Part shown: positions 1 through 64,000 of the stretch, one piece after another
How the letters are laid out: every line of letters starts with the position of its first letter
Numbering within the stretch: position 1 is the stretch's first letter
Assembly: GCF_002563715.1 (NCBI RefSeq)
Contig: NZ_PDJJ01000001.1
Location: 3,100,001-3,164,000 of the forward strand
Direction of reading: 5' to 3'
DNA length: 64,000 nucleotides
DNA from: Isoptericola jiangsuensis
GTDB taxonomy: Bacteria; Actinomycetota; Actinomycetes; Actinomycetales; Cellulomonadaceae
Translations under genes and position numbers: made by a program
Notes under the pieces: model-generated
The model's database searches: none
Told to the model about the DNA's origin: nothing
What the model saw: only the letters and a program-made list of their open reading frames with translations

Positions 1-1263
1 CGCGGACCGGTCGAGGGCGTTGCGGCCGTCCAGCACGGTGCGGCGCGCGACCAGCGAGCCGACCCACGCCGGGTCGAGCTCGCGGTACCGGCGCCACTCG
101 GTGAGGACCAGCACCGCCTCGGCCCCGGTCAGGGCGTCGGCGAGATCGTGGGTGTAGACGAGGTGCGGGGCGCGCGCCCGCGCCGTGCCGAGCGCCTGCG
201 GGTCCGTCACCACCACGTCCGCGCCGGCCGCGGCCAGCCGCTGAGCGACGTCCAGGGCGGGAGAGTCCCGCACGTCGTCGCTCTCGGGCTTGAAGGCCGC
301 CCCCAGCACCGCCACCCGGCGTCCCTTCAGCTCGCCGCCCACGACCTCGGCGGCCAGCTCCACCATGCGGTGCCGGCGCCGGTTGTTGATCCCGTCGACC
401 TCGGCGAGGAACGCCACCGCCTCCCCCGCCCCGAGCTCCTCGGCCCGCGCCATGAACGCGCGGATGTCCTTGGGCAGGCAGCCGCCGCCGAACCCGAGCC
501 CGGCGTCGAGGAAGCGGCGCCCGATACGGACGTCGTGGCCGATCGCGTCGGCGAGCCGCGTGACGTCGCCGCCCGCGACCTCGCACAGCTCGGCCATCGC
601 GTTGATGAACGAGATCTTGGTGGCGAGGAACGAGTTCGCGGCGACCTTCACCAGCTCGGCCGTGGGCAGGTCGGTGACGATGCGCGGGACGCCCTCGGCC
701 AGCGGTGCCGCGTACACCTCGTCGAGCAGGGCGGCCGCACGCTCCCCCGCCGCGCCGGCCGGGACCCCGTAGACGATCCGGTCGGGGTGCAGGGTGTCGT
801 CGACGGCGTGCCCCTCGCGCAGGAACTCCGGATTCCAGACGAGGGTCGCGCCGGTCGCGGCGACCTGCTCGGCCAGCCGCGCCGCCGTCCCGACCGGCAC
901 CGTCGACTTCCCGACGACGACGTCCCCCGGCGCCAGGTGCGGGACCAGTCCGGACACCGCCGCGTCGACGAAGCGCAGGTCGGCGGCCAAGGAGTCGGGC
1001 CGTTGCGGGGTGCCCACGCACACGAAGTGCACCGCGCAGCCGGCTGCGTCCGCCACGTCCGGCGAGACCGTGAGCCCGCCGGAACCCTGCACGCGCGTGA
1101 GCAGCTCGTCGAAGCCCGGTTCGTAGAAGGGCGCCTTGCCGAGCGCCAGGGCCTCGACCCGGGACGGGTCGACCTCGACCCCCACGACGTCGTGACCGAG
1201 GCTCGCCATGCTCGCCGCGTGCACGGCGCCGAGATAGCCCAGACCCACCACGGAGATGCGCAT
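1..1263 (-). CDS. ugd: UDP-glucose 6-dehydrogenase (3' end beyond window)
   Basis: Oxidises UDP-glucose to UDP-glucuronate with two NAD+, feeding surface polysaccharide synthesis in the cytoplasm. Reading from an ATG at 1263, the N-terminus carries the Rossmann motif GLGYLG (residues 7-12). The catalytic loop FGGGCLPKD has its cysteine at residue 262. NPEFLREG and the C-terminal stretch with AFKPESDDVRDSP are also family hallmarks. About 421 codons are visible and no stop is reached, so the last 10-20 residues lie outside. It diverges from the amidase gene at 1423 and sits near two LCP ligases, which fits a role in wall-linked glycopolymers. Confidence 0.95.
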   Translation of the reverse strand, partial: MRISVVGLGYLGAVHAASMASLGHDVVGVEVDPSRVEALALGKAPFYEPGFDELLTRVQGSGGLTVSPDVADAAGCAVHFVCVGTPQRPDSLAADLRFVDAAVSGLVPHLAPGDVVVGKSTVPVGTAARLAEQVAATGATLVWNPEFLREGHAVDDTLHPDRIVYGVPAGAAGERAAALLDEVYAAPLAEGVPRIVTDLPTAELVKVAANSFLATKISFINAMAELCEVAGGDVTRLADAIGHDVRIGRRFLDAGLGFGGGCLPKDIRAFMARAEELGAGEAVAFLAEVDGINNRRRHRMVELAAEVVGGELKGRRVAVLGAAFKPESDDVRDSPALDVAQRLAAAGADVVVTDPQALGTARARAPHLVYTHDLADALTGAEAVLVLTEWRRYRELDPAWVGSLVARRTVLDGRNALDRSA

Positions 1264-1422
1264 GCCGCGATCCTAGGTCGCGGCGTCGTACCGGTCACCG
1301 GTGCCTGCGGGTGACGCCCGGGTGAACTCTTCGCTCGTCCACGTCGTCGGACATGTCTCGCGTGGCGGGATAGGTCCGGGTCGATGCTGCGCGTGTGCCC
1401 CGGGCGACGTACTGTCCTGCGC
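1264..1422. promoter_or_regulatory. divergent intergenic region ugd / amidase
   Basis: 159 bases between two divergent genes must hold both promoters. On the + strand, TACTGT at 1410-1415 lies 7 nt before a GTG at 1423, a leaderless arrangement. No clear -35 box or operator was recognised, and nothing stands out for ugd. Confidence 0.4.
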
Positions 1423-3555
1423 GTGATGCGCAACACCAGGCTCGGCCGCGTCGGCGCCGCCACCCTCGTCGCCCTGCTCTCGACCGCCCTCGCGGTCCCG
1501 GCGGGCGCCCAGGAGGCGCCCTCCCCCGGACCGGCCGACCGGGCGAGCGCGTCGCCCGACGCCACCGCCGGTCAGGAGCCCGTCGCGGTCACCGACACCG
1601 CGACCGAGGCCGTCACCGATGCGGTCACCGAGGTCGTGCCGGTCACGCCCCCCGCCGCGGAACCCGTCGAGCCCAGCACCGAGGAGGCCGGGTTCGTCCC
1701 GGACGACCTCGTCGCCGACGCGGTCGCCCCCACCCGCACCACGGCCGACGCACGCGCCGCCGCGGCCGCCGGGGAGCCCCTCGTCGCGACCGCCGACGTC
1801 ACCGGGTTCGGCGTCGTCGGGGTCACCTGGACCGGGGACGTCGACCCGACGGCGCTCGTCGTCGAGGTCCGCACGAGCGACGACCCCGCCGCCGACGCCG
1901 GCTGGAGCGCCTGGGAGGAGATCCAGCCCGAGCCCTCCCCCGACGGCACCCTCGACGGGACCGAGCCCGTCGTCGTCGGCGACGTCGCCCGCGTCCAGGC
2001 CCGGGTGGCCGGCACCGGCGCGGACGGCGTCCACGACCTGACCCTCACCGTGGTCGACCCGGGCACGTCGGCCGCCGACGACGACGTCGCCGTCCCGCCC
2101 GCCGAGGCCTCCCCCGGCGGCGCGTCGGTCGTCGCCGCCGTGCCCGCCGCGCCCACCGTCGCGACCCGCGCCGCCTGGGGCGCCGTCGAGTCGATGATGA
2201 CGTGGAGCCCCACGCAGGGCTCGATCCGTGCGGCGACGATCCACCACACCGCCGGGACGAACAGCTACTCCGCGGCGCAGGTGCCCGGCATCATCCGCGG
2301 CATCTACGCGTACCACGCGAACACCCGCGACTGGGGCGACATCGGCTACAACTTCCTCGTCGACAAGTACGGCCGCGCCTGGGAGGGCCGCGCGGGCGGC
2401 ATCCTCAACCAGACGATCGGCGGCCACGCCCGCGGGTTCAACACGAACACCACCGGCGTCTCCGTCCTCGGCAACTACGACGTCGTGCAGCCGTCGACCG
2501 CCTCCGTGACCGCCGTGGTGAAGCTGGTGGCGTGGAAGCTGGCCCTGCACGGGGTGCCCGCCACCGGCAGCACCACCATCGAGGGCGTGCGCCTGCCGCG
2601 CATCCTCGGGCACCGGGACGTCGCGTCCACGGCCTGCCCCGGCCGCTACCTGTACCCGAAGCTCGGGGAGATCCGGCGCCGTGCGCAGGCCGTGCAGGAC
2701 GCCGCCCCGCGCCCCGTCGTCCAGGACGGCACTCTCGTGCGCAGCCCCGCGGGCGACGTCGCGCTGGTCGAGGGCGGACGGCGGCACGCCTCCTGGTGCT
2801 CCACGGCCGCCCACTACGGCCTGCGGTGCGGCGCCGCCGCACCGGTCACCGCCGCGCAGTGGGACGCCCTCAAGCCCGGCGGACGCCTGCGCCAGACGGT
2901 CCGCACCACCGACGGCCGGCTGTTCCGGGTCGTGAACGGCGCCAAGCGGGAGGCCTTCGACACCGCGTCGCTGAAGCGCGCCGGGATCCTCACCGCCACC
3001 GTGACGATGTCGGCCACCGCGCTCGACCGCCTGCCGTACCGCGACCCCGTCGTGCGCCCCGGGGTCGTGGTGACGAACCGCACGACCGGCGGCACGCGGC
3101 TGGTCACCTCCGGGCTGCGGCACGGCTACGTCGGGGACGCGATGCGGCAGAACACCGCGCTGCGCGGCCTCGACGCCGGCTACCTGGACGGCGCCAGCGT
3201 CGCCCGCATGAGCAGCACCCGGAAGACCACGGGCGTCGTCACGAAGTCCAACGGCCGTGTCTTCGTCGTGACGACCAAGGGGCTGCTGCGCATCGACCGC
3301 AGCGGGACGCTGCGCTCGAGCACCACGCCGCAGTACTGGGCGTCCGACGCCGTCCACGAGCTGCCCCGCGTGTCCCGCCCGTCCCTCGTCGTCCTGCGGG
3401 TCCGCACCAAGGACCAGCTCTACGTGCTGCGCGACGGCGTCCTGCGGCCCGTGACCGCCCAGCGGGCCCGCCAGCTCAACGGCGGGACGGCCCCGGCCGT
3501 GCACGTCGTCGTCAAGCTGACGAAGAAGCAGTTCCCCGTCGGGTCACGGCTCTGA
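1423..3555 (+). CDS. secreted PGRP/N-acetylmuramoyl-L-alanine amidase with C-terminal repeats
   Basis: Predicted exported zinc amidase that cleaves the lactyl-amide bond of peptidoglycan. A basic N-terminus and hydrophobic segment ending PAGAQ form a signal peptide, followed by a Pro/Ala/Thr-rich region to about residue 245. The PGRP/Amidase_2 domain covers roughly 250-420: IHHTAG gives the first His, GHRDV the second and ACPG the Cys zinc ligand. The last 280 residues contain five loose repeats of about 55 residues (near 439, 498, 555, 610, 663), each with a G-x-hydrophobic core, probably wall-binding. GTG 1423 is chosen because TACTGT ends 7 nt upstream; ATG 1426 is the alternative. Total about 710 residues. 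Confidence 0.85.
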   Translation: MMRNTRLGRVGAATLVALLSTALAVPAGAQEAPSPGPADRASASPDATAGQEPVAVTDTATEAVTDAVTEVVPVTPPAAEPVEPSTEEAGFVPDDLVADAVAPTRTTADARAAAAAGEPLVATADVTGFGVVGVTWTGDVDPTALVVEVRTSDDPAADAGWSAWEEIQPEPSPDGTLDGTEPVVVGDVARVQARVAGTGADGVHDLTLTVVDPGTSAADDDVAVPPAEASPGGASVVAAVPAAPTVATRAAWGAVESMMTWSPTQGSIRAATIHHTAGTNSYSAAQVPGIIRGIYAYHANTRDWGDIGYNFLVDKYGRAWEGRAGGILNQTIGGHARGFNTNTTGVSVLGNYDVVQPSTASVTAVVKLVAWKLALHGVPATGSTTIEGVRLPRILGHRDVASTACPGRYLYPKLGEIRRRAQAVQDAAPRPVVQDGTLVRSPAGDVALVEGGRRHASWCSTAAHYGLRCGAAAPVTAAQWDALKPGGRLRQTVRTTDGRLFRVVNGAKREAFDTASLKRAGILTATVTMSATALDRLPYRDPVVRPGVVVTNRTTGGTRLVTSGLRHGYVGDAMRQNTALRGLDAGYLDGASVARMSSTRKTTGVVTKSNGRVFVVTTKGLLRIDRSGTLRSSTTPQYWASDAVHELPRVSRPSLVVLRVRTKDQLYVLRDGVLRPVTAQRARQLNGGTAPAVHVVVKLTKKQFPVGSRL

Positions 3556-3616
3556 CCGACACAGGACCTCTACGCCACCGGCGCGGGTACGCAACAGGCG
3601 CGACTCGTGCGCCCTC

Positions 3617-3622
3617 TATGCT
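3617..3622 (+). promoter_or_regulatory. -10 box of a leaderless promoter (LCP gene)
   Basis: TATGCT ends exactly 6 nt before the GTG at 3629, so transcription should begin at or next to the start codon. No Shine-Dalgarno sequence is visible, and the -35 region (about 3594-3599) is weak. Confidence 0.55.
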
Positions 3623-3628
3623 CGCCCC

Positions 3629-4957
3629 GTGAATCGCACGCCTGCCCGCCACGTGGCGCCCGCCGAGGACCCTGCCAAGGGGCCCGCGCACGCCCGGAGC
3701 CTCGACGGTCGTCCGGTCCTGCGTGCGGTCGGGCTCGTCGCCACCGCCGCCCTCGTCTTCGTCGGTGCCGGGATCGGCACCGCCGCCGTCACCCTCACCG
3801 GCAACATCACCGCCGTCGACGCCGAGGCCGCCCTCGGCACCGACCGGCCCGAGAAGGAGGAGCCGACCGACCCGAACGCCGGGTCGCCGCTCAACATCCT
3901 GCTGCTCGGGTCCGACTCCCGCGAGGGCGACAACGCGAAGTCCGCGAACGACGGCACCGAGGGCGCGCGGTCGGACACGACGATGATCATGCACATCTCC
4001 GCGGACCGTTCCCGCGTCGAGATGGTGTCGATCCCCCGCGACACGACGGTCGACATCCCCTCGTGCCCCACCACGAGCGGTGCCCAGACGCCCGAGCTGT
4101 ACGGCACCAAGTTCAACGCCGCGTTCTCCCAGGGCTACCTCTACGGCGGGGACGTCGAGTCCGGCGCCCTGTGCACGATGAAGACCGTCGAGACACTCAC
4201 CGACGTCTACATCGACGGCTTCATCGTGGTCGACTTCTCGGGGTTCCGGAAGATGATCGACGCCATCGGCGGCGTCGAGCTCTGCATCCCGAACGACATC
4301 GACGCCCCGAAGGCGGACAACCTCGTCCTGTCCGCGGGCGTGCAGACGCTCAACGGCAAGACCGCGCTGAAGTACGCCCGCGCCCGCATGGGCGACGGTC
4401 TCGGGGACCAGTCGGACATCAGCCGCATCGCACGACAGCAGGAGCTCATGGCGGCGCTCGCGCGCACCGTCCTCGGCCAGAACCTGCTCACCGACTCCCC
4501 GCAGCTGCTGAAGTTCCTCGGGGCCGTCACCGGGTCTCTGACGATGAGCAGCAACTTCGCCTCGGTGACGGGACTCGCCGGGCTCGCGTACAGCGCCCGC
4601 AACGTGCGGCCTGACACGATCGCCTTCATGACGGCGCCGTTCCAGTACGACCCGTCGAACCCGGCGAACGTCTTGTTCACGGACGAGGCCACCCAGGTGT
4701 GGGAGAACATGGAAAAGGACCTTCCGCTCAGCGACGCGATCGCCGTGGAGAAGAAGGAGAAGAAGAACAAGGACAAAGACAAGGCCTCGACAGACGGCGC
4801 CGACACCGGCACGTCGGACGGCGCGGACGACACCGCGAGCGCCGAGCCGACGGCCGAGTCGTCCGCCGAGGCCAGCCCGGACCCGTCCCCGACGCGCACG
4901 CGCGACGCCGGGGCCGAGGCGTTCACCAGCGCCGACGTCACCGCGGTCTGCGGGTGA
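3629..4957 (+). CDS. LytR-CpsA-Psr (LCP) family glycopolymer transferase
   Basis: LCP enzymes transfer lipid-linked glycopolymers (teichoic acid-like or capsular) onto peptidoglycan on the outer face of the membrane. The 442-residue protein has one membrane helix at about 33-57 and an LCP domain from about 88. NILLLGSDSR, the downstream GARSDT arginine and SIPRDT are visible phosphate-binding motifs; a later Arg-rich segment ends in ARARMGDG. The C-terminal 70 residues are a Lys/Asp/Glu then Ser/Thr-rich low-complexity tail, longer than usual. GTG start at 3629 with no RBS but a -10 box 6 nt upstream. The next gene, another LCP, starts 4 nt after its stop. Confidence 0.92.
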   Translation: MNRTPARHVAPAEDPAKGPAHARSLDGRPVLRAVGLVATAALVFVGAGIGTAAVTLTGNITAVDAEAALGTDRPEKEEPTDPNAGSPLNILLLGSDSREGDNAKSANDGTEGARSDTTMIMHISADRSRVEMVSIPRDTTVDIPSCPTTSGAQTPELYGTKFNAAFSQGYLYGGDVESGALCTMKTVETLTDVYIDGFIVVDFSGFRKMIDAIGGVELCIPNDIDAPKADNLVLSAGVQTLNGKTALKYARARMGDGLGDQSDISRIARQQELMAALARTVLGQNLLTDSPQLLKFLGAVTGSLTMSSNFASVTGLAGLAYSARNVRPDTIAFMTAPFQYDPSNPANVLFTDEATQVWENMEKDLPLSDAIAVEKKEKKNKDKDKASTDGADTGTSDGADDTASAEPTAESSAEASPDPSPTRTRDAGAEAFTSADVTAVCG

Positions 4958-4961
4958 TCGC

Positions 4962-6365
4962 ATGACCGACGAGCGCCGTATCCCGCCCAGCTTCACTCCC
5001 GCCGGGGGCCGCAGCTCCCGCCCGGCCTCCTCCGGCGACGCCATCTGCGTGGGTGGCAGCGCCGGGTCGCCCCCGCGCCCGACCGGCCGCGTCGGGCGCC
5101 GCGACGACGCCGTCCCGATGGACGGCCGCGAGCCCCGCGTGCGCCGGCAGTCCTCCCGCGAGGTCCCGGTGACGCCGCCGCAGCGTTCCGGCCCGCACCG
5201 GCAGGCCGCCCGCCAGGCAGCCCCGGAGAGCCGGCAGCCGCGGTCGTACCCGCCGGCGTCCGCTCCCCGCGGCGGGGCCCAGCAGCCTCCGTCGCAGCGC
5301 CCCGCCGCCCAGCGGCCGGCCGCGACCCGGCAGGCCGCCGCCCCCGCACGCGCCGCCGGCGGTGGCGCGCCGCCGCGCGGTCCCGGCGCGGCGGCCCCCG
5401 CGACCGCGGGACGTCCCGACGGGTTCCGCGTCCGCAAGGGCCGGGTGGCCGTGCTCGTGCTCGTCGCGCTGCTCGCCCTGGTCCTGGCCTGGCCGATCGG
5501 GCTCCTGGTGTGGGCCAACGGCCAGGTGCAGCACGTGGACGCCCTGTCGGGCGCCGACGGCACGCCCGGCACCACGTACCTCCTCGCCGGGTCCGACCAG
5601 CGCGGCACGGGTGGTGTGGACGACGGCACCGCCGGCGCCCGCACCGACACGATCATGGTGCTGCACAAGCCGCGCAGCGGACCGGTCGCCCTCATCTCCA
5701 TCCCCCGCGACACGTACGCGGAGATCCCGGGGGAGGGCATGAACAAGATCAACGCGTCGTTCGCGTGGGGCGGCCCGCCCCTGCTCGTGGAGACCGTCGA
5801 GCAGCTCACCGGCCTCACGGTGGACCACTACGCCGAGGTCGGCTTCGGGGCGCTCGAGGACCTGGTGAACGCCGTCGACGGCGTCGAGCTCTGCTACGAC
5901 GAGACCGTGAAGGACAAGCGCAGCGAGCTGAACTGGAAGGCCGGCTGCCACGAGGCCGACGGCGAGACCGCGCTCGCGTTCTCCCGCATGCGCTACTCGG
6001 ACCCGAAGGGCGACATCGGCCGCGCCGAGCGTCAGCGGCAGGTCATCTCCGCCGTCTCCGCGGAGGTCGTGCAGCCGGGCGTCTTCCTCAACCCGTTCAA
6101 GCAGGTCAAGCTCGTCAAGGCCGGCACGGGCGCGCTCGTGGTCGACGAGGACACGGGGATCGTCAACCTCGGCCAGCTCGCCCTCGCCTTCAAGGCCGCC
6201 ACCGGCCCCGAGGGCGTGACCGGCACCCCGCCGATCGCGGACCCCGGCTACGACGCGGGCGACGGCAGCGGGTCCACCGTGCTGCTGTCCGACGACGCCC
6301 CCGCGTTCTGGGTGGACGTCCGCGACGGAAACCTGGAGCCCGGCACCGTCGGCGGACTCGGCTGA
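4962..6365 (+). CDS. LytR-CpsA-Psr (LCP) family protein, Pro/Gln-rich N-terminus
   Basis: Second LCP phosphotransferase, probably co-transcribed with the first (4 nt gap). The 467-residue protein starts with about 145 disordered cytoplasmic residues rich in Pro, Arg, Gln and Ala. One membrane helix follows (about 160-183), then an extracellular LCP domain with YLLAGSDQRG, GARTDTIM and SIPRDTYAEIP. The LCP Arg motif near ALAFSRMRYSDPKGDIGR is intact. It differs from its neighbour in the long N-terminal extension and lacks the charged C-terminal tail. The pair suggests two polymers or partly redundant ligases. Confidence 0.92.
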   Translation: MTDERRIPPSFTPAGGRSSRPASSGDAICVGGSAGSPPRPTGRVGRRDDAVPMDGREPRVRRQSSREVPVTPPQRSGPHRQAARQAAPESRQPRSYPPASAPRGGAQQPPSQRPAAQRPAATRQAAAPARAAGGGAPPRGPGAAAPATAGRPDGFRVRKGRVAVLVLVALLALVLAWPIGLLVWANGQVQHVDALSGADGTPGTTYLLAGSDQRGTGGVDDGTAGARTDTIMVLHKPRSGPVALISIPRDTYAEIPGEGMNKINASFAWGGPPLLVETVEQLTGLTVDHYAEVGFGALEDLVNAVDGVELCYDETVKDKRSELNWKAGCHEADGETALAFSRMRYSDPKGDIGRAERQRQVISAVSAEVVQPGVFLNPFKQVKLVKAGTGALVVDEDTGIVNLGQLALAFKAATGPEGVTGTPPIADPGYDAGDGSGSTVLLSDDAPAFWVDVRDGNLEPGTVGGLG

Positions 6366-6555
6366 CGACCGTCGCGCCCGCACGAGCGGGTGAAGTGCGG
6401 GTCTGACGAGCACACGACGCCGGCCCCGCCCTCCCTCAGGACAGGGACGGCCGCGCGCCGTCGTGGCACGCCCCTCGCACGGCCCGACCGGGTCGGCGCC
6501 CGACGTCGTCGTGCCACCGTGCGCGGCGCGACGCCGCACAGCGGGGAGCGGGCCG

Positions 6556-7881
6556 ATGGACGACAGCACCAGGGGCCGCCGGGGCGAGGTCCCGGGCGCC
6601 CCGTCACCCGTGGCGTACCCGTGGCCCCCGCCCGACAAGGTCCGGGAGAAGGACCGGGACAGGCCCCGCAAGCGGATCTGGGTGCCCCACGTCGACTCGG
6701 AGCTGCGCGCCCTGTGGCTGCGCACGGACCTCGCGCTCGCCCAGGCGGACGCGCGGGACGCGACGGTGCCGGCGCCGGGCACGACCTCCGCCACCACCGG
6801 CACCACCGCGGAGGAGCGCAGGATCCTGGCCGACGGGATCAAGGACCTCATCAGCCGCGCCGTCAACGCCGCGCACCGACGCGACCCGGTCCCGGGCCGC
6901 ATCCTCAACTGGTGGCGGGGCACGCTGGTCGAGCAGACCTACCACAACCTCCACATGGCCCGGGCGCAGATCATCGACCTGCTGCCGGAGGAGGAGGTGA
7001 ACGCGGAGATCCCCGGCGTCGTCGCCCGGGTGCACGCGACGCTGCACCCCGACGACACCCGGCGGGTCAGCCAGCAGCAGCTCTACCTCCAGCCGCTGGC
7101 GGACCGGCGCGCGTGGACCCGGCGGCTCATGGAGGACGGCTACGAGGCGCTGGACTACCGGCACGCCCGGCTGCGCAACTTCCGCAACATCGTGCTGGGC
7201 GCCGCGATCGTCATCATCCTGCTCCTGACGGCGACGTGCGTGTACGTGACGCTGCACCCGTCCGACGTCCCGCTCTGCTTCGCCGAGGTCACCGCCTCCG
7301 GTGCCCCCGTGGCGAGCGCCGGGACCGTCCTGAACTGCCCGACCGGCAGCGGGGTCGCGGCGCCGTCGGGCGGCGACGTGCTCGTCGTGGCCCTGCTCGG
7401 GCTGCTCGGCGGCGCCCTGGCGGCCACGGTCTCGATCCGCAAGCTGGGCGGGTCGGACGGCGCCTACGACGTCCCCGTCGCGCTCGCCTGGCTGAAGGTG
7501 CCGCTCGGTGCGCTCACCGCGATCCTCGGCCTGCTGGCCCTGCGCGGCCAGTTCGTGCCCGGCCTGACGAACCTCGACTCCCAGGAGCAGATCCTGGCCT
7601 ACGCCGTCCTCTTCGGCTTCGCGCAGCAGGCCTTCACGTCCGTGCTGGACCGCAAGGCGGGAGACCTGGTGGACGCCCTGCCGACGAAGGACTCGCAGCC
7701 CGGCGGCTCCGCCGCGCCCGAGAAGCTGTTCCCGCCGCCGTCCACGAAGGACGGCGGCGACGCAGCGGCGGAACAGGCGGGCGGCGCGCAGGCGGGCGGA
7801 GTGACCCCGCCGAAGGAGGCCCCGTCGGGGCGGGGTGCGGCGCGGACCGGGCCGCGGGCCCGGCGGCCGGCCGGGGCCTGA
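6556..7881 (+). CDS. uncharacterised membrane protein, four predicted helices
   Basis: No family recognised. The 441-residue protein has a hydrophilic, Pro/Arg-rich N-terminal half. A soluble segment of about 50-200 contains a predicted helical stretch (EERRILADGIKDLI) and tryptophan-rich motifs. Four hydrophobic segments follow at about 211-232, 275-294, 309-328 and 346-364, with two cysteines in the loop between helices 1 and 2 (CFAE and LNCPTG) that could form a disulphide outside. The C-terminal 75 residues are low complexity. ATG 6556 is chosen because GGGGAG lies about 9 nt upstream; an earlier in-frame ATG at 6463 would add an unlikely Arg/Pro-rich leader. It runs tail to tail with purE, 4 nt apart. 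Confidence 0.7.
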   Translation: MDDSTRGRRGEVPGAPSPVAYPWPPPDKVREKDRDRPRKRIWVPHVDSELRALWLRTDLALAQADARDATVPAPGTTSATTGTTAEERRILADGIKDLISRAVNAAHRRDPVPGRILNWWRGTLVEQTYHNLHMARAQIIDLLPEEEVNAEIPGVVARVHATLHPDDTRRVSQQQLYLQPLADRRAWTRRLMEDGYEALDYRHARLRNFRNIVLGAAIVIILLLTATCVYVTLHPSDVPLCFAEVTASGAPVASAGTVLNCPTGSGVAAPSGGDVLVVALLGLLGGALAATVSIRKLGGSDGAYDVPVALAWLKVPLGALTAILGLLALRGQFVPGLTNLDSQEQILAYAVLFGFAQQAFTSVLDRKAGDLVDALPTKDSQPGGSAAPEKLFPPPSTKDGGDAAAEQAGGAQAGGVTPPKEAPSGRGAARTGPRARRPAGA

Positions 7882-7885
7882 CGGG

Positions 7886-8407
7886 TCAGCCCGCGGACCG
7901 GGCGGCGCGCAGCCGCGCGCCCTTCGCGTGGGCGACGTCGCGCAGGTTCTCCTGGAACGCGACCATGCGCTCGCGCAGCGCGAGGGACTCCGCGTCCGTG
8001 CCCGCGCCGAGGATCTGCGCGGCGAGCAGGCCCGCGTTGCGCGCGCCGCCGATGGAGACGGTGGCGACGGGCACCCCGGCGGGCATCTGCACGATGGACA
8101 GCAGGGAGTCCATGCCGTCGAGGTGCTTGAGCGGCACGGGGACGCCGACGACGGGCAGCGGCGTGACGGCGGCGAGCATGCCCGGCAGGTGCGCCGCCCC
8201 GCCGGCGCCCGCGACGATGACGCGCAGGCCGCGGCCGGAAGCCTCCTGGCCGTAGGCGATCATCTCGGTCGGCATGCGGTGGGCGGAGACGACGTCGACC
8301 TCGTAGGGGACGCCGAGCTCGTCGAGGGCGTCGGCGGCGCCCTCCATGACGGGCCAGTCGGAGTCGGACCCCATGACGATGCCGACGACGGGTGCGTTCT
8401 CGCTCAT
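7886..8407 (-). CDS. purE: 5-(carboxyamino)imidazole ribonucleotide mutase PurE
   Basis: Converts N5-CAIR to CAIR in de novo purine synthesis. 173 residues, the normal length for class I PurE. The N-terminal [13 protein letters not shown], the SAHRMP motif with the catalytic histidine, and [10 protein letters not shown] with the glycine-rich CO2-binding loop are all present. The ATG overlaps the purK stop by one base (TGATG), so the two are translationally coupled in the order purK-purE. Confidence 0.97.
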
Positions 8408-9624
8408 CAGTCCTCCAGGTTCTGCGGCGTCTCGCCGCGCAGCAGCGCCGCGGCGGCGAGGGCGCGGCGGCGGACCTCGGTCAGGTCGGTGCCGCTGACG
8501 TTGACGTGCCCGAGCTTGCGGCCGGCGCGGATGCCCTTGCCGTACAGGTTGACGCGCGCGTCGGGGAACTGCTCGCCGACGGCGGGCAGGGCGTCGGTGA
8601 GCCGGTCCAGGGTGGAGCCGAGGACGTTCGCCATGACGGTCCAGGTCGCGACGGCCTCGGTGGACCCCAGCGGCAGGTCGAGGACGGCCCGCAGGTGCTG
8701 CTCGAACTGGCTGGTGACGGCGCCGTCGATGGTCCAGTGACCGGAGTTGTGGGGGCGCATGGCGAGCTCGTTGACGAGCACCTGCGTGGTGCCGTCGGGG
8801 CCGGGGGCCTCGAACATCTCGACGGCGAGGACGCCGGTGACGTCGAGGCCGTCGGCGATGCGCACGGCGACGTCACGGGCGGCGGCGGCGAGGTCGTCGT
8901 CGAGGTCGGGGGCGGGGGCGATCACCTCGGCGCACACGCCGTCGCGCTGGACGGACTCGACGACGGGCCAGGTGCGGACCTCGCCGGAGGGTCGGCGGGC
9001 GACGAGGACGGCGAGCTCGCGGGTGAACGGCACCTTGGCCTCGACGAGCAGCTCGGGGCCGCCCGCGACGTGCGCGTCGAGCCAGTCGTCGACGGCGTCG
9101 GCGGCGGTGACGACGCGGACACCCTTGCCGTCGTAGCCGCCGCGGGCGGTCTTGACCACGGCGGCGCCGTCGGGGGCGTCGGCCAGGAAGGCGGCGAGCG
9201 CGTCGCGGGCGGCGGCGGGGTCGGTCGGCAGCGCGGCCCAGCGGGGGCAGGGCGCACCGAGCTCGGTGAGGCGGCGCCGCATGACGATCTTGTCCTGGGC
9301 CTGGACGAGCGCGTGCGGTCCGGGCCGGACCGGGGTGCCGTGCTCGGCGAGGTCGGCGAGCAGCGTGTTGGGGACGTGCTCGTGCTCGAACGTGAGGACG
9401 TCGGCGGCGGGGCGACCGTCGGCCGGGGTGACGAGGTCGCGGATCGCGGACTCGTCGGCGGCCCCTCCGACGGGGGCGTCGACGACGACCTGCGCGGCGG
9501 ACGTCGCGGGGTCCTCCACGAGGACGCGCAGGTGGACGCCGAGCTCGGCGGCGGCCGGGGCCATCATGCGGGCGAGCTGGCCACCGCCGACGACGGCGAC
9601 CACGGGTGCTGCGGGGGAGGTCAC
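8407..9624 (-). CDS. purK: 5-(carboxyamino)imidazole ribonucleotide synthase PurK
   Basis: ATP-grasp enzyme that carboxylates AIR to N5-CAIR with ATP and bicarbonate; it hands its unstable product to PurE. 405 residues. The N-terminal dinucleotide-like loop [10 protein letters not shown], the ATP-grasp loop [11 protein letters not shown] and the C-terminal [18 protein letters not shown] are diagnostic. GTG start at 9624; a possible -10 box (TATCCT on the minus strand, 9638-9633) lies 8 nt upstream, so the operon may be leaderless. It diverges from the GtrA gene. Confidence 0.97.
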
Positions 9625-9742
9625 GGTCGTCGAGGATACCGGGCCGGTCGCCCCGCTCCCCCATCGGCGCCGTCCGGCGCGGGTCGGCCGGCGCGGGCGG
9701 CCCAGGGGACGGGACGCCGCGGGGCGCCTCCCGTGCGGCCGA

Positions 9743-9748
9743 TAGGGT
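9743..9748 (+). promoter_or_regulatory. -10 box of a leaderless promoter (gtrA-like gene)
   Basis: TAGGGT lies 7 nt before the ATG at 9756 with no Shine-Dalgarno sequence between them. Confidence 0.5.
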
Positions 9749-9755
9749 GTGCCGC

Positions 9756-10250
9756 ATGTCGGAGCACTCTGCCGGGGACACCGCCGTCTCCCCGCGGTCC
9801 TGGCCCGTGCGCGTGCTGGCCGAGACGTGGCGGCGCCGCGTGGAGCTGCTGCGCTTCGGCACCGTGGGCGGCGTGGCCTACGTGGTCAACCTGGCCGTGT
9901 TCAACCTGCTGCTGCACGGCCCGGCGCCGTTCGACGTCCTCTCCCACAAGCCGGTGACGGTCAACGTCATCGCGGTGGCGGTGTCGACGCTGGTGGCGTG
10001 GCTGGGGAACCGGTACTGGACGTTCGCGGCGCACCGCACGACGCGGCACGTGCGCGAACTGGTCGAGTTCGGGCTGGTGAACATCGGCGGCCTGGTGATC
10101 TCGTCGGCCTGCCTGGCGTTCTCGCGCTACGTGCTCGGGCTGGACTCGCCGCTGGCGGACAACGTGGCGGCGAACGGCGTGGGCCTCGTGCTGGGCATGG
10201 TGTTCCGGTACGTCATGTACCGCGCGGTGGTGTTCCGCGGCGACCGCTGA
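9756..10250 (+). CDS. GtrA family membrane protein
   Basis: GtrA proteins are small four-helix membrane proteins that help move polyprenyl-phosphate-linked sugars across the membrane for surface-polysaccharide modification. The 164-residue protein opens with RFGTVGGVAYVVNLAVFNLLL, then shows the family's NRYWTF motif and closing helices with VLGMVFRYVMYRAVVF. Start at ATG 9756 is supported by the TAGGGT box 7 nt upstream; an extension to 9606 would be a shadow of the purK promoter region. Its neighbours include LCP ligases, but no glycosyltransferase is adjacent. Confidence 0.9.
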   Translation: MSEHSAGDTAVSPRSWPVRVLAETWRRRVELLRFGTVGGVAYVVNLAVFNLLLHGPAPFDVLSHKPVTVNVIAVAVSTLVAWLGNRYWTFAAHRTTRHVRELVEFGLVNIGGLVISSACLAFSRYVLGLDSPLADNVAANGVGLVLGMVFRYVMYRAVVFRGDR

Positions 10251-10277
10251 GCGGCGACCGCGGATCCGCCGGTGCGG

Positions 10278-11621
10278 TCAGTCGTCGGCGTGGTGGAGCC
10301 AGCCGCGGCGGCGACCCCGCGAGGAGATCGTGGTGCCGGGCGGCAGGACGACGCGGGGGTCGAGCGTGCGGGGCACGCCGGACAGGAAGATGCGGAACAC
10401 GGGCGGGCGACGCTGCGCGAGCTCGAGGCGTCCGCCGTCGGCGGCGACGAGGTCGCGGGCGAGCGCGAGGCCGAGCCCGGTGCTGTTGCCGGTGGTGGCG
10501 CCGCGCTCGAACACGCGGGGGGCGATCTCGTCGTCGACGCCGGGACCCTCGTCGGTGACCTCGAGGGCGAGCGCGCCCTTCGCGCCGGGGGTGCGGGACC
10601 GGATCGTGGTGGTGCCGTCGCCGTACTTGAGGGAGTTCTCCAGGAGTGTCGCGATGACCTGGGCGAGGGCTCCGGGCGTGGCGAGCACGCGGTGCTCCTC
10701 GGCGACGTCGACCACGAGCTCGCGGCCCACCTGGGCGAAGGTGTCGGCCCACTCCTCGTGCTGCTGGCGCACGACGTCGAGGAGGACGACGGCCTCGGTG
10801 GTGCCGCCCTGGGAGCGCCGGGAGGTCTGCAGGAGGTCGTCGACGACGGCGACGAGGCGTTCCACCTGCTCGAGGGACACGCGGGCCTCCTCGACGACGG
10901 CGTCGTCGTCCGAGGTGAGCATGATCTCCTCGAGCCGCATCGACAGGGCGGTGAGCGGCGTGCGCAGCTGGTGGGAGGCGTCCTGGGCGAACTGCCGTTC
11001 GGCCGCGAGGCGTCCCGCGAGCCGGTCGGCGCTGCGGGCGAGCTCGGCGGCGACGAGGTCGATCTCCTCGACGCCGGACGGTTCGAGGCTGGGGCGCACC
11101 TGCCCGGAGCCGAGCTGCTCGGCGGACGCGGCGAGGTAGACCAGGGGCGCGGAGAGCCGGTTGGCCTGCCACACGGCCATCGCGATGCCGGCACCGATCG
11201 CGACGACGCCGGCCACGATGACGAGCGCGACGATCTGCGCGGCCTTGACGTACACGCCCCAGGCGGAGACCTCGAACGACACCCAGGCGCGGTTGTCGGT
11301 CTCGGCGGCCTTGACGAACGTGGGCTGGCGCTGCTCGCCGCCGTAGGTCAGCAGCTCGCCGTCGGGCATGCTGACCGTCACCAGGGCGGGCAGGTCGCCC
11401 TGACGCCCCTCGGAGGCCCGGGCGACCTGCTCGTCGGTGGGGCGCTCACCCCGCTCGACGGTCCGTTCCAGGGTGCGGACGAACGAGTCGACCCGGTCGG
11501 AGACCCGCTGCTCCTCGATCGCGACGACGTACCGTGCGCCGAACATGCCCAGCGGGACGCCCAGCAGGATCACCGCGACGGCGACCGCCGAGATGGTCGC
11601 CAGCAGGACGCGACGGCGCAC
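10278..11621 (-). CDS. sensor histidine kinase (HisKA/HATPase), two-component system A
   Basis: Membrane sensor kinase, 447 residues. The first helix (about 6-29) is followed by an extracytoplasmic sensor of roughly 120 residues, a second helix (about 142-165), a HAMP linker, a HisKA domain with the phospho-acceptor in DASHQLRTPLT, and a HATPase domain with ENSLKYGDG (N box), DEGPGVD (G1) and GLGLALARDL (G2). It follows its response regulator by 6 nt in one operon. The signal is unknown. Confidence 0.92.
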   Translation of the reverse strand: MRRRVLLATISAVAVAVILLGVPLGMFGARYVVAIEEQRVSDRVDSFVRTLERTVERGERPTDEQVARASEGRQGDLPALVTVSMPDGELLTYGGEQRQPTFVKAAETDNRAWVSFEVSAWGVYVKAAQIVALVIVAGVVAIGAGIAMAVWQANRLSAPLVYLAASAEQLGSGQVRPSLEPSGVEEIDLVAAELARSADRLAGRLAAERQFAQDASHQLRTPLTALSMRLEEIMLTSDDDAVVEEARVSLEQVERLVAVVDDLLQTSRRSQGGTTEAVVLLDVVRQQHEEWADTFAQVGRELVVDVAEEHRVLATPGALAQVIATLLENSLKYGDGTTTIRSRTPGAKGALALEVTDEGPGVDDEIAPRVFERGATTGNSTGLGLALARDLVAADGGRLELAQRRPPVFRIFLSGVPRTLDPRVVLPPGTTISSRGRRRGWLHHADD

Positions 11622-11627
11622 CGGGGG

Positions 11628-12314
11628 TCAGGCCTGCTGGCCGAGCTCGAACCGGAAGCCCAGGCCACGCACGGTGGAGACGTAGCGGGGCGCGTTGGCG
11701 TCGTCGCCGAGCTTGCGGCGCAGCCACGACACGTGCATGTCGAGCGTCTTGGTGGAGCCGACGGGGTCGGACCCCCAGACGTCGCGCATGAGGGTGTCGC
11801 GCACGACCACGGAGCCCGCGTTGGCGACGAGCACCTTGAGCAGGTCGAACTCCTTGGTGGTCAGGTGCAGCTCGCGCTCGCCCTGGAACGCGCGGTGCGC
11901 GGCGACGTCGACGCGGACGTCCTGCGCGCGCAGCTCGTCCTCCTCGACCGTCTCCCCGTGGGTGCGCCGCAGGAGCGCGCGGACGCGGGCGAGCAGCTCG
12001 GCGAGGCGGAACGGCTTGGTGACGTAGTCGTCGGCGCCGGCGTCGAGCCCGACGACGAGGTCGACCTCGTCGGCGCGTGCCGTGAGGACCAGGATCGGGG
12101 TGCCGAGGCCGCGCCCGCGGATCTCCCGGGCGACGTCGAGCCCGTCGATGTCGGGCAGACCGAGGTCCAGGACGACGATGTCCGCGTCCCCCGCGTGGTC
12201 GACGGCTCCTTGACCAGTTCCTTGCACGACGACGTCGTAACCTTCACGCGTCAGCGCCCTTGCCAAAGGCTCGGCAATCGCCGGGTCGTCCTCGGCCAGC
12301 AGTACGTGGGTCAT
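11628..12314 (-). CDS. OmpR/PhoB-type response regulator, two-component system A
   Basis: 228-residue DNA-binding response regulator, first gene of the operon with the kinase at 10278-11621. The receiver domain starts VLLAEDDPAI, carries the phospho-acceptor Asp in VVLDLGLPDIDG and the conserved Lys in DYVTKPFRLAELLAR. The C-terminal winged helix (about 125-225) ends in VRGLGFRFE, typical of the OmpR family. ATG 12314 has a TAGCAT box exactly 6 nt upstream on the minus strand, so the transcript is probably leaderless. Confidence 0.95.
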   Translation of the reverse strand: MTHVLLAEDDPAIAEPLARALTREGYDVVVQGTGQGAVDHAGDADIVVLDLGLPDIDGLDVAREIRGRGLGTPILVLTARADEVDLVVGLDAGADDYVTKPFRLAELLARVRALLRRTHGETVEEDELRAQDVRVDVAAHRAFQGERELHLTTKEFDLLKVLVANAGSVVVRDTLMRDVWGSDPVGSTKTLDMHVSWLRRKLGDDANAPRYVSTVRGLGFRFELGQQA

Positions 12315-12320
12315 TCCCTC

Positions 12321-12326
12321 ATGCTA
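12321..12326 (-). promoter_or_regulatory. -10 box of a leaderless promoter (response regulator A)
   Basis: On the minus strand TAGCAT ends 6 nt before the ATG at 12314. The opposite-strand gene at 12456 has its own -10 box, so the 141-base gap holds two divergent leaderless promoters. Confidence 0.5.
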
Positions 12327-12443
12327 GCGGCACAGCCCCAGGTCACCGCACGTCGCCACACGCCGGGTTCGTCACCCCGTGGTGGGACATGGGGCCACCG
12401 ACCGTCCCACCCCGGGCGGACGCGCGGGCCGCGCACGCCTGCC

Positions 12444-12449
12444 TAGGGT
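12444..12449 (+). promoter_or_regulatory. -10 box of a leaderless promoter (kinase B)
   Basis: TAGGGT ends 6 nt before the ATG at 12456; no ribosome binding site is present. Confidence 0.55.
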
Positions 12450-12455
12450 GGTCGC

Positions 12456-13874
12456 ATGGGGTGGTACGGGCGGGTCGTCCGCTGGTCGGAGCAGCATCCG
12501 TTCGTGCTCGACGCGACGGGCGCCGCCGTCCTCCTGCTCTTCGTCGGGATCACCGCCACCGACCTCGGCGGCGCCGACCGTGGCCCCGCCGTCGTGCTGT
12601 GGTCGATCGCCACCGTCGCGCCCCTGGCCTGGCGGCGCGTCCGCCCCGTGCTGTCGGCGGTCGCCGTCTACGCGTGCGCGCTCGGCCACCTCCTGGCCGG
12701 GTTCCCCCTGCTCCTGCCCGCCGACGTGGCCGTCCTGGTCGCGCTGTACTCCGTCACCGTGTGGGGTCCGCGCTGGGCCCACCGGACCGCCATGGCGTCG
12801 ACCGTGCTCGGCTGCCTCCTGCTGGCAGCCGTCGTCGGCCTGGCCGGCGGGCCCGCCACCCTGGGGTTCCTCGCCCTGCTGCCGGTCACGGTCTTCCTCG
12901 GGAGCCTCGCCACCGCCGTCTGGGCGTTCGGCCTGACGCGACGCTACCGGCGCGTCACCGTCGAGACGCTGCGCGACCGCGCCCGCCGGCTCGAGGTCGA
13001 GCGCGACCAGCAGGCCCGCATCGCCACCGCCGCGGAGCGGGCCCGCATCGCCCGCGAGATGCACGACATCGTCGCGCACTCCCTGTCGATCGTCGTCGCG
13101 CAGGCCGACGGCGGACGGTACGCCGCCGGGCAGGACCCGGCCGCGGCCACCCGCGCCCTCGGCGTCATCTCCGAGACCGGCCGGGCCGCCCTGGCGGACA
13201 TGCGCCGCCTGCTCGGCGTGCTGCGCGACGACCCCGCCGGCGGGGAACCCGCACCCGGGGCGACCGGACGGGCCACCCTGGCGCCCGGGCCCGGCCCGAC
13301 CGGGCCCGGCGGCGCCGGCCCGACGGGTCCGGTCCCCGCGGGCGCCCCCCGCGCGACCACCTCGGGCGCCCCGCTCGCGCCGCAGCCCGACGACGCCGAC
13401 CTCGAGACCGTCGTCGCCCAGGCCAAGGACGCCGGGGCGCACGTCTCGCTCGTCCGGGTCGGGACGCCCCGCCGCCTCCCCCCGGGCGCTGGCCTCACGC
13501 TGCACCGCGTCGCCCAGGAGGCCCTGAGCAACGTCCGCAAGCACGCCGGGCCCGACCCCCGCGTGACCGTCGTCGTGCGGTGGGAGCCGGAGGCCGTCGT
13601 GCTGGAGGTGTCCGACGACGGCCGCGGCGCCGCCGCGGGGCACGACTCCCCCGGGTTCGGGCTGCTCGGCATGCGCGAACGGGCGGCGCTGTTCGGCGGC
13701 AGCGTCACCGCGGGTCCACGGCCCGGGGGCGGCTGGCGGGTACGGTTCACGATGCCCCTGCCGGGCGTCGCCCCCGCGCCGGAGGCCGGCCCCGCCCCCG
13801 CCGACCCGCCCCCGGCCGCCGGGGGCGGGGCCGTCCGGCACCCGGTACCCGAGGACACCCAGGAGCCCGCATGA
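12456..13874 (+). CDS. NarL-family sensor histidine kinase (HisKA_3), two-component system B
   Basis: 472 residues. Four to five hydrophobic segments in the first 165 residues form a compact membrane domain with little outside the membrane, typical of intramembrane-sensing kinases. The dimerisation domain has the phospho-acceptor His203 in AREMHDIVAHSLS. After a Pro/Gly-rich insert (about 265-305) the HATPase domain shows ALSNVRKHAG, VSDDGRGA and GFGLLGMRERA. The stop overlaps the start of the response regulator (ATGA). An ABC transporter follows downstream, a common pairing for envelope-stress systems. Confidence 0.93.
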   Translation: MGWYGRVVRWSEQHPFVLDATGAAVLLLFVGITATDLGGADRGPAVVLWSIATVAPLAWRRVRPVLSAVAVYACALGHLLAGFPLLLPADVAVLVALYSVTVWGPRWAHRTAMASTVLGCLLLAAVVGLAGGPATLGFLALLPVTVFLGSLATAVWAFGLTRRYRRVTVETLRDRARRLEVERDQQARIATAAERARIAREMHDIVAHSLSIVVAQADGGRYAAGQDPAAATRALGVISETGRAALADMRRLLGVLRDDPAGGEPAPGATGRATLAPGPGPTGPGGAGPTGPVPAGAPRATTSGAPLAPQPDDADLETVVAQAKDAGAHVSLVRVGTPRRLPPGAGLTLHRVAQEALSNVRKHAGPDPRVTVVVRWEPEAVVLEVSDDGRGAAAGHDSPGFGLLGMRERAALFGGSVTAGPRPGGGWRVRFTMPLPGVAPAPEAGPAPADPPPAAGGGAVRHPVPEDTQEPA

Positions 13875-14542
13875 CCGACCCCGTGCGCGTCGCGCTCGTC
13901 GACGACCAGCAGCTCGTCCGTGCGGGGTTCCGCATGGTCATCGACTCCCAGCCGGACCTCACCGTGGCCGTCGAGGCCGGGGACGGCGCCCAGGCGCTGC
14001 GCCTGCTCGCCGACCACCCCGTCGACGTCGTGCTCATGGACGTGCGCATGCCCACGATGGACGGCCTCACCGCGACCGCCCGTCTGACGGCCGACCCCGA
14101 CGCGCCGCGCGTCGTCGTCCTGACGACGTTCGACCTCGACGAGTACGTCCTGGAGGCGATCCGGGCCGGGGCGTCGGGGTTCCTGCTCAAGGACGCGCCG
14201 CCGGAGGAGATGCTCGCCGCGATCCGCACCGTGCACCGCGGCGACGCCGTCATCGCGCCGTCGACCACCCGGCGGCTCCTGGAGCACCTCGTCACGGCGA
14301 TGCCGGCGGCCGCCGCCCCGGCGCAGCACGACGCCCTCGCGGAGCTCACCGAGCGCGAGCGCGAGGTGCTGGTGCTCATGGCCCGCGGGCGGTCGAACAC
14401 CGAGATCGCGGGCGACCTGTTCGTCGCGGAGGCCACCGTGAAGACCCACGTCGGGCGCGTCCTGGCGAAGCTCGGGGCCCGCGACCGCGTGCAGGCCGTC
14501 GTGACGGCCTACGAGGTCGGGCTGGTCCGCCCGGGGTCCTGA
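13871..14542 (+). CDS. NarL/LuxR-type response regulator, two-component system B
   Basis: 223-residue partner of the kinase just upstream, coupled through ATGA. The receiver begins VALVDDQQLVRAGF, has the phospho-acceptor Asp in VVLMDVRMPTMDG and Lys in FLLKDAPPEEM. The C-terminal LuxR helix-turn-helix reads LTEREREVLVLMARGRSN through to VKTHVGRVLAKL. It probably controls the ABC transporter at 14729-18096; a perfect palindrome at 14589-14606 is a candidate operator. Confidence 0.95.
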   Translation: MTDPVRVALVDDQQLVRAGFRMVIDSQPDLTVAVEAGDGAQALRLLADHPVDVVLMDVRMPTMDGLTATARLTADPDAPRVVVLTTFDLDEYVLEAIRAGASGFLLKDAPPEEMLAAIRTVHRGDAVIAPSTTRRLLEHLVTAMPAAAAPAQHDALAELTEREREVLVLMARGRSNTEIAGDLFVAEATVKTHVGRVLAKLGARDRVQAVVTAYEVGLVRPGS

Positions 14543-14567
14543 CCCCGGGACCACCCCGGGTGAACCC

Positions 14568-14587
14568 CCGACCCCGGTCGGGGTCGG
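14568..14587 (+). terminator. short hairpin after response regulator B
   Basis: A 9-bp inverted repeat (CCGACCCCG, 2-nt loop, CGGGGTCGG) starts 25 nt after the stop codon. No T-tract follows, so it is at best a weak terminator or mRNA end. Confidence 0.35.
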
Positions 14588-14588
14588 T

Positions 14589-14606
14589 GTCATCCCTGGG
14601 GATGAC
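14589..14606. promoter_or_regulatory. perfect 18-bp palindrome, candidate operator for response regulator B
   Basis: GTCATCCCTGGGGATGAC is an 8-bp perfect inverted repeat with a 2-bp centre, 47 bp after the response-regulator gene and 123 bp before the ABC ATPase start. A possible -10 (TAGCGT, 14661-14666) places the palindrome around -65 to -80, suited to an activator. NarL-type regulators bind short inverted repeats of this kind. The assignment is inference. Confidence 0.45.
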
Positions 14607-14728
14607 CTGGACGTCGTGGGGACCAGCCCGCGGGCCGACGACGCGGGCGCGCCGCGTCCGTAGCGTCGGTGGTGTCATCGGCTCCCCGTGCGGGAGACCG
14701 TCAGCAACGACAGACGTGGAGAGCTCCC

Positions 14729-15541
14729 GTGGACACCACCGTGTTCGTCCCCCTCGACGACGGCGCCGTCGGCGCCCCGACCCCCGCCGTGCGCGCCCGC
14801 TCCCTGACCAAGACGTACGGGTCGGGCGAGGCGCAGGTCCGCGCGCTCGACGGCGTCGACGTGGACTTCGCGGCGGGCCACTTCACCGCGATCATGGGTC
14901 CGTCCGGCTCCGGCAAGTCGACCCTCATGCACCTGCTGGCCGGCCTGGACACGGCGACGGGCGGGCAGGCTTTCCTCGGCTCGACCGACGTCACCGCGCT
15001 GGGCGACAAGGAGCTGACCCGCCTGCGCCGCGACCGCCTCGGGTTCGTGTTCCAGCAGTTCAACCTGCTGCCGATGTTCACCGCCGAGCAGAACATCGTG
15101 CTCCCGGTCGAGCTCGCGGGCGGCACCGTGGACCGCGCCTGGTTCGACACCCTCGTGAGCACGCTCGGCCTGGAGCGCCGGCTCACGCACCGCCCCGGCG
15201 AGCTGTCCGGCGGCCAGCAGCAGCGCGTCGCCATCGCCCGCGCCCTCATCTCCCAGCCCGAGGTCGTGTTCGCCGACGAGCCGACCGGCAACCTCGACTC
15301 CCGCTCCGGCGTGGAGGTGCTGAGCTTCCTGCGCCGCTCCGTGCGCGAGCTCGGCCGCACCGTCGTCATGGTCACCCACGACCCGGCCGCCGCGGCGTAC
15401 GCCGACCGCGTCGTCCTCATCGCCGACGGCCGCATCGCCGGCGAGATCACGGACCCGACGCCCGAGGCCGTGCTGGCCGGGCTCGACGCCCTGCGCTCCC
15501 TCGAGACGCCCGTGGCCGACGACGCGGGGGTGCGTGCCTGA
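14729..15541 (+). CDS. ABC transporter ATP-binding protein (LolD/MacB type)
   Basis: 270-residue ATPase that pairs with the FtsX-type permease immediately downstream. Walker A GPSGSGKST, Q-loop FVFQQFN, signature LSGGQQQRVAIARAL, Walker B VVFADEPTGNLDS and H-loop VMVTHDP are all intact. GTG 14729 is chosen because GGAG lies about 8 nt upstream and the protein then begins close to the family norm; earlier in-frame starts run into the promoter. Stop and permease start overlap as TGATG. Such transporters export antimicrobial peptides or lipophilic compounds, or act mechanically on the envelope; the substrate is unknown. Confidence 0.93.
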   Translation: MDTTVFVPLDDGAVGAPTPAVRARSLTKTYGSGEAQVRALDGVDVDFAAGHFTAIMGPSGSGKSTLMHLLAGLDTATGGQAFLGSTDVTALGDKELTRLRRDRLGFVFQQFNLLPMFTAEQNIVLPVELAGGTVDRAWFDTLVSTLGLERRLTHRPGELSGGQQQRVAIARALISQPEVVFADEPTGNLDSRSGVEVLSFLRRSVRELGRTVVMVTHDPAAAAYADRVVLIADGRIAGEITDPTPEAVLAGLDALRSLETPVADDAGVRA

Positions 15542-18096
15542 TGCTGCGCATCACGCTGGCGCAGATGCGCTCCAGCGCGGGCCGGCTCGCCGCCGCCGGC
15601 GTCGCGATCCTCATCGGCACCGCATTCGTCACCGCGACGCTGCTCGCCTCCGGGGTCATCACCCGGACCACCTACGACGCCGTCACCGCCCGCTACGCCG
15701 ACGCCGACCTCGTCGTCAGCGCCACCTCGGACGCCCCGCTGACACCCGCGCAGGTGGCGGACGTCGACGCCCTCGGCGACGTCGAGGCCACCGCCGTCAT
15801 GGACTACGTGGGCGTCGCCCTCGTCGGCGGGTCCCGCACCGTCTACCAGAGCGTCGTCGGCGTCGTCGACGACCGCCTCCAGCCGCTCGAGGTCACCTCC
15901 GGCGCCCTGCCGGCCGCCGACGACGAGGTCGCCCTGCCCACCGACGTCGCGGAACGGCTCGGCGTGGCCGTGGGCGACGGCGTCGGTGTCGAGACCTGGT
16001 CGAGCGAGACCGGCGAACCCGCCACGACGACGTTCACCGTGTCCGGGCTCGTCGCCGACCCGAGCGGCGCGTTCATGACGACCGGCGGCGCCGCCGTCGT
16101 CTCCCCCGCCACGTTCGACACGTGGCTCGCCGACCAGTGGGGCGGCGAGCCGCAGGTCACCGAGCTCGCGGTGGCGCTCGCCGACGGCGCGGACGTGGCC
16201 GCGGCCCGCGGCGAGGTCGCCGACGCCGTCGGCGGCACCGGGCGCGAGGTCGTCACGACCGACGAGCGGGCCGAGGCCGTGACCGCCGACTTCACGGGCG
16301 GGCAGGACCTCATGTTCCTCGTCTTCACGCTCACCTTCGCCGCCATCGCGCTGCTGGTGGCCGGGCTCGTCATCGCCAACACCTTCCAGGTGCTGGTCGC
16401 CCAGCGCACCCGCACCCTCGCGCTGCTGCGCTGCGTCGGCGCGGACAAGCGCCAGGTCTCGCGCGGCGTGCTCACCGAGGCCGCGATCCTCGGCGTCGTG
16501 GCGTCCGTCGCGGGCGTCGTCCTCGGCGCGCTGCTCGGCCAGGGCGCCCTGTGGGTCGCGCACGCCATGGACGTCCCGGTGCCGCTGCCCGCGACGATCA
16601 CCCTCACCTGGCAGGCCGTGGTCCTGCCCGTCGCGGTCGGCACGCTCGTCACGGTGCTCTCCGCGCTCGTCCCGGCCCGCGCCGCGACCCGCGTCGCCCC
16701 GCTGGCGGCGCTGCGCCCGGCCGACGCCCCCAGCGCCGTGCGGGGGGCCGGCAAGGTCCGGCTCGTGCTGTCCGTGCTGGCCACCGTGGCCGGGTTCGCC
16801 CTGCTCGCCGGGGGCGCCGCCCTCGGGCTGGCGGACCAGCCCGGTCCCGGCCTCCTCGCGGGCGTCGCGGGCGGCACGCTGTCGTTCGTCGGCGTCGCCG
16901 TCGGTGCCGTGTTCTGGCTGCCGAAGGTCACCGCCGCGGCCGTCCGGCTCGTCGGGGTCTCCGGCCCCACCGCCCGCCTCGCCGGCGCGAACACGCTGCG
17001 CAACCCGCGGCGCACCGCCGCCACCTCCACGGCGCTGCTCATCGGCGTCACCCTCGTCGCCACGATGTCGACCGGCGCCGCGAGCGCCCGCGAGTCCCTC
17101 ACCTCGGCGCTGGACGACCAGTACCCCGTCGACGTCACGGTGAGCTCCGCGGAGTACGACGAGGAGGGGAACCCGGCCGCGCTGCCGGACACCCTGGTCG
17201 GCCAGGTCGCGGGGACCGACGGCGTGGCACGAGCCGTGCCCGTGACGTCGTTCAGCCCGCAGATCACGTGGCCCGGGAGCGAGGACGAGCCGTACTGGCC
17301 GCAGGCCGTCGGCGTCGACCCGGGGGCGGGGCGCGACGTGCTGCGCACCGACGGCCTGGCCGAGCTGGCGCCCGGCACCGTGCTGCTCCCCTCGTGGACC
17401 GTCCCGACGGGCGCGGACACGCCGGCGACGGTCACCGTGACCGTCGGTGACGAGAGCCTCGAGCTGCGGGCCGTCGTCGCGCCCGTCGAGGCGTGGGGCG
17501 CGGTGCTGAGCGCCGCGGACACCGCCGCCCTCACGGGCGGCACGCCCACGACCGACCTGTGGGTCGGCGTCGCCGACGTGGCCTCCGCGGACGACGTCGT
17601 GCCGACCCTCCAGGACGTCGTCGCGGACTCGGGCGTCGTGGCCGACGTCAGCGGCGCCGCCGTGGAGCGGGCGAGCTTCGAGCAGGTGATCGACACCCTG
17701 CTGGCGATCGTCGTCGGGCTGCTCGCGGTGGCGGTCGTCATCGCGCTGATCGGTGTGGCGAACACGCTGTCGCTGTCGGTCATCGAGCGCCGCCGCGAGT
17801 CCGCGACGCTCCGCGCGATCGGCCTGTCCAAGGCCCAGCTGCGCGGGATGCTCGCGATCGAGGGCCTGCTCATCGCCGGCGTCGGCGCGGTGCTGGGCAT
17901 CGCGCTGGGCCTGGTGTACGGCTGGGCGGGGTCCGCGGCGGCGCTCGGCATCATGGGTGACGTCAGCCTGGCCGTGCCGTGGCTGGACGTGACGCTGGTG
18001 CTGCTGGTCGCGGTCGTCGCGGGCCTGGTGGCGTCGGTCGTGCCGGCCCGGACGGCGCTCAAGGCGTCGCCGGTGGAGGCGCTGGCCGCCGAGTAG
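15541..18096 (+). CDS. ABC transporter permease with two FtsX domains
   Basis: 851-residue permease. One N-terminal helix (about 14-40) is followed by a large extracytoplasmic MacB-like domain, an FtsX core with helices from about 257 onward, a central pair of helices, a second extracytoplasmic domain (about 510-700) and a C-terminal FtsX core starting about 716 (DTLLAIVVGLLAVAVVIALI). It ends TALKASPVEALAAE, the typical C-terminus of this class. Translationally coupled to the ATPase. The two-component system B genes just upstream suggest regulated expression under envelope or drug stress. Confidence 0.92.
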   Translation: MLRITLAQMRSSAGRLAAAGVAILIGTAFVTATLLASGVITRTTYDAVTARYADADLVVSATSDAPLTPAQVADVDALGDVEATAVMDYVGVALVGGSRTVYQSVVGVVDDRLQPLEVTSGALPAADDEVALPTDVAERLGVAVGDGVGVETWSSETGEPATTTFTVSGLVADPSGAFMTTGGAAVVSPATFDTWLADQWGGEPQVTELAVALADGADVAAARGEVADAVGGTGREVVTTDERAEAVTADFTGGQDLMFLVFTLTFAAIALLVAGLVIANTFQVLVAQRTRTLALLRCVGADKRQVSRGVLTEAAILGVVASVAGVVLGALLGQGALWVAHAMDVPVPLPATITLTWQAVVLPVAVGTLVTVLSALVPARAATRVAPLAALRPADAPSAVRGAGKVRLVLSVLATVAGFALLAGGAALGLADQPGPGLLAGVAGGTLSFVGVAVGAVFWLPKVTAAAVRLVGVSGPTARLAGANTLRNPRRTAATSTALLIGVTLVATMSTGAASARESLTSALDDQYPVDVTVSSAEYDEEGNPAALPDTLVGQVAGTDGVARAVPVTSFSPQITWPGSEDEPYWPQAVGVDPGAGRDVLRTDGLAELAPGTVLLPSWTVPTGADTPATVTVTVGDESLELRAVVAPVEAWGAVLSAADTAALTGGTPTTDLWVGVADVASADDVVPTLQDVVADSGVVADVSGAAVERASFEQVIDTLLAIVVGLLAVAVVIALIGVANTLSLSVIERRRESATLRAIGLSKAQLRGMLAIEGLLIAGVGAVLGIALGLVYGWAGSAAALGIMGDVSLAVPWLDVTLVLLVAVVAGLVASVVPARTALKASPVEALAAE

Positions 18097-18105
18097 CCCG
18101 CGCAC

Positions 18106-18179
18106 CCGTGAGGGCGACGTCCCCGCGCCGGGGTCGACCGACGGTCGGTCGACACGGCGCGGTGGCGTCGCCCTCACGG
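18106..18179. terminator. 74-nt three-segment hairpin after the ABC permease
   Basis: An almost palindromic element: outer arms of 14 bp (CCGTGAGGGCGACG / CGTCGCCCTCACGG), a middle pair of 7 bp (CCGCGCC / GGCGCGG) and a central 10-bp pair (GTCGACCGAC / GTCGGTCGAC), separated by small symmetric internal loops. It starts 10 nt after the permease stop and probably ends that transcript. It fills about half of the 144-base gap; nothing else was recognised there. Confidence 0.6.
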
Positions 18180-18240
18180 TTCTCCACAGGGGTGTGGACC
18201 ACGTCGGCACGCCACCGGCGACGACGGCAGGCTGGCCCGC

Positions 18241-21200
18241 ATGCCCGTCCGCGTCACCATCGCCCCCGGCGAGGACGTCGAGCTGCCGGACGGCGTCCCG
18301 CTCGACGACCTGCGCCCCCGCCTCGCCCGCCTGCTCCGGCGGCCCGAGCTCGACCACGCCCCCCTCACCGCGGACGGCGTCCCCCTGCACGACGACGCGC
18401 GCGCCGGGAGGCGCCCCCTGCTGCCGGGCGCCGTGGTCCGGGTGCGGTCCGCCCCCGCGGACCCGGACCTCGACGCGGTGCGCAGCCCCTGGTTCGTCGC
18501 GGTCGCGTCCGGCGCCACGGCCGGGGACCTCGTGCCGCTGCGCGCCGGCGTCGTCCTCTCCCCGGCGCCCGGCGTGCAGGTCCGCCTCGACCGTCGGGGG
18601 CGGCCCCGCGTCACGGCGCCCTGGTCGGGCCGCGCCCGGGTCCGCCGGGTGACCGCGACGGGTGGTGGGCACGTCCTGCGGGGGCGGGGGCACCGGTGGC
18701 CCGCCCCCACCCTGCTGGAGGTCGACGGCGTCCGGCACGCCCTGCACCGGTCCGGCGACGTGACGACGCTGCTCGTCCCGCCACCCGCCCCGGACCGGAC
18801 GGCGCCGCTGCGCCCGGCGCAGCTCGTCGCGGGACTGGTGCCCGTCGTCGCGTCCGTGGCGCTCGCCGCCGCGTTCCGCCAGCCCCTGTACGCGCTGTTC
18901 TCGCTGGTCGCGCTGCTGACCGTGGGCCCCCAGCTCGTCGCGTACCTGCGGCACCGCCGCCGCCCCACGACACCCGCCCGCCCAACGGTCCCCGGCGCCG
19001 CGCCGGGCAGCACGACGGCGCGGGTCGCCGCCCTCTACCAGGCGTCGGACGGTGCCTGGCGGGAGGTCCTGGACGACCTGGGCCGGCGCGCCGGTGACAC
19101 CACGACCGCGGCCGGTGCGCCACCGCCGGCCGGGCTGCCGGACGGGTCGGTGCTCGTCACCGGGCCCGCCGACCTCGCGCGGGCCGCCGCCCGGGCGCTC
19201 GTGCTCGACCTCGCCGCGGCCGGCGCCACCGTCGACGTCGCCGGGACGGGCCGCGGGTCCTGGGACTGGTGCCGCTGGCTCGCCCCGCAGACCACCACGG
19301 GAGCGCCCGCCGCGGTCCTCGTCGTCGACGACCCCGACGACGACGCGGCCGCCGCCGCCGACGCCGCGGTCCGCCGCGGGTCCGTCGTCGTGCTCCGCCT
19401 GGCCGAGGCAGCCACCCGGCCCGTGCCCTCGTGGTGCCGCGCCACGCTGCAGGTCACCACCGACGGCCGCACACGACGGACCGCCCCCGACGGCACCGAC
19501 GAGACCGCCCCCCTCGCGGGGGTGTCCGCGGACCGCGCCGAGCGCACCGCCCGCCGGATCGCCGCCCTGCGCGCCCTCGGCCGCTCCACCGCCGACCTCG
19601 TGCCGTCCCCCGCCCCCGTGCTCGGCGGCCCCGCGACGCCCGCCCTCGACCCCGCCCGCGACGACCTGCCCGCTACGGCGCCGCTCGCCGGGCTGGTCGA
19701 CCTCACCGACCCGGCCGCCGCCTGGACCCGCGCCGACGGGTGGTCCGTCCCCCTGGGCGTGGGCACCGACGGCTCGCCCGTCCGGTTCGACCTCGTCGCC
19801 GACGGTCCGCACCTGCTCGTCGCCGGGACCACGGGGGCCGGCAAGTCGGAGCTCCTGCAGTCGCTCGTCCTCGGGCTCGCCGCCGCCCGGTCCCCCGCCG
19901 ACCTCGCCCTCGCGCTCGTCGACTTCAAGGGCGGCGCGTCGTTCGGCCGCTGCGCCGACCTCCCCCACGTGGTCGGGCAGGTCACGGACCTCGAGCCGGG
20001 CCTCGCCGGCCGGGCCCTCGCCGGGCTCCGCGCCGAGCTGCGCCGCCGCGAGCACGTGCTCGCCGACCACCGCGCCGCGTCGCTGGCCGACGCCCCGCCC
20101 GGCACCCTGCCCCGCCTCGTCGTCGTGGTCGACGAGTTCCGGGCCCTCGCCGACGACCTCCCCGAGTTCCTGCCCGGCCTCCTGCGCGTCGCCGCGCAGG
20201 GCCGGTCCCTCGGGGTGCACCTCGTCCTCGCCACCCAGCGACCCGCGGGGGCCGTGGGCGCCGACGTCCGCGCGAACGTGACCGCCCGCGTCGCGCTGCG
20301 GGTGGTCGACGCCGCGGACTCCCTCGACGTCGTCGAGGACGCCGCCGCGGCCCGCATCCCCGTGTCCGCCCCCGGCCGCGCGGTGCTGCGCGTCGGCGCC
20401 GGGACGCCGGTGGTGCTGCAGTGCGCCCACGCGGCCGCGCCCGCCACCGACGGACCGGCCGTGCGGCGCGCACCCGCCTGGCACCGGCGCACGCCCGCCG
20501 ACCCGCCCGCGACACCGGGGCCCACCGGGCGCGGCGACGCCGCGGACGGCGATCCCGCGGGCGACGACGTCGTGGGCCGGGCCGTCGCCGCCCAGGTCGC
20601 CGCCGCCCGGGCGCTGGGCCTCCACCCCGGCCCGGCACCGTGGCTGCCCGCGCTGCCGGACCGCGCCACCGTCGCGGACCTCCCCGCCGCCGGGCCCGGC
20701 GACCTCGTCACCCCTGCCCGCGCGGGCACGGCCGCCGCCCCGACCGGCACCGCGGGCGGCCGGGGTCGGACGCTCCCGCTCGCCCTCGGCGACGACCCCG
20801 ACCGCCAGCGGCGCACCGCCGTGGAGTGGGACCCGACGGACGGGCACCTGGCGGTCGTGGGCCGGGCCCGGTCCGGCCGCAGCACGACCCTGCGCGCGCT
20901 CGGGGCGGCGGCGCTCGCCCGGGGCTGGCACGTGCACGCCCTCGTCCCGGCGGCGGCCGCCGGCGCGTGGGACGACCTGCGCCGCCACCCCGGGTTCGGC
21001 ACCCTCGCCGGCCCCGACGACCCCCGCCGTGCACGCCGGCTGCTCCGGCTCGTCGCCGACCGCGGCACGACGCCGCCCGACCCCGTGCTGGTGGTCGTCG
21101 ACGGCGTGGAGGAGCTGCGGGCGGCGGTCTCCGCCCACGACCCGTGGGACCCCCTGGCGGCCGCGCTCGGGGCGGCGGGGACGGCGTTCGCCCTGTCGGC

Positions 21201-22602
21201 CGACGGCGCCACCGTCGGCGGCGTCGCGGCCCGCGTCGGTCCGCGCCTCGTCCTGCTGGGGACCGACCGGCACGCCGACGCCGTGCTCGGGGCGCCGTCC
21301 GACGTCGCGGGGACCGGCGGTCCCGCCGGGCGCGGCGTCCTGCTCGGTCCCGGCGCACCGGTGACGTGCCAGGTGCTGCTCCCGCCCGCGGTCCCCGCCG
21401 GGCCACGACCGCGGGTCGCGCCGGTGCGCGTGCTTCCCCTGCCCGACAGGGTGCACGCCGGGGACCTGGCCCGGCCCGGGGCCGGCGCGGCACGGGGTCG
21501 CGGTGGTGCCGGGGCGGCCGTCGAGGTCCTCGTCGGGGTCGGCGGTGACCACGCGACGCCGCTCGCCCTGGACGTCCGCGACGGGGCGCTGGTCGTCGGG
21601 CCGCGCGGGTCCGGCCGCACGACGACGCTGCGGACCGTCGCGGCGGCGCTCGCCGTCGACGGCCGGCTCCGCGGCGTCGTGGCGCGGGACCCGGCCCTGC
21701 GGGCGGCCGCCGGGCCGGCGCGGACGTTCGAGCCCACCGCGGCGGGCCTGCGGGCGCTGCTCGACGCGCTCGACGCGGACCCGTCCCGCGTGCGGGCCGG
21801 TGCGGCCCCGGGCGGGCCCGCAGCGGTGGTGGTCGTGGACGACCTCGACGTGCTGGTCCAGCTCTGCCCCGTCGAGGCCGAGCGACTCGCGGCGTTCCCC
21901 GGCGGCGCCGCCCTCGTCGCCGCGACGACCACCCAGGGCGCCCTCCTGGCGCACCGCGGCCCGGTCGCCGAGCTGCGCGGGCGCCGCACCGGCGTCGTGC
22001 TGGCCCCGGGCGAACGCGGCGCCGACGAGGTCCTGGGCGCCGCCCTGGGGGAGGTCGCCGACCCGGGACCGCCACGTCCCGGCCGGGGCGCGCTGGTCGT
22101 CGCCGGTCGTGCCGTGCCGTTGCAGGTGGCCGCGCGGACGGCGTCAGCCGGCGGTGTGCTCCACGACGCGACGCGACAGCAGGGCGACGACGACGAACGC
22201 GGCGAGCGCCACCGCGAGCACCCCGGCGAGCGCGGCCCACAGGGCACCGCTGGTGAGCAGGGCGAACCCGATGAGGATCTGGAACGCCTGCCAGCCGATG
22301 ATGATCGGGCGGCCGCTGCGGCGGCCCTGCCACACGGCGCGGGCGGAGCCCACGAGGAACGCGGCGAGGGCGAGGAAGAACAGGACGACGAAGACGCTGA
22401 CGCCGGTGTTGGACGACCCGCCGCCCACGAGCTCGACGAGCACGGCGCCGGCGAAGACGGCGAAGAACAGGGCCTCGACGACGACAGCGGCGACGACTCC
22501 CCCCACGAGGCGGGGTCGGGGCCCGCCGACGGCGGGGGTCTCGGGCTCGGCTGCGGCCATGGGCGTGAGGATACGTCGCCCCCCGAGATCTGTGCAGTGT
22601 GA
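18241..22602 (+). CDS. EccC/EssC-like FtsK/SpoIIIE ATPase, orphan
   Basis: Large multi-ATPase protein of the type that drives type VII secretion. The first ~190 residues look like an FHA-like N-terminal region, then two membrane helices (about 197-235). ATPase 1 is canonical: Walker A GTTGAGKS (529-536), DFKGGASF, Walker B VVVVDEF (D631, E632) and LATQRPAG. ATPase 2 (GRARSGRST, from 874) and ATPase 3 (GPRGSGRTT, from 1120) have Arg in place of the Walker A Lys (880, 1126). Conserved sequence ends near residue 1302 (about 22146); the remaining ~150 codons are charged and probably a read-through tail antisense to the gene at 22144-22560. No WXG100, EccB, EccD or EccE gene lies nearby. Confidence 0.8.
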   Translation: MPVRVTIAPGEDVELPDGVPLDDLRPRLARLLRRPELDHAPLTADGVPLHDDARAGRRPLLPGAVVRVRSAPADPDLDAVRSPWFVAVASGATAGDLVPLRAGVVLSPAPGVQVRLDRRGRPRVTAPWSGRARVRRVTATGGGHVLRGRGHRWPAPTLLEVDGVRHALHRSGDVTTLLVPPPAPDRTAPLRPAQLVAGLVPVVASVALAAAFRQPLYALFSLVALLTVGPQLVAYLRHRRRPTTPARPTVPGAAPGSTTARVAALYQASDGAWREVLDDLGRRAGDTTTAAGAPPPAGLPDGSVLVTGPADLARAAARALVLDLAAAGATVDVAGTGRGSWDWCRWLAPQTTTGAPAAVLVVDDPDDDAAAAADAAVRRGSVVVLRLAEAATRPVPSWCRATLQVTTDGRTRRTAPDGTDETAPLAGVSADRAERTARRIAALRALGRSTADLVPSPAPVLGGPATPALDPARDDLPATAPLAGLVDLTDPAAAWTRADGWSVPLGVGTDGSPVRFDLVADGPHLLVAGTTGAGKSELLQSLVLGLAAARSPADLALALVDFKGGASFGRCADLPHVVGQVTDLEPGLAGRALAGLRAELRRREHVLADHRAASLADAPPGTLPRLVVVVDEFRALADDLPEFLPGLLRVAAQGRSLGVHLVLATQRPAGAVGADVRANVTARVALRVVDAADSLDVVEDAAAARIPVSAPGRAVLRVGAGTPVVLQCAHAAAPATDGPAVRRAPAWHRRTPADPPATPGPTGRGDAADGDPAGDDVVGRAVAAQVAAARALGLHPGPAPWLPALPDRATVADLPAAGPGDLVTPARAGTAAAPTGTAGGRGRTLPLALGDDPDRQRRTAVEWDPTDGHLAVVGRARSGRSTTLRALGAAALARGWHVHALVPAAAAGAWDDLRRHPGFGTLAGPDDPRRARRLLRLVADRGTTPPDPVLVVVDGVEELRAAVSAHDPWDPLAAALGAAGTAFALSADGATVGGVAARVGPRLVLLGTDRHADAVLGAPSDVAGTGGPAGRGVLLGPGAPVTCQVLLPPAVPAGPRPRVAPVRVLPLPDRVHAGDLARPGAGAARGRGGAGAAVEVLVGVGGDHATPLALDVRDGALVVGPRGSGRTTTLRTVAAALAVDGRLRGVVARDPALRAAAGPARTFEPTAAGLRALLDALDADPSRVRAGAAPGGPAAVVVVDDLDVLVQLCPVEAERLAAFPGGAALVAATTTQGALLAHRGPVAELRGRRTGVVLAPGERGADEVLGAALGEVADPGPPRPGRGALVVAGRAVPLQVAARTASAGGVLHDATRQQGDDDERGERHREHPGERGPQGTAGEQGEPDEDLERLPADDDRAAAAAALPHGAGGAHEERGEGEEEQDDEDADAGVGRPAAHELDEHGAGEDGEEQGLDDDSGDDSPHEAGSGPADGGGLGLGCGHGREDTSPPEICAV
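22144..22560 (-). CDS. small membrane protein, three to four helices, nested antisense
   Basis: 138 residues with clear hydrophobic segments at about 19-44, 53-72 and 87-128 (the last long enough for two helices), and a polar GGGSSNTG loop. This regular membrane topology, against the charged low-complexity reading of the opposite strand, indicates that the minus strand is the coding one here. It lies entirely inside the long open frame of the EccC-like gene. Family not recognised. It diverges from whiB1, whose promoter region lies upstream of its ATG. Confidence 0.7.
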   Translation of the reverse strand: MAAAEPETPAVGGPRPRLVGGVVAAVVVEALFFAVFAGAVLVELVGGGSSNTGVSVFVVLFFLALAAFLVGSARAVWQGRRSGRPIIIGWQAFQILIGFALLTSGALWAALAGVLAVALAAFVVVALLSRRVVEHTAG

Positions 22603-22613
22603 TGAAACCCTCA
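22598..22613. promoter_or_regulatory. CRP-like site 1 upstream of whiB1
   Basis: TGTGA-N6-CCTCA matches 8 of 10 defined positions of the CRP/GlxR consensus TGTGA-N6-TCACA. It is embedded in a longer element (22597-22623) with perfect outer arms GTGTGA/TCACAC and an inner palindrome AACCCTCAGGGTT. Confidence 0.35.
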
Positions 22614-22647
22614 GGGTTCACACGGCAGAAATGTGACCGTAACCCCT

Positions 22648-22663
22648 TGTGCCTGGGTTCACG
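22648..22663. promoter_or_regulatory. CRP-like site 2 upstream of whiB1
   Basis: TGTGC-N6-TCACG matches 8 of 10 positions of the CRP/GlxR consensus. Two further TGTGACC half-sites lie at 22632 and 22667. In Mycobacterium tuberculosis whiB1 is controlled by a CRP protein through two sites, which makes this arrangement plausible. Confidence 0.4.
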
Positions 22664-22797
22664 AGGTGTGACCCTGGTAGGCAGATCCCACCCCCGGAAA
22701 CACCCGGGCCATCCGGACCTGGACACGGCGGACTCCCCCTTGAGAATCGACCTCTCACGGGCGCGCCCCCGTCCAGGTCGAAACCAGAGGAGATGAC

Positions 22798-23046
22798 ATG
22801 GACTGGCGCCACAAGGCGGCCTGCCTCGACGAGGACCCCGAGCTCTTCTTCCCCATCGGCAACACCGGCCCCGCCCTCATGCAGATCGAGGAGGCCAAGG
22901 CCGTGTGCCGCCGCTGCGACGTCGTCGACACCTGCCTCAAGTGGGCCATGGAGTCCGGCCAGGACGCCGGTGTCTGGGGTGGCATGAGCGAGGACGAGCG
23001 CCGCGCCCTCAAGCGCCGCACCGCCCGGGCCCGCCGCGCCGGCTGA
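22798..23046 (+). CDS. whiB1: WhiB1-type iron-sulfur transcriptional regulator
   Basis: 82-residue Wbl protein. The [4Fe-4S] ligands C9, C37, C40 and C46, the GVWGG turn (58-62) and the basic C-terminus RRALKRRTARARR are present. MDWRHKA and EDPELFFPIGNTGPA match the WhiB1/WblE subfamily, an essential, NO-responsive regulator that binds sigma factor region 4. AGGAG lies 6 nt before the ATG. The 237-base upstream region carries several CRP-like half-sites, and a 19-bp perfect hairpin follows the stop. Confidence 0.95.
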   Translation: MDWRHKAACLDEDPELFFPIGNTGPALMQIEEAKAVCRRCDVVDTCLKWAMESGQDAGVWGGMSEDERRALKRRTARARRAG

Positions 23047-23061
23047 GCACCCCGCACCCTT

Positions 23062-23102
23062 CGACGAACGCCCCCCGCGCACCGCGCGGGGGGCGTTCGT
23101 CG
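23062..23102. terminator. 19-bp perfect hairpin between whiB1 and pdtaS
   Basis: Arms 23062-23080 and 23084-23102 are perfectly complementary with a 3-nt loop (ACC). They lie between two convergent genes and overlap the 8 bases before the pdtaS stop region, consistent with a bidirectional terminator. Confidence 0.75.
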
Positions 23103-23109
23103 TCCCGCC

Positions 23110-24585
23110 TCAGCGGTGGGACTCGACGCGCAGGTCGAGCTCGAGGACGACCTCGGTGCCCCCGCCGTCCCGGGGCCGCCAGTCGATGCGGCCGCGCAGC
23201 TCGTTGGTCACCAGCGTCCGCACGATCTGGGAGCCGAGGCCGCTGCGCGCGCTCCGGCCGAGCTGCTCGATGCCGTTGCGCATGCCCTCGCCGTCGTCCG
23301 CCACGACGATCCGCAGCGACGGGCCGTCGCGGCTCACGTCGACCACGACCGTGCCGGACTCGCGGCCGGGGAACGCGTGCTCGACGGCGTTGGTCACGAG
23401 CTCGGTCAGCACGAGCGCGAGGGGCGTCGCGTCCTGGGCGGGCACCATGCCGAACGACCCGGACTGCTCGGTGCGCACCTTGGTGCGCGTGGACGCGACG
23501 TCGGCGGCCAGCCGCAGCGCCCGCTTGAGCATGTCGTCGAGCTCGACCTGCTCGTCGAGGGTCTGCGACAGCGACTCGTGGACGAGCGAGATCGTGGCGA
23601 CGCGGCGCATCGCCTCCTCCAGCGCGGCCCGCGCCTCGGGCACCTCCATGCGGCGGGCCTGCAGCCGTAGCAGGGCGGCCACCGTCGCGAGGTTGTTCTT
23701 CACGCGGTGGTGGATCTCGCGGATCGTCGCGTCCTTGGTCATGAGCTCGCGCTCGCGTCGCCGCAGCTCGGACACGTCGCGGCACAGCAGCACGGCGCCG
23801 ACGCGCTGCCCGTGGTCGGTCAGCGGCAGGGCCCGCAGCGACAGCGCCACCCGGCCGGCCTCGATGTCGGTGCGCCAGGGCGCGCGGCCCATGACCACCA
23901 GCGGCAGCGACTCGTCGACGGTGTCCTGCTGCTCGACGATGCCGGCGGTGACCTCGACGAGGGACTGTCCCACGAGCGGCCCGATGACGCCGAGCCGGTG
24001 GAAGCACGACAGGGCGTTGGGGCTGGCGTACAGGACCTCGCCCTCGGAGTTGAGGCGGATGAGCCCGTCGCCCACGCGGGGCGCGCCGCGCCGCGGCCCG
24101 GTGGCGGCGTTCGGCGACGGGTACTCGCCCCGGCCGACCATGGCGAGCAGGTCGTCGGCCGACTCGACGTAGTTGAGCTCGAGGCGGCTCGGCGTGCGGC
24201 CGGACCCGAGGTTGGTCTGTCGCGCGACGACGGCGACGGCCCGTCCGCGGTGCACGACGGGCACGGCCTCCTCGCGCACGGCGTAGGCGCCGAACCATCG
24301 CGGCTCGCGCGACCGCTGGGCGCGTGCCTCGGTCATCGCGGCGGCGAGCTGGCCGGTGTGGCCGTCTGGGGCGAAGGACCCGACGACGTCGTCGTAGTGG
24401 ACGGTCGCCCCGGTGCTCGGGCGGCACTGCGCGCCGGCGACGAAGCGGCCGTCGCGCGTGGGCAGCCACAGCACGAGGTCGGCGAAGGCGAGGTCGGAGA
24501 TGATCTGCCAGTCGCCCACCAGGAGGTGGAGCCACTCCACGTCCCCCTCGGCGAGGTCGGTGTGCTCGGCGATCAGGTCACTCAT
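23110..24585 (-). CDS. pdtaS: PdtaS-type sensor histidine kinase (HisKA_2)
   Basis: Soluble cytoplasmic kinase of the PdtaS/PdtaR system, whose regulator is an ANTAR RNA-binding antiterminator. 491 residues from ATG 24585. A GAF-like N-terminal domain (about 1-150), a PAS domain (about 170-280), a HisKA_2 segment with the phospho-acceptor in REIHHRVKNNLATV, then a HATPase domain with ELVTNAVEHAFPG and VVADDGEGM. No membrane segment. The partner pdtaR is not in the window; in this family it is usually unlinked. It diverges from the DUF2505 gene with 72 bases between. Confidence 0.92.
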   Translation of the reverse strand: MSDLIAEHTDLAEGDVEWLHLLVGDWQIISDLAFADLVLWLPTRDGRFVAGAQCRPSTGATVHYDDVVGSFAPDGHTGQLAAAMTEARAQRSREPRWFGAYAVREEAVPVVHRGRAVAVVARQTNLGSGRTPSRLELNYVESADDLLAMVGRGEYPSPNAATGPRRGAPRVGDGLIRLNSEGEVLYASPNALSCFHRLGVIGPLVGQSLVEVTAGIVEQQDTVDESLPLVVMGRAPWRTDIEAGRVALSLRALPLTDHGQRVGAVLLCRDVSELRRRERELMTKDATIREIHHRVKNNLATVAALLRLQARRMEVPEARAALEEAMRRVATISLVHESLSQTLDEQVELDDMLKRALRLAADVASTRTKVRTEQSGSFGMVPAQDATPLALVLTELVTNAVEHAFPGRESGTVVVDVSRDGPSLRIVVADDGEGMRNGIEQLGRSARSGLGSQIVRTLVTNELRGRIDWRPRDGGGTEVVLELDLRVESHR

Positions 24586-24645
24586 GGCTGACACGTCCCA
24601 CAGCCTACGGCGGTGCGGCGGGGGTGCCGTCCCGGGACCTGCCGG

Positions 24646-24651
24646 TAGGGT
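24646..24651 (+). promoter_or_regulatory. -10 box of a leaderless promoter (DUF2505 gene)
   Basis: TAGGGT ends exactly 6 nt before the GTG at 24658. Confidence 0.55.
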
Positions 24652-24657
24652 GAACGC

Positions 24658-25158
24658 GTGCACCTGTCGGTCGAGCTGACGTACGCCGCGGACGTCACCA
24701 CGGTGGCGGCCGTGCTCGCCGACGCGGAGTTCGTGCGGTGGCGCTCCCACGCCCCGGAGGTCGGGGCGGTGGGGCCCGTGGACGTGGCGGGCGATCCCGG
24801 CCAGGGCTTCACGGTGTCGCTGCGGCGCACCCTCCCGACGGACGTCATCCCGCCCCAGCTGCGGCCGCTCGTGGGCGACCGGGTGGAGGTGCGCCAGACG
24901 GAGGCGTGGGAGCCGCCGGTCGAGGGACGGCACGTCGGCACGATCGTCGTGGAGTTCACGGGTGCCCCCGTGCGGCTGACGGGCCGGCTCCTGCTGGAGG
25001 ACGACGGGGCCGGCGGTTCGCGGCACCGGTACGACCTCGACGTGCGCTCGTCGGTCCCGCTGTTCGCGACGGCGGTCGAGGAGGCCGCGGCGTCCGCGGT
25101 GCGCGGGACGCTCGCCGCGGAGCAGCAGGCAGCGCGGGAGTGGCTGGCCCGACCGTGA
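24658..25158 (+). CDS. DUF2505 domain protein
   Basis: 166-residue actinobacterial protein of unknown function. It begins HLSVELTYAADVTTVAAVLAD and ends in a helical Ala/Glu-rich stretch. The layout (antiparallel strands, long C-terminal helix) resembles START/SRPBCC-like folds, suggesting a hydrophobic ligand pocket, but this is inference. GTG start at 24658 is fixed by the leaderless -10 box. Monocistronic: the ceb regulatory region follows. Confidence 0.82.
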   Translation: MHLSVELTYAADVTTVAAVLADAEFVRWRSHAPEVGAVGPVDVAGDPGQGFTVSLRRTLPTDVIPPQLRPLVGDRVEVRQTEAWEPPVEGRHVGTIVVEFTGAPVRLTGRLLLEDDGAGGSRHRYDLDVRSSVPLFATAVEEAAASAVRGTLAAEQQAAREWLARP

Positions 25159-25203
25159 CCCGGGGCGCGCCGTCCGGCGTGTCGTCAGGTCACATGTTGG
25201 TCA

Positions 25204-25217
25204 CGGAAGCGCTCCCA
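25204..25217. promoter_or_regulatory. CebR-like operator box 1
   Basis: CGGAAGCGCTCCCA matches 12 of 14 positions of the cellobiose-repressor palindrome TGGGAGCGCTCCCA known from Streptomyces CebR and Thermobifida CelR. Located about 200 bp before cebE. Confidence 0.65.
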
Positions 25218-25262
25218 CCAGGCCGCTGACCTGCGGAAACGCCTCAGAGGAACGTCACGTCA

Positions 25263-25276
25263 TGGCATCGCTCCCA
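25263..25276. promoter_or_regulatory. CebR-like operator box 2
   Basis: TGGCATCGCTCCCA, 12 of 14 matches to TGGGAGCGCTCCCA, ending 8 bp upstream of the candidate -35 box. Confidence 0.65.
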
Positions 25277-25284
25277 CACAAGGC

Positions 25285-25314
25285 TTGACGCGAGCCCACG
25301 AACAGGGGAAACAT
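25285..25314 (+). promoter_or_regulatory. candidate ceb operon promoter
   Basis: TTGACG (25285-25290), 18-bp spacer, AAACAT (25309-25314). The -35 is near consensus, the -10 is weak. The implied start of transcription (about 25321) falls between operator boxes 2 and 3, leaving a leader of about 85 nt to the cebE GTG. Confidence 0.45.
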
Positions 25315-25326
25315 CGTGGTCGGCCG

Positions 25327-25340
25327 TGGAAGCGCTACCA
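25327..25340. promoter_or_regulatory. CebR-like operator box 3
   Basis: TGGAAGCGCTACCA, a fully symmetric variant apart from the centre-flanking A positions, 12 of 14 matches to TGGGAGCGCTCCCA. Just downstream of the inferred transcription start. Confidence 0.7.
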
Positions 25341-25351
25341 CGTCGTCGCCG

Positions 25352-25365
25352 ACACAGCGCTCCCA
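25352..25365. promoter_or_regulatory. CebR-like operator box 4 (half-site)
   Basis: ACACAGCGCTCCCA has a perfect right half (AGCGCTCCCA) but a degenerate left end, 10 of 14 matches. 39 bp before the cebE start. Confidence 0.45.
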
Positions 25366-25404
25366 GCACGTCCGTCCTGTATCGACCCAGACAAGGGAGT
25401 CACC

Positions 25405-26733
25405 GTGCTCAGCAGCACCCGCCCCCGCCAGGCGCGCCGCGTCGCAGCGGCAACCGCCGGCATCGCGTCCCTCGCAATCGTCCTCACCGCCTGCTCGAGC
25501 GACGCCGAGCCGACCTCCGAGGGCTCCACCTCCGCCGACGAGGACATCACCCTCACCGTCGCCACGTTCAACAACTTCGGCTACACCGACGAGCTCCTCC
25601 AGCAGTACATGGACGAGAACCCGAACGTGACCGTCAAGCACGTCACCGCCGCCGAGTCGGCCGACGCGCGCACCAACCTCACCACCAAGCTCGCCGCCGG
25701 CGGCGAGGGCCTGGCCGACATCGAGGCCATCGAGGTCGACTGGCTGCCGGAGCTCATGCAGTACCCCGACCTGTTCACCGACCTCACCGACGCCGAGCTC
25801 GACGGCCGCTGGGTCGACTGGAAGGTCGCCCAGGCCACCACGCCCGACGGCAAGCTCATCGGCTACGGCACCGACATCGGCCCCGAGGCCATCTGCTACC
25901 GCTCCGACCTGCTCGAGGCCGCCGGCCTCCCGTCGGAGCGCGACGAGGTCGCCGAGTGGATCGGTGGCGACTCCGCCACCTGGGACTCCTACTTCGCCGC
26001 CGGCAAGGAGTACGTCGAGGCCACCGGCAACGCCTGGTACGACGGCGCCGTCGCCACCTTCCAGGGCATGATCAACCAGGTCGACGCCGCCTACGAGGAC
26101 CCGTCCACCGGCGAGCCGAAGGACCTGGCCTCCAACACCGAGGTCAAGGACCTCTACGACCAGCTCATGACGGCCTCCGTCGACGACAAGCTGTCGGCCG
26201 GCCTCGAGCAGTGGGGCGACGACTGGGCCGCCGGCTTCCAGAACGACGCCTTCGCCACCATGCTCTGCCCGGCCTGGATGACCGGCCCGATCGAGCAGAA
26301 CGCCGGCAACGTCGAGGGCTGGGACATCGCCGACGTCTTCCCCGGCGGCGGCGGCAACTGGGGCGGCTCGTTCCTCACCGTCCCCGCGTCCGGCGCCCAC
26401 ACCGACGCCGCGAAGCAGCTCGCCGCGTGGCTGACCTCCCCCGAGGTCCAGACGCAGGCCTTCACCGAGGCGGGCACCTTCCCGTCGCAGCTCGAGGCGC
26501 AGGGCTCCGAGGAGGTCCAGTCGTTCGTCAACGAGTTCATGAACGAGGCGCCGGCCGGCGCGATCTTCTCGGCCCGTGCCCAGGCGATCACCGGCAACCC
26601 GTTCAAGGGCCCGAACTACTTCGCGATCCACACCGAGGTCCAGAACGCCATCAACCGCGTCGACCTGACCGGTGACGACCCCGAGAAGTCGTGGGAGCAG
26701 GCCGTCGCCGAGGTGCCGAACGTCATCCAGTGA
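25405..26733 (+). CDS. cebE: cello-oligosaccharide ABC transporter, substrate-binding lipoprotein
   Basis: 442-residue family 1 extracellular solute-binding protein. The signal peptide ends in the lipobox LTAC, giving a membrane-anchored lipoprotein. TTPDGKLIGYGTDIGPEAICYRSDL resembles Streptomyces CebE more than other sugar-binding proteins (quoted here as TTPDGKLIGYGTDIG then EAICYRSDL). GTG 25405 is preceded by AAGGGAG. It is the first gene of cebE-cebF-cebG-bgl-cebR; two strong hairpins after its stop may stabilise the cebE transcript above the permease genes, as is common for binding proteins. No MsiK-type ATPase gene is in the window, so a shared ATPase encoded elsewhere is likely. Confidence 0.88.
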   Translation: MLSSTRPRQARRVAAATAGIASLAIVLTACSSDAEPTSEGSTSADEDITLTVATFNNFGYTDELLQQYMDENPNVTVKHVTAAESADARTNLTTKLAAGGEGLADIEAIEVDWLPELMQYPDLFTDLTDAELDGRWVDWKVAQATTPDGKLIGYGTDIGPEAICYRSDLLEAAGLPSERDEVAEWIGGDSATWDSYFAAGKEYVEATGNAWYDGAVATFQGMINQVDAAYEDPSTGEPKDLASNTEVKDLYDQLMTASVDDKLSAGLEQWGDDWAAGFQNDAFATMLCPAWMTGPIEQNAGNVEGWDIADVFPGGGGNWGGSFLTVPASGAHTDAAKQLAAWLTSPEVQTQAFTEAGTFPSQLEAQGSEEVQSFVNEFMNEAPAGAIFSARAQAITGNPFKGPNYFAIHTEVQNAINRVDLTGDDPEKSWEQAVAEVPNVIQ

Positions 26734-26741
26734 CGCACCCC

Positions 26742-26775
26742 GGGGCCCGCTGAGGCGACCGCCGCAGCGGGCCCC
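26742..26775 (+). terminator. intercistronic hairpin 1 after cebE
   Basis: Perfect 10-bp arms GGGGCCCGCT / AGCGGGCCCC with a 14-nt loop, starting 8 nt after the cebE stop. No T-tract. Confidence 0.6.
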
Positions 26776-26786
26776 ACGCACCACCC

Positions 26787-26821
26787 CCGGGCCGGCCGCC
26801 CTCCCCCGGCGGCCGGCCCGG
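26787..26821 (+). terminator. intercistronic hairpin 2 after cebE
   Basis: Perfect 14-bp arms (CCGGGCCGGCCGCC and its complement) with a 7-nt loop, directly after hairpin 1 and 40 nt before cebF. Likely an attenuator or a 3'-end stabiliser. Confidence 0.65.
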
Positions 26822-26861
26822 CACGCCCCCTCGTCAGCGGAGAGACGTACAGGAAGCAGTC

Positions 26862-28025
26862 ATGGCACTTTTGTCCCCCAGCAAGCCGGCGCACGCGCGC
26901 AACGGCTCCGAACGCCCGCCGCGGCGCGTCGGGTTCTCCCAGCGGCTCGGCCGGCTGGACGTCAAGGTCTCGCCCTACCTCTACATCTCCCCGTTCTTCC
27001 TGGTCTTCGCGGTCGTCGGGCTCTTCCCCCTGATCTACACCGCCGTGGTGTCGGTCTACGACTGGAACCTGCTGGGCGGCCAGGGCGACTTCGTCGGCCT
27101 GCAGAACTACGTCGACGTGCTGAACCAGCCGCTGTTCTGGAAGTCGCTCGTCAACACGTTCTCGATCTTCCTGCTGTCGTCCGTGCCGCAGGTGATCCTG
27201 GCGATCGTCATCGCCGCGCTGCTCGACCAGAACCTGCGCGCCGCGACGTTCTGGCGCATGGGCGTCCTCATCCCGTTCGTCGTCGCACCGGTCGCGGTGT
27301 CGATGATCTTCGGCCGCCTCTTCGCCGACCAGTACGGCTTCATCAACGAGATCCTCGGCCTGGTGGGCATGGACCCCGTCGCCTGGCACGGCGACCGCCT
27401 CGCCAGCCACGTCGCCATCGCGACGATGGTCAACTACCGCTGGACCGGCTACAACGCCCTCATCTTCCTCGCCGCGATGCAGGCCGTGCCGCGCGAGCTC
27501 TACGAGGCGGCCGTCATCGACGGCGCCGGCCGCGTCCGCCAGTTCTTCTCGGTGACGGTCCCGCAGATCCGCGCCACCATCATCTTCGTCGTCATCACCT
27601 CCACCATCGGCGGTCTCCAGATCTTCGACGAGGTCCGGATGTTCGACGCGCAGGGCCTCGGCGGCCCCGACCGCGACTGGATGACCACCGTCGTCTACCT
27701 CTACGACGTCGCGTGGGGCAACCAGAAGGCGTTCGGCCGCGCCGCCGCGGTCGCCTGGCTGCTGTTCCTCATCATCATCGTCATCGGCATGATCAACTTC
27801 CTCGTCACGCAGCGGATCTCCACCTCGGGCGCCAAGGGCCCGAAGGTCAGCCGCCGGCAGACGCGGGAGCTGATCCGTCAGGCGCGCGCCGCGGGCGAGG
27901 TCCCGGCCGTCGCCCCGGCGTCGGGCTCCGCGGGCGGCCCCGCCCCGGGCACCGCGCCGAGCACCCGACGCACCGCACACCCGTCCGACGTCTCGGACCA
28001 CAACCACGGGGAGGACGCCCGATGA
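26862..28025 (+). CDS. cebF: cello-oligosaccharide ABC transporter permease CebF
   Basis: 387-residue MalF-type permease with six predicted helices starting about 40. The cytoplasmic EAA loop reads EAAVIDGAGRVRQFFSVTVP. The N-terminus is basic and cytoplasmic; the last ~70 residues form an Ala/Pro/Gly-rich tail longer than usual. ATG 26862 follows AGGAAG. The stop overlaps the cebG start (ATGA). It forms the channel with CebG and takes sugar from CebE. Confidence 0.9.
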   Translation: MALLSPSKPAHARNGSERPPRRVGFSQRLGRLDVKVSPYLYISPFFLVFAVVGLFPLIYTAVVSVYDWNLLGGQGDFVGLQNYVDVLNQPLFWKSLVNTFSIFLLSSVPQVILAIVIAALLDQNLRAATFWRMGVLIPFVVAPVAVSMIFGRLFADQYGFINEILGLVGMDPVAWHGDRLASHVAIATMVNYRWTGYNALIFLAAMQAVPRELYEAAVIDGAGRVRQFFSVTVPQIRATIIFVVITSTIGGLQIFDEVRMFDAQGLGGPDRDWMTTVVYLYDVAWGNQKAFGRAAAVAWLLFLIIIVIGMINFLVTQRISTSGAKGPKVSRRQTRELIRQARAAGEVPAVAPASGSAGGPAPGTAPSTRRTAHPSDVSDHNHGEDAR

Positions 28026-28942
28026 GCTCCGTCGCCGTCACCGCGCAGACCGCCGGCAAGGGCGCCGCCCGGGCGGCCGCGCGCCGCCGCGCCCAGGGCA
28101 AGGCCTCCGGCAGCGCCACCCGCCGCGCCGGCTGGGTCGTCTACCTCCTGCTCGCGATCGCCCTGGTGGTCTCGGTCTTCCCGCTGTACTTCACGCTGCT
28201 GCTCGGGTCCTCCGACCCGGTCTCGATCGCCCAGAACGCGATCCCGCAGTGGTTGCCGGACGCCAGCATCTTCGGCCAGTTCCAGGAGGTCGTCACCAGC
28301 GACGCCATCAACTTCTGGAAGGCGCTCGGCAACTCCGTCCTCATCGGCGTGGTCTGCTCGGCCTCGGTGGTGCTGTTCTCGACGCTGGCCGGGTACTCGT
28401 TCGCCAAGCTGAGCTTCCGGGGCCGCGGCCCCCTGCTGGTGTTCGTCATCGCGACGATGGCCGTGCCGACCCAGCTCGGCATCATCCCGCTGTACATCCT
28501 CATGAGCGAGATCGGCTGGTACGGCAAGGTGCAGGCCGTCATCATCCCCGGCCTCGTCACGGCGTTCGGCGTGTTCTGGATGACGCAGTACCTGTCCGAG
28601 GCCCTGCCGTACGAGCTCATCGAGGCCGCCCGCGTCGACGGCGCCTCCATGATCCGCACCTTCTGGTCCGTCGCGCTGCCCGCCGCGCTGCCCGCCGCGT
28701 CGATGCTCGGGCTGTTCACGTTCGTGCAGCAGTGGACCAACTTCTTCTGGCCCTCGATCATCCTGACGAACGAGAACCCGACGCTCCCCCTCGTGGTGCG
28801 GTCGCTGCAGGCCAACTACTTCGTCGACTACTCGCTGGTCATGGGCGGCATCTTCCTGGTGACGCTCCCGCTGCTCGTGCTGTTCGCCTTCGTGGGACGA
28901 CAGCTCGTGGCGGGCATCATGGCCGGCGCCGTGAAGGGCTGA
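28022..28942 (+). CDS. cebG: cello-oligosaccharide ABC transporter permease CebG
   Basis: 306-residue MalG-type permease. After a basic Ala/Arg-rich N-terminus of about 35 residues come six helices; the EAA loop reads EAARVDGASMIRTFWSVALP. Coupled to cebF by ATGA. A perfect 30-bp palindrome separates it from the beta-glucosidase gene. Confidence 0.9.
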   Translation: MSSVAVTAQTAGKGAARAAARRRAQGKASGSATRRAGWVVYLLLAIALVVSVFPLYFTLLLGSSDPVSIAQNAIPQWLPDASIFGQFQEVVTSDAINFWKALGNSVLIGVVCSASVVLFSTLAGYSFAKLSFRGRGPLLVFVIATMAVPTQLGIIPLYILMSEIGWYGKVQAVIIPGLVTAFGVFWMTQYLSEALPYELIEAARVDGASMIRTFWSVALPAALPAASMLGLFTFVQQWTNFFWPSIILTNENPTLPLVVRSLQANYFVDYSLVMGGIFLVTLPLLVLFAFVGRQLVAGIMAGAVKG

Positions 28943-28960
28943 CCCACCGCACTCCCCCGG

Positions 28961-28990
28961 CGTCGCCCGGGCCGGCCGGCCCGGGCGACG
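28961..28990. terminator. perfect 30-bp palindrome between cebG and the beta-glucosidase gene
   Basis: Arms of 15 bp with no spacer (CGTCGCCCGGGCCGG and its exact complement). It starts 19 nt after cebG and ends 26 nt before the glucosidase ATG; the sequence after it is TCTTGATCC. As RNA it would form a very stable hairpin and could reduce read-through into bgl. Confidence 0.6.
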
Positions 28991-29016
28991 TCTTGATCCT
29001 CCCAGGGATGGACGCC

Positions 29017-30567
29017 ATGACGCAGAGCACCTCCAGCACGGGCGCACGCACGGCCGCGCCGGGCACAACGGTCCCGTTCGTGCCGTCGTCGCCGCTCGTC
29101 GGCGCGACACCCAACAGCACCGGCCGGGTCGAGTTCCCCCCGGGCTTCCTGTGGGGCGCGGCGACCGCCGCCTTCCAGATCGAGGGCGCCGCCACCGAGG
29201 ACGGCCGCCAGGACTCGGTCTGGGACGTGTTCTGCCGCGTGCCCGGCGCCGTCGTGAACGGTGACGACGGGTCGGTCGCCTGCGACCACTACCACCGGTA
29301 CCCGCAGGACGTCGCCCTCATGACGAGCCTGAACCTGGACGCCTACCGGTTCTCGACGTCGTGGGCCCGCGTGGTCCCGGACGGCCGCACCGTCAACCGG
29401 GCGGGCCTGGACTTCTACTCCCGGCTCGTCGACGAGCTGCTGGCGGCGGACGTCCTGCCGTGGCTGACGCTGTACCACTGGGACCTGCCGCAGGCGCTGG
29501 AGGAGCGGGGCGGCTGGCCGCGCCGCGACACCGCCCACCGGTTCGCGGACTACGCGGTCACGATGCACGAGGCCCTCGGTGACCGGGTCAAGGTGTGGAC
29601 CACCCTCAACGAGCCGTGGTGCTCGGCGTTCCTCGGCTACACCGCGGGCGTGCACGCCCCGGGACGGACCTCGCCCGCCGACGGCCTCGCCGCCGCGCAC
29701 CACCTGCTGCTCGGTCACGGGCTCGCGGTGAACGCGCTGCGCGAGCGGGACCCGGAGGCGACGCTCGGTCTGACGCTGAACTTCACGGTGTCCGACCCGG
29801 TGGACCCGACCGACCCGGCCGACGTCGACGCCGCGCGCCGCGACGACGGCATGTTCAACCGGATCTTCCTCGACCCGGTGTTCCGCGGCGCCTACCCGCC
29901 GGACGTCCTGGACGACACGGCCCACCTCGGCTTCGCGGAGGTCGTGCAGGACGGGGACCTGGAGATCATCTCCACGCCCCTGGACGTGCTGGGCGTCAAC
30001 TACTACAACGGCGGCGCGGTGTCCGCGACGCCGCCCGCGCAGGCCCCGCAGGGCACCGCCGGACCCGACGGCGAGCGCGCCGTGCCGGCCGACGGCCCCG
30101 TGCGTGAGACCCGCTCCCCCAACCCGGTGCCGGACGGCATCCACCCGCACGGCCGCGGCCTGCCCACCACCGACATGGGCTGGGAGGTGCAGCCCGAGGG
30201 TCTGACCCGGCTGCTGCTGCGTCTGCAGGAGGACTACACGGGCCCGCGCGGCACCGCGCTCTACGTGACGGAGAACGGCGCGGCGTACCCCGACGTCGTG
30301 CAGGACGACGGCGGCGTGGACGACGCCGACCGGCTCGCGTTCGTCGACGCCCACCTGCGCGCCCTCAAGGACGCGATCGACGGCGGCGCCGACGTGCGGG
30401 GCTACTTCGCGTGGTCCCTCCTGGACAACTTCGAGTGGGCGCTCGGCTACTCCAAGCGGTTCGGGATCACCCGGGTGGACTACGCGACGCAGCAACGTAC
30501 CGTGAAGGCCTCCGGCCGCTGGTACGCGCAGGTTGCCCGAGACAACGCAGTCCCGGCTCGCGACTGA
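29017..30567 (+). CDS. bglC: glycoside hydrolase family 1 beta-glucosidase
   Basis: Cytoplasmic enzyme that hydrolyses imported cellobiose and cello-oligosaccharides to glucose. 516 residues. FLWGAATAAFQIEGA opens the barrel, the acid/base is E199 in TLNEPW and the nucleophile E419 in VTENGAA. The C-terminus has the aglycone-site SLLDNFEWALGYSKRFG. Ahead of the barrel is a ~45-residue Ser/Thr-rich leader. ATG 29017 is preferred because AGGGA lies about 9 nt upstream; ATG 29008 is in frame. The symbol follows the Streptomyces ceb locus. Confidence 0.92.
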   Translation: MTQSTSSTGARTAAPGTTVPFVPSSPLVGATPNSTGRVEFPPGFLWGAATAAFQIEGAATEDGRQDSVWDVFCRVPGAVVNGDDGSVACDHYHRYPQDVALMTSLNLDAYRFSTSWARVVPDGRTVNRAGLDFYSRLVDELLAADVLPWLTLYHWDLPQALEERGGWPRRDTAHRFADYAVTMHEALGDRVKVWTTLNEPWCSAFLGYTAGVHAPGRTSPADGLAAAHHLLLGHGLAVNALRERDPEATLGLTLNFTVSDPVDPTDPADVDAARRDDGMFNRIFLDPVFRGAYPPDVLDDTAHLGFAEVVQDGDLEIISTPLDVLGVNYYNGGAVSATPPAQAPQGTAGPDGERAVPADGPVRETRSPNPVPDGIHPHGRGLPTTDMGWEVQPEGLTRLLLRLQEDYTGPRGTALYVTENGAAYPDVVQDDGGVDDADRLAFVDAHLRALKDAIDGGADVRGYFAWSLLDNFEWALGYSKRFGITRVDYATQQRTVKASGRWYAQVARDNAVPARD

Positions 30568-30586
30568 CAGAAGGCAGAATCAGACC

Positions 30587-31597
30587 GTGGTCACGAAGCA
30601 CATCGCCCCGACGCTCGACGACGTCGCCCGCGCGGCCGGCGTCTCCCGCTCCACCGCGTCGCGGGCGATCAACGGCGGCGAACGCGTCTCGCCGGAGGCG
30701 CAGCAGGCGGTGGACGCCGCCATCGTGCGGCTCGGCTACGCGCCGAACCGGGCCGCCCGGTCGCTCGTGACCCGGCGGACCGACTCCATCGCGCTCGTCG
30801 TCCCGGAGCCGGACGCCCGCATCCTCACCGACCCGTTCCTCGCGGGCGTCGTCCGCGGCGTCAGCGAGGGCCTGGGCGGCACGGACCTGCAGCTCGTGCT
30901 GCTCCTGGCGCGGCCCGGGGAGCGTCCCGGCCACATCGCGCGCTACCTCAACAGCGGGCACGTGGACGGCGTCATCATCGCCTCGCACCACAAGGACGAC
31001 CGGCTGGAGCCCGAGCTGCGGGCCGGGTCGCTGCCGGGCGTGTTCGTCGGCCGCCCGTTCGACAGCGCGGGACTGCACTACGTCGACGTGGACAACGCGG
31101 CGGGCGCCCGCGTGGCGACGCAGCGGCTGGTCGACCGCGGATGCCGCCACGTCGCGACCCTCACCGGACCCCAGGACATGACGGCCGCGCTCGACCGGCT
31201 CGACGGCTGGCGCCAGACCCTGACCCGTGCGGGGCTCCCCACGGACGCGGTCGCGCACGGCGACTTCACCGTGCAGGGCGGTGCCGCCGCGATGGCGCAG
31301 GTCCTGGCCGAGCACCCGGACGTCGACGGCGTGTTCGCGGCGTCCGACCTCATGGCCACCGGTGCGCTGCAGGTGCTGCGCGAGCAGGGTCGGCGCGTCC
31401 CCGAGGACGTCGCGGTGGTCGGGTTCGACGCGCTCGGCGCGGAGCTCACCACCCCGCGCCTGACGACCGTCCTGCAGCCCGTGGTGGAGATGGTCGCCGC
31501 GGCGACGTCGACGCTGCTCGACATGCTCGCGGGCGAGGTCGTCTACCCGGAGCCGCGGATCTTCGTGCCCCGCCTGGTCGAGGGCGACTCCGCCTGA
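30587..31597 (+). CDS. cebR: LacI-family repressor, probable CebR
   Basis: 336-residue regulator. The helix-turn-helix is PTLDDVARAAGVSRSTASRA (residues 8-27), followed by a hinge and a periplasmic-binding-protein-like sugar domain with the family's VVGFDALGAE near the C-terminus. It lies 19 nt after bglC and probably belongs to the operon, giving autoregulation through the four TGGGAGCGCTCCCA-like boxes before cebE; cellobiose is the expected inducer. GTG start 30587. In Streptomyces cebR diverges from cebEFG; here it closes the operon. The last 55 nt overlap the convergent acyltransferase gene. Confidence 0.88.
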   Translation: MVTKHIAPTLDDVARAAGVSRSTASRAINGGERVSPEAQQAVDAAIVRLGYAPNRAARSLVTRRTDSIALVVPEPDARILTDPFLAGVVRGVSEGLGGTDLQLVLLLARPGERPGHIARYLNSGHVDGVIIASHHKDDRLEPELRAGSLPGVFVGRPFDSAGLHYVDVDNAAGARVATQRLVDRGCRHVATLTGPQDMTAALDRLDGWRQTLTRAGLPTDAVAHGDFTVQGGAAAMAQVLAEHPDVDGVFAASDLMATGALQVLREQGRRVPEDVAVVGFDALGAELTTPRLTTVLQPVVEMVAAATSTLLDMLAGEVVYPEPRIFVPRLVEGDSA

Positions 31598-32625
31598 GGG
31601 GTGCGCTCGGCGATCCAGCGGTCCACGACCTCCCACTGGTCGAACAGCCAGGCGGCGCGGCCGACGTCGTCGGCGGGCAGGGTGCCGGGGCGGTGGAGGC
31701 GTCCGCCGAGGGTGATGGTCTTGTCCATGGGGAGCTCGCGCCAGATGTCCCTGAGGGTGACGAGGCGTTCGAGACCGGTGTGCGCGACGACGAGGACGGC
31801 GGCACCGGGCACGCCGTCCAGCGCGGCGGAGAACCCGCCGGTGTGGGGTGCCATGACGTTGCCCATCGCCTCCGCCCGGCGGGCGAGGTCCTCCTGACCG
31901 GCGGCGCGCAGCGCGTCGATGCGGGCGGCGCGGCGCCGAGGGGTGACGTTGCCGCCCTCGGGGAAGAGGACGAGGGCGTCACCGGCGGTCAGGTCGCGGG
32001 CGATGCGGTGGACCGTCTCACGGGCGCCGGGACGTCCCGGGGGACGCCGTGCGGCGGGGGTGACGAACGCGGACGGCAGCCGGTGCAGGAGCACGTCGAC
32101 GGCCGGGTCCCACTGGAGGGTGTCCTTGAGGACGACGGCGGGGGCGCGTCCGGCGAGGCCGAGGAGCCGGTCGACGAGGATGAACGAGTCCCCGGGTCCC
32201 GCGTGCCGGCTGACGACGACGAGCGGCGCGTCGACCAGGGCGCCGTCGGAGCGGTCGCCGTCGACGATCTCGACGTCGATGCGCAGGCGCAACGTCCAGC
32301 GCACCTGCCAGAAGAACACGGCGAGCATGCCGCGCGCGAGACGGACGTGGGCACGCCGGTACCAGGGGCGGCGGGCGGCGAGCCCGCACCCCGACGCGAT
32401 CCACAGGCCGAGGAGGGCGAGGAGCGCGGCGGCGTCCCACACGACGTAGAACGCGGCCATCCACAGCGCGCGCAGGAGGCGCAGGCGTCCGGGCAGCACC
32501 CAGGTGAGGGCGGCGCCGACGACGAGGGCGAGCATGAGGGCGGTGGGCACCATGACCACGGCGAGGGCGACCACGAGGGGTGCCAGCAGGACACGGCGGA
32601 CCCAGCGGGGTGGCGGGGCGATCAC
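31543..32625 (-). CDS. 1-acyl-sn-glycerol-3-phosphate acyltransferase-like membrane protein
   Basis: PlsC-type acyltransferase for phospholipid synthesis or remodelling. 360 residues from GTG 32625. Two hydrophobic segments (about 12-35 and 50-75) precede the acyltransferase domain; the catalytic HX4D motif is HAGPGD and the substrate motif is FPEGGN. The GTG overlaps the stop of the upstream patatin gene (GTGA), so the pair is coupled: one enzyme removes acyl chains, the other adds them. The stop lies inside the 3' end of cebR, a 55-nt convergent overlap. The acceptor lipid is unknown. Confidence 0.85.
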   Translation of the reverse strand: MIAPPPRWVRRVLLAPLVVALAVVMVPTALMLALVVGAALTWVLPGRLRLLRALWMAAFYVVWDAAALLALLGLWIASGCGLAARRPWYRRAHVRLARGMLAVFFWQVRWTLRLRIDVEIVDGDRSDGALVDAPLVVVSRHAGPGDSFILVDRLLGLAGRAPAVVLKDTLQWDPAVDVLLHRLPSAFVTPAARRPPGRPGARETVHRIARDLTAGDALVLFPEGGNVTPRRRAARIDALRAAGQEDLARRAEAMGNVMAPHTGGFSAALDGVPGAAVLVVAHTGLERLVTLRDIWRELPMDKTITLGGRLHRPGTLPADDVGRAAWLFDQWEVVDRWIAERTPQAESPSTRRGTKIRGSG

Positions 32626-33443
32626 GCGTGCTCCGCGAGGTAGGTGCGGGCGGCGTCGTAGGACCGGCCGATTCGGTCGCGGGTGGCGTCGAGCCGCCGG
32701 AACGAGCCGATCTTCTCGTCGCCCGGCACGGGCCCGCCGGAGGGCAGGACGTGCACGGCGACGCCGAGCGGCACGTCCGCGAGCTCGCGGAAGAACCGGT
32801 GGCGCCGGGAGATCTCGAAGGCGACCTTCGCGACGTCGGACGGGGTGCGGGGCACGGTGAGGGGTTCCTCGACCCGCCCGACCTGCAGGACGTACACGGT
32901 GGTGGCGCCGCGCCGCACGGCCTCCCCGAGCGGGATGGAGTTGACGAGACCGCCGTCGAGGAAGTGCTCGCCGTCGATCTCGGCGGGCGGCAGCGCGCCG
33001 GGCACGGACGCCGACGCGACGATCGCGTCGACGAGGGGTCCGGTGTCGAACCAGTGCTCGGCGGCCCGCTCGATGCTGGCGGCGGCGACGACGAGCGGCA
33101 CCTCGAGGTCGGCGAACGTGCGGTGGTCCCCGACGGTGCCCTCGACGAGGGCGCGCAGCTTGGCAGGGTCGAACACGTGGGTGCGGGACCGGGCGAGGTG
33201 CCCGATCTGGCGGTACCAGGGTTCGCCGTAGACGCTCGCGGCGACGGGAGACGCCCAGGCCTCGACGAGCCGGTCGACGACGGCGGGCGTGGGATCGGCG
33301 GCGAGCGCGGCCCCGTTGATCGCGCCGATGGAGGTGCCGACGACGAGTTCGGGCCGGACCCCCTGCTCCAGCAGCGCCTGGATCATCCCGACGTGGACGG
33401 CGCCGCGCACCCCGCCGCCTCCGAGCACGAACGCTGTGGTCAC
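32622..33443 (-). CDS. patatin-like phospholipase family protein
   Basis: 273-residue serine acyl hydrolase. The oxyanion loop GGGGVRG, nucleophile elbow GTSIG and catalytic Asp in FLDGGLVNSIPL form the patatin Ser-Asp dyad. GTG 33443 is the only start close to the glycine-rich loop. No signal peptide, so a cytoplasmic or membrane-peripheral lipase is likely. Coupled to the acyltransferase downstream. Confidence 0.9.
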   Translation of the reverse strand: MTTAFVLGGGGVRGAVHVGMIQALLEQGVRPELVVGTSIGAINGAALAADPTPAVVDRLVEAWASPVAASVYGEPWYRQIGHLARSRTHVFDPAKLRALVEGTVGDHRTFADLEVPLVVAAASIERAAEHWFDTGPLVDAIVASASVPGALPPAEIDGEHFLDGGLVNSIPLGEAVRRGATTVYVLQVGRVEEPLTVPRTPSDVAKVAFEISRRHRFFRELADVPLGVAVHVLPSGGPVPGDEKIGSFRRLDATRDRIGRSYDAARTYLAEHA

Positions 33444-33577
33444 GCACCCGATGCTCTCACGGTGCTCCGCGCGGCGCGGGGCGTCCGCGCCGGACGGTGC
33501 CGACGGCCGTCGTCGCGGCCCTTGACCGGACGTGAGGTACTGGGGGCAGGACGTCGACAGCACGAAGGGCAGCACCG

Positions 33578-33931
33578 ATGAGCATCACCGAGTTCCTGGA
33601 ACGCCGGCTCGACGAGGACGAGAAGGTCGCCGGCGCGGCTGACCTCGTCTCCTCGGGGCTGGAGACGCCACCGTTCTCGTCGCGGTACGACGAGCTGACG
33701 GACCACATCCTGCGCTGGCGGCCGTCGCGGGTCCTGGCGGAGATCCGGGCCCGCCGGCACATGCTCGAGCTCGCCTACGAGGCGACGGGGCTGGACATGG
33801 ACCGGGACCTCGACCGGGCGCTGGGGTCGCGGGAGCGCAGCGGGGTGGCGTACGTCGGCGACCGCATGCTGCGTTCGCTGGCCATGCCCTACGCCGACCA
33901 CCCCGACTACGACGAGGCGTGGCGGCTGTAG
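33578..33931 (+). CDS. DUF6221 family protein
   Basis: 117-residue soluble protein. Acidic N-terminal helix (EFLERRLDEDEKVA), a central RPSRVLAEIRARRHMLE segment and the C-terminal LRSLAMPYADHPDYDEAWRL are hallmarks of DUF6221, common in actinobacteria and their phages; no function known. A GAAGGG sequence about 9 nt before the ATG serves as RBS. Alone in its transcript, closed by a 21-bp hairpin. Confidence 0.8.
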   Translation: MSITEFLERRLDEDEKVAGAADLVSSGLETPPFSSRYDELTDHILRWRPSRVLAEIRARRHMLELAYEATGLDMDRDLDRALGSRERSGVAYVGDRMLRSLAMPYADHPDYDEAWRL

Positions 33932-33961
33932 CCGACGGCGCCGGACCGCCGGTCGCGAGGT

Positions 33962-34009
33962 CGTCCCTCCGGTCGCGGGTCGGTACCCCGACCTGCGACC
34001 GGAGGGACG
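33962..34009. terminator. 22-bp hairpin between the DUF6221 gene and putA
   Basis: Arms 33962-33983 and 33988-34009 pair over 22 bp with a single G:T position and a TACC loop. Located between convergent genes, probably a bidirectional terminator. The core GGTCGGTACC (33978-33987) also occurs in the large hairpin at 53889-53948. Confidence 0.7.
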
Positions 34010-34022
34010 TCCTCGCCGGGGG

Positions 34023-37000
34023 TCAGGCGCGCCGGTGGCCGTAGCGGTGCCGGGTGCGGCTGACGGCCTGCTCCCGCAGGAACGTGAGCAGCTCGCGACG
34101 CCCCGCGGCGACGACCGGGTGGTCGAGGACGGCGACCTCGCCGAGCCGGCCGACGGCGGCGGCGCGCAGGCCGGGGGCGGTGCCGACGACACGGATCCGC
34201 CCCGTGACCTCGCCGGCCTCGACGGCGGCGGCGAACGCCTCGTGGGTCATGGCCGGCTCGTGGGGCACGCCCCAGCCGGCGTCGGAGTCGGGGACGACGA
34301 CGGCGCGCACCCCGGCCCGGTCGGCGGCGGCGAGCACGCGGCGCACCTCGACGGGCAGGGCGCCGTCGCCGACGCGCACGGTGACGTGCTCGACGGGCCG
34401 GTAGCGGAACGTGTTCTCCTCGACGTCGAGGCCGGACTCGTCGTGGCCGCGGGCGAACTCACGGGTCCAGGCGTCGTCGTCGGAGGTCCGCGCCCAGGCG
34501 AGCCAGCCCTCGGGGTCGCCGGCCCGGTCCGGGACGTCGCCGGCGTCGGACCACGCGCCGAGCTGGGCGACGTAGTTGGGGCCGCCCGCCTTGGCGCCGG
34601 GTCCGACGGCGGAGGCCTTCCAGCCGCCGAACGACTGTCGCTGCACGATCGCTCCCGTGATCTGTCGGTTGACGTAGGCGTTGCCGACCTCGACGGTGTC
34701 GAGCCAGGTCGCGACCTCGTCGGCGTCGAGGGAGTGGATGCCGCCGGTGAGCCCGAACGACACCTGGTTGGCGAGCGCGACGGCCTGCTCCAGGGTGTCG
34801 GCGCGCATGATGCCGAGGACGGGCCCGAACACCTCGGTGAGGTGGAAGAACGAGCCGGGCGCGACGCCGTCGCGCAGCCCGGGGGTCCACAGGCGGTCGG
34901 GGTCGAGGCCCGCGGCGGCGGCGACGTCGTCGAGGCGACGCGGCTCGACGAGCCACGTCTCCCCCGGCTCCAGCGTGGTGAGCGCGCGGTGCAGCTTGCC
35001 GGCGGCCGGCTCGGTGAGGGGACCCATCACGGTCGACAGCGACGTGGCCGGCCCGACGGCGAGCGAGCGCACCGAGTCGACGAGCTGGCGGCGGAACCGT
35101 TCGCCGGTCGTGGTGGTGGGGTCGCCGACGGGGCCGACGAGGATGACGAGGGACGCCGCGGAGCACTTCTGCCCGGCGTGCCCGAACGCGCTCCTGACGA
35201 GGTCGGCGACGGCGAGGTCGAGGTCGGCCGACGGGGTGACGATCAGCGCGTTCTTGCCGGAGGTCTCGGCGAGGACGGGTCGTCCGGGCCGCCAGCGGGC
35301 GAACATCTCGGCGGTCTCGATCGAGCCGGTGAGCACGACGCGGGCGACGTCCGGGTGGGTGACGAGGTGGCGGCCGAGGTCGCCGTCGGGGACGCGCACG
35401 TACTGGACGACGTCGTGGGCCACGTCGGCGGCCAGCCCGAGGGAGTCCGCGGCGGCGTCGAGGGCGTCCTGGACGGCGCCGACGGCGAGCTCGAAGCAGC
35501 GCGGCGTGGGCGGTGCGGGCTTGGCGAGCACGGTGGACCCGGCCGCGAGCGCCGCGAGGACGCCGCCGACGGGGATGGCGACCGGGAAGTTCCACGGCGG
35601 GGTGACCAGTGTGACGCCGTCGGGGTGGAACGTCGCGCCGTCGACGGTGTCGAGGGCCTCGGCGGCGGCGGCGTAGTAGTGCGCGAAGTCGACGGCCTCG
35701 GTGATCTCGGGGTCGGCCTCGGCGACGGTCTTGCCGGCCTCGTGGACGGCGGCGGCGACGAGCTCGCCGCGGCGGGCCTCCAGGCGGCGGGCGGCGTCGC
35801 GCAGGACGCGGGCGCGGTCGGCGGGGGCGACGGCGGCCCAGGCGGCCCCGACCTCGACGGCGCGGGCCACCGCGGTGTCGATCGTGGCGACGTCGGTCAC
35901 CTCGGGGGCCTGCACGGGCACGAAGCCGCTGTCCGGGCCGACGATCCGGGCGGCCCAGGCGCGGTGCTCGGCGACGGCGGGGTCGGTGTCGGCGGCGTTG
36001 CGGAACCCGACGGGGGCGCCGGGTCGGTCGGACGCCGCGGCGGGCTCCTGCGGCGTCCCGGGCGTGCCGTCGGCGGCGAACCGGGAGCGGCGCCGGGGCG
36101 CGACGTCCTGCGGGTCGTAGTCGACGCCGTGGGTGACGGACGCGCGGAACGCGACCTCCTGGCGGTCCATCGCGGTGCCGGACACACCCGGCACCTCCAC
36201 CGGCGGCGCGAACGAGGCGTGCAGGAAGTTCTGCACGGCGGCGTTCTCCTCGAGGCGACGCACGAGGTAGGAGATGGCGACGTCGAAGTCCTCGTCGCGC
36301 ACGACGGGGGTGTAGAGCACGACGCGGCCGCCGTCCTTGGACACCTCGCCCTTGACGAGGCGCGCCTCGAGGGGGGCCATGCCCTGGAGCATCTCGACGT
36401 CGAGGCCCTCGCTGACGCCGCGGGCCCGGCCCAGCAGCACGGCGAGCGCGACGTGGAACAGGTTGTGGGAGGCGACGCCGACGCGCACGGCGGCGGTGCG
36501 CTCGGGGGTGAGGTGGTGGTCGAGGAGACGCACGTAGTTGGCGTCCACCTCGGGCTTCGTCCCGTAGGGCGCGAGCGCCCAGTCGTGCAGCTCGGCCTCG
36601 ACGTGCTCCATGGCGAGGTTCGCGCCCTTGACGAGCCGGACCTTGACGCGGGCCCCGCCGGCCGCGACGCGCTGCTGCGCCCACGCGGTGAGCTCGTCGA
36701 GCGCGCCGAGGGCGTCCGGCAGGTAGGCCTGCAGGACGATGCCGGCCTCGAGGCCGCGCAGCTCGTCGCGGTCGAGGACGTCGCGGAACACGGCCGTGGT
36801 GAGGGCGAGGTCGCGGTACTCCTCCATGTCGAGGTTGAGGAACACGCCGTGGTCCCGGGCCGCGCGGTACAGCGGCAGCAGGCGCTCCACGACGCGCTCG
36901 CGCGAGCCGTCGAGGTCCCACGTGACGAGCTGGGCGGCGACGGACGACACCTTGACGGACACGTAGTCGACGTCGGGTCGGCGGACGAGCTCGAGCGTGC

Positions 37001-37547
37001 GCCGCAGGCGGGCGTCGGCCTCGTCGGCGCCGAGGACGGCCTCGCCGAGCAGGTTGACGTTGAGGGTGTAGCCCTCGGCGCGGGTCCGCGCGAGGTGCTT
37101 GCCGAGACCCGACCCGGCGTCGGCGACGAGGTGCCCGACGAGCTGGCGCAGGCGCACGCGCGCGGCGGGCACGACGACGGACGGCAGCGTGGGGGCGACG
37201 GCCGCGCCGACCTTGAACAGGGCGCGGTCGACGGGCGACAGGAACGACGCCGCACCGGCGTCGCGGCCGAGCCGGGCCAGCGCCTTCGCGGCCACGCGGA
37301 CGTCCTGGGGGCGGGCGACGTCGTCGACGAACCCGACGGCGAGCTCCAGGCCGGCGGGGTCCGCGACGAGCGCGCCGAGGCGCTCCGCGGTGGCACGGGT
37401 GCGCCGGTCGGCGCGGGTCGTGGTGGCGCCGGCCTCGTGGGCGGCGGCGATCCAGGAGTGGGCGAGGGCGACGGCGTCCTCGACCAGGGCGGCGGTCTCC
37501 GCGGCGCCCGGGGTGCTGGTGCTCCGCGCAGGGACAGAAGTGCTCAT
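34023..37547 (-). CDS. putA: bifunctional proline dehydrogenase / L-glutamate gamma-semialdehyde dehydrogenase
   Basis: Oxidises proline to P5C (FAD domain) and then to glutamate (NAD+ domain). 1174 residues from ATG 37547. The proline dehydrogenase barrel (about 80-460) contains VKVRLVKGANLAMEH and the conserved C-terminal Arg motif VASHNLFHVA. The aldehyde dehydrogenase domain (about 550-1030) has TSGKNALIV and the catalytic Cys795 in GHAGQKCSAAS. No ribbon-helix-helix DNA-binding domain, so it is not a self-repressing PutA. It diverges from glutamate dehydrogenase, which consumes its product. Confidence 0.93.
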   Translation of the reverse strand: MSTSVPARSTSTPGAAETAALVEDAVALAHSWIAAAHEAGATTTRADRRTRATAERLGALVADPAGLELAVGFVDDVARPQDVRVAAKALARLGRDAGAASFLSPVDRALFKVGAAVAPTLPSVVVPAARVRLRQLVGHLVADAGSGLGKHLARTRAEGYTLNVNLLGEAVLGADEADARLRRTLELVRRPDVDYVSVKVSSVAAQLVTWDLDGSRERVVERLLPLYRAARDHGVFLNLDMEEYRDLALTTAVFRDVLDRDELRGLEAGIVLQAYLPDALGALDELTAWAQQRVAAGGARVKVRLVKGANLAMEHVEAELHDWALAPYGTKPEVDANYVRLLDHHLTPERTAAVRVGVASHNLFHVALAVLLGRARGVSEGLDVEMLQGMAPLEARLVKGEVSKDGGRVVLYTPVVRDEDFDVAISYLVRRLEENAAVQNFLHASFAPPVEVPGVSGTAMDRQEVAFRASVTHGVDYDPQDVAPRRRSRFAADGTPGTPQEPAAASDRPGAPVGFRNAADTDPAVAEHRAWAARIVGPDSGFVPVQAPEVTDVATIDTAVARAVEVGAAWAAVAPADRARVLRDAARRLEARRGELVAAAVHEAGKTVAEADPEITEAVDFAHYYAAAAEALDTVDGATFHPDGVTLVTPPWNFPVAIPVGGVLAALAAGSTVLAKPAPPTPRCFELAVGAVQDALDAAADSLGLAADVAHDVVQYVRVPDGDLGRHLVTHPDVARVVLTGSIETAEMFARWRPGRPVLAETSGKNALIVTPSADLDLAVADLVRSAFGHAGQKCSAASLVILVGPVGDPTTTTGERFRRQLVDSVRSLAVGPATSLSTVMGPLTEPAAGKLHRALTTLEPGETWLVEPRRLDDVAAAAGLDPDRLWTPGLRDGVAPGSFFHLTEVFGPVLGIMRADTLEQAVALANQVSFGLTGGIHSLDADEVATWLDTVEVGNAYVNRQITGAIVQRQSFGGWKASAVGPGAKAGGPNYVAQLGAWSDAGDVPDRAGDPEGWLAWARTSDDDAWTREFARGHDESGLDVEENTFRYRPVEHVTVRVGDGALPVEVRRVLAAADRAGVRAVVVPDSDAGWGVPHEPAMTHEAFAAAVEAGEVTGRIRVVGTAPGLRAAAVGRLGEVAVLDHPVVAAGRRELLTFLREQAVSRTRHRYGHRRA

Positions 37548-37728
37548 GGCACCACTGTGCCCCCGTGGCGCCGAGGTCGTCTTGTACGGATCCGGCGGCG
37601 CGCGCGACCCTGGCTGCCAAGCCCGGCCCCGCCGGACGGGGGTACGTTCTTCCCTGGGGCCCGGAACGGGTCCCGTGACCGGCAGGGCCACCACCCTCGG
37701 CCGTGCCCCGACCTCCGAGGAGGACCCG
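37548..37728. promoter_or_regulatory. divergent promoter region putA / glutamate dehydrogenase
   Basis: 181 bases. On the + strand TACGTT at 37643-37648 is a possible -10, implying a leader of about 75 nt. AGGAGG at 37718-37723 is a strong RBS that fixes the TTG start of the dehydrogenase. On the minus strand TACAAG near 37585 is a weak -10 candidate for putA. No operator recognised. Confidence 0.35.
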
Positions 37729-39006
37729 TTGACGACGACGTCGACCCGCCCGGCCCCCGCGGCCGACGCCTCGCCCCTGGCGACGGCGCACCACCAGCTG
37801 GCGACGGCGGTCGCCCACCTGGGCTACGACGACGGGCTGCACCAGATGCTCGCGACCCCGCGTCGTGAGATGCACGTGGCGGTCCCCCTGCGCCGGGACG
37901 ACGGCTCCTCGGCGCTGTTCCACGGCTTCCGCGTGCAGCACAACGTGTCCCGCGGCCCCGGCAAGGGCGGCCTGCGCTACCACCCGAGCGTCGACATCGA
38001 CGAGGTGCGGGCGCTGGCCATGTGGATGTCCTGGAAGTGCGCGATCGTCGACCTGCCGTTCGGCGGCGCGAAGGGCGGCATCGGCATCGACCCGCGGGAG
38101 CACTCGACGGCGGAGCTGGAGCGGGTGACGCGCCGGTACACGTCCGAGCTCATGCCCGTCATCGGGCCCGAGACCGACATCATGGCGCCCGACATGGGCA
38201 CGGACGCCGGGACGATGGCGTGGATCATGGACACGTACTCCGTGAACCGCGGCTACACGATCCCCGCGGTGGTCACGGGCAAGCCGCTGACCGTCGGCGG
38301 GTCGCTGGGCCGTGGCACGGCGACCAGCGCGGGCATCGTGCACGTGACGGCGGCCGCGCTGAAGGAGGACGACGTCCCGCTGGACTCGGTGTCCGTCGCG
38401 ATCCAGGGCTTCGGCAAGGTGGGCGGGCACGCGGCGGCAATCTTCGCCGAGCGCGGCGCGAAGGTCGTCGCGGTGAGCGACCAGTACGGGGGCGTGCGCG
38501 CCGACGACGGCCTGGACGTGGCGCGGCTGTTCACGCACGTGGAGCGGACGGGGTCGGTCGTGGGGTTCGACGGCGCCGACCCGGTGTCGAACGAGGAGCT
38601 GCTGGGCCTGGACGTGGACGTGCTCGTGCCCGCCGCCGTGGAGGGCGTGCTCACGGCGACCACGGCGCACCACGTGCGCGCCCGCTGGGTCGTCGAGGGC
38701 GCCAACGGGCCCACGACGACGGCGGCGGACGAGATCCTGGCGGCCAAGGGCGTCACGGTGGTCCCCGACGTGCTCGCGAACGCCGGCGGCGTGGTCGTGT
38801 CGTACTTCGAGTGGGTCCAGGCGAACCAGGCGTACTGGTGGACGGAGCCGGAGATCGCCGAGAAGCTGGCCTGGCGGATGGCGTCCGCGTACGCGTCCGT
38901 GTCGGCGCTGGCGCGTCGGGACGAGCTGTCGCTGCGGGAGGCCGCGCTGATCATCGGCGTGCAGCGCACCGCCGAGGCGCACCAGATCCGCGGGCTGTAC
39001 CCCTGA
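37729..39006 (+). CDS. gdhA: glutamate dehydrogenase (Glu/Leu/Phe/Val family)
   Basis: Interconverts glutamate and 2-oxoglutarate plus ammonia. 425 residues from TTG 37729, five bases after AGGAGG. The substrate site is visible in GPGKGGLRYHP and the catalytic Lys region PFGGAKGGI; the Rossmann motif is IQGFGKVGGHAA and the C-terminal half has VEGANGPTT. Placed divergently from putA, it would complete proline breakdown to the TCA cycle. Cofactor preference cannot be told from the motifs alone. Confidence 0.92.
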   Translation: MTTTSTRPAPAADASPLATAHHQLATAVAHLGYDDGLHQMLATPRREMHVAVPLRRDDGSSALFHGFRVQHNVSRGPGKGGLRYHPSVDIDEVRALAMWMSWKCAIVDLPFGGAKGGIGIDPREHSTAELERVTRRYTSELMPVIGPETDIMAPDMGTDAGTMAWIMDTYSVNRGYTIPAVVTGKPLTVGGSLGRGTATSAGIVHVTAAALKEDDVPLDSVSVAIQGFGKVGGHAAAIFAERGAKVVAVSDQYGGVRADDGLDVARLFTHVERTGSVVGFDGADPVSNEELLGLDVDVLVPAAVEGVLTATTAHHVRARWVVEGANGPTTTAADEILAAKGVTVVPDVLANAGGVVVSYFEWVQANQAYWWTEPEIAEKLAWRMASAYASVSALARRDELSLREAALIIGVQRTAEAHQIRGLYP

Positions 39007-39029
39007 CGGGCGCGCCGGTCCGGCACCCG

Positions 39030-39971
39030 GTGGCGGCCGGCGCGCCGTCACCGGGCCTGGTGGCGCGCCTGCGGGCCGCGGGCTGCGTGTTCGCGGAGGA
39101 CGAGGCCGTGCTGCTGGAGGACGCCGCCCGGCCGGGCGGCGGTTCTCCCGGCCCGGACGCCGCGCTGCTGGAGCCGCTGGTCGCGCGCCGGGTGGCCGGC
39201 GAGCCGCTGGAGCACGTGCTCGGCTGGGCGGAGCTCGCCGGGCGCCGCTGGTCCGTGGGGCCGGGCGTGTTCGTGCCGCGCCGCCGCAGCGAGCTGCTCG
39301 TGGAGGTCGGGGCGGGGCTCCTGCCCGGCCCGGACGACGTCGGGGCGACGGGACCGCCGGTGGTGCTGGACCTGTGCTGCGGCTGCGGCGCGGTCGGCGG
39401 GGCCGTGCTGCTCGCCGCGCGGGACCGCGGGGTCGCCGTCGAGCTGCACGCCAGCGACCTCGATCCCGCGGCCACCGCGCACGCGGTGCGCAACCTGGGT
39501 CCGCTGGGCGCCGCGGTGCACACCGGCGACCTGTTCGCCCCGGTCCCGGCGACGCTGCGCGGTCGCGTCGACCTGCTGCTGTGCCACGCCCCGTACGTGC
39601 CGACCGGCACCCTGCCCACGCTGCCGCCGGAGGCCCGAGAGCACGAGCCGGTCGCGGCGCTCGACGGCGGCGGTGACGGGCTGGACGTCGTGCGCCGCGT
39701 GGCCGCCGTCGCGGGCGGATGGCTGGCGCCGGGCGGTGCCCTGCTGGTCGAGGTCGGCGAGGGTCAGGTCGAGGTCGCGACGGACGTCCTGCGGGGCGCC
39801 GGGCTGCGGGTCGCGGTGGTCCACGGCGACCCCGGGGACGACCCGTGGGACGACCTCGGCGCGGCTCCCGGACCGCCTGCCGGGCGGGCACCCGCCGACG
39901 GCACGGCGCCCGGTCACCGCGTGCCGGGCGGCCTCGTCCTCGTGGGGACGGCGCCGACGACCCGCCCCTGA
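39030..39971 (+). CDS. PrmC/HemK-like protein-glutamine methyltransferase homologue
   Basis: SAM-dependent methyltransferase related to the release-factor methylase PrmC. 313 residues from GTG 39030 (GTG 39060 is possible). The N-terminal helical domain ends near RRVAGEPLEHVLGWAEL, and motif I is VLDLCCGCGAVGG. The catalytic NPPY-type motif reads CHAPYVP: the usual Asn (NAPYVP in the closest subfamily) is His186. The C-terminal DGGGDGLDVVRR is typical. This Asn holds the glutamine amide in PrmC, so either the substrate differs or activity is lost. It follows gdhA by 23 nt. Confidence 0.82.
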   Translation: MAAGAPSPGLVARLRAAGCVFAEDEAVLLEDAARPGGGSPGPDAALLEPLVARRVAGEPLEHVLGWAELAGRRWSVGPGVFVPRRRSELLVEVGAGLLPGPDDVGATGPPVVLDLCCGCGAVGGAVLLAARDRGVAVELHASDLDPAATAHAVRNLGPLGAAVHTGDLFAPVPATLRGRVDLLLCHAPYVPTGTLPTLPPEAREHEPVAALDGGGDGLDVVRRVAAVAGGWLAPGGALLVEVGEGQVEVATDVLRGAGLRVAVVHGDPGDDPWDDLGAAPGPPAGRAPADGTAPGHRVPGGLVLVGTAPTTRP

Positions 39972-39975
39972 GGGC

Positions 39976-40806
39976 TCAGCGACGCCGGCGCGCCAGGACG
40001 ACGAGCGCCACGGGCACGAGGGCCGCGACGGCGGCGGCCACGGTCGCGGCGGTCGCGACGGTCGCGTCGACGAGCGGCCCCTGCGTGCGGGCGACGGCGA
40101 TCCACGCCAGCCCCCACCCGGCGGCGAGGCCGGTGGCCACGGCGACGACGGGTCGCCGCACGGCGCGGACGGCGACGGCGACGACGATCGCCGCGCCCGC
40201 GAGCACGAGGACGGCGCCCCAGGCGGACGCGCCCAGGCCCAGGTCACCCACGGCGGCGGCGGACAGCGCCGCGGTGACGTTCGCGAGGGTGGCGACGCAC
40301 ACCCAGCCGAGGTAGAGGCCGGTGGTGGCCTCGGCGACGACGCCGTCGAGGGTCCGGGTGCGCGGGAGCCGCACGTACCGGACGAGCAGGACGCCCAGCA
40401 CGACGAGCAGCGCGGCGATGACGACCACGCTCCCCCACAGCCACCCGGCCTGCACGACGGCGATCCACAGGGCGTTGAGCGCCATGGACGCCAGCACCCA
40501 CCAGGCGGTGGCCCGCCAGCGCGGGTCGGCGGCACGTCCGGGCAGGGCCTGGACGACGGCGGTGACGACGAGCCCGAGGTAGATGACGGACCAGATGCGG
40601 AACGCCGGGGTGCCGGGGGCGACGACGGTGGCCTCGGCGGACAGCGCGCCGCCCGCGGCGTCCTGGATCGGCTGCCCGCCGAAGGCGCCGGAGCCGACCG
40701 CCGCCGCGGCGACGGCGACGAGCGCCCCGACGAGCACCACCGCCTGGCGGACGCGGTCGGCGGCGGTGGGTCCGGTGGTCGTGGTGGTGCCGGTGGGTGC
40801 GGTCAT
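39976..40806 (-). CDS. TspO/MBR-related tryptophan-rich membrane protein
   Basis: 276 residues with about eight hydrophobic segments, longer than the classical five-helix TspO. FRIWSVIYLGLVV and the ALNALWIAVVQAGWLWGSV segment resemble TspO/MBR family signatures that bind porphyrins, while a C-terminal set of helices is extra. Location next to hemQ and ferrochelatase fits a porphyrin-related role, but that is inference. ATG 40806 has a CATGCT box 6 nt upstream (weak leaderless promoter). Confidence 0.7.
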   Translation of the reverse strand: MTAPTGTTTTTGPTAADRVRQAVVLVGALVAVAAAAVGSGAFGGQPIQDAAGGALSAEATVVAPGTPAFRIWSVIYLGLVVTAVVQALPGRAADPRWRATAWWVLASMALNALWIAVVQAGWLWGSVVVIAALLVVLGVLLVRYVRLPRTRTLDGVVAEATTGLYLGWVCVATLANVTAALSAAAVGDLGLGASAWGAVLVLAGAAIVVAVAVRAVRRPVVAVATGLAAGWGLAWIAVARTQGPLVDATVATAATVAAAVAALVPVALVVLARRRR

Positions 40807-40865
40807 CCACCCAGCATGGCAAAGGTCAGCATGCTGAGCATCTCGGGCGGCGAGCCGCCCGCCCC

Positions 40866-41624
40866 TCAGTCCTGCGGCTGCGCGTCCACCCACGCCGCGA
40901 GCGTCGTGCGCGGACCGGTGTAGAACGGGATCTCCTCGCGGACGTGGCGCCGCGCCTCGGTGGCCCGCAGGTCGCGCATGAGGTCGACGATGCGGTGCAG
41001 CTCCGAGGCCTCGAAGGCCAGGAGCCACTCGTAGTCCCCGAGGGCGAACGCCGACACCGTGTTCGCGCGCACGTCCTTGTACCCCGCGGCGGCCGTGCCG
41101 TGGTCGCGCAGCATCGTGCGGCGCTCGTCCTCGGGGAGCAGGTACCAGTCGTACGACCGGACGAACGGGTACACGCACAGGTACTCGCGCGGCTCCTCGC
41201 CCGCGAGGAACGCGGGCACGTGACCGCGGTTGAACTCCGCCGGACGGTGGAGCGCCGCCACCGACCACACCGGCTCCAGGCCGCGTCCCAGCGCCGAGGC
41301 GAGCAGCCGGCGGTAGGCGCCCTGCACCGCCTCGATGCTCGGGCCGTGCGTCCAGAGCATGAGGTCCGCGTCCGCGCGCAGGCCGCCCACGTCGTACCAG
41401 CCGCGCACGACGACGTCGCCCTCGGTGGCGGCGGCGTCACGCTCGGTCGCGCCGCCCCAGACGGCGTCCTCCGCCTCGGCGACGAGCGCGGCCCGCTCGG
41501 CGGCGTCCGCCGGCACGGACTCCGACAGCGCGAACACCGACCACATCGTGTAGCGGATGCCCTCGTTGATCGCCGTGGTGTCGACGTCGTGGCCCGTGTC
41601 GCCGTGGACGTGGGTGTCGGTCAT
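40866..41624 (-). CDS. hemQ: coproheme decarboxylase HemQ
   Basis: Last enzyme of the coproporphyrin-dependent heme pathway; decarboxylates coproheme to heme b using peroxide. 252 residues, chlorite-dismutase-like. [12 protein letters not shown], the distal-side [13 protein letters not shown] with its catalytic Tyr, and MLRDHG are typical of actinobacterial HemQ. A His-rich N-terminus (HVHGDTGHD) is noticeable. It follows ferrochelatase by 43 nt in one operon, matching substrate flow. Confidence 0.95.
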
Positions 41625-41667
41625 GCGGAGGTCTCCTCGGAGGTGGGTCGGGCGGGCGGGGGTGCGC

Positions 41668-42813
41668 TCAGACGGTCAGGCCGGAGCCGCACAGCGCGGG
41701 GACGCCGCTGGGCTCCCCGTCGCGGCGCAGGCAGCAGCCGGGCGCGCACACCGAGCGGTACGCGGGCAGGTCGCCCACGGTCTCCTCGGCGACGTCCTCG
41801 CCGCGGGCGATCGCGGCGCGCTCCAGCAGCAGGTCCACCAGGGCCCGCACGAACGGCTCGCGGGTGCCGACGGTCCCTGCGCGCACCGCCGTCATGCCGA
41901 GCTCGGCGGCCGTGGCCATCGCCTCGGTGTCGAGGTCGTAGGCGACCTCCATGTGGTCGGACACGAACCCGATGGGCGCCATGACGACGTCCGTGACGCC
42001 CTCGCCGGCGAGCGCCTCGAGGTGGTCGTTGACGTCCGGCTCGAGCCACGGCTGGCTGGGCGGGCCGGAGCGGGAGCAGTAGGCGAGGTCCCACGCGACG
42101 TCGTGCCCGAGCCGCTCGGCGAGGCCGGCGACCACGGTGCGCGCGACGTCGAGGTGCTGCGCGGAGTAGGTGGCGTGCGACAGGCGTGACGCGGCCTCCA
42201 TCGTGTCGGGGATGGAGTGGGTGACGAAGACCAGACGCGCGGCGCGGGGGTCGCCACCCTTCGCGACGAGCTCCGCGAAACCGTCGGCGACGGCGTCGAG
42301 GTTGGCCTGCACGAAGCCCGGGTGGTTGAAGTACGAGCGGATCTTGTCGAACTGCACGCCGGTCGAGCCGTCGGCGTCGAGCTGGCCGCGCTTCTCGAGC
42401 ACGACGGCCAGGTCCTCGCGGTACTGGCGGCAGCCGGAGTACGACGAGTAGGCGGAGGTGACGAGGGCGACCGCGCGCTGCGCGCCCAGCCGTTCGAGCT
42501 CGTCGATCGCGTCGGTGGTGTACGGCTCCCAGTTGCGGTTGCCCCACACGACGGGCAGGTCGAGGCCGCGTCGGGCGAGCTCGGCCTCGAGCGCGGCCTT
42601 CAGCGCGAGGTTCTGCTCGTTGATGGGGCTCTTGCCGCCGAAGCCGTAGTAGTGCTCGCCGACCTCCTCCAGCCGGGAGTCCGGGATGCCCTTGCCGACC
42701 GTCACGTTCCGCAGGAACGGGACGACGTCCTCGGGCTTGTTCGGGCCGCCGAAGGAGTAGAGCAGCAGCGCGTCGTACGGGGCAACGTCGAGTGACCGGG
42801 GGGTCGCAGGCAT
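41668..42813 (-). CDS. cpfC: coproporphyrin III ferrochelatase
   Basis: Inserts iron into coproporphyrin III, upstream of HemQ. 381 residues from ATG 42813 (ATGs 9 and 12 nt upstream are also in frame). [32 protein letters not shown] and the metal-site VFVTHSIPD are present. Cysteines in [13 protein letters not shown] and the C-terminal SVCAPGCC plus a final Cys fit the four-Cys [2Fe-2S] cluster known from actinobacterial ferrochelatases. Formerly called hemH. Confidence 0.94.
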
Positions 42814-42918
42814 GGGACCCATCATCCACCCGACCACCGGGAGCCCACGACCGATGGACCCCCGGACCGACGTGACATTGAAAGCACGGCCCGTCAGAAC
42901 CTCTGGAACGGAACCCGC

Positions 42919-42945
42919 TGTCACACCGGCGGGCCGGGCGGTGTC
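42919..42945 (+). promoter_or_regulatory. ECF41-type promoter
   Basis: TGTCACA (42919-42925), 16-nt spacer, TGTC (42942-42945). ECF41 sigma factors recognise TGTCACA with CGTC at -10, so this is a one-mismatch match placed about 34 nt before the decarboxylase start. It makes the pair self-activating. Confidence 0.65.
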
Positions 42946-42978
42946 TCCATGTCGACCGCACCGACGGACGGAGGAACC

Positions 42979-43602
42979 ATGAGCACCACCCCGAGCATCG
43001 TCCCCAGCCCGCTCCCGACCGGGACGCCCCGCGTCCCCGCCGCGGAGATCACCGGCCTGCAGGGCGCGCTGACGAAGTCCCTGAGCCGCCGCATGCTGGG
43101 CAAGGTGCCCGACTCCCTCGGCGTCATGTGGCACCACCGGCGCGTGCTGCGCGACCTCATGGGCGTCGGGCGCAAGGCGGAGCGCTGGGACCGGCTGGAC
43201 CCGAGCCTGGCGACGTTCGCGAACATGGCGGCCGCCGCCGCGGTCGGGTGCGGCTTCTGCCTCGACCTGCACTACTTCCTGTCGCACGACCGCGGGCTGG
43301 ACGAGCGCCGCGCCCGGGAGGTGCCCCGCTGGCGCGAGTCCGACGTCTTCACGCCGACCGAGCGCCGCGTCATGGAGTACGCGGAGGGCATGTGCCGCAC
43401 CCCCGTCGAGGTCTCCGACGAGCTCGCGGCGGCGCTCCTCGACGACCTGGGCCCGGCGGGTCTCGTGGAGCTCTCGGCGCGCGTCGGCATCATGAACGCG
43501 ACCGCGCGGTCCAACATCGCCCTCGGCATCCGCTCGCAGGAGTTCGCGGACGCCTGCGGTCTGCCCCCGCTCGCGGCACCCGCCCGCCCCGCGGCACGGT
43601 GA
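42979..43602 (+). CDS. carboxymuconolactone decarboxylase/AhpD-like protein (COE partner)
   Basis: 207-residue helical protein of the AhpD-like fold, with the redox CxxC at C91-C94 (GCGFC) followed by a conserved His (LDLHY). Such COE proteins (carboxymuconolactone decarboxylase, oxidoreductase or epimerase) are the standard targets and neighbours of ECF41 sigma factors. ATG 42979 is chosen because GGAGG lies 4 nt upstream; an in-frame ATG 30 nt earlier overlaps the promoter. The sigma gene begins 4 nt after its stop. Substrate unknown. Confidence 0.88.
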   Translation: MSTTPSIVPSPLPTGTPRVPAAEITGLQGALTKSLSRRMLGKVPDSLGVMWHHRRVLRDLMGVGRKAERWDRLDPSLATFANMAAAAAVGCGFCLDLHYFLSHDRGLDERRAREVPRWRESDVFTPTERRVMEYAEGMCRTPVEVSDELAAALLDDLGPAGLVELSARVGIMNATARSNIALGIRSQEFADACGLPPLAAPARPAAR

Positions 43603-43606
43603 GCAC

Positions 43607-44476
43607 ATGAGCGACGACTTCACCGCCCACCGCGGCCTGCTCTTCACGGTCGCGTACGAGATGCTCGGCTCGGCCGCCGACGCCGAGGACGTGGTCCAGG
43701 AGACGTGGCTGCGGTGGGCGGCGGTCGACCGCGGGGACGTGCGGGACCCGCGCGCCTACCTGGTGCGCGCGGTCACCCGTCAGGCCCTCAACCGGCTGCG
43801 CACGGCCTCGCGCCGGCGGGAGGACTACGTCGGGCAGTGGCTCCCCGAGCCCCTGCTCACCACCCGGGACGTCGCGGACGACGTCGAGCTCGCCGACAGC
43901 GTGTCGACGGCGATGCTGACGGTCCTGGAGACCCTCGCCCCCACCGAGCGCGCCGTGTTCGTGCTGCGCGAGGTGTTCGACGTCCCCTACGACGAGATCG
44001 CCGCGGCCGTGGACCGCACGGTCCCCGCCGTCCGCCAGATCGCGCACCGGGCCCGCGGCCACGTCGCGGCGCGGCGCCCGCGTCTCAGCGTGGACCGGGC
44101 CGAGCAGGAGCTGGTGGTGCGGCGCTTCCTGGACGCCGTCACCACGGGTGACCTGCAGGCCCTCCTCGACGTGCTCGCACCGGACGTCGTCGGCCTCTCC
44201 GACGGCGGTGGGCTCGTCCGCGGCACCGCGCGCAGGCCGATCGAGGGCGCCGACCGCCTGGCTCCCGCGCTGCTGCGCGGCATGGCCCGGCAGACGGACG
44301 TCGTGGCGACGCCCGTCTGGATCAACGGCGCGCCGGGCGTGCGGGTCGAGATCGACGGCCGCCTCGCGGCGGCGATCACGCTGGACGTGTCCGGCGGGCG
44401 GGTGCACCGGCTCTACGGGGTGACCAACCCCGAGAAGCTGTCCCGGCTGGACGTCGCACGGGAGCTGGTCCGCTGA
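43607..44476 (+). CDS. sigJ: ECF41 family RNA polymerase sigma factor with SnoaL-like C-terminal domain
   Basis: 289 residues. Region 2 (about 8-75, with DAEDVVQETWLRW) and region 4 (about 105-160) are joined by a linker starting WLPEPL at residue 78, a hallmark of ECF41. The C-terminal SnoaL-like domain carries DGGG (from residue 199) and NPEKL (from 274), the other two ECF41 signatures. This domain replaces an anti-sigma factor and modulates activity. The gene is coupled to its COE partner, and a matching promoter lies in front of the pair. The symbol follows the mycobacterial homologue and is tentative. Confidence 0.9.
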   Translation: MSDDFTAHRGLLFTVAYEMLGSAADAEDVVQETWLRWAAVDRGDVRDPRAYLVRAVTRQALNRLRTASRRREDYVGQWLPEPLLTTRDVADDVELADSVSTAMLTVLETLAPTERAVFVLREVFDVPYDEIAAAVDRTVPAVRQIAHRARGHVAARRPRLSVDRAEQELVVRRFLDAVTTGDLQALLDVLAPDVVGLSDGGGLVRGTARRPIEGADRLAPALLRGMARQTDVVATPVWINGAPGVRVEIDGRLAAAITLDVSGGRVHRLYGVTNPEKLSRLDVARELVR

Positions 44477-44482
44477 CGCGGG

Positions 44483-45691
44483 TCAGCGCCCGGCGAGCGC
44501 CAGGCGGGTCACGGACGCGGCGAGGTCGGTCAGGCGCGCGGCCGTGCGGGGCAGCAGGTCCTCCAGCGCGACCGGGCCCGGGGCGATCGAGAAGGCCGCG
44601 GCGATCCCGGCGGCGTGCGCCTGCGCCGCCGGGAGCAGCACCTGCCCCGCGAGGACGACGACGGGCGGCCGGGCCGGGGAGGCGGCGGCGACCCGGGCCA
44701 CGCCGTCGGCGACCTTGCCGCGCACCGACTGGGAGTCGAACGACCCCTCGCCGGTGACGACCAGCACGGCGTCGGCGACGGCGTCGGCGAGGCCCACGGC
44801 CTCGGCCACCAGCGTCGCGCCGGGCTCGGGCACGGCGCCGAGGACCGCGACGAGCGCGGCCGGGACGCCGCCGGCGGCCCCTGCACCCGGCAGGTCGCGG
44901 ACCGCGACGCCCGTGTCCTGCTCCAGCAGGTCCGCCCAGCGCGACAGCGCCGCGTCGAGGAACGCCACGTCGCCCGGCGTGGCGCCCTTCTGCGGGCCGA
45001 AGACGGTGGCGGCGCCGTGCTCGCCGACCAGCGGGTTCGTGACGTCCACGGCGAGCCGCCAGCGCACCTCGCGGGCCCGCGGGTGCAGCCCGTCGAGGTC
45101 GAGGCGGGCGACGCGGGCCAGGCCCTCGCCCCCGTCGGGGACGGGCTCGCCGGCGGCGTCGAGCAGCCGGGCGCCGAGGCCGACGAGCACCCCGGAGCCG
45201 CCGTCGGTGGAGGCCGAGCCGCCCAGGCACACCAGGACCTCGTCGACCCCGGCGTCCAGGACGGCCGCCGCGAGCTCGCCGGTGCCCCGGGTGTGCGCGT
45301 GCAGCGGCTGCAGGGGTTCGTCGGCGACGGCGGGCAGCCCGCTGGCCTCGGCGAGCTCGACGACCCCGGTGCGGCCTTCGGGCGAGACCGCCCAGCGGGC
45401 GGTGGTCGGACGGCCGAGCGCGTCGCAGGTGCCGACCTCGTGCACGGGCGCGCCCCACGAGGTCACGAGCGCGTCGAGCGTGCCCTCCCCGCCGTCGGCC
45501 ATGGCCAGGCAGGTGACGCGGGCGTGCGGGGCCGCGGCGAGGACGCCCTGGCGGACGGCCTCGGCGACCTCCGGCGCACCGAGGCTCCCCTTGAACGAGT
45601 CGGGGGCCACCACCACGTGCGGCGCGGCGGCGTCGGGCGCTGTCCCGGGGCGTGTCGACGGTGTCACGCCGCCGAGGATAGCGGTTTCCAT
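44483..45691 (-). CDS. glycerate kinase (GlxK/GarK type)
   Basis: Phosphorylates D-glycerate, usually to 2-phosphoglycerate in the class I family. 402 residues if the ATG at 45691 is used; GTG 45667 would give 394. VVAPDSFKGSL, MADGGEGTLDAL, CLGGSASTDGGSG and VTGEGSFDSQSVRGK are diagnostic. The ATG overlaps the MarR stop (TGATG), so it is translationally coupled to the regulator, which may control it. No glyoxylate carboligase or tartronate semialdehyde reductase gene is nearby. Confidence 0.92.
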   Translation of the reverse strand: METAILGGVTPSTRPGTAPDAAAPHVVVAPDSFKGSLGAPEVAEAVRQGVLAAAPHARVTCLAMADGGEGTLDALVTSWGAPVHEVGTCDALGRPTTARWAVSPEGRTGVVELAEASGLPAVADEPLQPLHAHTRGTGELAAAVLDAGVDEVLVCLGGSASTDGGSGVLVGLGARLLDAAGEPVPDGGEGLARVARLDLDGLHPRAREVRWRLAVDVTNPLVGEHGAATVFGPQKGATPGDVAFLDAALSRWADLLEQDTGVAVRDLPGAGAAGGVPAALVAVLGAVPEPGATLVAEAVGLADAVADAVLVVTGEGSFDSQSVRGKVADGVARVAAASPARPPVVVLAGQVLLPAAQAHAAGIAAAFSIAPGPVALEDLLPRTAARLTDLAASVTRLALAGR

Positions 45692-46179
45692 CAGGAGCGG
45701 GGCGACCAGTCCGCGATCCCCGGCTGCGCCGCACGCAGCCGCTCCAGCAGGCGCGTGAGCTCCGCCTGCTCGGCGGGGTCCAGCGCCGACCCCACGTACT
45801 GCTCCATCGCGCGCACGTGGCGGCGGCCGACCTCCCGCTGCAGGCGGCGACCCTCGCGCGTCAGCGCGACCAGCGTCCCGCGGGCGTCGTCCGGCGGCAC
45901 CGACCGGGTGACCAGGCCGCGCGCCTCCAGCCGCTCCACCATCCGCGACAGCGAGGACTGCGCGAGCAGCACGTCCTCGTTGAGGTCGCGCAGGCGCAGG
46001 CAGCCGCCGTCGGCACGCGACAGCGTGAACAGGACGTCGTACTCGCGCATCGACAGCTCGACCCAGACGTCGTCCGCCTGGAAGCGGCGCATCAGCGTCA
46101 CCTGCGTGCGGAACAGCGCCTCCCAGGTGCGCGCGGCCTCCTTGGCGGTGCCCGAGACGCTCGACGTCGACGCGGCCAT
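45691..46179 (-). CDS. MarR family transcriptional regulator
   Basis: 162-residue winged-helix regulator. The dimerisation helices frame a DNA-binding core with LRDLNEDVLLAQSSLSRMV as recognition region and the wing PPDDARGTLVALTREG. ATG 46179 is preceded by GGGGAG. It heads the operon with glycerate kinase; ligand unknown. Confidence 0.9.
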   Translation of the reverse strand: MAASTSSVSGTAKEAARTWEALFRTQVTLMRRFQADDVWVELSMREYDVLFTLSRADGGCLRLRDLNEDVLLAQSSLSRMVERLEARGLVTRSVPPDDARGTLVALTREGRRLQREVGRRHVRAMEQYVGSALDPAEQAELTRLLERLRAAQPGIADWSPRS

Positions 46180-46214
46180 CACGCTCCCCCTGTCCCGGCG
46201 ACCTCGCCGACGCC

Positions 46215-46976
46215 CTAACGTCCCAGCCGGCGTTCCCGCCGGGAGTAGTCGCGCAACGCCCGCAGGAAGTCGACGCGACGGAAGTCCGGCCAGTACGCCT
46301 CGCAGAAGTACAGCTCCGAGTGCGCACTCTGCCACATGAGGAAGCCCCCCACCCGCTGCTCGCCGGAGGTGCGGATGACGAGCTCCGGGTCGGGCTGACC
46401 CTTCGTGTACAGGTGCGCCGCGATGTCCTCGACGTCGATGCTGTCGGCGAGGTCCGCCAGCGTCGCGCCGTCGTCCGCCGCCGCGCGCAGGTAGGCCCGC
46501 ACGGCGTCCGCGATCTCGTGCCGCCCGCCGTACCCGACGGCGACGTTGACCTGCAGCCCGTCGACGTCCGCCGTGGCCGCCGCGGCGGCGCGCAGCGCCC
46601 GGGACAGCCGCTCCGGCAGGAGGTCGAGGCGGCCCACGATCCGCAGCCGCCACCGCCCCGTCGCGGCGAGGTCGCTCACGGCGTCGGAGATGATGTCGAG
46701 CAGGTCGGCGAGCTCCGCCTTGGGCCGCGCGAGGTTGTCCGTGGACAGCATCCACAGCGTGACGACCTCGATGCCCTGCTCGGACGCCCAGCCGAGGAAC
46801 TCGGCGATCTTGTCGGCGCCGCGCCGGTGCCCGGTGGCGGCCGTCTCCCCGAACGAGCGGGCCCAGCGACGGTTGCCGTCGAGGATGACGCCGACGTGAC
46901 GGGGGGTCCCGAGACCGGCCAGCGACGCGGCGAGCCGGTGCTCGTACAGCCGGTACAGGGGGTGGGGAAGGCGCAC
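46215..46976 (-). CDS. uppS: short-chain Z-isoprenyl diphosphate synthase / isoprenyl transferase
   Basis: cis-Prenyltransferase, 253 residues from GTG 46976 with GAGGA just upstream. VGVILDGNRRWAR holds the catalytic Asp and pyrophosphate-binding Arg, and the C-terminal LVIRTSGEQRVGGFLMWQSAHSE is reduced here to its conserved core RTSGEQR and FLMWQ. The WMLSTDNLARP segment and the location beside hemolysin III and mca match the M. tuberculosis Rv1086 locus, whose product makes Z-farnesyl diphosphate, rather than the main undecaprenyl synthase. So this is probably the short-chain paralogue; product length is inferred from context. Confidence 0.85.
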   Translation of the reverse strand: MRLPHPLYRLYEHRLAASLAGLGTPRHVGVILDGNRRWARSFGETAATGHRRGADKIAEFLGWASEQGIEVVTLWMLSTDNLARPKAELADLLDIISDAVSDLAATGRWRLRIVGRLDLLPERLSRALRAAAAATADVDGLQVNVAVGYGGRHEIADAVRAYLRAAADDGATLADLADSIDVEDIAAHLYTKGQPDPELVIRTSGEQRVGGFLMWQSAHSELYFCEAYWPDFRRVDFLRALRDYSRRERRLGR

Positions 46977-47138
46977 GAGGTCCTCACGGTCTCGGGGCGG
47001 ACGAATCGGGACAACGGTACCGCGCGGCGTCGGGGCCGGACCGCGTCCGGGCGCCCCGCTGCGCGCTCCCTGCGGACTCGTCGCACGATCTTCACAGGCT
47101 CCCGGGGACAACCGCCGCGCACATCGCCTACGGTGGCG

Positions 47139-47160
47139 TAACCTACGGAAGCGTAGGTTA
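47139..47160. promoter_or_regulatory. TetR-like operator upstream of the hemolysin III gene
   Basis: TAACCTACG-GAAG-CGTAGGTTA is a perfect 9-bp inverted repeat with a 4-bp spacer. A second TACG-N4-CGTA copy (TACGGTGGCGTA, 47129-47140) lies immediately upstream, giving two operators at a 16-bp period. TACG-N4-CGTA is a form commonly bound by TetR-family repressors of membrane-lipid genes. Confidence 0.55.
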
Positions 47161-47189
47161 GTTCGAGCAACGCCCCGAAGGAGACACCC

Positions 47190-47960
47190 GTGGCAGGAAC
47201 CGCCGACCGGAGCCGCCGCCTGAGCGTCCCCGACCCCGCCGACGTCGGAGCCGCCGCCCGCGAGGCCGCCGCCGGCGCCCGCGGCGCCGTGCAGAACGTC
47301 GGCACGTCGGCCGCCGCCCAGGCCCGGCGCCTCAAGCCGCGCCTGCGCGGCTGGATCCACCTCGTCACCGCGCCGCTGGCGCTGGCGTCCAGCATCGTGC
47401 TCGTCGCCCTCGCCGAACCCGTCGCCGGCAAGGTCGCCGCCGCGATCTTCGGTCTCAGCGCCCTGCTGCTGTTCGGCACCAGCGCCGTCTACCACCGCGG
47501 CAACTGGTCACCCCGGGTCGCCGCCGTGCTGCGCCGGCTCGACCACTCGAACATCTTCCTCATCATCGCGGGCACCTACACCCCGCTCGCCGTCGCCCTG
47601 CTGCCCCGCTCCAGCGCGACGATCATGCTCGGCATCGTGTGGGGCGGCGCCGTCGCCGGCCTGCTCACGCGGGTGCTGTGGATGAACGCGCCCCGCTGGT
47701 TCTACGTCCCCGTGTACGTCGCGCTCGGCTGGGTCGCCGTCGCCTACATCGACCAGTTCTGGGTCAACGGCAGCCCCGCCATCGTGTGGCTCGTCGTCAC
47801 CGGCGGCCTCGCGTACACCCTCGGCGCCGTCGTCTACGGCACCAAGTTCCCCGACCCGTCACCGCGCTGGTTCGGGTTCCACGAGATCTTCCACGCCCTC
47901 ACCGTCGTGGGCTTCGCCTGCCACACCGTCGCGATCTACCTCGCCACGCTCGCCGTCTGA
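47190..47960 (+). CDS. hemolysin III family (TrhA/PAQR-like) membrane protein
   Basis: 256 residues with a ~50-residue soluble N-terminus and seven predicted helices. SAVYHRGNW, LDHSNIFLIIAGTYTP and the HEIFHALTVVGFACH metal-site motif place it in the hemolysin III/PAQR hydrolase-like family, which influences membrane lipid homeostasis in bacteria. GTG 47190 follows GAAGGAG. Directly upstream lies a tandem TACG-N4-CGTA operator, and the Z-isoprenyl synthase diverges from it. Confidence 0.92.
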   Translation: MAGTADRSRRLSVPDPADVGAAAREAAAGARGAVQNVGTSAAAQARRLKPRLRGWIHLVTAPLALASSIVLVALAEPVAGKVAAAIFGLSALLLFGTSAVYHRGNWSPRVAAVLRRLDHSNIFLIIAGTYTPLAVALLPRSSATIMLGIVWGGAVAGLLTRVLWMNAPRWFYVPVYVALGWVAVAYIDQFWVNGSPAIVWLVVTGGLAYTLGAVVYGTKFPDPSPRWFGFHEIFHALTVVGFACHTVAIYLATLAV

Positions 47961-47976
47961 GGGCACCGCGTCCGCC

Positions 47977-48795
47977 TCAGCGCGGGCGCGGCACCACCGT
48001 GTAGCGACGGTTCGCCAACGACGGGTTCGTCGCCCGCACCGCCCCGAGGGCCTCGGCGTCGAGGTCCACCGTGCGCAGCTGCGGCGCCTCGTCCAGCTCC
48101 AGGCCGACGACGCCGTCCGGCCCCACCAGCGTCGACCGGCCCGTCAGGCCCTTGCCCGCCATGCCCACGCCGATCGCGACCATCGTGTTCTCGATCGCGC
48201 GCGCCGCGAGCAGCGTGCGCCAGTGCAGTGCCTTGCCCGGACCGTCCATCCAGGCGGCGGGCACCACCAGGACGTCCGCCCCGGCGTCCACCACCCGGCG
48301 CGCCGACTCCGGGAACCGCAGGTCGTAGCAGGTGATGACGCCGAACGTCAGGTCCCCCACCCGCATCGTCACCGGCTCCGCGTCCACCGGGCCCGGCTCC
48401 AGCCGGTCCGACTCGCGCGTACCGAACGCGTCGTACAGGTGGACCTTGCGGTACACCCCGGCGAGCGCGCCGGTGGCGTCCACCGCCACGACGGCGTTGA
48501 CCGCCCGCGCGGCCTCGCCCGGCGCCGGGTCCGCACCCGGCAGCGTCACGCCCGCCACCACCGCGATCCCGTGCTGCGCGGCCAGGCCCCGCAGGCCGGT
48601 CACGAACGGGCCGTCCAGCGGCTCGGCGTGCTCCACGCCCACGCCGCGCCGGTCGTAGGCCGAGGCGTACTCCGGCAGCAGCAGCAGGTCCGATCCCACC
48701 CTCGCCGCCGCCGCGAAGGCGTCGGCGACGACCTGCCGGTTGGCGGCGCGGTCGTCCGACACGACGACCTGGGCGACCGTGACCCGCGTGGTCAC
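47977..48795 (-). CDS. carbon-nitrogen hydrolase (nitrilase superfamily)
   Basis: 272-residue amidase with the Glu-Lys-Cys triad: Glu in LLLLPEYAS, Lys in GVYRKVHLYDAFG and Cys in FGVITCYDLRFPE. The pattern is closest to Nit1/omega-amidase-like enzymes that hydrolyse deaminated glutathione or omega-amides; the substrate cannot be fixed from sequence. GTG 48795 overlaps the stop of the upstream membrane-protein gene (GTGA). It is the last gene of mca - membrane protein - nitrilase. Confidence 0.9.
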   Translation of the reverse strand: MTTRVTVAQVVVSDDRAANRQVVADAFAAAARVGSDLLLLPEYASAYDRRGVGVEHAEPLDGPFVTGLRGLAAQHGIAVVAGVTLPGADPAPGEAARAVNAVVAVDATGALAGVYRKVHLYDAFGTRESDRLEPGPVDAEPVTMRVGDLTFGVITCYDLRFPESARRVVDAGADVLVVPAAWMDGPGKALHWRTLLAARAIENTMVAIGVGMAGKGLTGRSTLVGPDGVVGLELDEAPQLRTVDLDAEALGAVRATNPSLANRRYTVVPRPR

Positions 48796-49166
48796 GACGC
48801 CCCCGGCCCCGACCGGTCCGGACCGCCGCCGTCCGCGCCCGGCGCGGCGCCCGGCGACGTGGCCGAGGCCGCGCCGGCCCCGGTGTCCGGGCTCGCGGCG
48901 AGGTCCGGCGACGAGTCCGCACGGAACCCGATCGTGCGCCGCTGCGGCACCTCGATGCCGTGCTCGCGCGCGTACGCGTTCGCCTTGCGCATGTGCCGCG
49001 CCAGGGACAGGAACAGCAGGACCGCGGCCACCGCGACGCCGAACGTCGCCAGGAAGCCCTCCAGGCCCGGCGTCACCTCCCAGTCCTCCAGGCGGCGCGC
49101 CGTCGGGCTGGGCGACGGGGCGGGGTCCACGGCCGCGGCCAGACGGCCGACCAACGCGTACGGCAA
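48792..49166 (-). CDS. single-pass membrane protein of the mca locus
   Basis: 124 residues with one helix (about 40-60, FLATFGVAVAAVLLFLSLA), then the basic RHMRKANAYAREHG and an Ala/Gly/Pro-rich tail. It occupies the position of M. tuberculosis Rv1083 beside mca. Start choice: AAGGAG (49179-49174) sits 7 nt before TTG 49166, which directly follows the mca stop; the longer GTG start at 49187 would place this RBS inside the coding region. Function unknown. Confidence 0.7.
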   Translation of the reverse strand: MPYALVGRLAAAVDPAPSPSPTARRLEDWEVTPGLEGFLATFGVAVAAVLLFLSLARHMRKANAYAREHGIEVPQRRTIGFRADSSPDLAASPDTGAGAASATSPGAAPGADGGGPDRSGPGAS

Positions 49167-49167
49167 C

Positions 49168-50064
49168 TCAGTTCTCCTTCCGGACACCGGCGAACAGGTC
49201 GTCCTCCGGCGTCGACGTCGGCACGCGCGAGTCGGCGAGCTCGAACTCCTCGGTGGACCAGACGTCCGCCTCGATGTCCCGCGGGACCGCGAAGAAGAAG
49301 CCCGCCGGGTCGATCTGCGACGCGTGGGCCACGAGCGCGGCGTCGCGCTGCTCGAAGAACTCGGCCACCTCGACGCGCGTCGTCACCTCCCGCTCGGGGA
49401 TCTCGCGCGCCGTGCGCGACTCGATCCAGTCGCCGAACGGGGACTCCAGGCCCGCGCCCTCCATGGCCTCGTGGGCGGCCCGCAGCCGCGCCATCGAGAA
49501 GCCGTGGTTGTAGTACAGCTTGAGCGGCTCCCACGGGGCGGCACCGCCCTCGACCACGTAGCGGTCCGCGTCGCCCGCCGCGTGGTAGGCCTCCACGGCG
49601 ACCTCGTGGCACTTGATGTGGTCCGGGTGGGGGTAGCCGCCCGAGGGGTCGTAGGTCGTCATGACGTGCGGCCGGAACTCGCGCACCAGCTCGACGAGCG
49701 GCGCCGACGCCTCCTCCAGCGGCACGAGGGCGAAGCAGCCCTCGGGCAGCGGCGGCAGCGGGTCGCCCTCGGGCAGGCCCGAGTCGACGAAGCCGAGCCA
49801 GTGCTGACGGACGCCGAGCGCCTGCGCGGCGGCGGCCATCTCCAGGCGGCGCACGGCCCGCTTCTCGTCCAGCGACTCGAACCCGTGCCCCTCGGGCACG
49901 GCGAACGACGGGTTGAGCACGTCGCCGCGCTCGCCACCGGTGCACGTCACCACGAGGACCTCGACGCCCTCCGCGGCGTAGCGGGCCGTCGTGGCGGCAC
50001 CCTTGCTCGACTCGTCGTCGGGGTGGGCGTGCACCGCCATGAGGCGCAGCGTTTCACCGGGCAC
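49168..50064 (-). CDS. mca: mycothiol S-conjugate amidase
   Basis: Zinc amidase that cleaves mycothiol S-conjugates to mercapturic acids for export, and so detoxifies electrophiles. 298 residues. The zinc motif AHPDDE (residues 13-18), TGGERGD, and the second motif [11 protein letters not shown] are intact. Length and the C-terminal [11 protein letters not shown] segment separate Mca from the deacetylase MshB. GTG 50064 is preceded by AGGAGG. Its presence implies mycothiol as the main thiol of this organism. Confidence 0.95.
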
Positions 50065-50105
50065 GGGGTCCTCCTGGGGTGGTTCGGGACTGCCGGGGCG
50101 TCGAG

Positions 50106-50111
50106 CACAAT
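50106..50111 (+). promoter_or_regulatory. -10 box of a leaderless promoter (DUF4307 gene)
   Basis: CACAAT ends 6 nt before the ATG at 50118, resembling TANNNT except at the first base. Confidence 0.4.
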
Positions 50112-50117
50112 GGTGTC

Positions 50118-50549
50118 ATGAGCGAGGCACAGCCCCCGACGGGCACCACCGCACCCGACGACCGGTACGGGAGCGCCCGACGCCCGGCCGCGCGGGGCAC
50201 GGGGCGCGGCGCGAAGATCGCGATCGGTGCGGCGCTGGTGGCGGCCGTGGCGGCCGTCGGCTGGTACACCGTCGCCCAGCAGCAGGCGGCCCCGGTGGAC
50301 CACGAGGACATCGGGTTCACGGTCGTCGACGCCGAGCACGTGGACGCGCAGTTCCAGGTGCACATGCCGCCCGGCACCCGGGCGGTGTGCACGGTCGACG
50401 CCCTCTCCCCCAGCTACGCGCAGGTCGGCACGCTCGACGTCGAGGTCGGCCCGGTCGACACCCGCACCAGCGCCTACGAGGTGACGATCGGCACGTCCCA
50501 GGAGGCGACCACCGCGACGGTCGTCGGCTGCGAGGTCGTCGACGACTGA
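50118..50549 (+). CDS. DUF4307 membrane-anchored protein
   Basis: 143 residues: a polar N-terminus of ~30 residues, one membrane helix (about 32-52), then an extracytoplasmic beta-rich domain with two Cys (AVCTVDAL and VGCEVVDD) that could be paired. The family is confined to actinobacteria and sits between mca and greA, as in M. tuberculosis (Rv1081c). No function established. Confidence 0.85.
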   Translation: MSEAQPPTGTTAPDDRYGSARRPAARGTGRGAKIAIGAALVAAVAAVGWYTVAQQQAAPVDHEDIGFTVVDAEHVDAQFQVHMPPGTRAVCTVDALSPSYAQVGTLDVEVGPVDTRTSAYEVTIGTSQEATTATVVGCEVVDD

Positions 50550-50753
50550 CCGGCCGGTCGGGGCGCCGGGACCGGGGCCGCGCGAGCGCCGGCGGACTCC
50601 CCCGGCGGTCCGGCGGGCGGGGGACCCGCGTCGATCCGTTATCCTGAGGGATTCACACGCAAGCCCCGCACGAGCCGATGCGCGTGCCGACGCCGTCGGC
50701 AGGAATCCGCGCGGCCCGGACCGGGCACGATCGAGCACCACGAAAGGAGAGCC

Positions 50754-51233
50754 GTGGCCGACAACGTCACCTGGCTCACCCAGGAGGCTCACGACCGGTT
50801 GAAGGCTGAGCTGGAGCACCTGTCCGGCCCCGCCCGCACCGAGATCGCCGAGCGCATCGCCGCCGCCCGCGACGAGGGCGACCTCAAGGAGAACGGCGGC
50901 TACCACGCCGCCCGCGAGGAGCAGGCGAAGAACGAGGCCCGCATCCGCGAGCTGACCGAGAAGCTGCGGACCGTCCAGGTCGGCACGCCCGCCGACGACG
51001 GCATGGTGGAGGCCGGCATGGTCGTCACCGCGCTGGTCGCGGGCGACGAGATGACGTTCCTGCTGGGCTCCCGCGAGATCGCGGGCACCACCGACCTCGA
51101 CGTGTACTCGCCGACGTCGCCGCTGGGTGCCGCGATCGACGGCAAGAAGGTCGGCGACAAGGCCGCCTACACCGCGCCGAACGGGCGCGAGATCCCGGTG
51201 GAGATCACGTCCGCCACGCCGTTCCTCGGCTGA
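50754..51233 (+). CDS. greA: transcription elongation factor GreA
   Basis: Rescues backtracked RNA polymerase by stimulating transcript cleavage. 159 residues: N-terminal coiled coil (about 10-78) with acidic tip ARDEGDLKENGGYHAAREE, and a C-terminal FKBP-like domain ending ITSATPFLG. GTG 50754 follows AAAGGAG. TATCCT at 50640-50645 is a candidate -10, giving a leader of about 100 nt. A 15-bp hairpin ends the transcript. Confidence 0.95.
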   Translation: MADNVTWLTQEAHDRLKAELEHLSGPARTEIAERIAAARDEGDLKENGGYHAAREEQAKNEARIRELTEKLRTVQVGTPADDGMVEAGMVVTALVAGDEMTFLLGSREIAGTTDLDVYSPTSPLGAAIDGKKVGDKAAYTAPNGREIPVEITSATPFLG

Positions 51234-51239
51234 TCCGGC

Positions 51240-51273
51240 GCGTCCGTGGGCACCGCACGGTGCCCACGGACGC
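51240..51273 (+). terminator. greA terminator-like hairpin
   Basis: Perfect 15-bp arms (GCGTCCGTGGGCACC and complement) with a GCAC loop, 6 nt after the greA stop, followed by a C-rich rather than T-rich stretch. Confidence 0.7.
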
Positions 51274-51437
51274 CCCCACGAGGCGACACGCCGGAGCGCG
51301 ACACGCCGAAGAGGTGCGATCCCGCCCTCTGCCGCACGATCCCAACGATAAGTCCGGACCAGCGGCCGCCCATTCTCTCGATCCGGTCAAGTTCAGGGTG
51401 AGAATCCACCCCGACTGTGTCTATGGTCGTTGACGGT

Positions 51438-52019
51438 ATGACGATCTTCGACCCAGCCCCCGTTGACCACACCTCCGCCGAGACCGAGCACGACGCCGAG
51501 CAGGCCGCCCCCGCGCGGGGCGCCCTCGGTCAGGACGGACCAGCTCGCCCGACGATCCGCCGCCCCGCCGTCACCGACGGCGCCGCGATGTGGCGGGTCG
51601 CCCGCGACTCCGGGACGCTCGACCTCAACTCGTCCTACGCCTACCTGCTGCTCGCCGACCACTTCGCGGCAACCAGCCGCGTCGCCGTCCTCGACGGCGA
51701 GGTCGTCGGGTTCGTCTCCGGCTACCTCACGCCCGACGACCCGACCCGCTGGTTCTGCTGGCAGGTCGCCGTCGACGAGCGCGCCCGCGGGCACCGCCTC
51801 GCCGGCCGCCTCCTCGACGCCGTGATCGACGACCACCCCTCCGTCACGTCGTTCGCCACGACCGTGACCAACGACAACACCGCCTCCCGTGCCGTGTTCC
51901 GCCGCTGGGCCGACGCCCGCGGCGCCACCCTCACGGAGACCGCCGGGTACGAGGCCGAGCACTTCCCCGACGGTCACGAGGCCGAGCCGCTGCTCGTCGT
52001 CGACGGCTTCCGTCGCTGA
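51438..52019 (+). CDS. ectA: L-2,4-diaminobutyrate N-acetyltransferase EctA
   Basis: GNAT enzyme that acetylates diaminobutyrate at the gamma amine in ectoine synthesis. 193 residues from ATG 51438; GTG 51417 and ATG 51423 are in frame and no RBS discriminates, while TATGGT (51422-51427) is a possible -10 that favours the late start. The first 35 residues are acidic and extra to the family core, which opens with RPTIRRPAVTDG and contains DLNSSYAYLLLADHF and the acetyl-CoA loop ERARGHRLAGRLL. First gene of ectABC. Confidence 0.92.
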   Translation: MTIFDPAPVDHTSAETEHDAEQAAPARGALGQDGPARPTIRRPAVTDGAAMWRVARDSGTLDLNSSYAYLLLADHFAATSRVAVLDGEVVGFVSGYLTPDDPTRWFCWQVAVDERARGHRLAGRLLDAVIDDHPSVTSFATTVTNDNTASRAVFRRWADARGATLTETAGYEAEHFPDGHEAEPLLVVDGFRR

Positions 52020-52122
52020 CGACGCACCGCACAGACTTGGGCTGCGCCGGTACGGCGCGCAGGTGACGACGCAGCCCCGACCCTTCACCGCACCGGCGCG
52101 CACCATCGAAGGAGTGTCATTC

Positions 52123-53415
52123 GTGACAACCTTGACCACCCCGACGCCCGACACCACCGCCGACCCGATGGGCTTCACCGCCCTGGAGTCCGAGGTCCGC
52201 AGCTACTCGCGGGCCTGGCCCGTGGTGTTCGACCGCGCCGTCGGGTCGACCGTCTTCGCCGAGGACGGCACCGAGTACCTCGACTTCTTCGCGGGCGCGG
52301 GCTCGCTCAACTACGGGCACAACAACCCCGTGCTGAAGAAGGTCCTGCTGGACTACCTCGCCGACGACCGCATGGTCCACTCGCTGGACATGCTGACCAG
52401 CGCCCGCCGCGAGTTCCTCGAGACGTTCCGCGCGCACATCCTCCAGCCGCGCGGCCTCGACCACAAGGTCGTCTTCCCCGGCCCGGGCGGCGCCAACGCC
52501 GTCGAGGCGGCCCTCAAGCTGGCCCGCAAGATCACCGGGCGCGAGTCCGTCGTGAACTTCACCAACGCGTTCCACGGCATGACGCTCGGCGCGCTCTCCG
52601 TCACGGGCAACTCGATGAAGCGCGGCGGCGCCGGCATCCCGCTGGTCCACGCCACCCCGATGCCGTACGACGACTACTTCAACGGCGACGTCTCCGACTT
52701 CCAGTACTTCCAGCGGATGCTGGAGGACTCCGGCAGCGGCCTCAACAAGCCCGCCGCCGTCATCGTCGAGACCGTCCAGGGCGAGGGCGGCATCAACGCC
52801 GCCCGCGCCGAGTGGCTGCGCGGCCTCGCGGACCTGTGCAAGGCCCACGACATCCTGCTCATCCTGGACGACATCCAGATGGGCTGCGGCCGCACCGGCG
52901 GGTTCTTCTCCTTCGAGGAGGCCGGGATCGTGCCGGACATCATCTGCCTGTCGAAGTCCATCTCCGGCTACGGCCTGCCGATGGCGATCACCCTGGTGCG
53001 CCCCGAGCTCGACGTGTGGGAGCCCGGCGAGCACAACGGCACGTTCCGCGGCTTCGCGCCCGCGTTCGCCACGGCGTCCGAGGCGATCCGCACGTACTGG
53101 TCCGACGACGCCCTGGAGCGCTCCGTGCGCGCCAAGGGCATGCTCGTGGAGAGCCACTTCAACACCGTGGTCTCCCGCTACCCGGACCTCGGGCTCGTCG
53201 CCAAGGGCCGCGGCCTGGCCCGCGGCCTCCAGCTCCCCGACGGCGAGACCGCCGGCCGGGTCACGGACGAGGCGTTCCGCCGCGGCCTCCTGGTCGAGAC
53301 GTCGGGCCCCGACGGCGAGGTCGTCAAGCTGCTGCCGCCGCTGACGATCACCGAGGACGAGCTGCGCCGCGGCCTGACGATCCTCGACGAGTCGTTCGCC
53401 GCCGTCCTCGGCTGA
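52123..53415 (+). CDS. ectB: diaminobutyrate-2-oxoglutarate transaminase EctB
   Basis: PLP enzyme that converts aspartate semialdehyde to L-2,4-diaminobutyrate with glutamate as amino donor. 430 residues from GTG 52123, preceded by [23 protein letters not shown], the Asp of [14 protein letters not shown] and the PLP Lys278 in [12 protein letters not shown] mark a class III aminotransferase of the EctB type. 103 nt separate it from ectA; ectC follows by 41 nt. Confidence 0.96.
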
Positions 53416-53456
53416 GCCGCCACCCGTCCCCCGACCCGCAGACCCGAGGAGGAACC

Positions 53457-53861
<405 letters not shown>

Positions 53862-53888
53862 CGGTCCCGCGCCTGACCCCCTCCGGCG

Positions 53889-53948
53889 ACGTGCGTGCTG
53901 GGTCGGTACCGCAAACCGAGGTTTGCGGTACCGACCCAGCACGCACGT
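53889..53948. terminator. perfect 29-bp inverted repeat between ectC and the ECF42 sigma gene
   Basis: Arms 53889-53917 and 53920-53948 are exact complements separated by only 2 nt, the longest perfect hairpin in the window. It lies between convergent genes, so a bidirectional terminator is the simplest reading. It contains GGTCGGTACC in both orientations, shared with the hairpin at 33962-34009. Confidence 0.7.
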
Positions 53949-53999
53949 TCGCGTCCGGGCGGCCGGGGTCAGGTGGCGGAGGCGGGTGGCCGGGTCCGC

Positions 54000-55337
54000 T
54001 CAGCGGTCGTCGACGGCGCCGGTGAGGGTCGCCAGCCGCCGCTCCAGCAGCCGCCGGTCGCCCTCGCGGTCGACGAGCGCCAGCGCGACCCGCAGGGCGT
54101 CCGCGGCCTCGGCGGGACGGCCCAGGCGGGTGAGGAGCTCCGCCCGGACGGCGGGCAGCAGGTGGTAGCCCGCCAGCGCGGGGGCGCCGGCGAGGTCGTC
54201 CAGCGCCGCCAGCGCCGCCTCGGCACCGTGCACCTCGGCCAGGGCGACCGCCCGGTTCAGGCCCACCACCGGTGAGCCGGTCATGGCGGCCAGCACGTCG
54301 TAGAGGGCGAGGACCTCCACCCAGTCGGTGGACCCGACGTCGGCGGCCCGGGCGTGCAGCGCCGCCACCGCCGCCTGCACCTGGTACGGACCGGGGCGGC
54401 CCGCGGCGAGGGCGGCGTCCAGCACCGCCAGACCTTCGGCCGTCTCGTCGTCGCGCCACCGGGACCGGTCCTGCTCCGCCAGGACGAGGGCGGCGCCGTC
54501 CGGCCCGGTGCGCGCGTCCCGCCGGGCGTGCTGGAGCAGCGCCAGCGCGAGCAGCCCACGGGCCTCCGGCTCGTCGGGGAGCAGCCGCACGACGAGCCGG
54601 GCGAGCCGCACCGCGTCACCGGCCAGCGCACGCCGCTCGGCGGCCCCCTCGACGGCGTCGGCGGGCTCGGCCCAGGCGTCGTAGCCCTCGGTGAACAGCA
54701 CGTACAGGACCGTCAGGACGCCCGCCGTGCGCTCGGCCAGCAGGGTGGACGGCGGTACCCGGAAGACGATGCCGGTGTCGCGGATGCGCTTCTTCGCGCG
54801 GACGAGCCGCTGCGCCATCGTCGCCTCCGGCACGAGGAAGGCACGCGCGACCTGGGCCGTCGTCATGCCGGTCAGCGACCGCAGCGTGAGCGCGACCCGG
54901 CCGTCCAGCGGGATCGCCGGGTGGCAGCACGTGTAGACGAGCCGCAGCAGGTCGCCGTCCGGGTCGTCGAGCTCCCAGGCCCCGTCGTCCAGGCCGTCCG
55001 CCACCGCGGTCGGCACCGGGTCGGCGGACGGCCCGTCGGCCCGCGCACCCGGGCGCACCCGCTCCTCCAGACGGGCGGCCTCACCGGTCCGCTCCCGCTC
55101 GGTGCGGCGGCGGCGCAGCACGTCGATCGCGTGCCGGCGCGCCGTCGTCGTGAGCCAGGCTCCCGGCCGGTCGGGCACACCGTCGCGGGCCCAGGTCCGC
55201 ACGGCGGAGGCGAACGCCTCCTGCGTCGACTCCTCCGCCAGGTCGAGGTCGCCCGTGGAGCGCGCGACCGCGGCGAGGACGCGTCCCCACTCGGAGCGGA
55301 ACGCGTCCTCGACCGCGGCGCCGACCGTGCCCGTCAC
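54000..55337 (-). CDS. ECF42 family RNA polymerase sigma factor with TPR-like C-terminal domain
   Basis: 445 residues. Sigma region 2 (DLDLAEESTQEAFASAV) and region 4 (MTTAQVARAFLVPEATMAQRLV) occupy the first ~190 residues. The remaining 250 form an alpha-helical domain with NEGYD-like TEGYDAW and GLNRAVALAEVHG, which characterises ECF42. This domain, required for activity in the family, replaces a classical anti-sigma factor. GTG 55337 overlaps the stop of the DGPF gene (GTGA). Two DGPF proteins and a 53-residue gene precede it in one operon, and the operon has an ECF42-like promoter. Confidence 0.92.
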   Translation of the reverse strand: MTGTVGAAVEDAFRSEWGRVLAAVARSTGDLDLAEESTQEAFASAVRTWARDGVPDRPGAWLTTTARRHAIDVLRRRRTERERTGEAARLEERVRPGARADGPSADPVPTAVADGLDDGAWELDDPDGDLLRLVYTCCHPAIPLDGRVALTLRSLTGMTTAQVARAFLVPEATMAQRLVRAKKRIRDTGIVFRVPPSTLLAERTAGVLTVLYVLFTEGYDAWAEPADAVEGAAERRALAGDAVRLARLVVRLLPDEPEARGLLALALLQHARRDARTGPDGAALVLAEQDRSRWRDDETAEGLAVLDAALAAGRPGPYQVQAAVAALHARAADVGSTDWVEVLALYDVLAAMTGSPVVGLNRAVALAEVHGAEAALAALDDLAGAPALAGYHLLPAVRAELLTRLGRPAEAADALRVALALVDREGDRRLLERRLATLTGAVDDR

Positions 55338-55678
55338 GCGGGTCCGGCACCGTCCGTGGGCCAGAACGGGTGCACCTCGACCGTCGAGCCGCCCCACGCC
55401 CCCGGGTGCTCCGCCGCGATCGCGAGGGCGGTGGCGAGGTCCGGGGCCTCGACGACGTCGAACCCGCCGATCACCTCCTTGGACTCCGCGAACGGCCCGT
55501 CGGTGACCACCGGCCGGCCGTCGGTGACCTGCACGCGGCGGACGTCCGCCGCGGGCCGCAGCCGCTCGCCCAGCACGCGGGAGCCGTCGGCGTCGTGCCG
55601 GCGCACCCAGTCCTCGATGTCGGGGGTCGGGCCGCGGTCGGGCACGTCGGGCTCGTGGACGAGGAACAGGTACCGCAT
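55334..55678 (-). CDS. DGPF/YciI-domain protein 2 of the ECF42 operon
   Basis: 114 residues. MRYLFLVHEPD opening and VVTDGPFAESKEVIGGFDV motif define the DGPF (YCII-related) family, the standard target of ECF42 sigma factors; biochemical role unknown. ATG 55678 overlaps the upstream stop (TGATG). About half its residues match the neighbouring paralogue in the core, so the pair is a tandem duplication. Confidence 0.92.
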   Translation of the reverse strand: MRYLFLVHEPDVPDRGPTPDIEDWVRRHDADGSRVLGERLRPAADVRRVQVTDGRPVVTDGPFAESKEVIGGFDVVEAPDLATALAIAAEHPGAWGGSTVEVHPFWPTDGAGPA

Positions 55679-56046
55679 CACCCCTCACCGCCCTGGCCGT
55701 CGAGGTCCAGCGGCCACACGGGGCGCAGCTCGATCGCGCCCGCGTGCGCCATGGGGTGCTCCGACGCGACGGTGATCGCGGTGTCGAGGTCCGGGGCCTC
55801 GATGACGTCGAAGCCGCCGATCGCCTCCTTCGACTCCGCGAAGGGGCCGTCGGTGACGAGCACCTTCCCGCCCCGCACCCGGACGCCCACGGCGTCCTCG
55901 GGCGGGCGGAGCCGGTCCCCCGCCGAGGCGGTGCCGTCACCGTAGTAGCGGTCGACCCACCCCTCGATGGGCGGGGCGCCGGCCTCGTCCTGGGGGGTGA
56001 GGTCCGGGTCCTGGGGGGTGGAGAGCACCAGCATCAGGTAGCGCAT
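55678..56046 (-). CDS. DGPF/YciI-domain protein 1 of the ECF42 operon
   Basis: 122 residues: MRYLMLVLSTPQD, then VLVTDGPFAESKEAIGGFDV and a DxxxAxxxAxxHP helix typical of YCII-related ferredoxin-like folds. GAGGAGG before ATG 56046 is a strong RBS. Lies 10 nt after the 53-residue gene and overlaps the next DGPF gene by one base. Confidence 0.92.
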   Translation of the reverse strand: MRYLMLVLSTPQDPDLTPQDEAGAPPIEGWVDRYYGDGTASAGDRLRPPEDAVGVRVRGGKVLVTDGPFAESKEAIGGFDVIEAPDLDTAITVASEHPMAHAGAIELRPVWPLDLDGQGGEG

Positions 56047-56056
56047 CGCGTCCTCC

Positions 56057-56218
56057 TCAACGGGTCCCGACGCCCGGTCGGGCGTGCACGAGGGGTCCGA
56101 ACAGCACGACGTCGGCGGCGTCGACGCCGTCGCCGACACCGTACCTCCGCTCGGCGACGGCACGCCGGTGCCGCTCCACCTCGGGGCCCCGGCACAGGAT
56201 CGTGGTCAGGAATCGCAT
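56057..56218 (-). CDS. 53-residue protein heading the ECF42 operon
   Basis: Too short for most gene finders. ATG 56218 is preceded by AAGGAG at ideal distance, and the stop lies 10 nt before the RBS-bearing start of the first DGPF gene. The N-terminus MRFLTTILCRG resembles the first strand of the DGPF proteins downstream, but the DGPF motif is absent; the rest is Arg/Val-rich with VDAADVVLFGPLVHARP. It could be a small DGPF-like remnant or a genuine small regulator. It lies directly behind the candidate ECF42 promoter. Confidence 0.6.
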   Translation of the reverse strand: MRFLTTILCRGPEVERHRRAVAERRYGVGDGVDAADVVLFGPLVHARPGVGTR

Positions 56219-56262
56219 GGTCGTCTCCTTCCGCACGGCCCGGGCGGCCGTGTCGTCACCAC

Positions 56263-56289
56263 GACGAACGGCGGCGCCCCCGATCGACA
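56263..56289 (-). promoter_or_regulatory. ECF42-type promoter
   Basis: On the minus strand TGTCGA (56289-56284), 17-nt spacer, CGTC (56266-56263), about 45 nt before the ATG at 56218. It matches the described ECF42 pattern (TGTCGA at -35, CGA/CGTC-like -10) and implies autoregulation of the operon. Confidence 0.6.
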
Positions 56290-56307
56290 CCCCGCCGGGA
56301 AGGAGGT

Positions 56308-57528
56308 TCAGGAGACGTCGTAGCCGTCCCGTCGCAGCCGCTCGACGACGGCCGCGCAGTGCTCGGGGCCCTTCGTCTCGAGCTGGAGGGTCACCAGCAC
56401 CTCGGACACCTCCAGCGCCGTGTCGGTGCGGCGGTGGTCGACGCGCACGATGTTCCCCTCGGCGGACGCGACGGTCTCCAGCAGACGGGCGAGGGCGCCG
56501 GGCTCGTCGTCGAGCCGCACCGACATCTGGAGGTAGCGGCCGGCCGCGACGAGGCCGTGCTGCACCACGCGCTGCAGGAGCAACGGGTCGATGTTCCCGC
56601 CGGTCAGCACGGGCACGATCGTGCCGGGGAAGTCTCCCGGAGCGTTCATCACGGCCGCCACGGCCACGGCCGCCGAGGGCTCGACGACCAGCTTGGCGCG
56701 CTCCGCGACGAACAGCAGGGCGCGGGACATCTGGTCCTCGGTGACGGTGCGGACCTCGATGCCGAGCCGGTGCAGCACCTCGAACGGCACGTCGCCCGGG
56801 GTGCCGACGGCGATGCCGTCCGCCATCGTGCCGCCGAGCGTGCCCGGTACGGGGTGCCCCGCGGCGAGCGAGGCCGGGTAGGCGGCCGCCGACGCGGCCT
56901 GCACCCCCACCACCTTGACGTGCGGCGCCGCCTCGGCGAGCACCGTCGCGATGCCGGCGACGAGCCCGCCGCCGCCGAGCGGGACGACGACCGTCCCGAC
57001 GTCGGGCACCTGCTCGAGGATCTCCAGGGCGACCGTGCCCTGGCCCGCGACGACGTCCGGGTGGTCGAACGGGTGGACGAGCACCTTGCCCGTGCGGGCC
57101 GCCTCGGCGCGGGCCGCGACGACCGCGTCGTCGACGGACGTGCCGACCTGGCGGACCTCCGCGCCGTAGCCGCGCGTGGCGGCCAGCTTGGGCACGGACG
57201 CGCCCTGCGGCATGTACACGGTGGCGGGGATGCCGAGCTGCTGGGCGGCGAGGGCCACGCCCTGCGCGTGGTTGCCCGCGGACGCCGCGACCACGCCGAG
57301 CCGCTGCTCGGCCGGCGAGAGCCGGGACAGGCGCGTGTACGCACCACGGATCTTGAACGACCCCGCCCGCTGGAGGTTCTCGCACTTGAGGACGACGTCG
57401 GCTCCCGCCAGCTGCGCGAGCGCCCGGAAACGGTGCACCGGGGTGCGGGTCACCGTGCCGTCGAGCAGCTCGGCAGCGGCGCGCACGTCGTCGAGGGTCA
57501 CCCGATCGAGAGGATTCGCTGCGTTCAC
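56308..57528 (-). CDS. ilvA: threonine ammonia-lyase (dehydratase) with ACT-like domain
   Basis: PLP enzyme that deaminates threonine to 2-oxobutyrate, first step of isoleucine synthesis or threonine catabolism. 406 residues from GTG 57528. The PLP Lys59 lies in GSFKIRGAY, the phosphate loop is PLGGGGLVAG, and VLTGGNID closes the catalytic domain. The C-terminal ~80 residues form a single ACT-like domain, the short form also seen in catabolic TdcB-type enzymes. CATACT 7 nt before the GTG suggests a leaderless promoter. Confidence 0.92.
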   Translation of the reverse strand: MNAANPLDRVTLDDVRAAAELLDGTVTRTPVHRFRALAQLAGADVVLKCENLQRAGSFKIRGAYTRLSRLSPAEQRLGVVAASAGNHAQGVALAAQQLGIPATVYMPQGASVPKLAATRGYGAEVRQVGTSVDDAVVAARAEAARTGKVLVHPFDHPDVVAGQGTVALEILEQVPDVGTVVVPLGGGGLVAGIATVLAEAAPHVKVVGVQAASAAAYPASLAAGHPVPGTLGGTMADGIAVGTPGDVPFEVLHRLGIEVRTVTEDQMSRALLFVAERAKLVVEPSAAVAVAAVMNAPGDFPGTIVPVLTGGNIDPLLLQRVVQHGLVAAGRYLQMSVRLDDEPGALARLLETVASAEGNIVRVDHRRTDTALEVSEVLVTLQLETKGPEHCAAVVERLRRDGYDVS

Positions 57529-57577
57529 GCCCCCCAGTATGGGTGGCGGCACCGGGGTCCGGTGACGCCGGGGCCGG

Positions 57578-58837
57578 TCAGCGCGGCGCGGTCGGCCCGC
57601 CGGGGCCGGTGCCGTCGCCCGCACCGTCCTGCGGGGCCGCGCCGGTGCCGTCGCCCGCGTCGGGGGTCGCGCCCGGGCGGTTGGCCCACAGCAGGGTGCC
57701 GGGCAGCTCGTCACGGGTCGGACGTCTCAGGAGGGGGACGTGGTCGTCGGTGCCGAGCTCGGGGAACTTGTCGTGCCCGTGCAGGTACTGGATGACGGTG
57801 TTGAGCACGGCGGCCAGCGGCACCGCGAACAGCGCGCCGACGATCCCCGCGACGAGGCTGCCGGCGGCGACCACGAGCACGACCGCGACCGGGTGGAGGG
57901 ACACGGCGTGGCCCATGAGGAACGGCTGCAGGATGTGGCTCTCCGCCTGCTGCACGAGCAGCACGATGCCGAGCATGATGAGCGCCGACACCCAGCCCTG
58001 GGACACCAGCACCACCGCGCACGCGATGGCGCCGGTGAAGATGGCGCCGAGGATCGGGATGAACGAGCCCACGAACACGAGGATGCCGATGGAGATCGCG
58101 AGCGACGGCACGAAGAACGCCGCGCCGACGCCGATGCCGATCGCGTCCACCAGGGCCACGAGGATCTGCGTGCGGACGTAGGACGACAGCGTGACGATGC
58201 CGCGACGGCCCGCCTGGTGGACCTTCTCCCGCGCGGCGAACGGCAGCAGGTTGACGATCCAGGTCCAGATGGTGCGGCCGTCCTGCAGGAAGAAGATCGT
58301 GCAGAAGATCGTGATGATGACGCCCACCAGGACGTGCCCGACGGTCGTCGCGGCACCGAGCGCGCCGGAGATGAGGGAGCCGCTCTGCCCCGCGACCATG
58401 TCCTGCGCCTGCTGGGTGAGGTCGCCGAGGCTCGCCGTGTCGAGGCCGAACGGCCCGTTCGACAACCAGTCGAGGAACTCCTGGAAGCCGGCGACCGCCT
58501 GGTCCCAGAGGTCCTGGAAGCCGTTGACGATCGACTGCCCGGCGAGCACGATCAGGCCGGTCACGAACGCGATGAGGCCGAGGATCGACAGGGCCGTCGC
58601 GAACCCCCGGGGCACCCCCACCTGTTCGAGCGCACGCCGCATCGGCGCGAGCAGGATCGTCAGGAGCAGCGCGATCGCGACGGGCACCGCGATGGTCTTG
58701 AGCTGGCCGAGCACCCAGACGATCGCGCCGATGCCCGCGGCGACGAGCAGCAGACGCCATGACCACGCGGCCGCGCTGCGCACGCTGAGAGGGACGGTGT
58801 CGGCGCCGCTGAGCCGCGGGATCCCGGGAGTGCTCAC
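57578..58837 (-). CDS. AI-2E family transporter
   Basis: 419-residue membrane protein of the AI-2 exporter/PerM superfamily. Helix pairs near 26-65 and 83-105, a periplasmic-type loop (about 110-160), then five further helices; FVGSFIPILGAIFTGAI and the C-terminal VAGIVGALFAVPLAAVLNTV are family signatures. The final ~55 residues are Gly/Ala/Pro-rich and disordered. GTG 58837 has a TAGGGT box exactly 6 nt upstream. Some members export AI-2, others act as Na+/H+ antiporters, so the substrate is open. Confidence 0.9.
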   Translation of the reverse strand: MSTPGIPRLSGADTVPLSVRSAAAWSWRLLLVAAGIGAIVWVLGQLKTIAVPVAIALLLTILLAPMRRALEQVGVPRGFATALSILGLIAFVTGLIVLAGQSIVNGFQDLWDQAVAGFQEFLDWLSNGPFGLDTASLGDLTQQAQDMVAGQSGSLISGALGAATTVGHVLVGVIITIFCTIFFLQDGRTIWTWIVNLLPFAAREKVHQAGRRGIVTLSSYVRTQILVALVDAIGIGVGAAFFVPSLAISIGILVFVGSFIPILGAIFTGAIACAVVLVSQGWVSALIMLGIVLLVQQAESHILQPFLMGHAVSLHPVAVVLVVAAGSLVAGIVGALFAVPLAAVLNTVIQYLHGHDKFPELGTDDHVPLLRRPTRDELPGTLLWANRPGATPDAGDGTGAAPQDGAGDGTGPGGPTAPR

Positions 58838-58843
58838 CGGTTC

Positions 58844-58849
58844 ACCCTA
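58844..58849 (-). promoter_or_regulatory. -10 box of a leaderless promoter (AI-2E transporter)
   Basis: TAGGGT on the minus strand ends 6 nt before the GTG at 58837. Confidence 0.55.
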
Positions 58850-58942
58850 GGTTCCGCTCCCCCGCGCCGCGCGGCGACGCCCGGAGCCGTCCGTGCAGGT
58901 CCTGTGCGTGTCCTGGGCGGGTGGGTCACCGGCAGGGCACGG

Positions 58943-59554
58943 TCACGACCCGAACAGCGGTCGCTTCTGCGGGTAGGCCGTCTCGCCGCGCTCCAGCATC
59001 GCGACGAACTTCTCCACGTTCCGCGTCCGCGACTCCGGCCGCTTGAGGGTCACGATGCGGTGCAGGACGGCGAACCGGTTCTGCGACGTCAGGTTCCCCC
59101 ACGCCTCCGTGGCACGCGGGCTGGCCGCGAGCGCCGCCGCGAGCTCGTCGGGGACCTCGATGGTCGCGGGCCCGGCGTACGCGGCGTCCCACCGGCCGTC
59201 GGCGCGGGCCCGGTCGATCTCCGCCTGACCGCGCGGCCGCATCCGACCCTCCTGCGTCAACCGCGCCACGATCTCCTGGTTGCGCACCGACCAGATGCTG
59301 CGGGCCCGGCGCGGGCAGTAGCGCTGCAGGGAGGTGTCGGCGTCCCGGCCGAGGGCCTGCGCGTCGATCCAGCCGCTGCACAGCGCCTCGTCGAGCGCCT
59401 CGGCCCGGGTCAGCGTGGTCGGGGCGTCGGGGCGGCCCTTGCGCGCGAGCACCAACCACACCCCGTCGGGCGTGGAGTCCTCGTGCTCGTCGAGCCACGC
59501 GCGCCACGCCGCGGCGTCGGGCACGACCAGCGGGTCCTGCGACGGCTTCGTCAT
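58943..59554 (-). CDS. YdeI/OmpD-associated family protein
   Basis: 203-residue soluble protein. The N-terminal AWLDEHEDSTPDGVWLVLARKG and EALDEALCSGWIDAQ, then YCPRRARSIWSVRN and a C-terminal helical domain with FAVLHRIVTLKRPESRTR, match the YdeI (DUF1905/OmdA-like) family, which is linked to peptide or bacteriocin tolerance but lacks a known enzymatic role. A TAGGGT box 6 nt before the ATG points to a leaderless transcript. Confidence 0.88.
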   Translation of the reverse strand: MTKPSQDPLVVPDAAAWRAWLDEHEDSTPDGVWLVLARKGRPDAPTTLTRAEALDEALCSGWIDAQALGRDADTSLQRYCPRRARSIWSVRNQEIVARLTQEGRMRPRGQAEIDRARADGRWDAAYAGPATIEVPDELAAALAASPRATEAWGNLTSQNRFAVLHRIVTLKRPESRTRNVEKFVAMLERGETAYPQKRPLFGS

Positions 59555-59560
59555 GGTCCG

Positions 59561-59566
59561 ACCCTA
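59561..59566 (-). promoter_or_regulatory. -10 box of a leaderless promoter (YdeI-like gene)
   Basis: TAGGGT on the minus strand ends exactly 6 nt before the ATG at 59554. Confidence 0.55.
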
Positions 59567-59665
59567 GGCGCGGCCCCCGACACCTGCCGCGGTCCAGCGT
59601 GTGCACGGTCCGGCGCCGGGGGGCAGACTGGCGCCGACCAGCGGGTGCGGGACCGGGGAGGACGC

Positions 59666-61258
59666 ATGTCGACGATCGCGCTGTGGGGTCTCGTCCTCGC
59701 GGGGATCGTCGTCCTCACGCCGCTCGCGGACCGGGTGCGGGTGCCGCTGCCGGTGCTGCTGACCCTGTTCGGGATCGTGCTCCCCCTGATCCCCGGCACG
59801 CCCACGCTGCGCCTCGAGCCGGACCTCATCCTGCCGCTGGTGCTGCCGCCGCTGCTGTTCGCCGCGACCCAGCGGGCCACCGTCCGGGAGTTCCGCGAGC
59901 AGGCCCGACCCATCCTGCTCACCGCCGTCGGCCTGACGATCGCGTCGGCGGCGGTCGTGGCGGTCATCGCGCACGCCGCGGGCGCGCCCTGGGCGGTCGC
60001 GTGGGTGCTGGGCGCCATCGTGTCCCCGCCGGACCCGGTCGCCGCCACCGCCGTCGCCCGTCGCCTGCGCCTCCCGGGCCGCGTGGTCACGGTGCTGGAG
60101 GGCGAGGGCATGTTCAACGACGCCACCGCCCTCGTGCTCTACCACGTGGCCGTCGCCGCGGTCGTGGCGGGCTCCGTGACGGCCGGCGAGGTCGGGCTCG
60201 ACCTGCTGCTCGCCGTCGTGGTGGGCGTCGGGGTCGGGCTGGCCGGGGGCTGGCTCGGCCACCGCGTGCTCGGCCGCCTGCACGTGCCGGCCGCCGAGAC
60301 CACGGTGACGATCGCGCTGCCGTTCGCCGCCTACCTGGGCGCGGAGGAGCTGCACGGCTCCGGCGTCCTCGCCGTCCTCACGCTCGGCCTGATGCTGCGC
60401 GCCGTCTCCCACACGTCGGTGACGTCCGGCGGGTGGCTGCTCGGCCGGTCCGTGTGGGAGTACGCCGACTACCTCATCACCGGCGTCGTGTTCGTCCTCA
60501 TCGGGTTCGAGCTGACCAGCGTGCTGGACGACAACCCCGTCGCTCCCCAGGCGCTGCCCCTCGCGCTCACCGTCGTCGCGGCGCTGGTCGTGGTCCGGTT
60601 CGCGTGGATGTTCCCCTCCCTGTGGCTGCTCGGCCACGGGTTCGCCCGGCGGGCCCGCGCCCACGGCGTGCCGGAGGAGGTCGCCGGCGTCGGGGCGTTC
60701 ACCCGCCGCGAGACCCTCGTCGTGTCCTGGGCCGGGATGCGGGGCGTCGTGTCCGTCGCGTCCGCGCTCGCCCTGCCGCACGTCGTCGAGTCCGGGGCGG
60801 ACTTCCCCGATCGTTCCGCGGTCGTGTTCGTCGGGCTGGTGGTCGTCCTGGCGACGCTCGTGCTCCAGGGCCTCACCCTCGCGCCGGCCGTGCGGTGGCT
60901 CGGCGTCGGCAGCACCACCGACGAGGCCGCCGAGGTGGCGACGCTGCGTGAGCAGGCCACCCGCGCCGCGCTCGAGGCGGTGCGCGCCCGTGACGACGTC
61001 CCCGCCCCCGTCCGGGAGGCCGTCGCCCTCCAGTACGAGGGCTACCTCACCGCGCAGCTCGCGCTGTCCGAGGCGCGCCGCGCCGGCGACGACGTCGAGG
61101 GACGGTTCGGCGAGCTCGTCGACGCGCTGCTGCGCGACGCCGTCGAGGTCGAGCGGGACGTCGTCGTCCGGGCGCGCAACGACGGCGAGGTCACCCCGCA
61201 CGTCGCCGATGAGGTCCTCGCCGACGTCGAGGCCCGCGCCGTCCGCGACCTCGACTGA
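59666..61258 (+). CDS. CPA1-type Na+(K+)/H+ antiporter
   Basis: 530 residues with about 12 helices in the first 415 and a cytoplasmic helical C-terminus. The ion-binding region reads SPPDPVAATAVARRL followed by GEGMFNDATALVLY, the CPA1 ND motif; GMRGVVSVASALALP is the conserved later helix with its Arg. ATG 59666 is preceded by GGGGAGG. The large acidic C-terminal tail (about 420-530) is likely regulatory. It exchanges cytoplasmic cations for protons; selectivity not determinable. Confidence 0.92.
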   Translation: MSTIALWGLVLAGIVVLTPLADRVRVPLPVLLTLFGIVLPLIPGTPTLRLEPDLILPLVLPPLLFAATQRATVREFREQARPILLTAVGLTIASAAVVAVIAHAAGAPWAVAWVLGAIVSPPDPVAATAVARRLRLPGRVVTVLEGEGMFNDATALVLYHVAVAAVVAGSVTAGEVGLDLLLAVVVGVGVGLAGGWLGHRVLGRLHVPAAETTVTIALPFAAYLGAEELHGSGVLAVLTLGLMLRAVSHTSVTSGGWLLGRSVWEYADYLITGVVFVLIGFELTSVLDDNPVAPQALPLALTVVAALVVVRFAWMFPSLWLLGHGFARRARAHGVPEEVAGVGAFTRRETLVVSWAGMRGVVSVASALALPHVVESGADFPDRSAVVFVGLVVVLATLVLQGLTLAPAVRWLGVGSTTDEAAEVATLREQATRAALEAVRARDDVPAPVREAVALQYEGYLTAQLALSEARRAGDDVEGRFGELVDALLRDAVEVERDVVVRARNDGEVTPHVADEVLADVEARAVRDLD

Positions 61259-61350
61259 GCTGATCGATCCTCCCCAGGGCGGGTGCCGACGCGCGTGCCG
61301 TCGATGACCTCTACGATCGGGAGGACCGACCGTAGTGGGAGGTGCGCGTG

Positions 61351-61731
61351 ATGCTGAGACGTATCGGCGTCGTCGCGTCCGTCGCCGCCCTCATGGCGCT
61401 CCTGGTCTACTCGATCGCCACCGGCAACGGCATCGCCGGCTGGATCCTGTCCCTCGCGCTGCCGGTCCTCGTCGTCTGCGGCGTCGTGCGACGCCGGCTG
61501 TCCGGGCACTCCGTCTCGTCCGCCGTCCGACCCGCCGCGCAGGGCTTGAACGAGGTCCAGGGTGTCGTCCTCAACCGCCCGGGCAGCGCGGTGATCTACG
61601 GGTCTCCGGTGCGGGACGTCGCGGCGGACCACGACGCCCGCTCCCGAGAGCCGCTCCTCAGCGAGCCGGACCGGAACGGAGGCGATCCGTCGCCCGACGA
61701 CGACCGGCCGCGGTCCGGTGCCGTTGGCTAG
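61351..61731 (+). CDS. small membrane protein with acidic tail
   Basis: 126 residues, family not recognised. Two hydrophobic segments (about 5-22 and 28-45, with WILSLALPVLVVCGVV) are joined by a short TGNGIAG loop; the remaining 75 residues are polar and end in an acidic/Pro-rich tail. GGGAGG lies 10 nt before ATG 61351; GTGs at 61342 and 61348 are in frame. The stop overlaps the stop of the convergent gene: both read TAG within a shared CTAG. Confidence 0.65.
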   Translation: MLRRIGVVASVAALMALLVYSIATGNGIAGWILSLALPVLVVCGVVRRRLSGHSVSSAVRPAAQGLNEVQGVVLNRPGSAVIYGSPVRDVAADHDARSREPLLSEPDRNGGDPSPDDDRPRSGAVG

Positions 61732-63293
61732 AGCGGGCGCCGCGCCACGAACGTCACGTGCGTGTCCGGCCACGCCACCGGCTCCCCCGTGGCGGCGTCG
61801 CGCAGCGCGGCCCCCACGGACAGCCGGTTCTCCACCAGCCACTCGTTGCGCCACGGCCCGCTCACCGGGTCGACGCTGAACCCCGCACCCTCCAGCAGCT
61901 CGACCCAGTCGGGCCAGGTCATGTCGCAGAACCGCTCGTGGCACTCCGACAGCCAGGAGTCGGTGTAGTCGCGCGTGTAGAGGAACTCCGCCGCGGCGCG
62001 CAGCGTCAGCTCGGCGACGCCGTCCGCCACCCACGTCACGTCGCACGCGCCGCCGGACAGCGCCGGGAAGTCGTGCGCGAACTGCACCAGCCGCTCCGCC
62101 GGGGACAGCGCCGCCACGTGCGCGGCGACGTCCGCCGTCGGCAGGCCGTCCAGGTCGGTCGCCGTGGCGCCCGCCCCCGCGCCGTCGAGGGCGACGTGCA
62201 CGAGCCGGTCCCCGCCCTCGGGACCCAGGACGTCCGAGCACACCCACACGCCGCCCGGAGCCGTGTGCTCGAAGATCCGCCGCGCCAGCAGCTCCAGGTC
62301 CGCCCGGCCCGCCCCGTAGCTGGAGATCTCGTGCGTGAGGGCGACCGTGAACGTCGTGCTGACCGACGCCGGCGGGAACACCGCCGAGCGCAGCAGGTTG
62401 CGCTGCGCGAAGAACACGTTCGGGTTCGCGAACACGCCCTGCGCCCGACGGTGCTCCGCCTCCGCGACCAGGTGCCGCGACACGTCCACCCCGTACAGGT
62501 CCGACTCCGCCAGCCGCGGGTCGCGGGCCGCCCGCTCCAGCAGCCCGCCCGCCGCGCAGCCCAGGTCCACCACCCGGCCCGGCACGACGAACGGCGCCAC
62601 CAGGTCCCACTTGCGGTCCGACGCGTCGTCGAACGCCGCGGTGTACGTGCGGTAGTCGCGCGTCGTCGTGAGGTCCCCCTCCGTGGAGACCGTCGGGTCG
62701 GCGTGGACCAGCTCGACCTGCGCCGCCAGGCGATAACGGTCGTAGTAGGCCACGGCCTCCGGGTGCGCGAGGTCGCGCCACCGGTCGTCACCGGCGGCCA
62801 GCAGCTCCAGCACGTCCCACGGGCGCAGCGGCTCGCCCGCCCCGTCGTCGGCGCGGTCCTCCACCGGCACCACACGGAACCCCAGGTCGGCGTACATCGC
62901 GACGACGGCGGGGGTCGAGCAGGCGACCACCGTGTCCCCGGGGGTCGCCGCGACCCCCGTCGACAGCTCGACGCTCGCCAGCACCGTGCGGGCGAAGCGT
63001 GGGCTCGGCGGCACGTCCGCCACCGGCGCGACCAGCGACGGCAGCCCCTCCAGGGCCGCGACACGCTCGATCATCGCCTCGCGGCGGTGCGCCGGCACCG
63101 GGTTGCGACGGGTGCCGCTGTGCGTCGCGGACGTCACCGCCCACACGACGTCCGCGCCCTCGGCGCACTCGACCGGCACGCCGTCGGCGTCGGTCAGGTC
63201 CCCGGCGAGCAGCCGGTGCAGGTACTCCGTCTGGAAGCGCGTCACCAGGTGGTGCCGGCCGGGGAACAGGACATGTCGGACGCGCGTGGGCAT
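61728..63293 (-). CDS. NMN-adenylyltransferase-like domain fused to a class I SAM methyltransferase
   Basis: 521 residues. Residues 205-521 are a methyltransferase: motif I VVDLGCAAGG (241-250), then LYGVDVSRHLVAEAE and a late VSTTFTVALTHEISS strand. Residues 1-200 resemble nicotinamide-nucleotide adenylyltransferases: FPGRHHLVTRFQTEYL (10-25) corresponds to GRFQPFHxGH, SATHSGTRRNPVPAHRREAM to the SAQxSHTxxNPFTxxER segment, and LRPWDVLELLAAGDDRW to SGTxIRxxMxxGxxW. The second catalytic His is replaced by Gln (Q21), so adenylyl transfer may be lost. ATG 63293 has CATCCT 7 nt upstream. Function unknown. Confidence 0.7.
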   Translation of the reverse strand: MPTRVRHVLFPGRHHLVTRFQTEYLHRLLAGDLTDADGVPVECAEGADVVWAVTSATHSGTRRNPVPAHRREAMIERVAALEGLPSLVAPVADVPPSPRFARTVLASVELSTGVAATPGDTVVACSTPAVVAMYADLGFRVVPVEDRADDGAGEPLRPWDVLELLAAGDDRWRDLAHPEAVAYYDRYRLAAQVELVHADPTVSTEGDLTTTRDYRTYTAAFDDASDRKWDLVAPFVVPGRVVDLGCAAGGLLERAARDPRLAESDLYGVDVSRHLVAEAEHRRAQGVFANPNVFFAQRNLLRSAVFPPASVSTTFTVALTHEISSYGAGRADLELLARRIFEHTAPGGVWVCSDVLGPEGGDRLVHVALDGAGAGATATDLDGLPTADVAAHVAALSPAERLVQFAHDFPALSGGACDVTWVADGVAELTLRAAAEFLYTRDYTDSWLSECHERFCDMTWPDWVELLEGAGFSVDPVSGPWRNEWLVENRLSVGAALRDAATGEPVAWPDTHVTFVARRPL

Positions 63294-63328
63294 GCGCGCA
63301 AGGATGCCATCCCGCGCGCCCTGCGCCG

Positions 63329-63670
63329 TCAGGACTCCGCGTCGTCCATGATCTCGCGGACCTCCTGCGCGCACCGGCACGCCGCGGCGGTCCTCGCCGC
63401 CCACTCCAGCGCCTCGTCGCGCGTGGCGACGTCGACGACGCAGAACCCGCCGACCACGGCCTTCGTCTCCGGGAACGGGCCCGGCGTCACCGTGCCGTCC
63501 GTGCCCACGACCGTCGCCTGCTGCCGCTCCAGCCCGCCGCCGAACACCCACACCCCCGCGGCCTTCGCCTCCGCCGTCACCGCGTGGGCCGCCGCACCCA
63601 CGGCCGCGAAGTCCTCCTGCGGGATCGCGTCCATCGCACCGTCGTCGAACGAGATCAGGTACTTCGTCAT
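63329..63670 (-). CDS. YCII-related (DGPF-like) protein
   Basis: 113 residues. MTKYLISFDDGAMD, then VTPGPFPETKAVVGGFCVV (the DGPF core with PGPF in place of DGPF) and a helical AxxxAxxxA segment ending in CRCAQEVREIMDD. Two close Cys (CRC) are unusual for the family. AGGAGG precedes ATG 63670. No sigma factor adjoins it in the window, unlike the pair at 55.3-56.0 kb, so it may be a stand-alone member or one whose sigma factor lies elsewhere. Confidence 0.85.
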   Translation of the reverse strand: MTKYLISFDDGAMDAIPQEDFAAVGAAAHAVTAEAKAAGVWVFGGGLERQQATVVGTDGTVTPGPFPETKAVVGGFCVVDVATRDEALEWAARTAAACRCAQEVREIMDDAES

Positions 63671-63749
63671 CGCCGGTCCTCCTCGTGCTCGCGGCGGCCG
63701 GGCGGACGCCGCTCCGTCCCCCCGGTAGGACGGCTCCCGGCACCAGGAC

Positions 63750-64000
63750 TCATCGCCGCACGCCCGGCACCCCCTCCGACGGGGCGCCCGCGACCTCCGC
63801 GGCCAGGGCTCGGGCCTTGCGCGAGGCCGCCGCACCACCCGGTCGTGCCGCCAGGTCGGCGAGCCCGGGCCAGGTGGCCTGCTCCGCCGGGACCAGGCCC
63901 CGCCGGGCGGCCTCGCGCAGCACCGGGGCGTACTTCAGCGCGACGTCGAGGACCCGGTTGAGCCAGCGTGGCGGGCTCACGGCGTCCGCGGCGTGGCGCA
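63750..64000 (-). CDS. hypothetical protein, 5' end possibly outside the window
   Basis: The visible reading runs RHAADAVSPPRWLNRVLDVA into an Ala/Arg-rich helical region and ends GVPGVRR. GTG 63980 could be the start (76 residues), but the frame stays open to the window edge, so it may be the C-terminus of a longer protein. No family recognised. Confidence 0.45.
   Translation of the reverse strand, partial: RHAADAVSPPRWLNRVLDVALKYAPVLREAARRGLVPAEQATWPGLADLAARPGGAAASRKARALAAEVAGAPSEGVPGVRR

Follow-up and report, generated by a model that had tools for sequence, protein, structure and literature searches.

According to the accessible text of PMC9503650, NMN adenylyltransferase (NMNAT) domains are known as fusions with a Nudix domain (NadM) and with a kinase (NadR). 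The protein described here very probably combines an N-terminal NMNAT-fold domain with a C-terminal class I SAM-dependent methyltransferase. The original prediction knew of no described enzyme with this layout, and no description of such a fusion was found in the accessible parts of the open-access literature. Several described systems resemble it in part. NadM of M. thermoautotrophicum (PDB 1hyb/1ej2) and of M. jannaschii (1f9a) has the NMNAT fold in common with its N-terminal domain; however, the fusion protein has TxFQ in place of HxGH, a hydrophobic residue in place of the arginine of SGTEIR, and an appended methyltransferase. NadM-Nudix proteins likewise join an NMNAT-fold domain to a second domain, but this partner is Nudix and not a methyltransferase. 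NadR, an NMNAT domain with a nicotinamide riboside kinase, is also a multidomain protein of NAD salvage (PMC9503650), but its partner is a kinase and it lacks a methyltransferase. Generic class I SAM methyltransferases (Pfam Methyltransf_25/12/31) share the SAM motif and the core fold, whereas the fusion protein adds the N-terminal domain and a family-specific insert (about residues 357-480). Fom1 and PhpF are similar in being HIGH-superfamily nucleotidyltransferases, and the Fom1 step in fosfomycin synthesis is coupled to a later methylation; however, they belong to the PF01467 family, which members of the fusion family do not match. Finally, three proteins of uncultured Caudovirales phages in BFVD (A0A6J5LHE8, A0A6J5LF86, and A0A6J7WTS2), named cytidyltransferase-like, align with the model of the fusion protein over 258-491 columns, but with TM 0.22-0.26 by its length and rmsd 7-19 A; they possibly contain both domain types and may have arrived at this kind of protein separately.

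In the window (the whole stretch of DNA analysed, 64,000 nucleotides of Isoptericola jiangsuensis, whose 4.04 Mb genome is a single contig), the fusion protein is encoded on the minus strand by an ORF of 521 codons that runs from an ATG at position 63293 down to 61728, at the coordinates originally stated. The ORF is a real conserved gene: in a scan with each species represented by one genome, relatives matching nearly its whole length are encoded at 36 loci. Its features are as follows.

61728..63293, minus strand: whole gene, 521 aa, NMNAT-fold domain and class I SAM methyltransferase (from the ORF and near-full-length relatives)
62703..63278, minus strand: predicted NadM-type NMN adenylyltransferase fold, residues 6-197
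63231..63263, minus strand: nucleotide loop PGRHHLVTRFQ, residues 11-21, with TxFQ replacing HxGH (from conservation)
63081..63134, minus strand: TSATHSGTRRNPVPAHRR, residues 54-71, the counterpart of SAQxSHTxxNPFxxxxR in NadM
62808..62825, minus strand: RPWDVL, residues 157-162, at the place of SGTEIR in the alignment with M. jannaschii NadM
61731..62582, minus strand: class I SAM-dependent methyltransferase, residues 238-521, including a long insert (about 357-480)
62547..62579, minus strand: SAM-binding motif I, residues 239-249 (G239, D243, G245, C246, and G249 invariant)
62313..62336, minus strand: THEISSYG, residues 320-327, candidate methyl-acceptor pocket (T320, H321, E322, S325, and Y326 invariant)

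In the predicted structure of the window protein, 17 of the 20 ten-residue blocks of residues 1-200 have pLDDT above 80, and a structural search with this model matched these residues to the NMNAT (HIGH nucleotidyltransferase) fold. The confident prediction is thus of an NMNAT fold and not of a non-nucleotidyltransferase one, and the proposed likeness of the N-terminal ~200 residues to NMN adenylyltransferases holds, the motif segments being invariant in the family. Both models have pTM of 0.61-0.62, too low to define the mutual arrangement of the domains. The second model is that of a Bacteroidota member carrying the same sequence motifs as the window protein; structure searches with it returned methyltransferases only, and no NMNAT, among the best 50 matches listed.

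At the profile level, the family matches M. jannaschii NadM (1f9a) with E 2.3e-5, and 13 of 19 N-terminal domains have hits to the NadM models of NCBIfam at E <= 1 (best 1.5e-6), the domain of the window protein scoring below the curated NadM cut-offs (17.0 bits vs. 127 for NF002243, and 14.1 vs. 181.2 for TIGR01527). One relative (L025) is similar to the NadM-Nudix protein of an operon described below by tblastn (E 1.5e-6), and the similarity is also seen by profile (E 1.7e-6), in both cases with RFQ placed on RFQ. A PF01467 match at E <= 1 was absent from all 28 members in the Pfam scan, and the Pfam, PHROGs, and NCBIfam scans name with confidence the methyltransferase only. Matches to dodecin (E 0.05 and above) were taken as chance; none occurred among the 60 profile-search matches listed.

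Two segments, P-G-R-H-H-x-x-T-x-x-Q and T-S-x-x-H-x-x-T-x-R-N-P-x-P-x-x-x-R, are invariant in all 37 aligned sequences, which come from three phyla. In the loop, the fixed residues are P11, G12, R13, H14, H15, T18, and Q21, and the position before Q21 is F or Y. In a second alignment of 20 sequences, eight of them beyond the first set, the sole change in the motif letters is from the second His to Gln in three Bacteroidota. Such conservation is far beyond chance. The GRHQ loops resulting from this change occur at L066, L067, and L071, two of these copies lying in the fullest NAD operons.

By the structural offset, model residue 6 lies on residue 4 of the NadM chain, and T18-x-F20-Q21 falls on H16-x-G18-H19, which we take to be the HxGH motif. 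An [H/T]xGH motif is absent from the first 60 residues of all 20 members in either register, TxFQ or TxYQ being found instead; the claimed replacement of the HxGH histidine by Gln is therefore borne out, with TxFQ at the motif site. A sequence-only alignment prefers the other register, with RFQ on RFQ; it was set aside, as G12-R13 comes to lie on the G-R loop of NadM according to both the structural offset and the first strand of the model (residues 5-12). The SGTEIR segment of 1f9a aligns to RPWDVL, and at its Arg position the 37 sequences have L (29), V (7), or I (1). This late S-x-T-x-x-R of NadM is presumably a phosphate-binding motif. We further assume that the nicotinamide contacts of NadM are an Asn and a Trp; the aligned positions are occupied by A101 (37/37) and by V or T at 104, and, with both contacts replaced, the ligand may be something other than NMN as such. 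In the 20-sequence alignment, 28 of the 192 positions of the N-terminal domain and 23 of the 119 of the methyltransferase core are invariant, and such constraint on both domains argues against a decaying leftover.

NMNATs bind the diphosphate of NAD through the Arg of their catalytic loop and build the adenine pocket from the helix that carries the HIGH motif (PMC6957218, accessible text); in the fusion family the loop Arg (R13) is retained in 37/37 sequences while the HIGH motif is altered. The H19A mutant of E. coli NadD retains 0.62% activity (PMC1249556). According to the available part of PMC3509593, replacement of H28 or H31 by Ala or Asp in C. ammoniagenes FADS abolished detectable turnover, while Kd for FMN changed from 7.8 to 6.1-18 uM, that is, within about 2.3-fold; binding of ATP and FAD was weaker in several of the mutants. 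No His-to-Gln change is among these mutants, so binding without transfer is what we infer for the fusion protein. Loss of nucleotide transfer itself, suggested originally from the HxGH change, is probable, as HxGH and the late Arg are both replaced.

The C-terminal part had been described as a complete methyltransferase, and the window protein does score above gathering for PF13649 (30.4 bits vs. 27) and PF08242 (30.4 vs. 30), with D243, G245, C246, and G249 of the glycine-rich SAM motif I present in 37/37 sequences. The candidate role of THEISSYG as the methyl-acceptor pocket is suggested by its conservation.

The relatives at the 36 loci of the scan show 85-32% identity and belong to Kineococcus, Cellulomonas, Sanguibacter, Cellulosimicrobium, Nocardioides, Micromonospora, and other genera, as well as to Bacteroidota and a Spirochaetes MAG. 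The gene is rare and patchy. Whole-genome searches, in which counts include the centre genome of each sample, found it in 5/149 genomes of its own order, 3/395 of the Bacteroidota phylum sample, 8/147 of one Bacteroidota family (one with fragments only), 1/395 of the order of Spongiivirga, and 4/149 of the phylum of the Spirochaetes MAG (one partial); among 198 genomes of its own phylum, the only full-length match was in its own genome. It is absent from the four other same-genus and six same-family genomes listed. Two weak own-phylum matches (L046 and L047) were not counted as family, since only the methyltransferase core was covered. The partial copy included in the 4/149 count is at a contig end (G656, L056) and was left out of the trees, tables, and NadV test. 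The window copy groups with those of Kineococcus xinjiangensis and Cellulomonas cellasea with support 100/100, its nearest relatives in the tree being Actinomycetota; this grouping with other genera, together with the patchy spread, suggests transfer of the gene between genera. In the Bacteroidota genome G763, two fragments (query residues 380-528 and 79-164) are located on contigs C2 and C84 (L063 and L064), both away from contig ends, indicating a broken copy or a mixed assembly; this genome was kept in the 8/147 count and left out of the ten Bacteroidota loci considered below.

These ten loci are L065 to L071, L043, L074, and L075. The copy at L070 is ~25 residues short (502 aa, motifs intact) and was counted here, though not included in alignment A4; the sequences of L043 (4.8 kb) and L071 (11.3 kb) are short, with genes farther out beyond view. 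A regulator of the NrtR family flanks the gene or belongs to the same run in eight of the ten loci and was not seen at L068 and L075. It is named by Pfam at L065 and L074, the copies at other loci being at least 57% identical to these. NrtR is the next gene in five loci, with gaps of 13-121 bp (divergent in L071), and in three (L065, L066, and L067) it heads a same-strand run reaching the gene. These three runs begin with NrtR and a NadM-Nudix-like gene, continue with NadV, and extend onward to the methyltransferase-fusion gene; their members include PRPP synthetase (L065, L067), a HAD-like phosphatase, SPFH (L065, L066), an NAD-kinase-like protein (L065, L066), and ADP-ribosylglycohydrolase (L066, L067). 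At L070 and L074, the fusion gene comes first, followed by NrtR and NadV. Overall, NadV shares a run with the gene in 5/10 loci and NadM-Nudix in 4/10, the latter, unlike the fusion protein, with HxGH intact in 4/4. NadV scores over its curated cut-off in L065, while the names HAD, NAD kinase, and NadM-Nudix in these runs rest on scores below the NCBIfam cut-offs. Taken together, the gene set of the operon makes up a cycle in which ADP-ribose and nicotinamide are turned into NAD again. The uncharacterised companions across L065, L066, L067, L070, and L074 are SPFH, the NAD-kinase-like protein, and the small HAD-like phosphatase, and the L074 operon also encodes a nucleoside 2-deoxyribosyltransferase-like protein.

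Among the 147 genomes of one Bacteroidota family, 8 have the gene, 14 have NadV, and 5 have both, NadV being present in 5/8 carriers vs. 9/139 non-carriers (Fisher p 1.8e-4, or 0.0012 without the fragments-only genome G763; both values ignore phylogeny). Among all Bacteroidota carriers tested, NadV was found in 8 of 11, G763 included, and three lack it. NrtR occurs in 104/147 genomes of the same family, with no difference between carriers and non-carriers (p 0.11); as it is so common, the weight is carried by adjacency and not by presence, and the rough chance of NrtR being the next gene is 0.0005-0.0024 per genome (computed for three genomes). Regulators of the NrtR family can also control sugar genes (PMC4666351, accessible text), but NadV, NadM-Nudix, and ADP-ribosylglycohydrolase beside NrtR point here to NAD rather than to sugar.

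This adjacency of NrtR and NAD salvage genes was not seen at the actinobacterial and Spirochaetota loci examined. No NAD gene was recognised among ten actinobacterial neighbours (one per locus), which have unrelated Pfam domains or none, nor among six neighbours at three Spirochaetota loci (CAP, CBM96 below cut-off, Usp, SBF, DUF218, and TauE). A search for a neighbour kept widely across the actinobacterial loci found none, only close relatives sharing neighbours (one of the 18 loci compared gave no gene call). NadV was absent from 7/7 actinobacterial and 3/3 Spirochaetota carriers tested; its absence in the gene's own lineage is uninformative, since it is also absent from 10/10 same-genus or same-family genomes without the gene. 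Hence, the case for an NAD role comes from association in a single phylum.

A role in NAD or ADP-ribose metabolism, which had been called speculative, gains support from the NrtR/NadV/NadM-Nudix operons and is quite likely, at least in Bacteroidota. Tentatively, we propose as the most plausible reading a single-chain enzyme of NAD metabolism, in which a retired NMNAT domain would hold or sense a nucleotide and the SAM methyltransferase would act on this nucleotide or on a metabolite tied to it. The N-terminal domain appears to keep the nucleotide-pocket architecture and the loop Arg; with HxGH and the late Arg lost, it most likely no longer makes NAD. Instead, it most likely binds a pyridine or adenine nucleotide, such as NMN, NAD, damaged NAD, or ADP-ribose, and the class I methyltransferase would then use SAM to methylate the bound nucleotide or a closely tied metabolite. 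Since its gene in Bacteroidota accompanies recycling genes headed by NrtR (Nudix, PRPP synthetase, NadV, and NadM), the fusion protein probably serves to tag, clear, or repair some product of the NAD recycling cycle. That the methyl acceptor is a pyridine nucleotide (NMN, NAD, NADP, or a damaged form) or ADP-ribose, which would make this a previously undescribed SAM-dependent methylation, is possible but somewhat doubtful. The actinobacterial copy of the window would presumably do the same job as the Bacteroidota copies.

Other explanations share part of this evidence. A nucleotide-pocket fold that has lost its catalytic residues would also suit a domain acting only as a sensor, which binds NMN, NAD, or ADP-ribose and switches a methyltransferase acting on protein, RNA, or a small molecule. 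The methyltransferase indeed has its own conserved pocket (T320, H321, E322, S325, and Y326, with residues of the insert), and NrtR, a Nudix fold turned ligand sensor (PMC4666351), provides a precedent; however, no candidate substrate gene was seen to travel with the family in Actinomycetota, where only close relatives share neighbours, and we consider this option unlikely. The invariance of T18 and Q21 in 37/37 sequences, as if functional, could also mean that the N-terminal domain is an active nucleotidyltransferase with an altered TxFQ, attaching AMP or CMP to an acceptor that is then methylated. Class I TrpRS has TIGN in the place of HIGH, and in fosfomycin biosynthesis Fom1 makes CMP-HEP, which is methylated by Fom3. 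The loss of the late Arg as well, the lack of PF01467 matches in a family compared with the PF01467-type cytidylyltransferases Fom1 and PhpF (PMC6697681), and the absence of phosphonate or other biosynthetic clusters among the neighbours scanned make such an activity quite improbable.

It is still less probable that the NAD-operon link is a Bacteroidota side-line and that the actinobacterial copy has an orphan function of another kind: the two clades are deeply split (branches 0.96 and 1.27), and neither NadV nor NAD neighbours were recognised in the actinobacterial carriers tested, but the motifs of both domains are the same in the two clades. The original prediction also allowed for defence or natural-product chemistry. 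The patchy distribution, with 5/149 genomes in its own order and four same-genus genomes without the gene, would fit anti-phage defence or natural-product tailoring, and the PADLOC profile of mad2, a protein of the MADS defence system, matches 24/28 members at E <= 0.1; however, for the window protein this match (E 1.2e-8) spans profile positions 291-400 only (110/492), that is, the methyltransferase core. Moreover, no relatives were found in plasmids (searched with the window protein), phages (with the L041 protein of Spongiivirga citrea), or viral contigs, and no defence or biosynthetic gene was recognised among the neighbours scanned, so that this part of the prediction found no support and such a role is extremely unlikely.

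The proposed NAD-metabolism enzyme matters because, in a field regarded as well mapped, a conserved methyltransferase without an assigned step lies inside the NAD recycling operons of several Bacteroidota. If the fusion protein methylates or senses a pyridine nucleotide, NAD would have a further chemical fate, or SAM and NAD would be joined by a new control link. Methylation of a pyridine nucleotide or ADP-ribose would add a branch to NAD recycling or repair in bacteria, with the family present in at least three phyla. The family offers clear test proteins and a short list of candidate ligands.

In the window, the gene is preceded on the same strand, with a 35 bp gap, by a gene for a YCII-domain protein (63329-63838, minus strand), which was not noticed beside the other members scanned; on the downstream side are a gene for a Na+/H+ exchanger and a small plus-strand ORF that matches no Pfam family. 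Two more YCII-domain ORFs adjoin a sigma-70 factor with a DUF6596 tail (54000-56163, minus strand). A compatible-solute cluster with ectoine synthase (Pfam) is located at 51417-53861 on the plus strand, the genes ahead of ectoine synthase being presumably those of EctA and EctB.
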